Shown here: piece after piece, positions 1 through 32,787 of the stretch
How the letters are laid out: the number at the start of each line of letters is the position of its first letter
Position numbering within the stretch: position 1 is the first letter of the stretch
Source of the DNA: Candidatus Omnitrophota bacterium
GTDB lineage: Bacteria; Omnitrophota; Gorgyraeia; JABMRJ01
Length of the DNA stretch: 32,787 bases
Assembly (NCBI GenBank): GCA_016783555.1
Contig: JADHWH010000018.1
Location: 1 to 32,787 of the forward strand
Direction: 5' to 3'
Program-made: the position numbers and the translations under genes
Notes under the pieces: generated by a model
Told to the model about the DNA's origin: nothing
The model's database searches: none
What the model saw: only the letters and a program-made list of their open reading frames with translations

Positions 1-2
1 CA

Positions 3-266
3 AAACTGATAGAAGAAGTTAAAGAAAGGCCAAAAGAAACAAGAGAGACCCAATACCAAACACCGGATAAGAAAAAAGCGTATAAAAGCCCTGAGATTAC
101 CAAAGTAAAAATGCAGCCCGAACAGGCGGTGTTGAGCTGCTGTGCTAGGAACCTTGATAACAAGTTTTTACAGACCGCGAACGCAAACTACTGCAGCGAA
201 TATTGTTTCGGCAGACCTCCGTGCGTGCCTATACCAGGCAGATTTAGCTCCTCGGGCCTCTCATAG
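3..266 (+). CDS. RiPP precursor peptide 1 (5'-truncated)
   Basis: This frame is open from the window edge to a TAG at 264-266, giving at least 87 residues; the start lies outside the window. A Lys/Glu-rich N-terminal part leads to the block ITKVKMQPEQAVLSC (residues 32-46). The same block, with 11 of 15 residues identical, occurs in the small peptide at 1747. A Cys-rich tail follows, with Cys at residues 46, 47, 64, 68 and 74 and many Asn, Tyr, Pro and Ser. A conserved leader joined to an unrelated Cys-rich core is what a RiPP precursor looks like, and a radical SAM/SPASM gene begins 51 nt downstream. The part encoded by about 48-69 (TQYQTPD) resembles the CCAAACACCGG-type repeat also inserted at 5824-5871, so some of the leader may be repeat-derived. 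I infer precursor function from the context and the shared motif; the mature product is unknown. Confidence 0.7.
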   Translation, partial: KLIEEVKERPKETRETQYQTPDKKKAYKSPEITKVKMQPEQAVLSCCARNLDNKFLQTANANYCSEYCFGRPPCVPIPGRFSSSGLS

Positions 267-276
267 CCTAGTACGG

Positions 277-298
277 TTTGTTTATCTGGATAAACGAA
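277..298 (+). other. Small hairpin between precursor 1 and its radical SAM gene
   Basis: Positions 277-285 (TTTGTTTAT) and 290-298 (ATAAACGAA) form a 9-bp stem with one G-U pair and a CTGG loop. It sits in the 51-nt gap before the radical SAM gene at 318. No T-run follows, so it is not a classical terminator. It could be a processing or stabilising hairpin that lets precursor mRNA outnumber enzyme mRNA, as in other peptide clusters, but that is inference. Confidence 0.3.
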
Positions 299-317
299 AT
301 AACAATAGATTATAGAA

Positions 318-1397
318 ATGCGAAACGAGGAATATAAGGATTTTAGTTTGCGGGTCCACCTAAAAGGCACGAGAAAGCCGATTATGGGACAGTTTGAGCT
401 GACCCATCGCTGCAACCTGAAGTGTCAGCACTGCTATATTGTGAATGATTCGAGAAGGGAGGAGCTTACTTACAAGGAGTTATGCCATATTTTTGATGAG
501 GTCTACCAGGAAGGATGTCTATGGCTCTGTCTTACTGGTGGGGAGCCTTTGCTGCGGAAAGATTTTCTGGATATATACTCCTACGCCTACAAAAAAGGAT
601 TTATTATAACTATTTTTACTAATGCTACTTTTTTAAATGAGGAGATAGCGAAATACCTGAAGAGATTTCCTCCGTTTTGCATTGAGCTAACCTTAAACGG
701 CGTTACCAAAAAGAGTTACGAATTAATTACTCAAACACCGGGCTCGTTTGAGAAGGCGATGCGAGGTATTGAGCTCATCCGTAAACATAATCTCCCCCTA
801 AAACTAAAATGCCAGGCAATGACCTTAAACTTCGATGAGTTTCCTTTGATGCGAAGGTTCTATCAAGAAATGGGTATGGTGTTTCGTTGCAGTACATTAA
901 TCGACCCACGTATGGATGGTTCAACCGGACCCTGTTCTTTGCGTTTACCTGTAGAGAAGATATTGGAACTCGAAAGCCGCGAGGAAATAGTTAAAGGAAG
1001 GGATGAGATTGAAGATGGTTTTAAGGAAGAACCTCTGACTGAGCAAGAAAATGAGGTTTTGCCTCCTTCAGATGAACTCTTTCACTGCCCAGGAGGAACC
1101 TGGGCATTTTATATTAATCCTTTTGGGGAGCTCTACTTCTGTAACTCAGTAAGGAAGCCAACGTGGGATCTGCGCAGCCACTCGTTTAAACAAGGCTTTT
1201 ATGATTTCTTCCCAAAGATTCGCTCTCGTAAGTTCAAAACTGATTCTGAGTGCCGCACCTGTCCGCTTTGGCAAAGCTGTCTTCGCTGTCCGGGAAAAGC
1301 AGAGCTCGAATGCGGCGATGTGGAGGCACCGATACCGTATTACTGCGAGCTCGCCCATAAGCTGGAAGAGGCCGGAAAGGCCATTACCATTAGATGA
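318..1397 (+). CDS. Radical SAM/SPASM peptide-modifying enzyme 1
   Basis: The protein is 359 aa. The N-terminal region carries the radical SAM cluster motif, Cys32-x3-Cys36-x2-Cys39 (RCNLKCQHCY), followed by LTGGEPLLRKDF, typical of the SAM-binding glycine-rich strand. The C-terminus has a SPASM-type Cys array (C-x2-C-x5-C-x2-C, then a late Cys in PYYCELA) for auxiliary Fe-S clusters. SPASM enzymes commonly install thioether or C-C bonds in ribosomal peptides. The gene follows the Cys-rich precursor at 3-266 and precedes a PqqD-like gene, so that precursor is its likely substrate. It is paralogous to the genes at 2014, 3111 and 5104. The start is chosen because its first residues (MR-x3-YK-x-FSL) match those of the 5104 paralogue. 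There is no clear Shine-Dalgarno upstream. The reaction and substrate are inferred. Confidence 0.9.
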   Translation: MRNEEYKDFSLRVHLKGTRKPIMGQFELTHRCNLKCQHCYIVNDSRREELTYKELCHIFDEVYQEGCLWLCLTGGEPLLRKDFLDIYSYAYKKGFIITIFTNATFLNEEIAKYLKRFPPFCIELTLNGVTKKSYELITQTPGSFEKAMRGIELIRKHNLPLKLKCQAMTLNFDEFPLMRRFYQEMGMVFRCSTLIDPRMDGSTGPCSLRLPVEKILELESREEIVKGRDEIEDGFKEEPLTEQENEVLPPSDELFHCPGGTWAFYINPFGELYFCNSVRKPTWDLRSHSFKQGFYDFFPKIRSRKFKTDSECRTCPLWQSCLRCPGKAELECGDVEAPIPYYCELAHKLEEAGKAITIR

Positions 1398-1433
1398 TAA
1401 CTATATTGAGAAATCATAAGGAGGACTGTTCGA

Positions 1434-1715
1434 ATGGATAATAAAAAGGTTTTTAAGAGAAACCCTGATTTTGTAATGCGGGAAATCGATAAAGAGACCA
1501 TACTGGTCCCCGTAATAAAGACCTCGGAAGATATAAACTGTATATATACCTTGAATAAGGTCGGCTCTGAGGTTTGGAGACTAATTGATGGTAAAAATTC
1601 GCTGGAGAATATTAAAAGAAAAGTCCTGGAGAATTTTGACACTACCCCTAAAGAGGTGGAGAAGGAGATGAAAGGCTTTTTGAAAGACCTGGAAGAGATA
1701 AAGGCGATAAAATAA
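1434..1715 (+). CDS. PqqD-like RiPP recognition protein
   Basis: This 93-aa protein has the PqqD fold signature: NPDFVMREID, then TLNKVGSEVWRLIDG, then a helical C-terminus with ENIKRKVLENFD. Free-standing PqqD proteins bind the leader of a precursor peptide and present it to a radical SAM partner. A strong AAGGAGG lies at 1418-1424, 9 nt before the ATG. The gene lies between radical SAM enzyme 1 and precursor 2 and is the only such protein visible, so it probably serves all four radical SAM enzymes by binding the shared IT-K/R-VK-x-x-PEQAVL leader. The family call is secure; the exact partners are inference. Confidence 0.88.
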   Translation: MDNKKVFKRNPDFVMREIDKETILVPVIKTSEDINCIYTLNKVGSEVWRLIDGKNSLENIKRKVLENFDTTPKEVEKEMKGFLKDLEEIKAIK

Positions 1716-1746
1716 ACAGTTTGGCAGTTAAGCAAGGAGCAAGAAG

Positions 1747-1950
1747 ATGCCGAGAAAACCGAAATTCAGACCGAGGATAACAAGGGTAAAACTCAACCCT
1801 GAACAGGCGGTGTTGTTCTGCTCGTGTTCGACTCTGGGGTGGGGTAACAGCAGTACTTACGATCCATGGACGAAGAGACCGGTCTGCGTATTTTATCCTA
1901 AGCATACAATAAATATCAATAATTTTGTAAGTGGAGTCATCGCGTCTTAA
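1747..1950 (+). CDS. RiPP precursor peptide 2
   Basis: This is a complete 67-aa peptide. The N-terminus is very basic (MPRKPKFRPR) and is followed by ITRVKLNPEQAVLFC (residues 11-25), the block shared with precursor 1. The downstream core differs entirely: Cys25, Cys27 and Cys47, with many Ser, Thr, Asn, Trp, Tyr and Pro. The nucleotides GAACAGGCGGTGTTG are identical in both genes, which suggests duplication with core divergence. AAGGAG at 1734-1739 lies 7 nt before the ATG. The gene follows the PqqD-like gene and precedes radical SAM enzyme 2. Size, composition, shared leader and neighbours support a modified-peptide precursor. The cleavage site is not certain, although it could lie after PEQAVL. 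Confidence 0.8.
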   Translation: MPRKPKFRPRITRVKLNPEQAVLFCSCSTLGWGNSSTYDPWTKRPVCVFYPKHTININNFVSGVIAS

Positions 1951-2004
1951 GCCCTTTTGTATTTGGTCATTCGGACTTTTAAAGTTTAGAATTCGGGAGA
2001 ATTC
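1951..2004 (+). repeat. Degenerate dispersed-repeat relic with GAATTC hairpin
   Basis: The gap after precursor 2 contains TTTGTATTTGGTCATTCGG (1957-1975), which resembles a low-complexity repeat of the TTTGGTATTTGG kind seen in many environmental genomes. The reverse complement of 51-66 (CCGGTGTTTGGTATTG) is related. GAATTC at 1989-1994 and 1999-2004 forms a 6-bp hairpin with a GGGA loop just before the GTG start at 2014. The repeat assignment is from memory and not proven here. Confidence 0.3.
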
Positions 2005-2013
2005 CTGCAAGAA

Positions 2014-3108
2014 GTGAAGAACCAAAAGCCGGAACATTTTTACGACAGATTACACAATAGAAAAAAGCATTATCCTTGGGCTGGTCAGATAGAGCTAACT
2101 TACCGCTGCAATCTTAATTGCATCCATTGTTATTGTGAAGGGAGCGAAGATAAAAAAGCTAATAGAGAATTAAACACCGTTGAATGGAAGAAGATCCTTG
2201 ATACGATTCGGGAAGAAGGCTGTCTCTACCTCGCCTTGACCGGCGGAGAACCTTTAGTCAGAGATGATTTCTTAGACATCTACTCCTACGCCAAGAGAAG
2301 AGGTTTTATTATCACCATTTTTACAAATGGCCAGGGATTTACAAAAGAGATTATCGATTATTTAACTAAATCGCCTCCTTATTCTATAGAGATCACCTTA
2401 AACGGCATAACCAAAGATACCTATGAGTCAATTACTCAAACCCCGGATTCTTATTCCAGGGCTGTTAAGACTATCAAGATATTAGCTCAAGAAGAATTGC
2501 CGCTTGTATTAAAGACGAACTGCCTTAAACAGAATAGAGACGAACTCGGCGAGATTAAGAAGTGGACAGAAGAGCTTTTAGGCAAGCCCTCAAAAGATAC
2601 GCACTACTTTAAATATGACCCTATGATATATCCCAGGCTCAATGGAGATAAAACCCCGTGCAATTACAGGCTCTCTTTCGAGGAGCTGCAGGAAACAAAG
2701 AGCCAGGACCCGGATGTCTGGGAGGAGTACCAAAAGGGCCTGCATGCCGATCTTCCTGATTTAGGGAGGGATAGAGACTTTCTCTACCGCTGTAATAGCT
2801 GGATGACGCAGTTTTTTGTCAACCCCTATGGAAGATTGAAGTTTTGTGAGTTTTCAGAAAAATTCAGCGTCGATTTAAAGAGCACCCCTTTTAAAGAAGG
2901 CTTCTATAATTTCCCCAAACTCATGAATGAGAAATTCAAATCCAATTCTAAATGCAGGGGGTGCTCTTTAAGGTCAATCTGTTATTATTGTCCGGCCAGG
3001 GCCTATTTAGAGACAGGCGATGAAGAGGGGCCCGTAGAATATTATTGCGAATTAGCAAAAGCGACTAAAGAAGAGATGGAAGCTAAACTAGCGGCTTTGA
3101 GAATATAA
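2014..3108 (+). CDS. Radical SAM/SPASM peptide-modifying enzyme 2
   Basis: The protein is 364 aa with Cys32-x3-Cys36-x2-Cys39 (RCNLNCIHCY), LTGGEPLVRDDF for SAM binding, and a SPASM region (C-x2-C-x5-C-x2-C, then EYYCELA) near the end. It is clearly paralogous to the enzymes at 318 and 5104: all three share the DIYSYAK/FIITIF segment and an ITLN-type segment. The start is GTG; a weak AAGAAG precedes it, and no in-frame alternative fits the family N-terminus better. The gene follows precursor 2, so each precursor in the window is followed by a radical SAM enzyme. I infer that it modifies precursor 2. Confidence 0.9.
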   Translation: MKNQKPEHFYDRLHNRKKHYPWAGQIELTYRCNLNCIHCYCEGSEDKKANRELNTVEWKKILDTIREEGCLYLALTGGEPLVRDDFLDIYSYAKRRGFIITIFTNGQGFTKEIIDYLTKSPPYSIEITLNGITKDTYESITQTPDSYSRAVKTIKILAQEELPLVLKTNCLKQNRDELGEIKKWTEELLGKPSKDTHYFKYDPMIYPRLNGDKTPCNYRLSFEELQETKSQDPDVWEEYQKGLHADLPDLGRDRDFLYRCNSWMTQFFVNPYGRLKFCEFSEKFSVDLKSTPFKEGFYNFPKLMNEKFKSNSKCRGCSLRSICYYCPARAYLETGDEEGPVEYYCELAKATKEEMEAKLAALRI

Positions 3109-3110
3109 CA

Positions 3111-4178
3111 GTGAAAACACAATCTTATAATATTTTCTGGAACCAGATTCACAAGTCAGCAAAAGAGAAGCATATTCCCCTGCGGGTAATGTTTGAGTTG
3201 ACCTACCGCTGTAATTTTTACTGCAGACATTGCTATGTCCCTTTTAGTTACAGAAAACATAAGGAGCTCAAGACAAAAGAGATTTTCTCTATCTTAGACC
3301 AGCTTGCCGATATCGGCTGTTTTTATCTGGGCCTTACAGGCGGCGAGCCGTTTATGAGAAAAGATATGCTGGATATACTATTTTTTGCCAAAAGGAAGGG
3401 CTTTGAGGTCATTATTTATTCAAACGGCTCACTGATTGATGAAGAGATGGCTGAAGAGCTGGCGCGGCTTAGGCCGAACAAGGTAGATATCACTATTCCG
3501 GCGGTAAGCACCGACGCCTTTGAGCGCATTAGTGGTGTAGCAGGCTCCAGAGACAAGGTCTTTAAGGCCATTGAGTTTCTGTACGAAAAAAAAGTGAATT
3601 TGGGGTTTAAGAGCTGCGTGCTAAAAGAGAATGAAGGCGAGATTAAAGATATAGAGAGTTTCGCCAAATCCTTAGACGCTTTACATCGTTTGGATGATAT
3701 GCTTTTACCCTGCTTGAACGGCTCAAAGGAACCATATAAATATAGAGGACAGAGGACAGAAAACAGAGGACAGAAAACAGAGGACAGAAAACAGAGGACA
3801 GATGAAGATAGGCCTCAACTTTGTATCGCAGAAACTGCAAACCGCAGGCCTCCTACTTCAGACTTATTTAAATGCGGAGTGGGTGTAACCCAGGCGGCGA
3901 TTACCCCTTCCGGAGAGTTAAAGATGTGCCTGATGATAGATTACCCCAAATATAGAATACTTAACAGCTCTTTAGGGGATGTTTGGGGGGAGCTTAAAGG
4001 ATTAGTGAAGGGTATAAAACCGGATGAAGATTATCAGTGTGATAAGTGCGAGCTTAAAGCCTATTGCAAGCGGTGTCCTGCCAGAGGATGGATTTATAAC
4101 AAAAATTTTACTTCCTGTGATCCGGAGTCAAAGCACTATGCAGAAGGTTTAAGAGGACTTTGTGAGGTTAGGCCATGA
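3111..4178 (+). CDS. Radical SAM/SPASM enzyme 3 with repeat-expanded linker
   Basis: The protein is 355 aa, with Cys34-x3-Cys38-x2-Cys41 (RCNFYCRHCY), LTGGEPFMRKDM, and a C-terminal SPASM array (CDKCELKAYCKRCPAR, then a further Cys in FTSCDP). It is the most divergent of the four paralogues. The linker before the SPASM-proximal LFKCGVG segment is expanded by a tandem 14-nt DNA repeat (3744-3802) that encodes a charged Arg/Gln/Glu/Thr/Asp stretch. The GTG start lies 2 nt after the preceding stop, so translation is probably coupled. The end overlaps the next gene by ATGA (4175-4178). Unlike its paralogues, it ends in a non-canonical tail after the SPASM Cys, so it may act on a different substrate or at a different step. 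Confidence 0.88.
   Translation: MKTQSYNIFWNQIHKSAKEKHIPLRVMFELTYRCNFYCRHCYVPFSYRKHKELKTKEIFSILDQLADIGCFYLGLTGGEPFMRKDMLDILFFAKRKGFEVIIYSNGSLIDEEMAEELARLRPNKVDITIPAVSTDAFERISGVAGSRDKVFKAIEFLYEKKVNLGFKSCVLKENEGEIKDIESFAKSLDALHRLDDMLLPCLNGSKEPYKYRGQRTENRGQKTEDRKQRTDEDRPQLCIAETANRRPPTSDLFKCGVGVTQAAITPSGELKMCLMIDYPKYRILNSSLGDVWGELKGLVKGIKPDEDYQCDKCELKAYCKRCPARGWIYNKNFTSCDPESKHYAEGLRGLCEVRP
3744..3802 (+). repeat. Tandem 14-nt repeat inside radical SAM gene 3
   Basis: Three exact copies of AGAGGACAGAAAAC (3751-3764, 3765-3778, 3779-3792) are flanked by a 7-nt partial copy (3744-3750) and a 10-nt partial copy (3793-3802). Because 14 is not a multiple of three, the reading frame rotates through the unit, yet it stays open and codes for RGQRTENRGQKTEDRKQRTD. 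Confidence 0.92.
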
Positions 4179-5107
4179 ATAGCAGGATTAAATTAAAAAT
4201 CGCTGATATAATTACCAAGATGCAGAGTGATTTTGCGCTTGCGCAACTTAGCGAAGAAGAGAAGAAGCTGGAAGTCACCGAACGGTTCGATAATTTCTTC
4301 TATAACCAAGAGCGGAAGGAAGAGATCTCAATCAATGTAGAGATTGTAGATAGATTGCCCCAAATCAAAAAGACAAAACTCTCGTTTGTTACCTATCACC
4401 CTGAAGATGGAAGCGAAAATTGGCGCCTGCTTCAAAAAGGCGATACCTATATCTATAAAAGTCCGCTCGAAGACAAGAGACAGCTTATGCTGGTAAACAA
4501 GACCTTTGATAAAGTAACGGCCTACCTATTACCCAAAAAGGATAAAGGCCGGGTATGGGGTAGCACCGATATTATCTACGATTTCTTACAGGTTCTCATG
4601 ATAAACTATCTTGCCCAAAGGAGCGCAGGTATCTTTACCCACTCTATAGGTGTAAAAGACATAGACGGCAAGGGGCTTCTCTTTGCCGGTAAATCCGGCG
4701 CAGGCAAGACGACAACCGCCAAACTTTGGCATAACCAAAGCAGGGCGATGGTCTTAAACGACGACCGCATTATCGTGCGAAAACGAAACGGTGGATTTTT
4801 TATCCACGGTTGCCCCTGGCACGGAGAGTTCAGCGATTACCTTAACTCAAGGATAGAAGCGGCCCCTTTAAAAAAAATATTCTTTATTCACCATGCCCCG
4901 AAAAATACGGCAAGGCGGATTTCAGTAAAAACGGCATTTAAACTTCTCTATCCCGCGCTCTTTCCTCCTTTCTGGGATAAGGGGTGTTTAGAGAATGTCG
5001 TCTCTTTTAGCCAGGATTTAATCGAGAACGTCCCCTGTTACAGCTTAGGGTTTGTAAATGATAAAAAGATGATTGAGTTTGTGAGAAAGATAGAGACGAA
5101 CCTATGA
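4175..5107 (+). CDS. HprK-like P-loop kinase-fold protein of the RiPP cluster
   Basis: The protein is 310 aa. Its C-terminal half has a Walker A loop, GKSGAGKTT, at residues 172-180, followed by VLNDDRIIV (Asp196, Asp197) and the HGCPWHGE segment. This is the signature of the HPr kinase/phosphorylase-related fold found in peptide-biosynthesis clusters. The first 150 residues are not recognised. The start overlaps radical SAM gene 3 by ATGA, and its end overlaps radical SAM gene 4 by ATGA, so it is embedded in the operon. HprK-like proteins accompany PqqD and SPASM genes in the cassette that annotators named SynChlorMet (ScmC), and related proteins occur in lasso-peptide clusters. By analogy it may phosphorylate a peptide or a partner, but its substrate is unknown. 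Confidence 0.82.
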   Translation: MNSRIKLKIADIITKMQSDFALAQLSEEEKKLEVTERFDNFFYNQERKEEISINVEIVDRLPQIKKTKLSFVTYHPEDGSENWRLLQKGDTYIYKSPLEDKRQLMLVNKTFDKVTAYLLPKKDKGRVWGSTDIIYDFLQVLMINYLAQRSAGIFTHSIGVKDIDGKGLLFAGKSGAGKTTTAKLWHNQSRAMVLNDDRIIVRKRNGGFFIHGCPWHGEFSDYLNSRIEAAPLKKIFFIHHAPKNTARRISVKTAFKLLYPALFPPFWDKGCLENVVSFSQDLIENVPCYSLGFVNDKKMIEFVRKIETNL

Positions 5108-6189
5108 GAGAAATTCAATATAAGACCTTTAGCCTGAATACGCATAAAAAGAACTGGCAGCTTAAAAGACCTAATGTCTGTCAGTTTGAGCTGACGTTTA
5201 GATGCGGCCTGCGCTGTAACTATTGTTATTCAGACTGTTATAACAGGCCCGCTTATTTAAAGAAGGAGTTAAAGACTGATGAGGTAAAACATATCCTGGA
5301 TAAGGTCTATGATGCTGGGGTAATCTGGCTCTGTTTTACAGGCGGAGACCCTCTGACCCGAAAAGATTTTTTGGATATTTACTCCTACGCTAAAGAGAAG
5401 GGTTTTATTATAACCATATTTAGTAATTTAACTTCTCTGACTAAAAGAATAGTTGAGCACCTTAAGAAAAATCCCCCTTTTGTAATTGAGATAACATTAA
5501 ACGCAGCTACGCGCAATCTATATGAAAAGATAACGGGGGTAGAGGATTCGTTTGACAAAGTAATGCGTGGGATAGAGTCAGTTAAAAAAGCAAAATTACC
5601 CATGAAAATAAAGACACAGATAACGAAAGATAACCTGGCAGAGATACCCAAGATAAGAAGCTTCGTTAAAGGATTAGGATTAAAATTCAGCCCCAGTACC
5701 GATTTATATGCCCGATTAAACGGTGATTCAGCCCCATGTAATTTAAGGCTTTCGCCCCAAGAGATTTTAAGTTTAAATGGAAAAGGGCGAATATCGGATG
5801 ACGCCTGCGAGTTGTTGCGCGATACAAAACACCGGACCCCGAATACCAAGGCCCGAACACCAAACACCAGCTTATTCCGCTGCACTATCGGAGGCGGAGA
5901 CGGTTTTAATGTAGATCCTTACGGCCGCACCTTCCCGTGCGCGCTGATAAGAAAACCCGCCTTCAATCTCCTTAAGGTAAATATTGAATACGCATTAAAT
6001 GAACTATTGTCTCTGGTAAGAGAGAGAAGATTTACCGTTGATTCTAAATGCAGCGGCTGCGGCTTAAGAGAGTCTTGTCGTTGGTGTCCGGGCAGGGCAT
6101 ATGTTGAGAGAGGCGATATGGAAACGCCTGTGGAGTATTATTGCGAATTAGCAAACAAGACGGCACAAAGAGGAAGGATGCTATCATGA
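5104..6189 (+). CDS. Radical SAM/SPASM peptide-modifying enzyme 4
   Basis: The protein is 361 aa with Cys34-x3-Cys38-x2-Cys41 (RCGLRCNYCY). The SAM-binding strand reads FTGGDPLTRKDF, with Asp where the paralogues have Glu. The C-terminal SPASM Cys array is C-x2-C-x5-C-x2-C, then EYYCELA. It is closest to enzymes 1 and 2. The pre-SPASM linker carries a short imperfect 14-nt repeat (5824-5871) coding for KHRTPNTKARTPNTS. Start and stop both overlap neighbours by ATGA, giving tight translational coupling with the HprK-like gene upstream and the PHP gene downstream. No third precursor is visible next to it, so it could be a second modifying step on precursor 1 or 2. Confidence 0.9.
   Translation: MREIQYKTFSLNTHKKNWQLKRPNVCQFELTFRCGLRCNYCYSDCYNRPAYLKKELKTDEVKHILDKVYDAGVIWLCFTGGDPLTRKDFLDIYSYAKEKGFIITIFSNLTSLTKRIVEHLKKNPPFVIEITLNAATRNLYEKITGVEDSFDKVMRGIESVKKAKLPMKIKTQITKDNLAEIPKIRSFVKGLGLKFSPSTDLYARLNGDSAPCNLRLSPQEILSLNGKGRISDDACELLRDTKHRTPNTKARTPNTSLFRCTIGGGDGFNVDPYGRTFPCALIRKPAFNLLKVNIEYALNELLSLVRERRFTVDSKCSGCGLRESCRWCPGRAYVERGDMETPVEYYCELANKTAQRGRMLS
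5824..5871 (+). repeat. Imperfect 14-nt repeat inside radical SAM gene 4
   Basis: CCCGAATACCAAGG (5838-5851) and CCCGAACACCAAAC (5852-5865) are imperfect copies, preceded by a more diverged ACAAAACACCGGAC. It lies at the same domain boundary (before the LFxC segment) as the unrelated repeat in the 3111 gene, and it stays in frame. Confidence 0.7.
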
Positions 6190-6830
6190 TAGACCTGCAT
6201 ACCCATACACTTTTAAGCGACGGGGATCTTCTTCCGAGCGAACTTGTCAGGCGCGCAGCGGTCAAAGGATATGAGGCAATCGCTTTAACCGACCATTGCG
6301 ACTTCTCAAATATAGATTTTGTCCTTCCCCGCATAGTAAAGGTATCAAGGAACCTAAATTCGCACTGGCCGATTAAGGTTATCCCGGGTATGGAGATAAC
6401 ACACGTTCCGTTAAAGGAGATAAAGAATCTGATCAATTACGGGCGGCATAACGGCGCGAAGATAATCGTAGTGCACGGCGAGACCCTGTCAGAGCCCGTT
6501 ATTCCCGGCACCAACAGGGAGGCCATAAGATGTAAGGCTGATATAATAGCCCACCCCGGCCTCCTTACAGAAGAAGACGCAAATCTCGCTAAAGAAAACA
6601 GTATCTATATAGAGATAACCACAAGAGAAGCCCATCTCCAGACTAACCGGCATATAAGGGATATCGCGCGAAAGACGGGCGTTAAGCTTCTTTTAAATAC
6701 GGATACGCATGCCCCGGAAGATTTAATGGATGACGCCAAGGCGCAGGCATTTCTGGAGTCACTTGAGTTTACAAAAGACGAGATAGACAAGATCTTCCGG
6801 AATTCCAGAGTGATTGCAGGATTTTGTTAA
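6186..6830 (+). CDS. PHP-domain metal-dependent phosphatase/hydrolase
   Basis: The protein is 214 aa. The N-terminal DLHTHTLLSDG and ALTDHCD, the central VVHGE, then HPGLLT and the late NTDTHAPED supply the His/Asp/Glu metal ligands of the PHP family (histidinol-phosphatase-like). The start chosen is ATG 6186: AGGAAGG at 6171-6177 lies 8 nt upstream and the ATG overlaps the preceding stop as ATGA. An upstream in-frame ATG at 6141 would add 15 residues that are not PHP-like. The tight coupling puts it in the RiPP operon, although single-domain PHP proteins also occur elsewhere with unknown roles. It could dephosphorylate a product of the HprK-like kinase, but this is speculation; the substrate is not known. 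Confidence 0.85.
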   Translation: MIDLHTHTLLSDGDLLPSELVRRAAVKGYEAIALTDHCDFSNIDFVLPRIVKVSRNLNSHWPIKVIPGMEITHVPLKEIKNLINYGRHNGAKIIVVHGETLSEPVIPGTNREAIRCKADIIAHPGLLTEEDANLAKENSIYIEITTREAHLQTNRHIRDIARKTGVKLLLNTDTHAPEDLMDDAKAQAFLESLEFTKDEIDKIFRNSRVIAGFC

Positions 6831-6836
6831 GAAAAC

Positions 6837-6864
6837 TTGACAATTCCGGTTTTTGTGGTATACT
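6837..6864 (+). promoter_or_regulatory. Sigma-70-type promoter of the outer-membrane barrel gene
   Basis: TTGACA (6837-6842) is a perfect -35 box. A 16-nt spacer and TATACT (6859-6864), five of six to consensus, follow. It begins 6 nt after the PHP stop codon and gives a leader of about 140 nt before the ATG at 7009. I see no clear riboswitch-like fold in that AT-rich leader, which ends with AAAGGAGGA just upstream of the start. Confidence 0.8.
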
Positions 6865-7008
6865 TTAATAAATAATATCTTATAATAATTATATGGAAGG
6901 GGGGATGAAGTAAAAATAAAAGATATTTCATTGTTGGTTTTTTATCGTGAAAATAAAAATTAGTCATATCATTTTAAATAAGAAAAAGAAAGGGAAAGGA
7001 GGAAGTAT

Positions 7009-8511
7009 ATGAGGGTTTTAGGAATAATAGGGGCATTAATTATAGTATTCGCCCTAGCCCTGCCAGCCTATGCCGAAACACAAAGCGTAAAGATCAGCGG
7101 TGATCTCACTATGAGAGGCATCTCGAGAGATAATTTTGATCTAAACGCGCAGGCACAACCTGATGGCGAGCACTTCTTATTATCAACTGTAGAGGTACAG
7201 GTGGATGCAGATCTGACAGATAATGTCTCCACAGTCGTGAGGATAGTAAACCAGAGGAATTGGGGTGACAGCGACAGGAAAGAACTTAGAGAAGTGGTTG
7301 ATAGTCTTGGCACCAATAGAGTTATTGTCGGGCATAGCCTGCTTGATTTAGGCGTGGACTTGGCTTACGTGCAGATTAAAGAGCTCTTCTTTGAGCCTGT
7401 AACGTTAAGGTTAGGCCGCCAGGATCTGTGGTACGGACGCGGGCTGATAATAGGTTGCAATCAGAGAGACCCCGGTTTTGTAGAGGTTAATATACCGGGT
7501 ATTCTGATGGATGCCGACCGCGGTATAGGTTCACCTGAACTTACCGCATATAACTCATTCGATGCCGCGAGATTGATCATCGATTTTGAGAAATACGCTC
7601 CGTTCATCGTTGATTTAGTATATGCTAAAATTGACGAGGAAGATGTCGAGGGCGGCGGCGATACCGATCTCTATGGTATCAATGCGGCTTATAGGTGGAA
7701 TGTCTACAATGCTGAAGCCGAGGCATATTACTGGTTAAAACACGGCAACGGCGTAGGCAATCCTTTCTTCGGTGACGATGACTCCGTGAACACAATCGGT
7801 ATGAGAGGAAGCTTCATGCCTAACGAAGAGTTTATATTCGGTGGCGAGGCTGCATACCAGTTCGGCGATTATGTAGGTACCGCCGACCAGGCCGGTGAAA
7901 GAAAACGGGACGCCTACATGCTTAACGCGTTTGTGGAATATCTCGGTTGGACGAAGTATCTCTATTCACCCAAGCTAGGCGCGGAATGGATATTCACATC
8001 CGGAGATCGCGACCCAGAGCTTCCAACCGGAACATTCGGTGGGTGGCATCCGATGTTTAGGGGCCACTATCCGTTAATCATCAGACCCTTCCAAGGGTTA
8101 TATTACATTACATCAAGGTTTCCTGGTGGCCAGGACTTGGGCTTGACCAACCAGCATGAATTTATACTCACCGGAAGCATTCAGCCTCTAGATGACGTTA
8201 CGTTTGAAGCAACGGCAGCCAGGTATTATTTTCACCAGACACCTCCAATGGGCAGCACTCTTGAGCCTGCTGCTAGAGGGGGTCATTATGCGGGCACAGA
8301 GCTTGATTTTCAAACCACCTATGATTACACAGAGGACGTAACTTTCAGTCTCTTGACTGCATGGTACTTCCCAAGCAGTGATGTGTACGGTGATCAGGGT
8401 TTGATGCAGTATCCAAACAGCGTTACGGGAAACCCTGCTAACTATACACGGACGCCTCTTCATGATGCGGTAGCAACAGAGGTTATCGGAAGCTGTAAGG
8501 TGAGCTTCTAG
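7009..8511 (+). CDS. Outer-membrane beta-barrel protein, alginate-export-like
   Basis: The protein is 500 aa with a clear signal peptide: a hydrophobic stretch at residues 4-19 and cleavage after LPAYA (residue 22). The rest has alternating polar/hydrophobic strands and segments such as LRLGRQDLWYGRGL that are typical of alginate-export/OprD-like barrels. The last residue is Phe, as is usual for BAM-assembled barrels. It is monocistronic, between its own strong promoter (6837) and terminator (8537), and has a strong Shine-Dalgarno, suggesting high expression. The family is supported by pattern only, so the substrate (polysaccharide or other solute) is not determined. It is unlikely to belong to the RiPP operon because it has a separate promoter. 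Confidence 0.78.
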   Translation: MRVLGIIGALIIVFALALPAYAETQSVKISGDLTMRGISRDNFDLNAQAQPDGEHFLLSTVEVQVDADLTDNVSTVVRIVNQRNWGDSDRKELREVVDSLGTNRVIVGHSLLDLGVDLAYVQIKELFFEPVTLRLGRQDLWYGRGLIIGCNQRDPGFVEVNIPGILMDADRGIGSPELTAYNSFDAARLIIDFEKYAPFIVDLVYAKIDEEDVEGGGDTDLYGINAAYRWNVYNAEAEAYYWLKHGNGVGNPFFGDDDSVNTIGMRGSFMPNEEFIFGGEAAYQFGDYVGTADQAGERKRDAYMLNAFVEYLGWTKYLYSPKLGAEWIFTSGDRDPELPTGTFGGWHPMFRGHYPLIIRPFQGLYYITSRFPGGQDLGLTNQHEFILTGSIQPLDDVTFEATAARYYFHQTPPMGSTLEPAARGGHYAGTELDFQTTYDYTEDVTFSLLTAWYFPSSDVYGDQGLMQYPNSVTGNPANYTRTPLHDAVATEVIGSCKVSF

Positions 8512-8536
8512 GTTTGCGAAGGTTTAAGTTTTGAAG

Positions 8537-8603
8537 GAAAGCCCCTGCTTTATTAAGATTCGAGTAAGGTTTTAACCGAGCGATAGCAGGGGCTTTCTTT
8601 TTT
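8537..8603 (+). terminator. Rho-independent terminator after the barrel gene
   Basis: GAAAGCCCCTGCT (8537-8549) pairs perfectly with AGCAGGGGCTTTC (8585-8597), and a run of six T (8598-8603) follows. The loop is 35 nt, longer than usual, but the 13-bp GC-rich stem followed by the T-run is convincing. Confidence 0.88.
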
Positions 8604-8604
8604 G

Positions 8605-8743
8605 TTAAGTGAGCACATGACTTACGTCGCGCTTTGCGCTCCGTAAGTCATAAGTGCGAACTTAATCCTTGACATCTCCGATGTCAAGGATTTAATTCGG
8701 CCGTATGATTTACGAAAATCAAAGATTTTCGTAAATCATGGCC
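8605..8743 (+). repeat. Three consecutive long hairpins before the cold-shock gene
   Basis: Hairpin 1 (about 8605-8665) has ATGACTTACG (8617-8626) pairing with CGTAAGTCAT (8642-8651), extended by GCAC/GTGC and an outer TTAAGT/ACTTAA. Hairpin 2 has AATCCTTGACAT (8664-8675) pairing with ATGTCAAGGATT (8681-8692) around a 5-nt loop. Hairpin 3 is a perfect 16-bp stem (8705-8720 with 8724-8739) with an AAA loop. They abut each other and the terminator. None is followed by a T-run, so they are not ordinary terminators. They could be a structured 5' leader of the cold-shock gene or a cluster of palindromic repeats. Confidence 0.75.
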
Positions 8744-8762
8744 TCATTAAAGGAGCGGTACA

Positions 8763-8966
8763 GTGCCAACAGGCGTAGTGAAGTGGTTTAGCGACCAGAA
8801 GGGTTATGGGTTTGTGACCCCTGACGACGGCGGGAAAGATGTATTTGTTCATCATTCCGGCATCGACGGGGAAGGCTTTAAGTCTTTGAAAGAAGGCGAT
8901 AAGGTCGAGTTTGAGATTACCCAAAGCCCCAAAGGTGAGCAGGCTACCAAAGTAAAAAAGATATAA
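8763..8966 (+). CDS. Cold-shock domain protein (CspA family)
   Basis: The protein is 67 aa, the normal length. It carries both nucleic-acid-binding motifs, KGYGFV (RNP1) and VFVHHS (RNP2), within [20 protein letters not shown]. Such proteins bind single-stranded RNA and DNA and melt mRNA secondary structure. The start is GTG with AAGGAG at 8750-8755. The gene lies directly behind three long hairpins; cold-shock mRNAs are known for structured leaders that sense temperature, so a link is plausible but unproven. Confidence 0.93.
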
Positions 8967-9088
8967 TCTTTATCTTCCTATAAGGCTTATAGGTTTGTAA
9001 GGTATTCGAGATATCATAAGATATTTGGATCAAATAGCCATTTTATGCTTATGGATATCCGGATTTTAACTTATGCGGGGTGAGCAAT

Positions 9089-9271
9089 ATGTTTGGCATA
9101 GGTATGCCGGAACTAATAATTATCCTTGTGATAATCCTCATTATCTTCGGGGCGGCCAAGCTGCCTGAGATCGGGAAGTCCCTGGGAAGATCGATAAAGG
9201 AATTCAAAAAAGCTGCAAAAGATGATGAGAACAAAAAAGATACAAAAGGGCCCGACAGCCCGAAAAGATGA
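9089..9271 (+). CDS. tatA: Sec-independent translocase subunit TatA/TatE
   Basis: This 60-aa protein has the standard TatA layout: a short N-terminus (MFGIGMPEL), a transmembrane helix of about residues 7-21 rich in Ile/Leu, the FG[12 protein letters not shown] hinge, an amphipathic helix and a charged Lys/Asp-rich tail. TatA oligomers form the conduit for folded twin-arginine substrates. ATG 9089 is preferred to the GTG at 9080 because TatA proteins usually begin directly with MFGIG-like residues and a GGGGTGA Shine-Dalgarno (9077-9083) fits it. No tatC is in the window. Confidence 0.92.
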
Positions 9272-9346
9272 TTCCCGCTTTAAATACGTCTCTTTCCAAG
9301 ACTTTTTTCTAAGAGACCCCAAGCCCATTTACCTTAAACAAAAACC

Positions 9347-11137
9347 ATGAATACTATAATCTCTATAATTAAGCAGAATATAGAAGACTATTCTGACAAA
9401 CCGATATTAAAATATAAAGAGAAGGCCAAGTTTAAAGATATAACATGGAGAGAGCTTAACAAAACCGTCAGGCTTACCACCTGTGCCCTGCTCGATATGG
9501 GGGTAAGGATAGGGGATAGAATAGCTATCCTGTCGGAGAACCGGCCCGAGTGGGTTTATGCTGACCTGGCAATCCTCTCCTGCAATGCCGTAACCATACC
9601 TATATATACATCAAACACCGCAAAAGACATCGAATATATTCTCAAAGACTCCGGAGCCGAGATTATATTTGTATCTACATACGATGGCTTGCAGAAGGTA
9701 TTATCAATAGCCGGGGATACCTCATTAAAAAGGATCATATCTTTCAAGGAGAAACCCAGCCCCGACCCCCTTGTTACGGAATTCAAGGATCTTCTCTCGG
9801 CCGGAAAAGAGAAATTACAGGCATACAGCAGTGTCTTGGACCAGCGGGCCAAATCCGTAGGGCCGGACGACGTTGTTACGATAATATATACATCCGGCTC
9901 CACCGGGCCTCCAAAAGGGGTAATGCTTACAAATAGGAATTTTGTGAGCAATTGCCGCGCCAGCTCCGAGGCCATCGGCATAAGCCAGAGAGACCGCTAT
10001 TTATCATTTCTGCCGTTAAGCCATGTCTTTGAACGCATGGGCGGCTATTACATGTTCTTGATTAACGCCTCCCAGATCGCTTATACCCAGAGCCGCGATA
10101 CGATACTGGATGACGCGAAAAGACTTTCACCGACTCTGATCTATGGCGTCCCCAGGTTCTTTGAGAAGGTCTACGCCCAGATATTAAATAAGGCGATAGG
10201 GGGGTCTCGCATAAAGAAGAATATCTTCTTCTGGGGATACAGGATCGGAAGGGCCTGCATGTTAAGAAGGATCAGAAAAAGAAGGGTCCCTTTTTATTTA
10301 GCCGCGCAGAAGCTTATAATTACAAACAGAATCTCAAAAAAGCTTAAAAAATCTTTTGGCGGCAGATTAAGATTTTTTGTATCTGGAGGCGCGCCCCTCT
10401 CTAAAGAGATAGCGTATTTTTTCCTGAGTTTCGACATATTGATACTCGAAGGATACGGCTTGACGGAAAGCTCGCCGGTTATAGCGGTAAATAGGGCCGA
10501 TAATTATAAGATAGGGACAGTGGGGCTTCCCGTTCCGGGGGTGACGGTAAAGATAGCGCCTGACGGAGAGATAATGGCCAAAGGCCCTAATATAATGAAA
10601 GGGTATTATCATCTCTATAAAGATACCGAAAGCACCGTTAAGGACGGCTGGCTCTATACAGGGGATATAGGCCATTTAGACAAAGACGGTTTTCTGGTCG
10701 TGACAGACAGAAAGAAGGATATCATAGTTACAAGCGGCGGCAAGAACGTCTCGCCTTCCGAAGTCGAGACTCATATTAAGGCCGATAGGTACATAGAGGA
10801 TATACTCATTTACGGCGACAAAAAGAAGTACTTAAGCGCCCTGGTAATACCCGATTTTGAGAATTTAAAGAAGTACGCCGATTTTAAGAAGATACGCTCT
10901 AAAGAGATAAAGGAATTGGTTGAAGATGAGTCAGTGCGTGATTTTATCAGACGCAGGATCGAAGAGAAAGAGAAGGATCTGCCGCCTTTTGCCAGAGTAA
11001 AGAAATTCATTATCCTGGATAAGAAGCTCACGCAGGACCACGGCGAGCTTACCCCCACGCTTAAGATAAAGAGGCGCGAGGTTACGGCCAAATATAAAGA
11101 TCTCCTGGACAGCCTTTATGAGGACGATATTAAGTAA
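9347..11137 (+). CDS. Long-chain acyl-CoA synthetase (AMP-forming)
   Basis: The protein is 596 aa, the usual size for FadD-like ligases. The ATP/AMP-binding loop is IIYTSGSTGPPKGVMLTN. It also has EGYGLTESSPV, GWLYTGDIG and the C-terminal DRKKDIIVTSGGKNVSPSE hinge region, all hallmarks of the adenylate-forming superfamily. It activates fatty acids to acyl-CoA with ATP. The next gene, an acyltransferase, starts inside its last codons (11118), which suggests joint use in phospholipid synthesis from exogenous or recycled fatty acids. There is no good Shine-Dalgarno before the ATG. Confidence 0.92.
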   Translation: MNTIISIIKQNIEDYSDKPILKYKEKAKFKDITWRELNKTVRLTTCALLDMGVRIGDRIAILSENRPEWVYADLAILSCNAVTIPIYTSNTAKDIEYILKDSGAEIIFVSTYDGLQKVLSIAGDTSLKRIISFKEKPSPDPLVTEFKDLLSAGKEKLQAYSSVLDQRAKSVGPDDVVTIIYTSGSTGPPKGVMLTNRNFVSNCRASSEAIGISQRDRYLSFLPLSHVFERMGGYYMFLINASQIAYTQSRDTILDDAKRLSPTLIYGVPRFFEKVYAQILNKAIGGSRIKKNIFFWGYRIGRACMLRRIRKRRVPFYLAAQKLIITNRISKKLKKSFGGRLRFFVSGGAPLSKEIAYFFLSFDILILEGYGLTESSPVIAVNRADNYKIGTVGLPVPGVTVKIAPDGEIMAKGPNIMKGYYHLYKDTESTVKDGWLYTGDIGHLDKDGFLVVTDRKKDIIVTSGGKNVSPSEVETHIKADRYIEDILIYGDKKKYLSALVIPDFENLKKYADFKKIRSKEIKELVEDESVRDFIRRRIEEKEKDLPPFARVKKFIILDKKLTQDHGELTPTLKIKRREVTAKYKDLLDSLYEDDIK

Positions 11138-11726
11138 AATTTTATATATATTTATTAAAACCATCGGCATGCTTATAATGCGGATATTTTTCAGTCTAAA
11201 AGTAGAGGGCAGGAATAATCTGCCGGAGGCGGGTTCGTTTATAGTGGCCGCCAATCATACAAGCTTCCTGGACCCTATGGCCGTCCAGACATCGATTCCC
11301 GCCAAGATAAACTGGATTGTGAGAAAAGATGTGATCGAAAGGAAGCACTTAAAGGTCATACATTATATATTCGACTCCATTCCGGTAAACGGCTCCGTGA
11401 AGAGCGCGCTTACGGCGCTTGAGAAAGGGCGCGTACTGGGTATATTTCCGGAAGGCAGAAGAAGCGAGGACGGAAAGCTTGAAGAGGCGGGTAACGGGGT
11501 AGCCATACTGGCTTTAAAGAGCGGCCGGCCCGTTGTACCCGTTGGCATTAAAGGCGCTTTTGAGGCGTACCCTCCGGGTAAGAAGTTTTTCAAACCTCAT
11601 CCTATAAGCGTAAACATCGGTAGGCCGCTTTCTTTTAAGAAAGAAGAAAAAGAAGAGATAGACGAGTCGATTCTACAAGAGACGAAAGACCGCGTCATGG
11701 ACGGCATAAGAGGACTTATTACATAA
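11118..11726 (+). CDS. plsC: 1-acyl-sn-glycerol-3-phosphate acyltransferase
   Basis: The protein is 202 aa. It has the catalytic NHTSFLD (NHx4D box) and FPEGRRS (the glycerol-phosphate-binding FPEG motif), preceded by a hydrophobic N-terminal segment of about residues 5-25. PlsC transfers the second acyl chain to lysophosphatidic acid to make phosphatidic acid at the inner membrane. The ATG lies 20 nt inside the acyl-CoA synthetase gene, giving coupled translation. Length and motifs match the family. Confidence 0.92.
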   Translation: MRTILSKILYIFIKTIGMLIMRIFFSLKVEGRNNLPEAGSFIVAANHTSFLDPMAVQTSIPAKINWIVRKDVIERKHLKVIHYIFDSIPVNGSVKSALTALEKGRVLGIFPEGRRSEDGKLEEAGNGVAILALKSGRPVVPVGIKGAFEAYPPGKKFFKPHPISVNIGRPLSFKKEEKEEIDESILQETKDRVMDGIRGLIT

Positions 11727-11729
11727 CCC

Positions 11730-12950
11730 ATGCCTATACCAAATAAAAAACTTACTATATTTTCATGGGCGCTTTATGATTTTGCCAATGCGATATTCGG
11801 CATGAATGTCATCGCCCTCTATTTTGCCTTGTGGGTTACGGTGGATAAAGGCGCCGAAGATATAGTCTACGGTTTAGCGTTGGGCGCATCGATGTTTCTC
11901 GCGGCGATTAGCATGCCTGTCCTGGGTGTCATATCCGACAGGAAAGAAAAAAGGATGCCGTTTTTGGTCTTCTTTACGGTCTTGAGCGTTATATTTCTTG
12001 CCATTGTAGGTTTTGTCAATACAGTTTTGTGGGGCCTTATATTCTTTGCTATTTCGAATTTCGGATATCTCTTATCAGGCGCGGTCTTTTACAACGCCCT
12101 GCTTCCTCATGTGGCAGAGAAGGATAAGATCGGCAGGGTCTCAGGATACGGCGTCTGCCTTAGCTATTTTGGCGCAATTGCGGGCCTCTTAGCTATAAGG
12201 CCTATAGCCCTTAATTTCGGATACCAGGCCACATTCGTGCCTACGGCGTTCTTCTTTCTTTTGTTCGCGCTTCCGTGTTTCTTATTTGTAAAGGATAAAA
12301 GCGCCGCAAAAAAGGTTAACGAGGACGCGCTTATAAGAGATTCCGTCAAGACCCTCTTTGAGACATTAAGAGAGATCAGGCGGTCAAAGGCCTTGTCCAG
12401 TTTCTTTCTGGCCATATTTATAATAATAAACGAGGTAAATACCGTCTTTATATTTATGTCCGTTTATCTTAAAAAAGTTGTCTCATTTTTAGATTCAGAG
12501 ATTATAACGCTCTATATCATTTCAGCGGTATTCTCCGTATTGGGCGCGTTCTTTTCAGGCCACATAGTGGACAGGCTCGGCGCCAAGAAGACCTTGACGG
12601 GCGCGATAGTAATATGCGGCGCGGCGATACTGCTTGCGGTGATAAGTTTTAACAGGTATCTATTCTGGGTGATAGGCCCTATAGCGGGATTGGCCTTCAG
12701 CGCCATCAGGGTATCAGGCCGCGCTATGGCCGTGAACCTCTTTGCCAAAGAGAAGGTAGGTGAGATTTTCGGCCATTTGGGATTCTTATCAAATCTCGCC
12801 TTTTTTGGTATATTGATTTGGGGGGCGACGATTTTTGTCTTTGAGCCGCTGGGGCTTGTGAAATACAGGATAGCGCTTCTATTGGCGTTTTTGATATTAA
12901 TGGTGGGGCTTAAGATTTTACAGGGTGCTCCCTCTGATCAGAGCGCATAA
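11730..12950 (+). CDS. MFS transporter, UMF1/Atg22-like
   Basis: The 406-aa protein has about 12 hydrophobic segments and the N-terminal SWALYDFANAIFGMNVIALYF block that marks the UMF1 branch of the major facilitator superfamily. A loop motif, GVISDRKEKRMP, lies between TM2 and TM3. The gene starts 3 nt after plsC, so it is in the same transcription unit. UMF1 members include vacuolar amino-acid exporters in fungi; the bacterial substrates are generally unknown. Confidence 0.85.
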   Translation: MPIPNKKLTIFSWALYDFANAIFGMNVIALYFALWVTVDKGAEDIVYGLALGASMFLAAISMPVLGVISDRKEKRMPFLVFFTVLSVIFLAIVGFVNTVLWGLIFFAISNFGYLLSGAVFYNALLPHVAEKDKIGRVSGYGVCLSYFGAIAGLLAIRPIALNFGYQATFVPTAFFFLLFALPCFLFVKDKSAAKKVNEDALIRDSVKTLFETLREIRRSKALSSFFLAIFIIINEVNTVFIFMSVYLKKVVSFLDSEIITLYIISAVFSVLGAFFSGHIVDRLGAKKTLTGAIVICGAAILLAVISFNRYLFWVIGPIAGLAFSAIRVSGRAMAVNLFAKEKVGEIFGHLGFLSNLAFFGILIWGATIFVFEPLGLVKYRIALLLAFLILMVGLKILQGAPSDQSA

Positions 12951-12973
12951 GAAAGAAAGGAAGGAAGGGCAGT

Positions 12974-13414
12974 ATGTTAACAAAAAGGATAGAGAAAGAA
13001 TTCAAAGAAGCGATGAAGCAAAAAGACGAGATCAAGGTATCCTGCCTTAGGATGTTGAAGGCGGATTTACAAAACCTTGCCAAAGAAAAGAAAGAAGATT
13101 TAAAAGAAGAAGATACCATTAAAGTAATACAGAAGCAGATTAAACAGCGCAAAGACTCTATCGAGCAGTTTGAGAAAGGAGATAGAGCTGATCTGGCCGA
13201 AAAAGAAAAGAAAGAGGCGGCCATACTGGAGACATTTCTGCCTAAGGCATTGCCGCAGGAAGAGCTCAAAAAGATAATAGATGATGTCATAAAGGAAGTC
13301 GGCGCCGAGACAAAGAAGGATATGGGAAAGGTGATTAAAGAAGTGCTTGCAAAGGCGAAGGGCAGGGCCGACGGAAAGGCAGTCAGCCAGATCGTATCAG
13401 GGTTATTGAAATAA
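12974..13414 (+). CDS. GatB/YqeY domain protein
   Basis: The protein is 146 aa, the usual length of free-standing YqeY proteins. It is highly charged and helical, with CLRMLKADLQN near the start, IEQFEKGDR in the middle and a C-terminal half resembling the tail of the GatB amidotransferase subunit (GKVIKEVLAKAKGRADGK). A GGAAGGAAGGG Shine-Dalgarno lies a few nt upstream of the ATG. Family members may assist tRNA-dependent amidation, but the molecular role is unclear. Confidence 0.9.
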   Translation: MLTKRIEKEFKEAMKQKDEIKVSCLRMLKADLQNLAKEKKEDLKEEDTIKVIQKQIKQRKDSIEQFEKGDRADLAEKEKKEAAILETFLPKALPQEELKKIIDDVIKEVGAETKKDMGKVIKEVLAKAKGRADGKAVSQIVSGLLK

Positions 13415-13430
13415 GGAGAAGACCAGCAAG

Positions 13431-14921
13431 ATGGCGGAGGTTGTGCTTTTTCGTCCGAGTGATTCGGCTTTGGGGTCTGCGGCAGGGAGGTACCCCTTAG
13501 GGTTGATATTCGTCGCAACCCCCTTGGTCAATAAGGGTTTTTCTGTCAGGATAATAGATACCGGCACGCATACCGACTGGAGGCCTCTCTTAAAGGATGC
13601 CGTAGATTCATCCACAATTTGCGCCGGCGTAGGCACCGTTACAGGGCGCCAGATTAAGAGCGCCTTGGAATTTTCAAAGGCCGTAAAAGATATAAGAGAT
13701 ATACCCGTGGTGTGGGGAGGGATACACCCGAGTCTCTTACCCGAGCAGACGTTGAGAAATGAATTGGTGGATATTGTCGTGGCGGGCGAAGGGGAGGAAA
13801 GATTCTTAAAGATAGTCGAAGGTATAAAAGCCAAGAGCGATTTAGGGGGCATAAGAGGCATATTTTTTAAGAAAGACGGGGCGATAAGAGATACCGCCCC
13901 GGAAGAGGATTTTATCGACCTTAACACGCTCTCTTTTCCCGCCTATGATCTTGTGGATGTCGATTATTATAGTTCGCGCTATATCCCGTGGATGGGCAAG
14001 AAGAGAAGATATATTGATATCCATCTGGATAGGGGCTGTCCCCACCGATGCGGTTTTTGTTATAATTCGGAGTTTAACAAGAGGCGGTACAGGGCAATCC
14101 CGGCCGATAAGGCGCTCGATATTATCGAAGAGGCGATCGGGAGGTATAAGATAGACGCCGTTAATTTTGTTTCGGACGAGTTCTTTGTGGATAATAAAAG
14201 AGTCTTTGATATCTGCAAAGGGATGATTGACAGGGGGCTTGACATTAACTGGTGTTCAAATATGAGAATAGACGCGCTCCTGCGCTATGACGACGATTTG
14301 CTGAAATTGATGGAGAGGAGCGGTTGTAAAATCTTGTCATTCGGCGTTGAGAGCGGTTCCAACAGGGTGCTTGAGCAGATCGAGAAGGATATGACCGTTG
14401 ACGATGTTCTAAAGGCGGATGAAAAGATAAAGAGATTCTCATTTTTGGTAGATTACTACTTCGTAATCGGATTTCCGGAAGAGACAAAAGAGGACATAGG
14501 CGAATCACTTAAGCTTATGCAGGTATTGAGACAGAATAAAAAGGCCGTCGTGCGCAAGGCGCAGACGTTCTGCCCGTATCCCGGCACCCCGCTCTATCAC
14601 AAGTCTCTTAAGATGGGGTTTAATGCGCCCGAATGCCTGGAGGATTGGGCGGATTTCAATACAAATGTATATTCAAAATTGCCGTGGTTTGACAGGCCTT
14701 TTAAGAGTTACCTTGATGAAGTCCAGTTCTTTTCTACGGCAGCATCTATAAGGCCGGGCAAAAGAAGCGGGATACGATTGGTCACTCATCTATTATTTAA
14801 GAGATACTGCGAATGGAGGTTTTTAAGGCTCGTTCGCGGCATAGCTTCCGGCAATTTCGACGTGAAGATAATAAAGCTCTTTACCCGCCTAAGAAACTTC
14901 CTAAAACTCTATTTTTCTTGA
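13431..14921 (+). CDS. B12-binding-domain radical SAM protein
   Basis: The protein is 496 aa. An N-terminal cobalamin-binding-like Rossmann region (about residues 1-140) contains WGGIHPSLLPEQTL and VAGEGEE, standard for the BchE/HpnJ-like class. The radical SAM core has the cluster motif in DRGCPHRCGFCYN, followed by NFVSDEFF and SFGVESGSNRVLEQI. The C-terminus contains YPGTPLY, typical of this class. Enzymes of this group methylate or rearrange unactivated carbons; the substrate here is unknown and the neighbours give no hint. It starts 16 nt after the GatB/YqeY gene with AAGGAG upstream, so it is probably co-transcribed. Confidence 0.88.
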   Translation: MAEVVLFRPSDSALGSAAGRYPLGLIFVATPLVNKGFSVRIIDTGTHTDWRPLLKDAVDSSTICAGVGTVTGRQIKSALEFSKAVKDIRDIPVVWGGIHPSLLPEQTLRNELVDIVVAGEGEERFLKIVEGIKAKSDLGGIRGIFFKKDGAIRDTAPEEDFIDLNTLSFPAYDLVDVDYYSSRYIPWMGKKRRYIDIHLDRGCPHRCGFCYNSEFNKRRYRAIPADKALDIIEEAIGRYKIDAVNFVSDEFFVDNKRVFDICKGMIDRGLDINWCSNMRIDALLRYDDDLLKLMERSGCKILSFGVESGSNRVLEQIEKDMTVDDVLKADEKIKRFSFLVDYYFVIGFPEETKEDIGESLKLMQVLRQNKKAVVRKAQTFCPYPGTPLYHKSLKMGFNAPECLEDWADFNTNVYSKLPWFDRPFKSYLDEVQFFSTAASIRPGKRSGIRLVTHLLFKRYCEWRFLRLVRGIASGNFDVKIIKLFTRLRNFLKLYFS

Positions 14922-14924
14922 TTC

Positions 14925-14953
14925 TTGATTTTTGGCCGTAATTATTATATAAT
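14925..14953 (+). promoter_or_regulatory. Sigma-70-type promoter of the channel fusion gene
   Basis: TTGATT (14925-14930), a 17-nt spacer and a perfect TATAAT (14948-14953). The expected transcript start near 14960 leaves a short leader of about 16 nt holding GAGGAGAG before the ATG at 14976. Confidence 0.68.
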
Positions 14954-14975
14954 AATCACATAAGCGAGGAGAGAG

Positions 14976-16025
14976 ATGGTTGTAGTTAAGGACCGGAAGG
15001 ATATAGAGTCTAGGGATGTATCGTGCGCGAAAGAGGGCTGCAGGGATAAGGCCATTTCGCTGTCGGAATTCTGCTGGGAACATATCCCCAATAAAGAGAA
15101 GTACAAGGAAGAGATAATAGAGGCGGTCTTGGAGAAGAAGCTAAAGAGGTTCAATCTCCATAAGGCCGTTCTTAATGACGTAGAGCTTGCCAGGGCCGAC
15201 TTCAGAGAGGCAAACCTCACCCAGACGAACCTCGCCTCAACCAATCTCTTTGACACAGACTTCTCAAACGCCGATCTGGTCGGCGCGGACCTTTCGGGGT
15301 GCGATCTGACCGGCGCCGATCTCTCGGGCGCGGACTTGACAAAGGCAGACCTTTCAGGCGCGCGCTTATGGCACGCCGACCTGTCAGGGGCGAAACTCGT
15401 TGAGGCAAATTTAAGTGCCGCGGATTTCTGGCAGGCAAGGCTCTGTGATGCCCGTCTATGGCGGGCCGATATATCGAAGTCCTTGTCCTTGTCAAAGAAG
15501 AGCTTTCAATGCAAAGAGAAGAGGTTCTTTACTAACTACCGGGTTTATGAAGACGGTTATGTCGCCGCGGAAGAGACCTACCGCAATCTCAAGCGGTATT
15601 TTATAAGCGAAGGCAGGTACGATGACGCAAGCTGGGCCTCTTTCAAGGAGAAGACGATGGAGAAGATCCGGTTAAGGAAGGCATGGGACATGAAGTATAT
15701 CCCCATGGCTATCATGGGGCTTCTATGCGGTTACGGCGAAAGGCCGCAGCGGATAATATTATCCTCATCTTTTATCATAATAGCCTACGCCGCGATATTC
15801 TTTCTTTTAAAGTCTATAACAGCTTCAGCGTCAAACGCTTTTTCATTTAACTTCGGGGATTATATATATTACAGCGTCGTGACCTTTACCACGCTGGGAT
15901 ACGGGGATATCATACCTAAGACGTCGACTATATTCAGGCTGATAGCGGTCTCTGAGGCATTCCTGGGCGCTTTTCTCATGGGGCTCTTTATCTTCACGCT
16001 GGCCCGTAAGTATTCCGCCCGTTGA
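14976..16025 (+). CDS. Pentapeptide-repeat / two-TM potassium channel fusion
   Basis: The protein is 349 aa. Residues 17-36 hold Cys17-x4-Cys22-x10-Cys33-x2-His36, a possible metal site. About residues 55-170 form a run of A(D/N)LxX pentapeptide repeats (DLSGADLTKADLSGARL and similar), expected to build a right-handed beta-helix. After a charged linker come a transmembrane helix (SSSFIIIAYAAIFFLL), a pore loop with the potassium selectivity filter TTLGYGD, and a second helix (VSEAFLGAFLMGLFIFTLA). The layout predicts an inner-membrane cation channel gated or anchored by a large cytoplasmic beta-helix. The order (repeat domain first, channel last) is uncommon but known in uncharacterised proteins. 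It has its own promoter and is followed after 1 nt by the M23 peptidase gene. Confidence 0.88.
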   Translation: MVVVKDRKDIESRDVSCAKEGCRDKAISLSEFCWEHIPNKEKYKEEIIEAVLEKKLKRFNLHKAVLNDVELARADFREANLTQTNLASTNLFDTDFSNADLVGADLSGCDLTGADLSGADLTKADLSGARLWHADLSGAKLVEANLSAADFWQARLCDARLWRADISKSLSLSKKSFQCKEKRFFTNYRVYEDGYVAAEETYRNLKRYFISEGRYDDASWASFKEKTMEKIRLRKAWDMKYIPMAIMGLLCGYGERPQRIILSSSFIIIAYAAIFFLLKSITASASNAFSFNFGDYIYYSVVTFTTLGYGDIIPKTSTIFRLIAVSEAFLGAFLMGLFIFTLARKYSAR

Positions 16026-16026
16026 C

Positions 16027-16518
16027 ATGAGAAAGTACGCTCTCTTGTTATTAGTCATACTCATCATCTCTTCCTTCTTTATTCTAGATAAGACATATTA
16101 CCGCGACAGCGTAGAATTCTCACCCCCCATAGATACGGAGGTTTTGCGCATAAGAAACGACAGCTACGGCGGGGGCCATTTCGACGCAAAGAGAAAAAAC
16201 GGCCGCAGGCACACAGGTCTGGACATATTGGCGCCGGTAGGCGCGCCTGTGAGGGCATCTAAGAGCGGCTGGGCCGTGAGGAAATTCGACGAAGACGGAT
16301 ACGGGAAATATATAACCGTCTATCACAAAGGCGATTTTACGACTTTATACGCGCATCTTGAAAAGACAAATGTAAGATGGGCAAAGAAGGTCAGGCAGGG
16401 CGATGTGATAGGATGGGTGGGCAAGACCGGCAATGCCAGATATAAGGGGATAAAGGCGCATCTGCATTTCGAGGTTAGGAAAGGCAGCTCGTTTTTAGAC
16501 CCGGAAGAATTATTATAA
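16027..16518 (+). CDS. M23-family (LytM-like) peptidase, membrane anchored
   Basis: The protein is 163 aa. It begins with an N-terminal hydrophobic segment of about residues 5-20 (signal or anchor). The M23 domain follows with zinc ligands His62-x3-Asp66 (RRHTGLDIL) and His145-x-His147 (AHLHFEV), plus TLYAHL. It is short for the family and has no LysM domain. Active M23 enzymes cleave peptidoglycan cross-bridges in the periplasm. All ligands are visible, so activity is likely. It directly follows the channel fusion gene and is probably co-transcribed. Confidence 0.9.
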   Translation: MRKYALLLLVILIISSFFILDKTYYRDSVEFSPPIDTEVLRIRNDSYGGGHFDAKRKNGRRHTGLDILAPVGAPVRASKSGWAVRKFDEDGYGKYITVYHKGDFTTLYAHLEKTNVRWAKKVRQGDVIGWVGKTGNARYKGIKAHLHFEVRKGSSFLDPEELL

Positions 16519-16535
16519 GACGAGAACACATGATT

Positions 16536-16575
16536 CCCTCTCCCCGCGAAGCGGGGAGAGGGGTAGGGTGAGGGG
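16536..16575 (+). repeat. Left hairpin repeat of the DUF559 unit
   Basis: CCCTCTCCCCGC pairs with GCGGGGAGAGGG around a GAA loop, followed by the tail GTAGGGTGAGGGG. It is the same family as 23718-23764 and, inverted, 16962-17010. Confidence 0.9.
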
Positions 16576-16590
16576 CAAACAAGATAACAC

Positions 16591-16944
16591 GTGAAACAAA
16601 AGAACACACATAGATGTAGATATCTTAGAGAGAATCAGACCGATGCAGAAAAGAGACTCTGGCTGGCATTGAGGGACAGACAAATAGCCGGAGCAAAGTT
16701 TAGAAGGCAGTTTCCTATCAATGGGTACATATTGGATTTCTATTGTCCGGAATACCAGCTCGGCATAGAAGCGGATGGGGGCGGACATTACGAAGATAAA
16801 GGAAAAAAGCGAGATAGATTAAGAACGGGAGAATTGTCTAAACTAGGAATAGAGATTATTAGATTTAGCGATTCTGAGATATTGAAAGAGATTAAAGAAG
16901 TTTGTGAAGTAATTTATAACACTATTATGAGTAAGAGGGGATAA
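16591..16944 (+). CDS. DUF559 (Vsr-like fold) endonuclease-domain protein
   Basis: The protein is 117 aa and shows the whole DUF559 pattern: LRENQTDAEKRLWLALRDRQ, then KFRRQFPINGYILDFYC with the catalytic Asp, then LGIEADGGGHYED with Glu and Asp, then GIEIIRFSD. The domain is related to very-short-patch repair endonucleases and other PD-(D/E)XK nucleases, so it probably nicks or cleaves DNA. The GTG start has only a distant GAGGGG (within the left repeat) as Shine-Dalgarno. The gene is closely bracketed by inverted copies of a palindromic repeat, a link that suggests the protein acts on, or travels with, that repeat. The family call is firm; the role is inferred. Confidence 0.9.
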   Translation: MKQKNTHRCRYLRENQTDAEKRLWLALRDRQIAGAKFRRQFPINGYILDFYCPEYQLGIEADGGGHYEDKGKKRDRLRTGELSKLGIEIIRFSDSEILKEIKEVCEVIYNTIMSKRG

Positions 16945-16961
16945 CTCCTTCCTTACCGTTG

Positions 16962-17010
16962 CCCCCTCACCCTAACCCTCTCCCCCAAGCCTTCGGCTTG
17001 GGGGAGAGGG
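16962..17010 (-). repeat. Right (inverted) hairpin repeat of the DUF559 unit
   Basis: CCCCCTCACCCTAA followed by CCCTCTCCCCCAAGCC pairing with GGCTTGGGGGAGAGGG. Its orientation is opposite to the left copy. The GGGAGAGGG end lies directly before the ATG at 17012 and can serve as the ribosome-binding site of the next gene. Confidence 0.9.
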
Positions 17011-17011
17011 A

Positions 17012-17359
17012 ATGGATGGATGGTTTACCATGTTAAGTGAGGTTGAATGCCAGAGATGTGGCGATTGCTGCAGGTGGGCTGGATATGTATATATTACAGA
17101 AGAGGATGTTAAGAGGATGGCGGGACATCTCTCTTTAAGCGAATTTGAGTTTGTGAATAGATATGCCGACATTATCCACCGCCCGCGCCTTAATTTAAAG
17201 ACCAAGCCTAACGGCGAGTGCGTCTTTCTTGAAGGTAATGAATGCGGCATCCACGAGCTCAAGCCTAAGCACTGTGTGGATTTTCCCACTGTCTGGCGGA
17301 TAAGAGATTTGGAGAGTTTTTGCAGTGGCCAGAGAAAAGCGTTGCGAAAAGATACTTAA
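17012..17359 (+). CDS. YkgJ-family cysteine-cluster protein
   Basis: The protein is 115 aa with the CQRCGDCCRW block near the start, then CVFLEGNECGIHELKPKHCVDFP, the Cys pattern of the YkgJ family (putative Zn/Fe-binding CxxCxxCC proteins). Its function is unknown. ATG 17012 is chosen because GGGAGAGGG of the adjoining repeat provides a purine-rich site; the internal ATG at 17030 fits the family N-terminus better but has no Shine-Dalgarno. The repeat may therefore have extended the protein by six residues. The C-terminal 35 nt overlap the helicase gene. Confidence 0.82.
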   Translation: MDGWFTMLSEVECQRCGDCCRWAGYVYITEEDVKRMAGHLSLSEFEFVNRYADIIHRPRLNLKTKPNGECVFLEGNECGIHELKPKHCVDFPTVWRIRDLESFCSGQRKALRKDT

Positions 17360-20264
17360 GGAGCTGAACAGCGAACAGCGTCAGGCGGTTACAGCGACAG
17401 AGGGCCCCATATTGATAGTGGCCGGGGCCGGCACAGGAAAGACCAGGGTCATTACCACGCGCGTTGCCTACCTTTTAAATTCCGTAAAAGATTTAAAACC
17501 CGAAAACATACTGGCCCTTACCTTTACCGACAAGGCCACCGACGAGATGCGGGAGCGCATAGAAGGCCTCGCGGGCGGGGCGGCGGGCGATATATGGATA
17601 TACACCTTCCATGCCTTCGCGAGGAAGATCCTTGCCGAAAACGGAAGCCATATCGGCATCCCCGCGAACTTCAAGATCTTAGATGAGGTCGAGAAATGGA
17701 TACTCCTTAAGAAACTTCTGCCCGAGCTCAAGCTCGATTATTACCTGCAGCTGGCCGATCCAGCGGGGGTTCTAAACAGTTTCGTCCGTTTTATCTCGAG
17801 GGCCAAAGACGAGCTTATATTGCCCGAAGAGTACGAGGAGTATGCGAAAGGATTAAGAAGGAGTTTTGAAAAGAAGAAGAAGGGATTAAGCGCCGATGAA
17901 GCGGCCCCTGAAGAGCTTGAGGTAAGGAGGGAAGAAGAGGTAGCAAGGATATATAATGTTTACCAGAAGAGGGCGCTTGAAGAGAACGCTTTAGATTTCG
18001 GAGACCTTATACTATATACAATAAAGCTCTTCAATGAAAGGCCTAATATACTCCGTCACTATCAGGAGCAGTTTAAATACATCCTGGTCGATGAATTCCA
18101 GGATACGAATATCGCCCAGATAGAATTGCTGATGATACTCTCCAAAAAGAGAAAGAATATATGCGTGGTCGGCGATGATGACCAGGCGATATACAGGTTC
18201 CGCGGGGCGTCATACGCGAGCTTTCTTAAGTTTAAGGAGAAATATCCGAAACTTAAGACCATCAAGCTTACGCAGAATTACAGGTCCACTAAGAAGATAC
18301 TGGGAAACGCCTCCAGGCTCATAGCCCATAACGGCATGGATAGATATGATCCGAAGAAGAATCTCTGGACAGAGAAGCGAGAGGGGCCCGCGGCGAGGGC
18401 TATAGTGGCGCATGATTACGCCGATGAGGCAAACGCTGTTGCCGACGAGATAGAGGCGTTATACGCAAAGTTTAAGGGCGATAAAAAGAGGTATTCCAAT
18501 ATAGCCGTCCTATACAGGGCGCACGTCCATAAGGATATACTGCTAAAGAAGCTTAGGAGCCGCGCTATTCCCACTGTAGTAGTGCGCGGGGTAGGCCTCT
18601 TAGAGACAGAGGAGATAAGGGATATCATCGCCTACCTGAGGGTAATCGACAATCCGTCCGATTCCGTGAACCTCTTTCGGATCCTTACCGCGCCTGTCTG
18701 GAGTATCGACATAGAGGATCTAATCTCGATATCGAATATGGCATCCAGAAACGAGACACCTATATATGACGTTATCAAGAAGACCGAGGGCATAAAAGAG
18801 ATAAAAAAAGAGACGAAGAAGAGGCTGGGGGAATTCAGGGACCATTTGAATATCCTTATGCGCAAGGCAAAAAGATGCGAGGTCTCGGAATTGTTCATAA
18901 CGCTTGTTGAGGAGTCGGGATATATCAAGGACCTGCTTAAAGAGAGGAATGCCGAGAATGACCAGAAGATTTTAAACATCGGCAAATTTTTCGATTTTAT
19001 TATAAAGTATCTTAAGAATAATCCTGACCAGAGCCTTTCGGGTTTCCTCCTTTATCTGAATTTCTTCATGGAGGCCGGAGGAAAACCCGAGCAGGAGGAC
19101 GTTACCCTGCATGAAGACGCGGTGCGATTTATGACTATCCATTCCGCAAAGGGCCTGGAGTTTCCTTATGTCTTTCTTATAAGCCTTGTCCAGACCCGTT
19201 TCCCCACGCCTAAAAGGAGAGAGCCCATACCGTTTCCCGATTGCCTTATGAAAGAGAAACTGCCTGCCGGTGATTTTCATAGAGAAGAAGAGCGCAGGCT
19301 CTGCTATGTGGCAATGACCAGGGCGCAGGAAGGGTTATACTTAAGCGGCATAGATAAGCCGAATAACAGGGCGTCTATGTTTTTAAAAGAGGTCCTGGTT
19401 GAAGAGGCTCAGGAATCGGGCGATATATCATTTACCGATGTAGAGCTCTCAAGCGACGCGGAGTCCCGCATAGAGACGCTCCTGGGCAGATTTAAGAGGC
19501 TCGAGGCCCAAAAAGGCATAAGATATAGACTGCCCAAACCGGATAAGCTAAGCTTTACACAGCTTGATACATATAATGCATGCCCGCTTAGGTATAAGTT
19601 TACGTACGTATACAGGATACCCCGGCGCAGAAGAAACGCCCTTGCGTTCGGCACAAATATACACTCGACGCTTGAGGATTTCTACGGCCTTGTGCAGGAG
19701 AAGAAGCCGGTTGACGAGAAAGTCCTTTTCGGGCTCTTCAATAAGCACTGGACGTCTTTCGGCTATGAGAGCAAGATGGCCGCGGAGAATTACAGAAAGG
19801 CAGGCGAGTCATCGCTTAAGGTCTTCTACGAAAAGCACAAAGATACGCTCCATAAGCCGCCGCTTTTTATTGAGAAGCAGATCGATTTAAAGGTGGGGGA
19901 CTTTGTGCTCGATGTGAGGATAGACCGCATAGATGACCTTGGCAAGGGTAGTGTTGAGATTATAGACTATAAGACGGGAAAGCCCAAAGACGAAGATTTC
20001 GCGGAAACAAGCCTGCAGCTTAGCATATACGGGATGGCGACAAAAGAGGTCCTCAAGTTGAATCCGACGAGGCTAAGTTTTTATTATGTCAATCCGAATA
20101 AGAAGGTGACTACGACAAGAAGCCAGGAGGATTTTGAAGAGACTAAAAAGATGATTGCCCAGACAGGGCTTAAGATAGAGCATGAGGATTTCGAGCCGAC
20201 GCCCGGCCGTAACTGCAAATGGTGCGACTATAAGTCTATCTGCCCCGTATGGGATAAAAGGTAA
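17325..20264 (+). CDS. UvrD/Rep-family helicase fused to PD-(D/E)XK nuclease
   Basis: The protein is 979 aa. Superfamily 1A helicase motifs appear in order: LNSEQRQAV (Q-motif), AGAGTGKT (Walker A, residues 33-40), LVDEFQDTN (Walker B), GDDDQAIYRFRGA, LTQNYRST, then TIHSAKGLEFP and YVAMTRAQEGLYLSG. The last ~250 residues are a RecB/AddB-type nuclease: LSFTQLDTYNACPLRYKF, IDYKTGKPKDEDF (the catalytic D...YK) and a Cys cluster (CKWCDYKSIC, with the earlier NACPL) expected to hold an Fe-S cluster. It fits single-chain AddA-like repair enzymes that process double-strand ends. The start is GTG, 35 nt inside the preceding gene. No separate AddB-like gene is seen nearby. Confidence 0.92.
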   Translation: MAREKRCEKILKELNSEQRQAVTATEGPILIVAGAGTGKTRVITTRVAYLLNSVKDLKPENILALTFTDKATDEMRERIEGLAGGAAGDIWIYTFHAFARKILAENGSHIGIPANFKILDEVEKWILLKKLLPELKLDYYLQLADPAGVLNSFVRFISRAKDELILPEEYEEYAKGLRRSFEKKKKGLSADEAAPEELEVRREEEVARIYNVYQKRALEENALDFGDLILYTIKLFNERPNILRHYQEQFKYILVDEFQDTNIAQIELLMILSKKRKNICVVGDDDQAIYRFRGASYASFLKFKEKYPKLKTIKLTQNYRSTKKILGNASRLIAHNGMDRYDPKKNLWTEKREGPAARAIVAHDYADEANAVADEIEALYAKFKGDKKRYSNIAVLYRAHVHKDILLKKLRSRAIPTVVVRGVGLLETEEIRDIIAYLRVIDNPSDSVNLFRILTAPVWSIDIEDLISISNMASRNETPIYDVIKKTEGIKEIKKETKKRLGEFRDHLNILMRKAKRCEVSELFITLVEESGYIKDLLKERNAENDQKILNIGKFFDFIIKYLKNNPDQSLSGFLLYLNFFMEAGGKPEQEDVTLHEDAVRFMTIHSAKGLEFPYVFLISLVQTRFPTPKRREPIPFPDCLMKEKLPAGDFHREEERRLCYVAMTRAQEGLYLSGIDKPNNRASMFLKEVLVEEAQESGDISFTDVELSSDAESRIETLLGRFKRLEAQKGIRYRLPKPDKLSFTQLDTYNACPLRYKFTYVYRIPRRRRNALAFGTNIHSTLEDFYGLVQEKKPVDEKVLFGLFNKHWTSFGYESKMAAENYRKAGESSLKVFYEKHKDTLHKPPLFIEKQIDLKVGDFVLDVRIDRIDDLGKGSVEIIDYKTGKPKDEDFAETSLQLSIYGMATKEVLKLNPTRLSFYYVNPNKKVTTTRSQEDFEETKKMIAQTGLKIEHEDFEPTPGRNCKWCDYKSICPVWDKR

Positions 20265-20279
20265 AATGTAGGGCAAAAA

Positions 20280-20927
20280 TTGCCTAATAATCATAAGAGA
20301 AAACTTTTAACGATATATAAGAGGCTCTATAAAGAGTTTGGCCCTATGGGCTGGTGGCCTGCGGATACGCCTTTTGAGGTTATGGTAGGGGCGATCCTTA
20401 CGCAGAATACCGCGTGGACCAATGTCGAGAAGGCGATAGTGAATTTAAAGAATAGAAGGGTCCTTAAGCCCGCCTCGATGGCGAGGCTTGAAAAAAAAAG
20501 ACTGGCAAGGCTTATAAGGCCGGCCGGATACTATAATATAAAAGCAAAGAGGCTTAAGAATTTTTTAAGATTCTTCTTAAAAGAATTCAACGGCAGCCTG
20601 AAGAAGTTTTTAAGCCAGCCTACAGATAGACTGAGGGAGAGGCTGCTTGAGGTAAACGGCATAGGGCCGGAGACGGCTGACAGCATTATCCTCTATGCGG
20701 CAGACAGGCCCGTCTTTGTTGTGGACGCCTACACAAAGAGGGTATTCTCGCGCCACAGGATAATAGGCCCGCGCGCGGACTACCATAACGTGCAGACCCT
20801 CTTTATGGAGAACCTCCCAAGACGCGCGAGGTTGTTCAACGAATACCACGCGCTCATAGTTAAACTGGCGAAGGTCTATTGCAAAAAGATACCCCTTTGC
20901 GGCTCGTGCCCCTTAAAGGGGATATAG
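20280..20927 (+). CDS. Endonuclease III-like HhH-GPD DNA glycosylase
   Basis: The protein is 215 aa. It has MVGAILTQNTAWTNVEKAI, the helix-hairpin-helix LLEVNGIGPETADSI and VFVVDAYTKRVFSRH with the catalytic Asp. The Lys usual for bifunctional endonuclease III is not seen at the HhH (position occupied by Glu in GPETAD), which fits a monofunctional, MagIII-like base glycosylase. Near the C-terminus three Cys (YCKKIPLCGSCPL) remain of the normally four-Cys Fe-S loop; the protein stops four residues later, so the fourth Cys is absent. The start is TTG with no convincing Shine-Dalgarno. It lies 15 nt behind the helicase-nuclease, consistent with a DNA-repair pair. Confidence 0.87.
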   Translation: MPNNHKRKLLTIYKRLYKEFGPMGWWPADTPFEVMVGAILTQNTAWTNVEKAIVNLKNRRVLKPASMARLEKKRLARLIRPAGYYNIKAKRLKNFLRFFLKEFNGSLKKFLSQPTDRLRERLLEVNGIGPETADSIILYAADRPVFVVDAYTKRVFSRHRIIGPRADYHNVQTLFMENLPRRARLFNEYHALIVKLAKVYCKKIPLCGSCPLKGI

Positions 20928-20975
20928 AGGTTATTTTTTGTTTGTAAATTTCATATAACATAATATAATAAGGGT

Positions 20976-21677
20976 ATGAGAAAGAACAGGATATTTTTAT
21001 CTTCCATTGTTTTATTTATGATGATTGCCCTGGCGGTCGCCGTTATAAGGTACGTTAAGGCGCCTCTGCCCATAGAGGTGATTAAGCATTTTCCCTTTTC
21101 CAAAGAGAACTCTCTAAAAGAGTGGAAGGAGAAGATATTTAAAGGGAGGGTGGAATACAACATAAAGAAGCAGGATCACGAAAGCTTCGTCTTTGCCACA
21201 TCAAGAGGCACCGCCTCCGCGTTATTTTACAAGATAACGCTCGATATCAAGAAGAGACCTGTCATAAGCTGGAGATGGAACACGAAGAAGTTTCCCGCAA
21301 AAGACGGCGTGGAGGACTTAAAGAACGCCAAACAGGACGATTTCAGCGCCCGAGTCTATGTGATATTCCCGGCGTTCTTCTTTACGAATTCCAGGGCCAT
21401 AGAATATATATGGGCGGAGAAGATAAAGGAAGGGACGATCTCACCCAGCCCTTATTCCAGGAATTTACAGCTTATAGTGGTTGAGAGCGGCGGGAGAGAG
21501 GAGGAGTGGGTTAGTGAGGAGCGCGACATATATGAGGATTACATTAAGGCCTTCGGGGAAGAGCCCAGATACAACATAGGCGCGATAGCGTTTATGACGG
21601 ATGCCGACTCAACAAAGAGCACGGCAGAGGCCTTTTATGACGAGATAAAGATAGGATACAAGAAGGAGGAAAAGTGA
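20976..21677 (+). CDS. DUF3047 protein with N-terminal membrane anchor
   Basis: The protein is 233 aa. A hydrophobic segment at residues 6-24 is followed by a DUF3047 domain (ISWRWNTKKFPAKDGVEDLKNAKQDDFSARVYVIF, with ending FMTDADSTKSTAEAFYDEI). The family is exported, with unknown function. A TATAAT at 20964-20969 lies only 6 nt upstream of the ATG, so the message may be leaderless if that box is a true -10; the -35 match is poor. The next gene is linked through a three-armed hairpin element. Confidence 0.8.
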   Translation: MRKNRIFLSSIVLFMMIALAVAVIRYVKAPLPIEVIKHFPFSKENSLKEWKEKIFKGRVEYNIKKQDHESFVFATSRGTASALFYKITLDIKKRPVISWRWNTKKFPAKDGVEDLKNAKQDDFSARVYVIFPAFFFTNSRAIEYIWAEKIKEGTISPSPYSRNLQLIVVESGGREEEWVSEERDIYEDYIKAFGEEPRYNIGAIAFMTDADSTKSTAEAFYDEIKIGYKKEEK

Positions 21678-21726
21678 ATCCCGTTAGACCTTTCTAACGG
21701 GATTCTATAAGGAGGTCTAACGGGAT
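21678..21726 (+). promoter_or_regulatory. Three-armed hairpin overlapping the next gene's start
   Basis: The left arm ATCCCGTTAGACC (21678-21690) begins 1 nt after the stop TGA. It can pair with the middle arm TCTAACGGGAT (21693-21703) or, as 13 bp, with the right arm GGTCTAACGGGAT (21714-21726). The Shine-Dalgarno AAGGAGG (21709-21715) overlaps the right arm, and the ATG begins at 21725. The two pairings exclude each other, so access to the start could switch. Same design as at 24693 and 25894. Confidence 0.72.
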
Positions 21727-22150
21727 GAAGGCGAGAAATATATTTACCGTATCGTCCAGACTGCAGCGCAGGTACCTGCGGCTTATAGTCTTTTCTATGT
21801 TAACCCCGACTCTCTTCGTCGGCGGATGCCTATATTATCTTGTCTTTTCGCTGATTGCCCAGGAGATGGCCATACCGGAGTTTGTCTTTCAGGTGCTTCT
21901 GCCTGCGTTAAAGAGGGTAAATATCTTTTTGATTACAGGGATCCCCGTCATATTTTTAGCGCTCTATTGGTGGGGGCTGGTCCTTTCTCACCGCCTGGCA
22001 GGCCCCATAGAGAGGTTTAATAAGGAATTAGACCAGATTTTAGAAGGAGATTATAAAAAGCGGATACGCGTGCGCAAAAACGACGCGTTGAGGCCTTTTG
22101 TAGACGACATAAACAGGCTCTTGGACAAGCTGGAAGGGGTGCGCGATTAA
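21725..22150 (+). CDS. Two-TM membrane protein ending in an orphan HAMP domain
   Basis: The protein is 141 aa. It has two transmembrane helices, of about residues 20-45 (LIVFSMLTPTLFVGGCLYYL) and 60-85 (VNIFLITGIPVIFLALYWW), then a HAMP-like helix pair (HRLAGPIERFNKELDQILEGDYKKRIRVRKNDAL). No kinase, cyclase or methyl-accepting output domain follows. HAMP normally transmits signals to an output domain, so a protein ending there may act through interaction. The start ATG sits within the right arm of the hairpin element. Confidence 0.8.
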   Translation: MKARNIFTVSSRLQRRYLRLIVFSMLTPTLFVGGCLYYLVFSLIAQEMAIPEFVFQVLLPALKRVNIFLITGIPVIFLALYWWGLVLSHRLAGPIERFNKELDQILEGDYKKRIRVRKNDALRPFVDDINRLLDKLEGVRD

Positions 22151-22568
22151 ACCGTATAGGCACGCAGCGGCGTCTTTGATTATAAGCATAGCCGTATACG
22201 CGTATTTTAAGTCTTTCGCATGCGGCGCGGCGTCCTTTTTAACGGGCGTATTCCTGGATGTGGACCACATCCTGGATTGTTATATGAACCACGGCCCGCG
22301 ATTTAAGCTGGAAGACCTAAGCAGATTCTGCGCAGAGATCAGGTTTAAAAAGCTTACGCTTATCTTCCACTCATACGAGTTAATCGCGGTACTCTGGATT
22401 TCAATATACGCTTTTTCTCTGGGGAATATCTGGATAGCTATGGCGATAGGCGCCACCCAGCATCTTATATTTGACCGTTTATTTAACAACAAGATAGGAG
22501 GGCTCGGATATTTCTTCACGTTCCGGCTTATCAATGGATTCGCTAAAGAGGCGATTATTAAGAGATGA
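22146..22568 (+). CDS. YdjM-like membrane protein, probable ATT start
   Basis: A 140-aa protein with several hydrophobic segments, LDVDHILDC, HSYELIAVLW and TQHLIFD, resembling the YdjM/DUF457 group of membrane metal-dependent hydrolases (family call moderate). There is no ATG, GTG or TTG between an in-frame stop at 22110 and the TTG at 22176. That TTG has no Shine-Dalgarno, whereas GGAAGGGG (22132-22139) lies 6 nt before an ATT at 22146. Starting there gives KPYRHAAAS, which looks like the conserved N-terminus of the family. ATT starts are rare. The end overlaps ackA by ATGA. Confidence 0.6.
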   Translation: MKPYRHAAASLIISIAVYAYFKSFACGAASFLTGVFLDVDHILDCYMNHGPRFKLEDLSRFCAEIRFKKLTLIFHSYELIAVLWISIYAFSLGNIWIAMAIGATQHLIFDRLFNNKIGGLGYFFTFRLINGFAKEAIIKR

Positions 22569-23710
22569 TATTAGTAATAAATTCGGGAAGCTCCTCCATA
22601 AAGTACAAGGTCTTTAAAAAGAAGAGAGAGACCCTTCTTGCGAGAGGCACGGTAGACAGGATAGGCCTTAAGGGATATCCGCCTGACCACAGCGCCGCGA
22701 TAAGGCTTATATTAAAAAGGCTTACGGATAAGAATAGAGGGGCGCTCAAGGATCTTTCCCAGATACGCGCCGTAGGCCACAGGGTGGTGCACGGCGGGGA
22801 GAGATTTAAGGAATCCGTTAAGATAACCGCGGGCGTGATAAGAGAGATAGAGAGGTTCTCCAGGCTGGCCCCTCTGCACAATCCGCCGAATCTTTTGGGC
22901 ATAAAGGCGTGCAGGAGGTTTCTGCCGAAGGTTCCCCAGGCAGCTGTCTTTGACACGGCCTTCTATCAGACGCTCCCCGAGGCGCATTACATCTACGCGA
23001 TACCCTACGGCTTATATAAGAGGTACGGGATAAGAAGGTACGGCTTTCACGGGACGTCCCATAAATATGTGGCGATAAAGACCGCCGAGGCCTTAAATAA
23101 GAGAATCGCGGATTTAAAGATAATAACGTGCCATCTGGGAAACGGATGCAGCGTCACCGCAACCGCCAACGGAAAGGCCGTGGATACAAGCATGGGCTTT
23201 ACGCCGTTAGAGGGATTGGTAATGGGCACGCGCTGCGGCGACATAGACCCCGCCGCCGTCTTTTATCTGATGGAAAAGAGAGGCGTAGGGCTTAAGGCGG
23301 CCGGTGAGCTCTTAAATAAGAGAAGCGGCCTTCTGGGCATATCCGGCATATCAAGCGATATGCGCGATATATATAAAGCGGTTAAGAAGGGCGATAGAAG
23401 AGCAAGGCTTTCATTCGATATATTCATACACAGGATACATAAGTATATAGGCGCCTTCGCCGCGATTATGAACGGGGCCGGCGCCATCACATTCACAGGC
23501 GGCATAGGGGAGAACCATCCTCCGACGAGGAAGAGGGTTTGTGAGAATCTGGGATTTTTAGGAGTTAAGATCGATAATAAGAAGAATAGTTCGAATGCCG
23601 CCGTAATCTCAAAACCGGATTCCGGCGTTAAAGTGCTTGTTATACCGACAGACGAAGAGCTCATGATAGCGAAAGAGACGAAAGAACTAATCGTTCAGCT
23701 TCGTCATTGA
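22565..23710 (+). CDS. ackA: Acetate kinase
   Basis: The protein is 381 aa, slightly short of the usual ~400. It has LVINSGSSSIKYKVF at the N-terminus, HRVVHGGERF, RRYGFHGTSHKYV, TCHLGNGCSVTA, DTSMGFTPLEGLVMGTR and FTGGIGENHPPTRK, all ASKHA-fold hallmarks of AckA. It makes ATP and acetate from acetyl phosphate. The ferredoxin oxidoreductase genes that make acetyl-CoA follow downstream, but no phosphotransacetylase is in the window. The ATG overlaps the preceding stop by ATGA. Confidence 0.95.
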   Translation: MILVINSGSSSIKYKVFKKKRETLLARGTVDRIGLKGYPPDHSAAIRLILKRLTDKNRGALKDLSQIRAVGHRVVHGGERFKESVKITAGVIREIERFSRLAPLHNPPNLLGIKACRRFLPKVPQAAVFDTAFYQTLPEAHYIYAIPYGLYKRYGIRRYGFHGTSHKYVAIKTAEALNKRIADLKIITCHLGNGCSVTATANGKAVDTSMGFTPLEGLVMGTRCGDIDPAAVFYLMEKRGVGLKAAGELLNKRSGLLGISGISSDMRDIYKAVKKGDRRARLSFDIFIHRIHKYIGAFAAIMNGAGAITFTGGIGENHPPTRKRVCENLGFLGVKIDNKKNSSNAAVISKPDSGVKVLVIPTDEELMIAKETKELIVQLRH

Positions 23711-23717
23711 TACGAAT

Positions 23718-23764
23718 CCCCTCTCCCCAAGCCGAAGGCTTGGGGAGAGGGTTAGGGTGAGGGG
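23718..23764 (+). repeat. Palindromic repeat, DUF559-unit family
   Basis: CCCCTCTCCCCAAGCC pairs with GGCTTGGGGAGAGGG, followed by TTAGGGTGAGGGG. It is the same family as the repeats around the DUF559 gene (16536, 16962). Confidence 0.92.
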
Positions 23765-23779
23765 TAAGGACAGGTCCTA

Positions 23780-23819
23780 CCCCCTCACCTTATTCCTCTC
23801 CCCCCTTCGGGGGGAGAGG
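23780..23819 (-). repeat. Palindromic repeat, inverted partner
   Basis: CCCCCTCACCTTATTC leads into CCTCTCCCCCC-TTCG-GGGGGGAGAGG. It faces the copy at 23718 across 15 nt and carries no gene between, so the pair looks like a gene-less version of the DUF559 unit. The porG Shine-Dalgarno lies 6 nt beyond it. Confidence 0.9.
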
Positions 23820-23832
23820 AAAAGAAGGAGAT

Positions 23833-24381
23833 ATGATAGAGATAAGATTTCACGGAAGGGGCGGACAGGGAGCTGTTGTAGCCTCGGGCATATTGGCAGA
23901 GGCGGCATTCAGAGAAGGAAAAGACGTCCAGTCTTTTCCTTTCTTCGGAGTGGAAAGGCGGGGCGCTCCCGTAGTCGCCTTTACCCGCATAGACTCAAAA
24001 TACATACGTTTAAGGCAGAAGATATACACGCCTGATTATGTACTGGTATTAGACCCTACATTGGTTGAGAAGATAGATGTCGCTAAGGGCCTGAAAAAGG
24101 GAGGGTCTATACTTATAAATACTGATAAGAATCCGGATGCATTTTCGTTTGGAGGCGAATATACGGTCGCGACCGTCAATGCCTCTAACATTGCCACCAG
24201 GCTCGGCCTGGGGTCCAAATCATCACCGATTGTAAATACGACTCTATTAGGGGCCTTTTCCAAATTTACAGGTATCGTAGGCATAAAGTCTGTGTTGGCG
24301 GCTATAGAAGGGCGTGTGCCCGTAAAGAGAAAAGAGAATATGCTGGCGGCGAGATTGGCTTATGAAAAAGTCAGGTTCTAA
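23833..24381 (+). CDS. porG: 2-oxoacid:ferredoxin oxidoreductase, gamma subunit
   Basis: The protein is 182 aa. It has the gamma-subunit pattern [24 protein letters not shown], then [15 protein letters not shown] and NTTLLGAF. The subunit belongs to the four-part archaeal-type pyruvate oxidoreductase. An AAGGAG lies just before the ATG. The four genes stand in the order gamma, delta, alpha, beta, as in the four-subunit enzymes. Substrate assignment (pyruvate versus another 2-oxoacid) is not decided by this subunit. The ATG of the delta gene lies inside its last codons (24362). Confidence 0.92.
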
Positions 24382-24688
24382 AAGAAAAAAGAGCAATAAG
24401 AAGGGCATAAAGACCATTATCTTTAAAGGCCATAAGGATATGCCGCCTTGCGCCATATCATTTGCGAATACGATGTATAATAAGACCGGCAAATGGCGCT
24501 CTATAAAACCGGTAATCCTTAAGGAGAAATGCACATCCTGCCTTTTGTGCTGGAAGTTCTGCCCGGAGGCGTGCGTCTCTATTAAGAACAAAAGGCCCGT
24601 GATAGACTATGAGTACTGTAAAGGCTGCGGGATATGCCAAGAGGTCTGCGTAAAGGGCGCTGTCCTGCTTGAAGAGGAGAAAAAGTAG
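24362..24688 (+). CDS. porD: 2-oxoacid:ferredoxin oxidoreductase, delta subunit
   Basis: The protein is 108 aa. Two ferredoxin-type [4Fe-4S] motifs are present: CTSCLLCWKFCP and CKGCGICQEVC (followed by Val instead of Pro). The basic Lys-rich N-terminus ([17 protein letters not shown]) precedes. It passes electrons from the alpha/beta core to ferredoxin. The start overlaps the gamma gene by 20 nt, giving coupled translation. Confidence 0.93.
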   Translation: MKKSGSKRKKSNKKGIKTIIFKGHKDMPPCAISFANTMYNKTGKWRSIKPVILKEKCTSCLLCWKFCPEACVSIKNKRPVIDYEYCKGCGICQEVCVKGAVLLEEEKK

Positions 24689-24692
24689 ATGA

Positions 24693-24739
24693 ACCCAGCC
24701 CCTCCATATGGGGGGCGGGTTCATAAGGAGGGGCTGGGT
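24693..24739 (+). promoter_or_regulatory. Three-armed hairpin sequestering the porA start
   Basis: The left arm ACCCAGCCCCTCC (24693-24705), 4 nt after the TAG of porD, pairs perfectly with the right arm GGAGGGGCTGGGT (24727-24739). The middle stretch GGGGGGCGGGTT (24710-24721) can pair with the left arm imperfectly. The Shine-Dalgarno AAGGAGG (24725-24731) and two bases of the GTG start (24738) are inside the right arm. The layout equals that at 21678, but the stem sequence is unrelated. Confidence 0.74.
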
Positions 24740-25892
24740 GAAATTAGTTATAACAGGCAACCATGCGGTATCTTACGGCGCCAAGCTGGCGCGCGCAGAG
24801 GTCATAGCCGCCTATCCTATAACCCCCCAGACTGAAGTGGTGGAGAAGCTCTCTACCATGGTGGCAAATAAGGAGCTTAAGGCCAAGTTTATCAAGGTTG
24901 AATCAGAGCACTCGGCCATGGCCGCGTGCATAGGCGCGTCCGCCGTAGGGGCAAGGTCCTTTACCGCTACTTCCTCTCAAGGGCTGGCGCTTATGCATGA
25001 GATGCTCCACTGGGCCGCTAACGCGAGACTGCCTGTGGTCATGGCAAACATAAACAGGGCCATGGGGCCTCCGTGGAATATATGGTCGGACCAGACCGAC
25101 TCGCTCGCGCAGAGGGATACGGGTTGGCTTCAGTTTTATTGTGAGAATAACCAGGAGATACTTGATACCATAATACAGTCATATAAGGTCTGCGAAAAGG
25201 TGCTTCTGCCTGGCATGGTTGTCCTGGACGCCTTTATACTCTCTCATACATCTGAGCCGGTTGAGATACCGCCTCAGAAGCTGATAGATGAATACCTTCC
25301 CGCGTACAATCCCAAGTACAAGCTGGATGTCAAAGACCCTCATACCTTCGGCGGCCTTACAAGCCCTGACCTGTATTATGAGCTTAGATACAAGATACAG
25401 AATTCCATGGAAGATGCCTTAAGCGAAATAAAGAGAGCAGACTCATCATTTAAGAGAAAGTTCGGAAGGGGCTACGGGCTTGTAGAGGAATATAGGGCCA
25501 GGGATGCCGATACATTGCTTATAGTCTCGGGCTCCATGTCTTCTACCGCAAAGGTAGCGGTTGATATGATGCGCGAAAAAGGAGAGAGGGCGGGGCTCTT
25601 AAGGATAAGGGTATTCAGGCCGTTTCCCAAAGATGAGATTAGAAGAGTTGTGAGGCGCGGCGTAAAGAGGATAGGGGTTATAGACAGAAACATATCTTTC
25701 GGCAGCGAAGGTATATTTTTCCAGGAGGTCAAGTCAGCCCTCTGCAACGAAAAGAGGAAAGTCCCCATTTACGGCTTTGTAGCGGGGTTGGGCGGAAGAG
25801 ACGTTACCGTAGAAGATATTATTAACATAAAGAAGAGTATAAAATCGAATAACAGACTTAAGGATATAATATGGGTAGGGGTAAAAAAATAA
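24738..25892 (+). CDS. porA: 2-oxoacid:ferredoxin oxidoreductase, alpha subunit
   Basis: The protein is 384 aa from the GTG at 24738. It has AAYPITPQTEVVEKL, the TPP-pyrimidine-domain motif shared by these enzymes, EHSAMAACIGASAVGARSFTATSSQGLALMHEM, and NRAMGPPWNIWSDQTDS. The C-terminus contains the IGVIDRNISFG segment. It oxidatively decarboxylates pyruvate (or a related 2-oxoacid) to acyl-CoA, together with beta. GTG 24738 is chosen over an in-frame ATG at 24708 because AAGGAGG lies 6 nt before it and the extra residues would be encoded by the hairpin element. The end overlaps porB. Confidence 0.93.
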   Translation: MKLVITGNHAVSYGAKLARAEVIAAYPITPQTEVVEKLSTMVANKELKAKFIKVESEHSAMAACIGASAVGARSFTATSSQGLALMHEMLHWAANARLPVVMANINRAMGPPWNIWSDQTDSLAQRDTGWLQFYCENNQEILDTIIQSYKVCEKVLLPGMVVLDAFILSHTSEPVEIPPQKLIDEYLPAYNPKYKLDVKDPHTFGGLTSPDLYYELRYKIQNSMEDALSEIKRADSSFKRKFGRGYGLVEEYRARDADTLLIVSGSMSSTAKVAVDMMREKGERAGLLRIRVFRPFPKDEIRRVVRRGVKRIGVIDRNISFGSEGIFFQEVKSALCNEKRKVPIYGFVAGLGGRDVTVEDIINIKKSIKSNNRLKDIIWVGVKK

Positions 25893-26812
25893 GCCCCGTT
25901 AGACCTCGGAAGAGGTCTTATGGGAAAAGGTCTAACGGGGTAAGGTTTTCCATACCGCAGGAAGAGATAATGTCTCCCGGCCATGTCGCCTGTCAGGGGT
26001 GCGGGGCAACCCTGGCTATGAGATACGCCTTAAAGGCGCTTGGGAGGAATACCATAGTGGTAATACCCGCCTGCTGCTGGTCTGTTATAGACGGGCCGTT
26101 TCCGTATTCATCGCTCGGCGTGCCCCTCTTTCACACGGCTTTTGAGACAGCCGCTTCCACCGCTTCCGGCATAGCGGCCGGTTTGGAGATGGAAGGCAAT
26201 AAGGATACAAATGTCCTCGCGTGGGCAGGCGATGGGGGAACGGCCGATATAGGTATTCAGGCGTTATCAGGGGCGGTAGAGCGAAGGGATAAGATTATAT
26301 ACGTATGCTATGACAACGAGGCCTATATGAACACAGGGATCCAGAGGAGCTCATCCACTCCTTACGGGGCATGGACCACAACAACACCGGTTGAGGAATT
26401 TAAGTCTAGACCTAAGAAGAATATGGTTGAGATAATAGCGGCGCATGACATTCCGTATGCGGCTTCCGCGAATATATCATATCCGGAAGACTTTGTGGGG
26501 AAGCTTAAGAAGGCAAAGGGGATACCCGGAGCCAAATATATTCAGGTCTTAAGCCCCTGTCCCGCGGGTTGGAAGTATTCCTCTGAAATGACCATAAGAT
26601 TAGGGAAGCTCGCTTTCGAGACCTGCGTATACCCTCTTTACGAGGTAGAAGGCGGCAAGTATATTGTGAAGAAGCCGGCAAGAAAGAGGCCGGTTGAGGA
26701 ATACCTAAAGCATCAGGGAAGGTTCAAGCATCTTACCAAGACCGGGATTGAGCAGATTCAGCATGACGTCGATCTCGCCTGGGAGAAGCTACTCAGGAAA
26801 GAGTCGATATAA
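25871..26812 (+). CDS. porB: 2-oxoacid:ferredoxin oxidoreductase, beta subunit
   Basis: The protein is 313 aa from ATG 25871. The TPP-binding region shows AWAGDGGTADIGIQALSGAVER with YDNEAYMNTGIQ. HVACQGCGATLA supplies two of the cluster Cys, and VLSPCPAGW a third. The start at 25871 has TAAGGAT upstream and overlaps porA by 22 nt. Residues 8-23 are encoded by a hairpin repeat (25894-25940) and are not part of the usual subunit; homology-like sequence begins at about RFSIPQEE. ATG 25970 (residue 34) also has a fair Shine-Dalgarno (AGGAAGAG) but would drop the IPQEE motif, which I recall as a usual feature of related subunits. Function is firm; the start is uncertain. Confidence 0.9.
   Translation: MGRGKKISPVRPRKRSYGKRSNGVRFSIPQEEIMSPGHVACQGCGATLAMRYALKALGRNTIVVIPACCWSVIDGPFPYSSLGVPLFHTAFETAASTASGIAAGLEMEGNKDTNVLAWAGDGGTADIGIQALSGAVERRDKIIYVCYDNEAYMNTGIQRSSSTPYGAWTTTTPVEEFKSRPKKNMVEIIAAHDIPYAASANISYPEDFVGKLKKAKGIPGAKYIQVLSPCPAGWKYSSEMTIRLGKLAFETCVYPLYEVEGGKYIVKKPARKRPVEEYLKHQGRFKHLTKTGIEQIQHDVDLAWEKLLRKESI
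25894..25940 (+). repeat. Three-armed hairpin element inside the porB 5' end
   Basis: The left arm CCCCGTTAGACCT (25894-25906) pairs perfectly with the right arm AGGTCTAACGGGG (25928-25940) and with the middle arm AGGTCTTATGGG (25913-25924) at 11 of 12 positions, one G-U. The arm sequence matches the element at 21678 (CCCGTTAGACC). It begins 1 nt after the porA stop. Where the other copies have a start codon, this one has GTA (25940-25942). Confidence 0.82.
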
Positions 26813-26816
26813 AAAA

Positions 26817-26883
26817 AGGATGGACACAGCCGTTATAGGCATTAGCCTTTGATCCCAAGCGGGAACATCTGCTGCGCCATCCT
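26817..26883. other. Branched-fold intergenic structure
   Basis: AGGATGG (26817-26823) pairs with CCATCCT (26877-26883), and CAGC (26827-26830) with GCTG (26871-26874). Inside lie hairpins AGGC-ATTA-GCCT (26837-26848) and TCCC-AAGC-GGGA (26853-26864). On the minus strand the closing stem is followed by seven T. The fold could be a bidirectional terminator or a small structured RNA; the pairing is seen, the role is not. Confidence 0.4.
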
Positions 26884-26923
26884 CTTTATTATTATACCTG
26901 ATAATAACTGAAAAATCAAGCCC

Positions 26924-26951
26924 TTGACAAATGAGGTAGGTTCATCATTAT
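26924..26951 (+). promoter_or_regulatory. Probable sigma-70-type promoter of the HAD gene
   Basis: TTGACA (26924-26929) is a perfect -35 box, with CATTAT (26946-26951) as a four-of-six -10 after a 16-nt spacer. The ATG is at 26981, preceded by AAGGAG. Confidence 0.55.
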
Positions 26952-26980
26952 TTATATAACTTATTACGGCATAAGGAGTT

Positions 26981-27637
26981 ATGAATACCAAGATTGTAAA
27001 AATTTTAAATAATGCATATGCGGTTATCTTCGATCTCGACGGGGTCATAGTCGATACAATGCCCTTTCACGCCAGGGCCTGGCAGGAGACCTTTAAGAAA
27101 TTCGGCATAAAAGTCTCAAAGAAAGATATATACTTAAGAGAGGGGGAGAAGTGGGATAAGACCTTCTTTGATATCTTGAAGAAACACAAAATAAAGATAA
27201 CAGATGAGATTAAAAGAGAGGTCTTCAGGCACAGGGAGAACGTCTTTAAGAATATCCTCAAAATCCGCATCTTTAAGGACGCGCCCCCTCTTATAAGGGC
27301 GTTAAAGAAGAGAGGGCTTAAGCTGGCCCTTGTTACAGGCACCCCCCGTAAAGAGGTCATAAGGATCCTGCCTCGCAGGCTTTACACGCTCTTTGATGTG
27401 GTAATCCCCAGCGACGAGGTAAGGCACGGCAAGCCCCATCCGGAACCGTTTCTGAAAGCCCTAAAGGCCTTAAAGACCTCCCCCAAAGAGACCATAGTGA
27501 TAGAGAACTCCCCCAATGGTATAATAGCAGCTAAGAAGGCTAATATGAAGGTAATAGCCATAGAAACCTCTTTATCCAGACGGTACCTAAAGGAAGCAGA
27601 CTTTATATTGAAATCTCTCGGTCAGATTCCTTCCTAA
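26981..27637 (+). CDS. HAD-family phosphatase, beta-phosphoglucomutase-like
   Basis: The protein is 218 aa. HAD motif I is IFDLDGVIVDT (Asp nucleophile and acid/base Asp), motif II LALVTGT, then HGKPHPEPF with the conserved Lys, and motif IV IENSPNG (usually ED-S). In the last motif, Asn replaces the common Asp of the EDS-type motif. Members dephosphorylate or isomerise small sugar phosphates; substrate not predicted. It has its own probable promoter. Confidence 0.88.
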   Translation: MNTKIVKILNNAYAVIFDLDGVIVDTMPFHARAWQETFKKFGIKVSKKDIYLREGEKWDKTFFDILKKHKIKITDEIKREVFRHRENVFKNILKIRIFKDAPPLIRALKKRGLKLALVTGTPRKEVIRILPRRLYTLFDVVIPSDEVRHGKPHPEPFLKALKALKTSPKETIVIENSPNGIIAAKKANMKVIAIETSLSRRYLKEADFILKSLGQIPS

Positions 27638-27677
27638 ACCTATTGCATTAATTTAACAAATATGATAAACTAGTAGT

Positions 27678-28316
27678 ATGAAATACGGAGAATTTATCAA
27701 GTTAGTCAGGGATCTGCCTCTTATCGAGGTAGGGCTTATTCTTGCGGGTGTCCCCAATCCGGACCCCGTTAAGGTGCAGATCAGTCGTTGGGTAAAGGCG
27801 CATAAGCTTATCCAGCTGAGACGGGGCGTATACCTGCTTCCTAAGGCATTCCGTAAGATCGATGTTTATGAGCCATACTTAGCGGCGGTTTTAAAGAAAC
27901 CCTCATATATCAGTATTGAAAAGGCGCTTGAGTACCACGATATAATCCCTGAAGCAGTGAAAATTTTTACTTCGGTAACGACAAAAAGAGGAAGAAGATT
28001 TACGACAAAACTGGGTGTTTTTAATTATCAGCATATCAAAAATTCTCTTTTTTGGGGTTACGAAGCGGTTACAATTAACAAACAAACGGCCTTCTTTGCG
28101 ACACCGGAGAAAGCCCTTCTTGATCTTTTATACCTTAAGAGGATTAAGACGACTACCGCGTATCTGGATGAATTAAGACTGCAGAATCTTGAAAGGCTAA
28201 ACCTTAGGCGGCTTCTCGAATACGGCCGCCGGTTTAAAAAACCGGGTATGCGCCGCGCCGCAAGGCTTATCAAAAAATACGCCGAATACCAAAAAAAGGG
28301 CAGGAGGGTGGCATGA
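27678..28316 (+). CDS. AbiEi-family antitoxin (type IV toxin-antitoxin)
   Basis: The protein is 212 aa. An N-terminal winged-helix region (VQISRWVKAHKLIQLRRGVYLLPKAF) with the RRGVYLLP feature marks AbiEi antitoxins; the C-terminal domain contains TPEKALLDLLYL, also typical. AbiEi represses its own operon and counteracts AbiEii without direct binding in the type IV model. The gene overlaps the toxin gene by ATGA. A TATGAT at 27661-27666 could be the -10 box, with no good -35. Confidence 0.88.
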   Translation: MKYGEFIKLVRDLPLIEVGLILAGVPNPDPVKVQISRWVKAHKLIQLRRGVYLLPKAFRKIDVYEPYLAAVLKKPSYISIEKALEYHDIIPEAVKIFTSVTTKRGRRFTTKLGVFNYQHIKNSLFWGYEAVTINKQTAFFATPEKALLDLLYLKRIKTTTAYLDELRLQNLERLNLRRLLEYGRRFKKPGMRRAARLIKKYAEYQKKGRRVA

Positions 28317-29116
28317 AAGACTACGTCCTGGAGCTTGTTTCAAAACAGACCGGCTACAATGCGAAATTAAACATTATGCGTGAGTACCTGCAGGCTTACG
28401 CCTTAAGGATCCTGCATGACCAGGGCATCTTTCGCACAACCGCTTTTTTGGGAGGAACGGCCTTGCGTTTTTTGTATGATATGCCGCGCTTCTCGGAAGA
28501 CCTTGATTTTTCGGCTGCCGGGAAAAAAGGTGACGATTTTTCTTCGCTCATTAAAAAACTGAAAGATGATCTGGTTTCAGCCGGTTATAATGTCACCGCC
28601 ACTCATAAGAAAGAAAAGACCGTATTAAGTTCTTTTATCAGGTTTGAAGGCCTGATGTATGAAACTCGAATTTCACCTCATAAGAATCAGAAATTCTCTA
28701 TTAAGCTGGAAATCGATACCAACCCCCCGGCCGGGGCGGCGCTCAAGACCGTTGTCGTTAATAAGTATTTTCCGATTGCGTTTTTATCATATGATCTCGC
28801 ATCGCTTTTCGCCGGCAAGATTCACGCCCTTTTAAGCCGCAAATATACAAAAGGAAGGGATTTTTTCGATCTCGGCTGGTATCTTTCCAAATGGAAGGAT
28901 TTGGTTCCAAACTTGACGTTACTGGAGAATGCCTTGAAACAAACCGGCTGGAAAGGCGAAATCCCGACCAGAGACAATTGGAGAGATTTGCTCTATAAAA
29001 CAGTTAAAGATAAAGACTGGAAAAAGATAAAACAGGATGTAGAAAGTTTTCTCGAAAACCCGGCTGATCTTAATATTTTAACACAGGAGAACGTGCTAAA
29101 CCTGCTAAGACCTTGA
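28313..29116 (+). CDS. AbiEii/AbiGii-family nucleotidyltransferase toxin
   Basis: The protein is 267 aa. The nucleotidyltransferase core is FLGGTALRFLYDMPRFSEDLDFS (GG at residues 47-48, metal Asp63 and Asp65), followed by KLEIDTNPP with a likely third Asp and GRDFFDLGWYLSK. AbiEii proteins transfer nucleotides, some to tRNA 3' ends, and stop growth, for example during phage infection. All catalytic residues appear intact, so it should be active. The start overlaps the antitoxin gene. Confidence 0.9.
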   Translation: MKDYVLELVSKQTGYNAKLNIMREYLQAYALRILHDQGIFRTTAFLGGTALRFLYDMPRFSEDLDFSAAGKKGDDFSSLIKKLKDDLVSAGYNVTATHKKEKTVLSSFIRFEGLMYETRISPHKNQKFSIKLEIDTNPPAGAALKTVVVNKYFPIAFLSYDLASLFAGKIHALLSRKYTKGRDFFDLGWYLSKWKDLVPNLTLLENALKQTGWKGEIPTRDNWRDLLYKTVKDKDWKKIKQDVESFLENPADLNILTQENVLNLLRP

Positions 29117-29122
29117 GGTGAA

Positions 29123-29476
29123 GTGTTGTTTAAAAATAAAAGCGCTGTTGTAAGCCCTCTATTGTTTATGGTCTTTATATTTATCTTATCCTCTATCCCC
29201 GGAAGCGACATCCCCGTGCTCGTCCCGCGTATTCAGGACTTTTTGCACATACCGCTTTTTGCAGCGCTTGCGCTTTTATGGATAAGGGCATTCAGCCATA
29301 ACAATTTCGACCGTAGGAAAGCTATTTTTTATACCTTGATTATTACGATATTATATTCTTTCTTTGATGAATTCCATCAGTCTTTTACACCCGGCAGGGA
29401 TGCCTCGTTCTATGATGTCTTATCTGATATCATAGGAAGCGCGGTGGGAACGTTTATTTATCGCTATAAGAAGTGA
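29123..29476 (+). CDS. VanZ-like membrane protein
   Basis: The protein is 117 aa. It has four predicted transmembrane helices, SSIPGSD near the start, LHIPLFAALALL, and FDEFHQSFTPGRDASFYDVLSDIIG, the conserved VanZ block. Its function is unknown; VanZ gives teicoplanin resistance in some Gram-positives, but that cannot be assumed here. The GTG start has GAGGTG upstream. The stop lies 1 nt from the stop of the convergent rpoN C-terminal part. Confidence 0.85.
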   Translation: MLFKNKSAVVSPLLFMVFIFILSSIPGSDIPVLVPRIQDFLHIPLFAALALLWIRAFSHNNFDRRKAIFYTLIITILYSFFDEFHQSFTPGRDASFYDVLSDIIGSAVGTFIYRYKK

Positions 29477-29477
29477 C

Positions 29478-30236
29478 TTACCTCTTTCTTCTCAAGTGGG
29501 TAGGAAGTATACGAAGTGACTCGCGGTATTTGGCAACCGTCCTTCTCTTTATAACAATCCCTTCGAGCTCTAATCTCTCCTTTACGGCATTATCGCTGTA
29601 GGGGGTTTTTTTGTCTTCTCTGTCCACAATCTCTCTTATCTTCTTCTTAACAGAGACCTTTGATATTATCTCGCCGTTCGTCTTCTTAACCGAATGGCTT
29701 AAGAGGGACTTTAAAGGCACTACCTTGTCATTGATCTGCACGTACTTGTTCGAGACGGTCCTTGATATCGTGGAAGGATGAAGCTTCAGGTTTTCCGCTA
29801 CGGTGTTTATGGTCAGGGAGTTGATATCCGATATATCGCCGTTTAAGGTGTGTTTTTGATGCTTGAGGACATAGTCGGCTACGCGGCACATGGTCTCTTC
29901 GCGCCGCTTCAGGCTGTCGATAAGCCCTTTTGCGTCGTTCATGTTATTCCTTAGGAATTCCTTTGCCTGGGGGTCTTTTATGACCTCAAGCTTATTTTCG
30001 TATGGGTTGTAAAGCCTAAGCTGGGGGACCCATTCTCTGTTTAGCTCAAGGTAGAGATTATCACCGCTTGTCTTTGCTATCAAATCGGGGACAACCCGCT
30101 CTGCGTTTTTCGAAAGGACGGTGCTGGCGGGTTTGGGGTTTAACTTCTTTATATTACCTATAGCCTCCTCGACCTCTTTTTTTATCTTTATTAAGGGCGC
30201 GCGATATCTTACTCGCGTCATCTTTCGCAAGCTCAT
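29478..30236 (-). CDS. rpoN: Sigma-54 RpoN, C-terminal part (out of frame)
   Basis: This ORF gives the core-binding and DNA-binding domains of sigma-54: KKLNPKPAS, then LYLELNREWVPQLRL, TVAENLKLHPSTISRTVSNKY (helix-turn-helix for the -12 element) and the RpoN box KRRTVAKYRE for the -24 element, ending in LPTHLRRKR. The first ~17 residues of the ORF are read in the wrong frame; true coding starts near the A7 run (30177-30183 on the plus strand). The N-terminal part is the ORF at 30154-30783. Removing one A joins them into one protein of about 450 aa, slightly below the usual size. See the frameshift entry. Confidence 0.88.
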   Translation of the reverse strand: MSLRKMTRVRYRAPLIKIKKEVEEAIGNIKKLNPKPASTVLSKNAERVVPDLIAKTSGDNLYLELNREWVPQLRLYNPYENKLEVIKDPQAKEFLRNNMNDAKGLIDSLKRREETMCRVADYVLKHQKHTLNGDISDINSLTINTVAENLKLHPSTISRTVSNKYVQINDKVVPLKSLLSHSVKKTNGEIISKVSVKKKIREIVDREDKKTPYSDNAVKERLELEGIVIKRRTVAKYRESLRILPTHLRRKR

Positions 30237-30783
30237 TTATGAAGCCGCTCGCGATTTCATATTCAAGCGACTCTTTCTTACCCTTTCTCTCAAGCTGCAG
30301 GAGCAGGCACTCCCTTATGTCCCGCGCGCCTATACCCGCGGGCTCCATCTTCTGTATAGTCTCTATTACTTCCTCTACCTCATCCGGCTCAACGGATAGG
30401 TCTTTTGCCGCTTCTTCGGTATCTACCTGCAGATAGCCGTTCGCGTCCATCTCATAGATCAGGTATTCCGCGATCTCAATCACCTTCTTTTCGAGGCCGA
30501 GCATCCTAAGCTGCGCTATGAAACTCAGCCTTGGGTCTTCATCACGCGTGAGATTATCACGGCTGTAGTCAAGAGAGGAGTCAGGGCCTGCCGTAGAGGC
30601 ATACTCTTTGCCGGATCTATCTTTGAACTGTTTTTTCAAGAATGGGTTTTTTTCCAGGAGAGAATCGATGTATTCGTTTAACTCCTTTGTAGACATGCCG
30701 AGAAACTGCATCGACTGTCTCATAAGAGGGGTAAGGGCGAGTCTTTGCTGCATTCGCTGATATACGGATAGCTTATATTTCAT
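30154..30783 (-). CDS. rpoN: Sigma-54 RpoN, N-terminal part (frameshifted)
   Basis: This part holds region I of sigma-54 (QRMQQRLALTPLMRQSMQFLGMSTKELNEYI), needed for activator response, then the acidic region and the first half of the core-binding domain (IQKMEPAGIGARDIRECLLLQL). After about residue 198 the frame drifts to RGRGGYR and stops. The ATG at 30783-30781 is preferred over the TTG two codons upstream. A promoter reading TTGGCT (30820-30815), 17 nt and TATACT (30797-30792) lies so close that the transcript may be nearly leaderless. The next gene upstream is divergent and has a sigma-54 promoter. Confidence 0.88.
   Translation of the reverse strand: MKYKLSVYQRMQQRLALTPLMRQSMQFLGMSTKELNEYIDSLLEKNPFLKKQFKDRSGKEYASTAGPDSSLDYSRDNLTRDEDPRLSFIAQLRMLGLEKKVIEIAEYLIYEMDANGYLQVDTEEAAKDLSVEPDEVEEVIETIQKMEPAGIGARDIRECLLLQLERKGKKESLEYEIASGFINELAKDDASKISRALNKDKKRGRGGYR
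30177..30183 (-). other. Frameshift site in rpoN (run of seven A)
   Basis: On the coding (minus) strand the run reads GAT-AAAAAAA-GAGG. In the N-terminal frame it gives D-K-K-R-G; skipping one A gives D-K-K-E-V-E-E-A-I-G, which runs straight into the C-terminal part. It is a one-base difference: either an assembly error in a homopolymer, a real mutation, or a slippery site. Confidence 0.85.
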
Positions 30784-30791
30784 GGACAATC

Positions 30792-30820
30792 AGTATACAC
30801 CCTCCATAGATAAAAGCCAA
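30792..30820 (-). promoter_or_regulatory. Sigma-70-type promoter of rpoN
   Basis: On the minus strand, TTGGCT, a 17-nt spacer and TATACT (five of six). The expected start of transcription is within a few nt of the ATG at 30783. Confidence 0.55.
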
Positions 30821-30834
30821 CTTTTTATTAAAAA

Positions 30835-30872
30835 TGTCTAACAGATGCACGAAATAGTAGACACGTGTCTAA
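30835..30872 (+). promoter_or_regulatory. Possible activator site: TAGACACGTGTCTA palindrome
   Basis: A perfect 14-bp palindrome (30858-30871) sits about 75 nt upstream of the sigma-54 -24 element, and the half-site TGTCTAA also occurs at 30835-30841. Distance and symmetry fit an enhancer-binding (NtrC-type) activator site; no such activator gene is in the window. Confidence 0.5.
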
Positions 30873-30945
30873 TCCGCTCGACATATCGCGGCTCTTTCGG
30901 ATGATTTCGGTGAGATTTGACATATCAATACAGAGATGTACAAAA

Positions 30946-30961
30946 TGGCACAAATATTGCT
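30946..30961 (+). promoter_or_regulatory. Sigma-54 promoter of the exopolysaccharide operon
   Basis: TGGCAC-N5-TTGCT matches the sigma-54 consensus TGGCAC-N5-TTGCW at every defined base (GG at 30947-30948, GC at 30959-30960). It lies 107 nt before the operon's first ATG and in the gap next to rpoN itself. Confidence 0.85.
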
Positions 30962-30972
30962 TATACTAGAAA

Positions 30973-31025
30973 ATGTATACAAGTTTATACATGTAACGGT
31001 CTGTCATGGACAAGAACTGACAGAC
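30973..31025 (+). promoter_or_regulatory. Two inverted repeats downstream of the sigma-54 promoter
   Basis: ATGTATA-N6-TATACAT (30973-30992) lies at the predicted transcript start, and GTCTGTCA-N11-TGACAGAC (30999-31025) follows. Both are perfect inverted repeats and are candidate operators, possibly for the MerR-type domain encoded by the following gene, or mRNA hairpins. Confidence 0.6.
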
Positions 31026-31067
31026 ATAGTCATTGTAGATAACTAATTTAAAAAAGGAGAGCAAGAT

Positions 31068-32072
31068 ATGAAAGGGAGATTAAGTATTACGGAAGTCGCT
31101 AAATCGCTTGGCATAACCCCAAGAACCATAATGAGATGGGAAAAATCAGGCAAGATTAAGAAGTCCAAGAGGGATTGGCGCGGCTGGAGGTTTTATTCAA
31201 GGGAGGATATAGAGGAGATAAGGAGATTTTTTGAGAGCGCTTATGACTATAATCAGTTTGACAAGTCGATAGTCATGAACGCCAAAGAGGTGCTTGGCGT
31301 ATTTCTTATAGCGGGGGCCTTATCTATATTTCTCTTTTCTCATTATGCCTACGCCGGAGCTGTAGAGCGCACAAACACAACCGGCATAAGAGAGACAAAG
31401 AAGACGGTGGATATCGTGTTGGAGGACCTTCCGGTTGTGGAGACCACCGCAGCGCCGCTTACAGAAGGCGTAAAGTATACGCTGGGGCCAGATGACCAGA
31501 TATCTATAGAGGTAAGAAGGCACCCGGAGTTCAGCGGGGATTATAAGATTAACGCGGAAGGGAAGATCGAGTATAAGTACATAGGCGATATAATCGTAAG
31601 CGGCATGACCAAGGATGAGCTTAAGGTCTGCCTTACAGAGATACTGTCAGAATATGTAATAGAGCCCGAGGTCAATGTCCTTATAACCGCCTATCTTAGC
31701 AAGGTGTTTTACGTGGTGGGTGAAGTAGGAAACCCGGGCAAGTTCTACATGAGGGGTGATACCGTAACGGTGCGCGAGGCGCTGGTTCAGTCGAGCCTGC
31801 CAACTCAGGCGGCGGCTATGCGGCGATGCAGGCTTATAACGCCCAATGAGACAGGCAGAAATAACTATGTAAAGGTCAATGTGTATGACCTGATGTATTA
31901 TGGCGATTTAGGCGAGAATATAGATATGAAACCGGGAGACGTTTTATACGTTCCGGCCACAGTCGTGGCAAAGGCTATACGTGTAATCTCCCCCGTAACC
32001 AACGCCTCGGCCCAGGTGGCCGGCACGGCGGCCGGCGCGGCGGTTAAGGCGGCGGCGATTACGGCATTATAA
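31068..32072 (+). CDS. MerR-type HTH / membrane segment / polysaccharide export fusion
   Basis: The protein is 334 aa in one frame, with GGAGAG before the ATG. Residues 5-54 form a MerR/HTH_17-type DNA-binding domain (ITEVAKSLGITPRTIMRWE, then WRGWRFYSREDIEEI). Residues 74-97 form a hydrophobic segment ending in AYA-GA, a plausible signal-peptidase site. Residues 135-215 form a poly-export (Wza-like) domain (YTLGPDDQISIEV, DYKINAEGKI), followed by an SLBB-like segment (YVVGEVGNPGKFYMRG, then MKPGDVLYVP). Such export domains act in the periplasm and outer membrane, so the predicted topology puts the HTH in the cytoplasm, as in ToxR-like membrane regulators. An internal ATG at residue 70 has no Shine-Dalgarno, so the fusion is probably made. 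The next gene is a Wzz-type protein. The function of the HTH is unknown. Confidence 0.82.
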   Translation: MKGRLSITEVAKSLGITPRTIMRWEKSGKIKKSKRDWRGWRFYSREDIEEIRRFFESAYDYNQFDKSIVMNAKEVLGVFLIAGALSIFLFSHYAYAGAVERTNTTGIRETKKTVDIVLEDLPVVETTAAPLTEGVKYTLGPDDQISIEVRRHPEFSGDYKINAEGKIEYKYIGDIIVSGMTKDELKVCLTEILSEYVIEPEVNVLITAYLSKVFYVVGEVGNPGKFYMRGDTVTVREALVQSSLPTQAAAMRRCRLITPNETGRNNYVKVNVYDLMYYGDLGENIDMKPGDVLYVPATVVAKAIRVISPVTNASAQVAGTAAGAAVKAAAITAL

Positions 32073-32089
32073 AACAAAGGAGAAAGAAT

Positions 32090-32787
32090 ATGGAAGGCGA
32101 AAACATGATATTTAAGAAACCCCTGGATTACCTCAATATACTATTCAGGAGAAAATGGCTTATTATCATACCGACTGTGATAGGCATAGTAATGGGCATC
32201 ATAGCGGTGAATGCCCTGCCTAAGATATACGAGTCCTCCACGCTCATACTGGTGGAAGAGGGCAGGGTGATAAACCCGCTTATACAGGGCCTCGCTGTAT
32301 CAACAAGCGTCGCCCAGAGGCTCGCTATATTGCGCGAGCAGATACTGGGCTGGGACAGGGTAAACCAGCTTATAAAGAAGCTCGGGCTTGCCAAAGATGT
32401 GAGGACTCAAGAGGAATTTGAGGGGTTGGTCAAAGAATTGAGGCGCAGCATAAGGGTAAAACTACGTGGACGCAATATAATAGGTATCTCTTATCAAGGC
32501 GGCGACCCTAGAGAGGCCATGAATATAGTAAAGACGATAACGGATATATTCATTCAGGAGAACATAAGACAGCAGACAATGGAGACGGAGAACGCCATCG
32601 ACTTCATAAATGACCAGTTGGACCTTTACAAGAAGAAGCTCAAGCAGACCGAGATCGCCGCTATGCAGGAGAATCTCGATAACCTGCTTCTTGATTCCAC
32701 GAATAAGCACCCCATGGTCATTCAGCTTAGAAAAGAGATAGAGGCGGAGCGGGCGGAGATAGACCAGGGCAACTATGAGGTAAGTGC
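32090..32787 (+). CDS. Wzz-type polysaccharide chain-length protein (partial)
   Basis: The gene runs off the right edge after 232 residues. It starts at ATG 32090 with AAGGAGA upstream. It has KPLDYLNILFRRKWLIIIP followed by a transmembrane helix (TVIGIVMGIIAV), the Wzz-domain segment YESSTLILVEEG, and then a long periplasmic coiled coil (Lys/Glu-rich helices from about residue 165). In exopolysaccharide machines it works with the poly-export protein upstream, either as a chain-length regulator or as a tyrosine-kinase partner; the missing C-terminus decides which. Confidence 0.87.
   Translation, partial: MEGENMIFKKPLDYLNILFRRKWLIIIPTVIGIVMGIIAVNALPKIYESSTLILVEEGRVINPLIQGLAVSTSVAQRLAILREQILGWDRVNQLIKKLGLAKDVRTQEEFEGLVKELRRSIRVKLRGRNIIGISYQGGDPREAMNIVKTITDIFIQENIRQQTMETENAIDFINDQLDLYKKKLKQTEIAAMQENLDNLLLDSTNKHPMVIQLRKEIEAERAEIDQGNYEVS

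Follow-up and report, generated by a model that had tools for sequence, protein, structure and literature searches.

What does a block of genes that sets Cys-rich peptides beside a PqqD-like protein, an HprK-like protein and several radical SAM/SPASM enzymes produce, and does it belong to a named RiPP class? Positions 1-6189 of the window, a 32,787-nucleotide stretch of contig JADHWH010000018.1 from a Candidatus Omnitrophota bacterium (genome G000), had been read from its sequence alone as an unnamed RiPP cluster with the leader ITxVKxxPEQAVLxC, two precursors and four SPASM enzymes. This assignment is well supported, and four complete radical SAM/SPASM ORFs (Radical_SAM 70-92 bits), PqqD, HprK-like and two leader-bearing peptides lie where they had been placed. 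We consider it probable (about 0.6) that the locus comprises two tandem gene sets of one RiPP family, with a pathway of radical SAM modification and C-terminal phosphorylation. The features in the window are:

1-266, + strand: C-terminal 87 aa of a PqqD(RRE)-leader-core fusion (139-bp contig overlap, joined frame)
318-1397, + strand: rD, radical SAM/SPASM enzyme (PF04055 69.6 bits; CX3CX2C, SPASM cysteines)
1434-1715, + strand: discrete PqqD-like RRE of set 2 (PF05402 E = 6.7e-12, 46 bits, gathering score 23.4)
1747-1950, + strand: stand-alone precursor (leader profile E = 6.9e-15)
2014-3108, + strand: rE, radical SAM/SPASM enzyme, subfamily E1 (PF04055 77.6 bits; tree)
3111-4178, + strand: rF, radical SAM/SPASM enzyme, subfamily E2 (PF04055 92.3 bits; tree)
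4175-5107, + strand: HprK-like peptide kinase candidate (alignment, AF2 model, Foldseek)
5104-6189, + strand: rG, radical SAM/SPASM enzyme, subfamily E3 (PF04055 76.7 bits; tree)
6186-6830, + strand: PHP-domain phosphoesterase (NF004981 265.7 bits, cutoff 117)

Contig-end comparison revealed an exact 139-bp overlap between the window start and contig C9, confined to these two contig ends; the next match is 85% identical and lies in the paralogous fusion gene. C9 carries an S26 peptidase, three radical SAM/SPASM enzymes, an HprK-like protein and a complete RRE-precursor fusion. The count of two precursors and four enzymes is correct within the window; joined to C9, the locus holds three precursors and seven radical SAM enzymes, arranged as two tandem sets that both draw these enzymes from three subfamilies. 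Set 1 runs from C9 to window position 1397, in the order S26 peptidase, radical SAM, RRE-precursor, radical SAM, HprK-like, radical SAM, RRE-precursor, radical SAM; the genes of the related locus L117 follow this order too, its orthologues of rA and rB being 73 and 71% identical. Set 2 (1434-6189; RRE, precursor, radical SAM E1, radical SAM E2, HprK-like kinase, radical SAM E3) is the canonical form of the gene-set family; its order (B-A-E-E-K-E) recurs in L061, L109 and L120, and L110 and L122 have nearly the same one. The PHP-domain gene overlaps rG by 4 nt, but has no homologue among the ORFs of 83 related loci, so it is probably outside the RiPP system. Signals in promoter and terminator scans were no commoner than in shuffles.

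Each of the four window enzymes has CX3CX2C and a SPASM-type C-X17/18-C...CX2CX5CX2C tail, and both sets of cysteines are present in all 7 enzymes of G000; across the family, CX3CX2C is found in 71/71 and the SPASM core in 68/71. In the tree, rD falls in an 18-row set also holding subfamily E3 (SH-aLRT 96). The nearest solved structures by sequence are SkfB, PqqE, the radical SAM protein 5wgg and 5v1q, and the SPASM proteins did not reach the NCBIfam equivalog cutoffs of AlbA, SkfB, PapB or CbpB.

The stand-alone precursor consists of the leader MPRKPKFRPRITRVKLNPEQAVL and a 44-aa core with three Cys and Ser as its last residue, and its relatives also adjoin PqqD and radical SAM genes. The family leader consensus is PxITR[IV]KLNPEQAVLSC, with many leaders reading [YWF]xxP, and is followed by hypervariable cores, mostly 30-80 aa, a genome often encoding from several to over 20 of them (one genome has at least 22 precursors). 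A conserved leader ahead of a variable core, and an RRE fold (PF05402 above gathering score) encoded together with precursor and modifying enzymes, are as expected for an RRE-dependent RiPP.

The leader motif is recurrent rather than a chance pattern: it was found in 63 stretches of named genomes, and relatives are present in 32 of the 384 Omnitrophota genomes sampled, with scattered ones in Elusimicrobia, WOR-3 and Saganbacteria. Matches attributed to chance were one on contig C38, antisense within a ROK-type gene, and those in Methanoperedens (L092) and Sulfitobacter (L108), with no family genes in 8 kb. According to the sequence-only reading, leaders lacking radical SAM neighbours would refute the assignment. 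Taken literally this occurs at 26 of the 63 loci, which hold precursors and no family enzyme in the stretch examined, 22 of them from three precursor-rich genomes. Since the largest of these, STF1_137, has an enzyme locus (kinase, RRE, radical SAM) elsewhere in its genome, as does STB_176 (L098), such loci look like cases of processing in trans rather than a refutation. With this family, a large and so far unexplored set of peptides comes to light in the uncultivated phylum Omnitrophota.

Because the HprK profile returned mostly P-loop background against PDB sequences, we turned to structure prediction; the AF2 model (pLDDT 89) matched PEPCK (E = 1.1e-7) and HPr kinase 1kkl (E = 1.9e-5) in Foldseek, while HMMER matches of the HprK-like proteins to HPr kinase models stayed below cutoff. 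His156, Lys178, Asp196 and Asp197 are invariant in an alignment of 14 family members, and a His-Lys-Asp-Asp motif has been reported for the kinases that act on the C-terminal Ser of lasso peptides (PMC9266682). Among 106 distinct cores, counted without weighting for precursor kinship, 90 end in Ser and 9 in Thr (one of the latter in G000), compared with a C-terminal Ser in 7% of large ORFs from the same loci. An HprK-like gene was found in 29/32 leader-positive genomes vs 71/352 others (Fisher p about 1e-15); the three in which it went undetected are all drafts, and precursors of G113 and G146 end in Ser. Radical SAM and HprK share one chain in L047 and L056 and, judging from frames of 592-717 aa, probably in several further genomes.

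The alternative that survives best, which we nevertheless regard as unlikely, is a sactipeptide- or ranthipeptide-like radical SAM RiPP in which the HprK-like protein has a role other than that of a peptide kinase, for example as a regulator, with the C-terminal Ser serving recognition or another C-terminal modification. The SPASM enzymes are indeed nearest to SkfB, PqqE, 5wgg and 5v1q, and an invariant C-terminal residue can mark a different reaction, as in daptides, where an invariant Thr is oxidatively decarboxylated (PMC10036551). Such a role is harder to reconcile with the invariant His-Lys-Asp-Asp residues, the radical SAM-HprK single chains and the co-occurrence of the rest of the enzyme kit known from linear polyphosphorylated peptides (LPPs) and paeninodin. 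A kinase also need not act on the last residue: the LPP kinase phosphorylates an internal Ser (S3) and does not accept Thr (PMC13381572), so the phosphosite in the Omnitrophota peptides could differ.

The first peptide in the window, previously taken for a separate precursor, is really the C-terminal end of an RRE-leader-core fusion. Its ORF (3-266) runs off the window, and the complete protein of 179 aa starts in contig C9 (L006), where the N-terminal RRE (PF05402 50.2 bits for this part) extends from about 413 down to 1 on the - strand, its ATG preceded by an RBS-like AAAGGAG; the window holds a linker, the leader KSPEITKVKMQPEQAVL and the core SCCARNLDNKFLQTANANYCSEYCFGRPPCVPIPGRFSSSGLS. 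A comparison of the two fusions of G000 gives a dN of 0.08 for RRE plus leader and about 1.0 for the core; at the sequence level, a module under purifying selection and a hypervariable core share one ORF. The fusion is kept in other Omnitrophota, in L117 and L102 (L117 shares 57% identity with fusion 1 and 50% with L102), and was found separately in JAHJHM01 (L083, L095, L113). In a structure model built from 5 sequences (best mean pLDDT 69, others lower), the leader was modelled as a strand within the chain that also contains the RRE; the pairing was taken from DSSP rather than from coordinates. The best PDB matches in Foldseek are to the lasso RRE TbiB1 (TMt 0.83-0.85), whose solved structure includes its leader.

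These fusions might be adjacent genes that share a frame, with the precursor made also or only from an internal start. In G150 the PqqD and precursor genes are separate neighbours (L041), and codon 102 of fusion 1 is an internal ATG. We give this reading little credence: the frame stays open and stop-free in four related proteins, the fusion proteins compared have no conserved internal start ahead of the leader, and the ATG common to them sits inside the leader, without an obvious RBS. Known RREs either stand alone as proteins or form domains within enzymes and peptidases; an RRE fused ahead of its own leader and core was not reported in the open-licence literature searched. One published mining pipeline drops RRE-containing ORFs from its precursor candidates (PMC10036551), so this layout would escape detection there.

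A protease and a transporter had been described as out of view, which holds for the window but not for the genome. A candidate protease is the S26 peptidase encoded on C9 (sigpep_I_arch 39.3 bits, below the 51.85 cutoff), with Ser/His/Asp conserved in most relatives. Five relatives have it fused to NTP_transf_5 (PF14907), and in L058 both occur in a single protein. The PF14907 gene of G000 adjoins an MsbA-like ABC gene on contig C62, away from the RiPP locus, and by analogy this NTP-transferase/exporter pair may be linked to the locus. [SAT] directly follows PEQAVL in 96/106 cores; because the stand-alone precursor has Phe there, a simple signal-peptidase site does not fit, and a strict rule of this kind is a weak prediction from sequence.

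Gene content and order, the fusion, conservation, catalytic residues, C-terminal Ser bias and predicted fold are as observed above; every chemical step of the following pathway is one that we infer. The leader segment P-x-I-x-[KR]-V-K would pair with the RRE as a beta strand, within one chain (in cis) in set 1 and in trans in set 2. The Cys-rich core would then receive radical-based modifications, most likely thioether or other cross-links, from SPASM enzymes of three subfamilies. The HprK-like enzyme would transfer phosphate onto the C-terminal Ser (or Thr), the archaeal-type S26 peptidase would cut near PEQAVL, and the ABC exporter would export the product, perhaps after action of the NTP transferase. 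If the RRE does act in cis, leader recognition would be intramolecular, with one chain passed along the enzymes, and the fusion would make it possible to study, with a single-component substrate, how a leader-RRE complex is taken up by SPASM enzymes. Radical SAM modification of peptides and Ser phosphorylation by HprK-type enzymes, each known on its own, come together in these clusters; no paper combining radical SAM with HprK in RiPPs was found in the open-licence literature searched. Phosphorylation of the last Ser is a concrete prediction, testable by mass spectrometry. That the peptides form a new RiPP class, radical SAM-modified and (poly)phosphorylated at the C-terminal Ser, with some precursors carrying their own RRE, is a proposal we put just short of even odds.

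Membership in the SynChlorMet cassette (ScmC HprK-like, ScmD PqqD-like, ScmE and ScmF SPASM) is quite improbable. The same four kinds of protein occur and all four models match, as the suggested resemblance without identity had implied, but the scores stay well short of the equivalog cutoffs (30.9/125, 32.4/100, at most 103/400 and at most 89/400 for ScmC, ScmD, ScmE and ScmF), and the SynChlorMet models are not the best matches for the SPASM proteins. Least plausible is a redox-cofactor pathway like that of PQQ or mycofactocin, the peptide being a scaffold degraded to a small cofactor: PqqD-like and PqqE-like parts are present, with mycofactocin and PqqE models among the SPASM matches, but a cofactor precursor should be conserved, and these cores are hypervariable and numerous.

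Among known systems, the LPPs, described in 2026 mainly from Bacillota, are made by the same enzyme kit without radical SAM enzymes, none being mentioned for them (PMC13381572). Common to both are an SpI/S26-like peptidase, a discrete RRE, an HprK-like kinase, an NTP transferase and an MsbA-like exporter, as well as a conserved leader with a [Y/W]xxP-type RRE motif and a variable core; in G000 this kit is complete genome-wide, split over two loci (C9, C62). The LPP phosphosite is core Ser3, whereas here the C-terminus is predicted, and the LPP precursor motif YxxPxVLxHQxIxFETxxS is not matched by the leader consensus. Paeninodin-type lasso peptides (PadeK, ThcoK, PsmK/PsmN) share the HprK-like kinase with His-Lys-Asp-Asp, the conserved C-terminal Ser and an RRE, and the pseudomycoidin cluster has an NTP transferase too. 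The Omnitrophota sets carry radical SAM/SPASM enzymes where lasso clusters have a macrolactam cyclase and B2 protease, neither of which turned up among the ORFs of the G000 locus. SynChlorMet, for which the open-licence literature searched yielded no paper, likewise brings PqqD-like, HprK-like and SPASM proteins together, but with two modelled SPASM proteins (ScmE, ScmF) vs three subfamilies here. Sactipeptide and ranthipeptide systems (SkfB, AlbA, PapB) share SPASM maturases and Cys-rich cores, and differ from the present family in its kinase, S26 peptidase and partly precursor-fused RRE. Proteusin NHLP and split-borosin BBD precursors also include a folded domain in the precursor chain (PMC12455567, PMC8429565); there the leader is itself the folded domain recognised by the enzyme, whereas the fusion described here puts a peptide-binding RRE ahead of its own short ligand.

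The genome comprises 1.77 Mb in 78 contigs, the window being contig C19, and the sampled relatives are Omnitrophota. The left edge of the window is a contig end: its first 139 bases terminate contig C9 (locus L006) in reverse complement, and this stretch occurs only at these two contig ends, its sole further match being an 85% paralogous one inside C9. The joined locus contains three precursors, seven radical SAM/SPASM enzymes (rA–rG) and two HprK-like proteins, arranged as follows.

Ahead of the S26 gene: adenine phosphoribosyltransferase, heading the joined locus
L006 5667-5233: S26-type (signal-peptidase-type) peptidase
L006 5260-4166: radical SAM enzyme rA
L006 4131-3589: fusion 1, a PqqD-like RiPP recognition element (RRE) fused to a precursor
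L006 3578-2451: radical SAM enzyme rB
L006 2550-1537: HprK-like protein 1
L006 1540-458: radical SAM enzyme rC
L006 about 413 to window 266: RRE-precursor fusion 2, spanning the contig junction
Window 318-1397: radical SAM enzyme rD
Window 1434-1715: discrete RRE
Window 1747-1950: precursor 3
Following precursor 3, in order: rE, rF, HprK-like protein 2, rG and a PHP-domain gene

All genes listed in the sequence-only reading are present in the window, and the locus it described is real but larger than the two precursors and four radical SAM enzymes it counted. RBG_13_41_10 (locus L117) independently mirrors the order of the first set (enzyme, RRE-precursor fusion, enzyme, HprK-like, enzyme). 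A 4-base overlap with the rG stop codon makes translational coupling possible for the PHP-domain phosphoesterase gene (window 6186-6830), which was not conserved beside related clusters.

The open frame at window 3-266, previously read as a precursor, exists but forms the C-terminal part of fusion 2, a protein of 179 aa that consists of an N-terminal PqqD domain (50 bits), a linker, the leader (motif ITxVKxxPEQAVLxC) and a Cys-rich core. Its 180-aa paralogue, fusion 1, is 77% identical across the first 133 aa, and a plausible ribosome-binding site precedes the RRE in both. Between the two, dN is 0.08 across RRE and leader (dS 0.76 or saturated), 0.75 in the linker and about 1 in the core; judged from these comparisons, a conserved leader and variable core within a single reading frame is the pattern expected of a RiPP. 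Fusions also occur in loci L117 (57% identical to fusion 1, 50% to L102) and L102, and in another lineage, JAHJHM01, where the RRE carries a low-complexity insert, of RERERE type before helix 3 and with the frame intact (L083 868-1623, L095 2309-3148, L113 3514-4236). RRE and precursor are separate adjacent genes in genome G150 (L041), which suggests that the fusion derived from such neighbours.

In an AlphaFold model of the L117 fusion, built from five sequences (best-model mean pLDDT 69), the RRE is confident, the core is disordered and the leader forms a strand at residues 126-131 (EIAKVK; block pLDDT 90). As DSSP requires pairing to assign a strand, the leader is predicted to dock onto the RRE in cis. 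The best PDB matches of the model are TbiB1 structures with leader peptides bound. We found no description of an RRE fused to its own precursor in the papers searched, and to our knowledge none exists. In a 2025 RRE survey, 21% of PF05402 proteins exceeded discrete-RRE size without other annotation (PMC12710340), and RRE-precursor fusions could hide among them.

In a phylogeny built from 71 enzymes of the family, rE, rF and rG represent three subfamilies (E1, E2 and E3), and the order RRE, precursor, E1, E2, HprK-like, E3 is repeated in other Omnitrophota and in Elusimicrobia. Of the remaining four, rA branches as the sister of E1, rB and rC group within the E2 half, and rD falls in a set containing E3. 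Given this placement and the recurring order, we read the locus as two tandem sets of a single family rather than as a single group of four enzymes that could stand in for one another. Radical SAM and SPASM cysteines are intact in all seven. Among solved proteins, their nearest by sequence are SPASM enzymes that modify peptides, SkfB and PqqE included; the seven would probably cross-link the cores. An in-frame 14-bp satellite (ACAGAGGACAGAAA, 4 copies) occupies the linker between radical SAM core and SPASM in rF (window 3744-3802), and arrays of this satellite are also present on contigs C31, C6, C50 and C71; rG has a different low-complexity insert at the equivalent position (about 5821-5872).

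The HprK-like protein matches HPr kinase models weakly, and its predicted structure (pLDDT 89) resembles PEPCK and HPr kinase, which share a common fold. All 14 aligned members share His156, Lys178, Asp196 and Asp197. The last residue is Ser in 90 of 106 distinct cores and Thr in 9; the seven that end otherwise are for the most part shortened to 12-20 residues and are possibly broken copies. Ser also predominates one position before the end (61). N-terminal radical SAM/SPASM and C-terminal HprK-like domains form single proteins at L047 2009-3967 and L056 13191-14969 (both minus strand), and open frames of 592-717 aa in about ten phylum genomes suggest further such chains. An alternative, by analogy with Ser3 of linear polyphosphorylated peptides (LPP), would place the phosphosite at the start of the core; the C-terminal Ser bias, the invariant kinase residues and the radical SAM-HprK chains together favour C-terminal phosphorylation, our leading reading.

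Protease and transporter were indeed out of view in the window, and candidates lie on C9 (S26) and contig C62 (ABC). The S26 protein most closely resembles signal peptidases of the archaeal type, and its Ser, His and Asp positions are retained in most relatives. It is fused to nucleotidyltransferase family PF14907 in five of them (L048, L050, L052, L054 and L059), and the PF14907 protein of L058 also matches the S26 profile. S26-like domains joined to NTP_transf_5 and/or methyltransferase or GNAT acetyltransferase (L052 5346-7667, L054 12740-14635, L057 4919-5872) may bring further tailoring beside related clusters. On C62 of the same genome (L127 7658-12832), four genes stand in a row: one for a PF14907 NTP transferase, one for an MsbA-like ABC exporter, and two that are glycosyltransferase-like, these last named from sequence reading alone. 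The row is a candidate second pathway locus that would serve export.

A named-genome search with the exact pattern K-x-x-PEQAVLxC returned 63 stretches, mainly in Omnitrophota and also in Elusimicrobia, WOR-3, Saganbacteria and the pair NPL-UPA2 and Psychracetigena, which are identical to each other in precursor sequence. Family enzymes lay within the same ≤8 kb in 35 stretches and 26 held precursors only; two were set aside as resembling chance matches. Three precursor-rich genomes account for 22 of the 26, including STF1_137 (G209), with at least 22 precursors on many contigs, most without nearby enzymes (L055, L079, L114, L118, L119), and an enzyme locus (kinase, RRE, radical SAM) on its contig C80, which we read as a large peptide repertoire acted on in trans. 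The leader profile matched 32 of 384 phylum genomes; in tests that ignore phylogenetic relatedness, HprK-like genes occurred in 29/32 leader-positive genomes versus 71/352 others (p about 1e-15); for RRE matches the counts were 29/32 versus 57/352.

By curated cutoffs, the proteins of this genome fall outside SynChlorMet and its enzymes outside the named sacti- and ranthipeptide families, and no lasso cyclase was noticed among the ORFs of the locus. The S26 peptidase, RRE, HprK-like protein, PF14907 protein and MsbA-like ABC transporter make up the kit reported for LPP, an account that mentions no radical SAM enzyme (PMC13381572); the leader motif places the peptides here outside LPP. By analogy, the locus resembles a hybrid that would work by LPP/paeninodin-type phosphopeptide biosynthesis combined with SPASM peptide maturation.

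Follow-up and report, generated by a model that had tools for sequence, protein, structure and literature searches.

XrtA/PEP-CTERM EPS loci with PrsK/PrsR (Haft 2006, PMC1569441) carry a set of export, chain-length, ATPase and tyrosine-kinase genes, a sigma-54 promoter and a PrsR-like activator. OPX proteins of Class 3 and Class 1 (Wza, WzaB) combine Poly_export and SLBB domains; their classification uses export-side domains only, and the word 'fusion' is absent from the text that presents it (PMC9603273). Among DNA-binding proteins, Streptomyces BldC is a small MerR-like winged HTH (wHTH) protein that lacks a dimerization coiled coil or effector domain. It binds 9-bp direct repeats at the promoters of a regulon as a head-to-tail multimer, with no need of a dimerization domain (PMC5859096), and RdfS takes up about 10 bp per molecule (PMC11963761).

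We analyzed a window of 32,787 nucleotides, which is contig C19 of a 1.77 Mb Omnitrophota MAG. The first gene of its XrtA/PEP-CTERM-type EPS operon, which has a sigma-54 promoter, encodes an OPX protein that, unlike those described above, begins with a DNA-binding domain (Table 1). Gene set, promoter class and PrsR-like activator are those of the Haft loci: export, chain-length, ATPase and tyrosine-kinase genes occur in order (TIGR03027, TIGR03007, TIGR03015 and TIGR03018), but all of these matches score under the equivalog cut-offs, a difference from the described loci. Beyond the end of the window, the operon resumes on contig C12 with a chain-length determinant, the XrtA ATPase, a tyrosine kinase, a flippase and glycosyltransferases. 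A full-length PrsR-like sigma-54 activator, again scoring under its equivalog cut-off, was found in 8/8 genomes examined; that of the window genome (G000) lies at C12:5221-6561 with the remaining operon genes. Since the term 'helix-turn-helix' does not appear in the text of Haft 2006 (PMC1569441), the HTH-OPX pair lies outside the gene set described there. Neither an HTH-OPX fusion nor an HTH gene in this operon was found in the literature searched, which leaves out most subscription journals as well as preprints. The parts (BldC-like wHTH, OPX protein, sigma-54 EPS operon) are all of known kinds; what is new, to the extent that this could be checked, is their combination, together with the cis-element described below.

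The fused frame is uninterrupted, and its ATG start stands close behind AAGGAG, a strong ribosome site. The initial annotation had read a MerR-type HTH, a membrane segment with an AYA-GA site and a Wza-type domain in this one frame, and Pfam, hydrophobicity and AlphaFold bear that reading out. The MerR_1, Poly_export and SLBB_2 matches each exceed the curated Pfam cut-offs. Residues 75-99 are hydrophobic and include no charged residue, and AYA-GA occupies residues 94-98. In the AlphaFold model (51-row alignment, mean pLDDT 87), the wHTH (pLDDT 90-97) and the OPX core (90-98) are confident, and the segment that joins them, residues 62-100, is of low confidence. Pfam returned no match in the ORF to Wza_C, the outer-membrane helix that Class 1 OPX proteins have and Class 3 proteins lack, although a C-terminal helix (residues 299-333) is predicted. 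Foldseek matched the OPX core to Wza structures and to the Class 3 OPX protein WzaB, with E values down to 3e-17 (9n9a, which is WzaB, and 7xfd), and matched the HTH to RacA, BldC and other MerR-type domains, RacA being among the closest folds (TM up to 0.77).

Table 1. Features in and around the fused ORF (window positions).
Feature	Position	Strand	Remarks
Divergent rpoN (sigma-54), frameshifted in this assembly	29478..30789	-	A7 run
Putative enhancer (UAS) palindrome TGTCTAATCCGCTCGACATA	30866..30885	+	
Sigma-54 (-24/-12) promoter TGGCACaaataTTGCT	30946..30961	+	Exact consensus
Inverted repeats named in the initial annotation	30973..31025		30973-30992 (7-nt arms), 30999-31025 (8-nt arms)
Putative operator: two 10-bp direct-repeat units GTAACGGTCT GTCATGGACA	30993..31012	+	Looser repeats to ~31032
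Fused ORF, 334 aa: BldC/MerR-type wHTH, hydrophobic segment, OPX (Wza-type) export protein	31068..32072	+	
Winged HTH, MerR_1, aa 6-53	31083..31226	+	Pfam E 6.6e-11
In-frame ATG, aa 70, at ancestral export-gene start position	31275..31277	+	SD eroded in window
Hydrophobic signal/anchor segment, aa 75-99	31290..31364	+	Putative signal peptidase I cut after A96 (AYA-GA)
Poly_export domain, aa 136-206	31473..31685	+	Pfam E 3.4e-18
SLBB_2 domain, aa 212-295	31701..31952	+	Pfam E 4.1e-8
C-terminal helix, aa 299-333, possibly Wza_C-like	31962..32066	+	AlphaFold prediction
Next operon gene: XrtA-type polysaccharide chain-length determinant, runs off contig	32090..32785	+	TIGR03007, E 1.4e-49

Searches of Omnitrophota genomes, all of them MAGs, yielded 55 loci for analysis: 13 fused ORFs, 33 split loci and 9 without an HTH. 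Because these loci are related by descent, counts over them are not independent events. The 13 fused ORFs represent 12 species (L034 and L045 belong to the same one), and L048 is cut inside the HTH by a contig end. With the fusion present in 11 species besides that of the window, an assembly accident is ruled out, as is a chance ORF. Nor do close homologs lack the HTH, an outcome that would have spoken against the initial annotation: they keep it, either fused or as an adjacent gene. In the 33 split loci, a small gene of its own encodes this HTH and directly precedes the OPX gene, which it overlaps or before which it ends by no more than ~70 nt (135 in one locus). These free homologs are ~60-75 aa long, ending soon after the HTH, and the OPX gene has its own start and signal peptide.

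The fusion is derived, and the ancestral state was two genes. In a maximum-likelihood tree of the OPX domain, 11 fusions form one clade (100/99), and L055 represents a second fusion that arose independently of it. In L006, L008, L043, L044 and L047, the old SD and ATG survive within the fused frame (e.g. ...TACGCTGAAGGAGGTGTAAAGGTTATG...), which shows that this fusion came from loss of the HTH stop codon; in these five species, the internal start could still yield a separate exporter. No internal start is usable in the window, L005, L007 or L034, nor was one seen in the partial L048. Wider sampling of the G249 and G020 families gave no further fusions, and one pattern scan of GTDB genomes for loci outside Omnitrophota gave only Omnitrophota-like ones. 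The record of one locus (L041, genome G068) is titled 'Planctomycetales bacterium'; both this locus and genome kinship place it with Omnitrophota, and it is probably mislabelled.

The HTH is the best-conserved part of the protein: within the main clade it is 70-81% identical to that of the window, as against 53-65% for the whole protein. A second possible objection, that the HTH might lack DNA-binding residues, did not hold up: the DNA-contact residues are invariant over 38 sequences, in all of which T20, R23, W24, E25, K29, R35, D36, W40 and R41 are found, and K26 is kept in most. Set against the BldC sequence, T20, R23, W24, K26 and R41 match BldC T27, R30, W31, K33 and the wing residue R47, for which contact roles have been described (PMC5859096). 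The HTH model superimposes on BldC (6ama/6amk) with an rmsd of 1.8-1.9 A. Its score with the NCBIfam BldC model (NF033787) is 24.1 bits against a cut-off of 77, and we therefore term it BldC-like rather than a member of the BldC family. What the two share is a small MerR-like wHTH with neither dimerization coiled coil nor effector domain (in the free form), the key contact residues, the fold, and short direct repeats at the promoter, which here are putative binding sites. They differ in the repeat unit, which is 10 bp here (consensus GTCaTAGACA) and 9 bp for BldC (AATTxxxxC), in their targets, one dedicated putative operator per genome here as opposed to a regulon, and in the fusion of the HTH to a secreted exporter.

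In most loci, a -24/-12 element lies ~75-190 nt upstream of the HTH gene, and a palindrome, TGTnTA-N6-TnAACA, lies 60-180 nt upstream of that promoter and is probably the enhancer site of the PrsR-like activator. Direct repeats upstream of HTH genes gave 147 lag-10 matches, compared with 11 ± 5 in dinucleotide shuffles, with a second peak at lag 20. De novo motif search returned GTCATAGACA-TTCATGGACA, which is one 10-bp unit twice (log-likelihood 268 versus 67-74 for shuffled sequences). An array of such units occurs within 560 nt at 39/42 HTH loci but at 0/9 OPX loci without an HTH. A strict 19-base array pattern had almost no hits in 117 genomes because the repeat is degenerate. With a looser pattern, 28 whole genomes gave 27 hits, 12 at the HTH locus and 15 elsewhere; the latter figure is about that of a backwards control (14), and the array is therefore locus-specific. 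Its usual position is just downstream of the promoter, before the start codon. In the clade of L009/L049-L053, and in L016, it abuts or overlaps the enhancer palindrome instead, and both positions suit repression, as does the existence of a putative enhancer separate from the repeats. That same conserved palindrome led us to reject the array as an activator site.

The window itself holds a weak example of the array, with about two units, one of them poor, overlapping perfect inverted repeats. These inverted repeats, which the initial annotation had named for a binding test, do exist, but the conserved element is the 10-bp direct repeat, and the likely operator is formed by the direct repeats, not by the inverted repeats as such. 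Fused loci average 2.1 array units and split loci 2.7, a difference that is no more than suggestive (p = 0.07). Rfam gave no match in the window that would point to a riboswitch or other known RNA in the leader. Very probably, the operon on which the HTH acts is its own.

How might such a protein work? On balance we think it probable, if not strongly so, that the HTH is a BldC-like autoregulator, fused through a signal sequence to the exporter and membrane-tethered, with signal peptidase freeing the exporter. It would be dedicated to the sigma-54-dependent EPS operon and most likely a repressor of it. The ancestral free HTH, of ~60-75 residues, would bind the tandem 10-bp repeats of the promoter from which it is itself expressed, most likely in the form of a head-to-tail multimer. 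It would repress either because it blocks the region of the transcript start or because it crowds the activator site. We propose that loss of the stop codon turned the HTH into the cytoplasmic n-region of the OPX signal sequence. Sec targeting would then send the OPX domain into the periplasm and keep the HTH at the cytoplasmic face of the inner membrane, the topology expected from the sequence. Signal peptidase would probably cut after A96 and so free the exporter; each exporter made would leave one membrane-tethered HTH behind, and autoregulation would be tied one-to-one to exporter synthesis and translocation. The more specific proposal, that a cleavable signal peptide has the regulator as its n-region and that the cell counts export by the membrane-bound regulator which each translocated exporter leaves behind, is tentative, and we think it less likely than not. 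After the signal peptidase cut alone, the HTH would remain tethered to the inner membrane; its release into the cytoplasm would need a further cut. Only about 15-20 aa link the HTH to the membrane, and so short a linker may hinder DNA binding while the HTH is tethered.

Cleavage is plausible only: [AVST]-x-A occurs where the hydrophobic core ends, or beyond it, in 11/12 fusions, and shuffling of residues reaches this -3/-1 motif frequency often enough (p = 0.17) that it is not significant. L046 has no good signal peptidase site. Among the 12 fused proteins, no column between F54 and L118 other than A96 is invariant, and the invariance of A96 is partly a matter of gap placement by the aligner (L044). 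A precedent exists in iRhom2, a protein with a long cytoplasmic N-terminus that is cut by the signal peptidase complex and the N-terminal fragment of which alters transcription (PMC7618786). However, iRhom2 is eukaryotic and unrelated, and its cleavage is proven, whereas here we infer cleavage from sequence. The consequences of the two outcomes diverge: a cut would restore the ancestral free exporter and leave the HTH membrane-bound, and an uncut protein would be a ToxR-like one-component sensor.

The uncut form is the alternative that survives best, although we consider it unlikely. The OPX domain would stay linked to the inner membrane, and its periplasmic assembly state would control the HTH directly, which was the first idea in the initial annotation. 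The predicted layout, with a cytoplasmic N-terminal HTH, a single membrane segment and a periplasmic domain, is that of ToxR/CadC-type regulators. The HTH of ToxR is an OmpR-type wHTH, whereas the one here is of the MerR/BldC type, the periplasmic part is an export protein, and there is a signal peptidase-like site after the membrane segment. Wza-type OPX proteins form rings, and such rings could drive multimerization of the HTH on the repeat array. Against a permanent anchor stand the A-x-A ends that follow the hydrophobic segment in 11/12 fusions, and the split relatives, in which this exporter is secreted through an ordinary signal peptide; staying anchored would therefore alter the ancestral location of the exporter.

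Alternatively, loss of the stop codon could have produced the fusion as an almost neutral side effect: regulation and export would run unchanged, an internal start would supply the exporter, and the HTH would be a tolerated extension. The internal ATG with a strong SD that is kept in five fused species would fit, and the independent fusion in L055 shows how easily fusing can happen. We nonetheless find this improbable: the window, L005, L007 and L034 cannot use such a start, nor is one seen in the L048 fragment, the HTH remains strongly conserved and the putative operator is kept despite the missing starts, and the fusion persists throughout a well-supported clade of 11. The poorest of the alternatives, and a quite improbable one, has the array bound by another protein such as the sigma-54 activator, with the HTH acting as a RacA-like chromosome-membrane tether or a RodZ-like scaffold; the closeness of the RacA fold and the contact of array and enhancer in one clade are in its favor, but the separate enhancer-like palindrome is conserved, the locus-specific array follows the HTH gene, and 10-bp direct repeats fit multimers of BldC-like or Xis-like wHTH proteins (PMC5859096, PMC11963761).

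Under the favored reading, that of a tethered BldC-like autoregulator, cleavage of the fused form by signal peptidase, if true, would be a new coupling of protein export to transcription. The loci form a natural series, from a free regulator beside its exporter, to a fusion with an internal start, to a fusion without one, in which a regulator becomes physically tied to a secreted protein. A further prediction of the reading is that EPS operons throughout this little-known phylum have a cis-element and an autoregulator dedicated to them.

Several further features of the window genome and its relatives were recorded. The rpoN gene is split into two frames at the A7 run (30177-30183), the cause being an assembly error or else a genuine slippage/phase-variation site; in the relatives L066 and L065 it is intact and divergent. 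One end of contig C12 (L003/L063), from the same MAG, overlaps positions 31962-32787 of the window with strain-level differences. Near the EPS operon, positions 27678-29116 likely encode an AbiEi/AbiEii-type toxin-antitoxin pair (AbiEii E 3.5e-29; AbiEi_4 under cut-off). The second OPX gene of the same genome (L002 1444-2010, G000 contig C8) has an ordinary signal peptide and no HTH, and another small free MerR/BldC-like HTH gene, a paralog (L004 1474-1668, G000 contig C11), lies directly upstream of an SMC-like gene.
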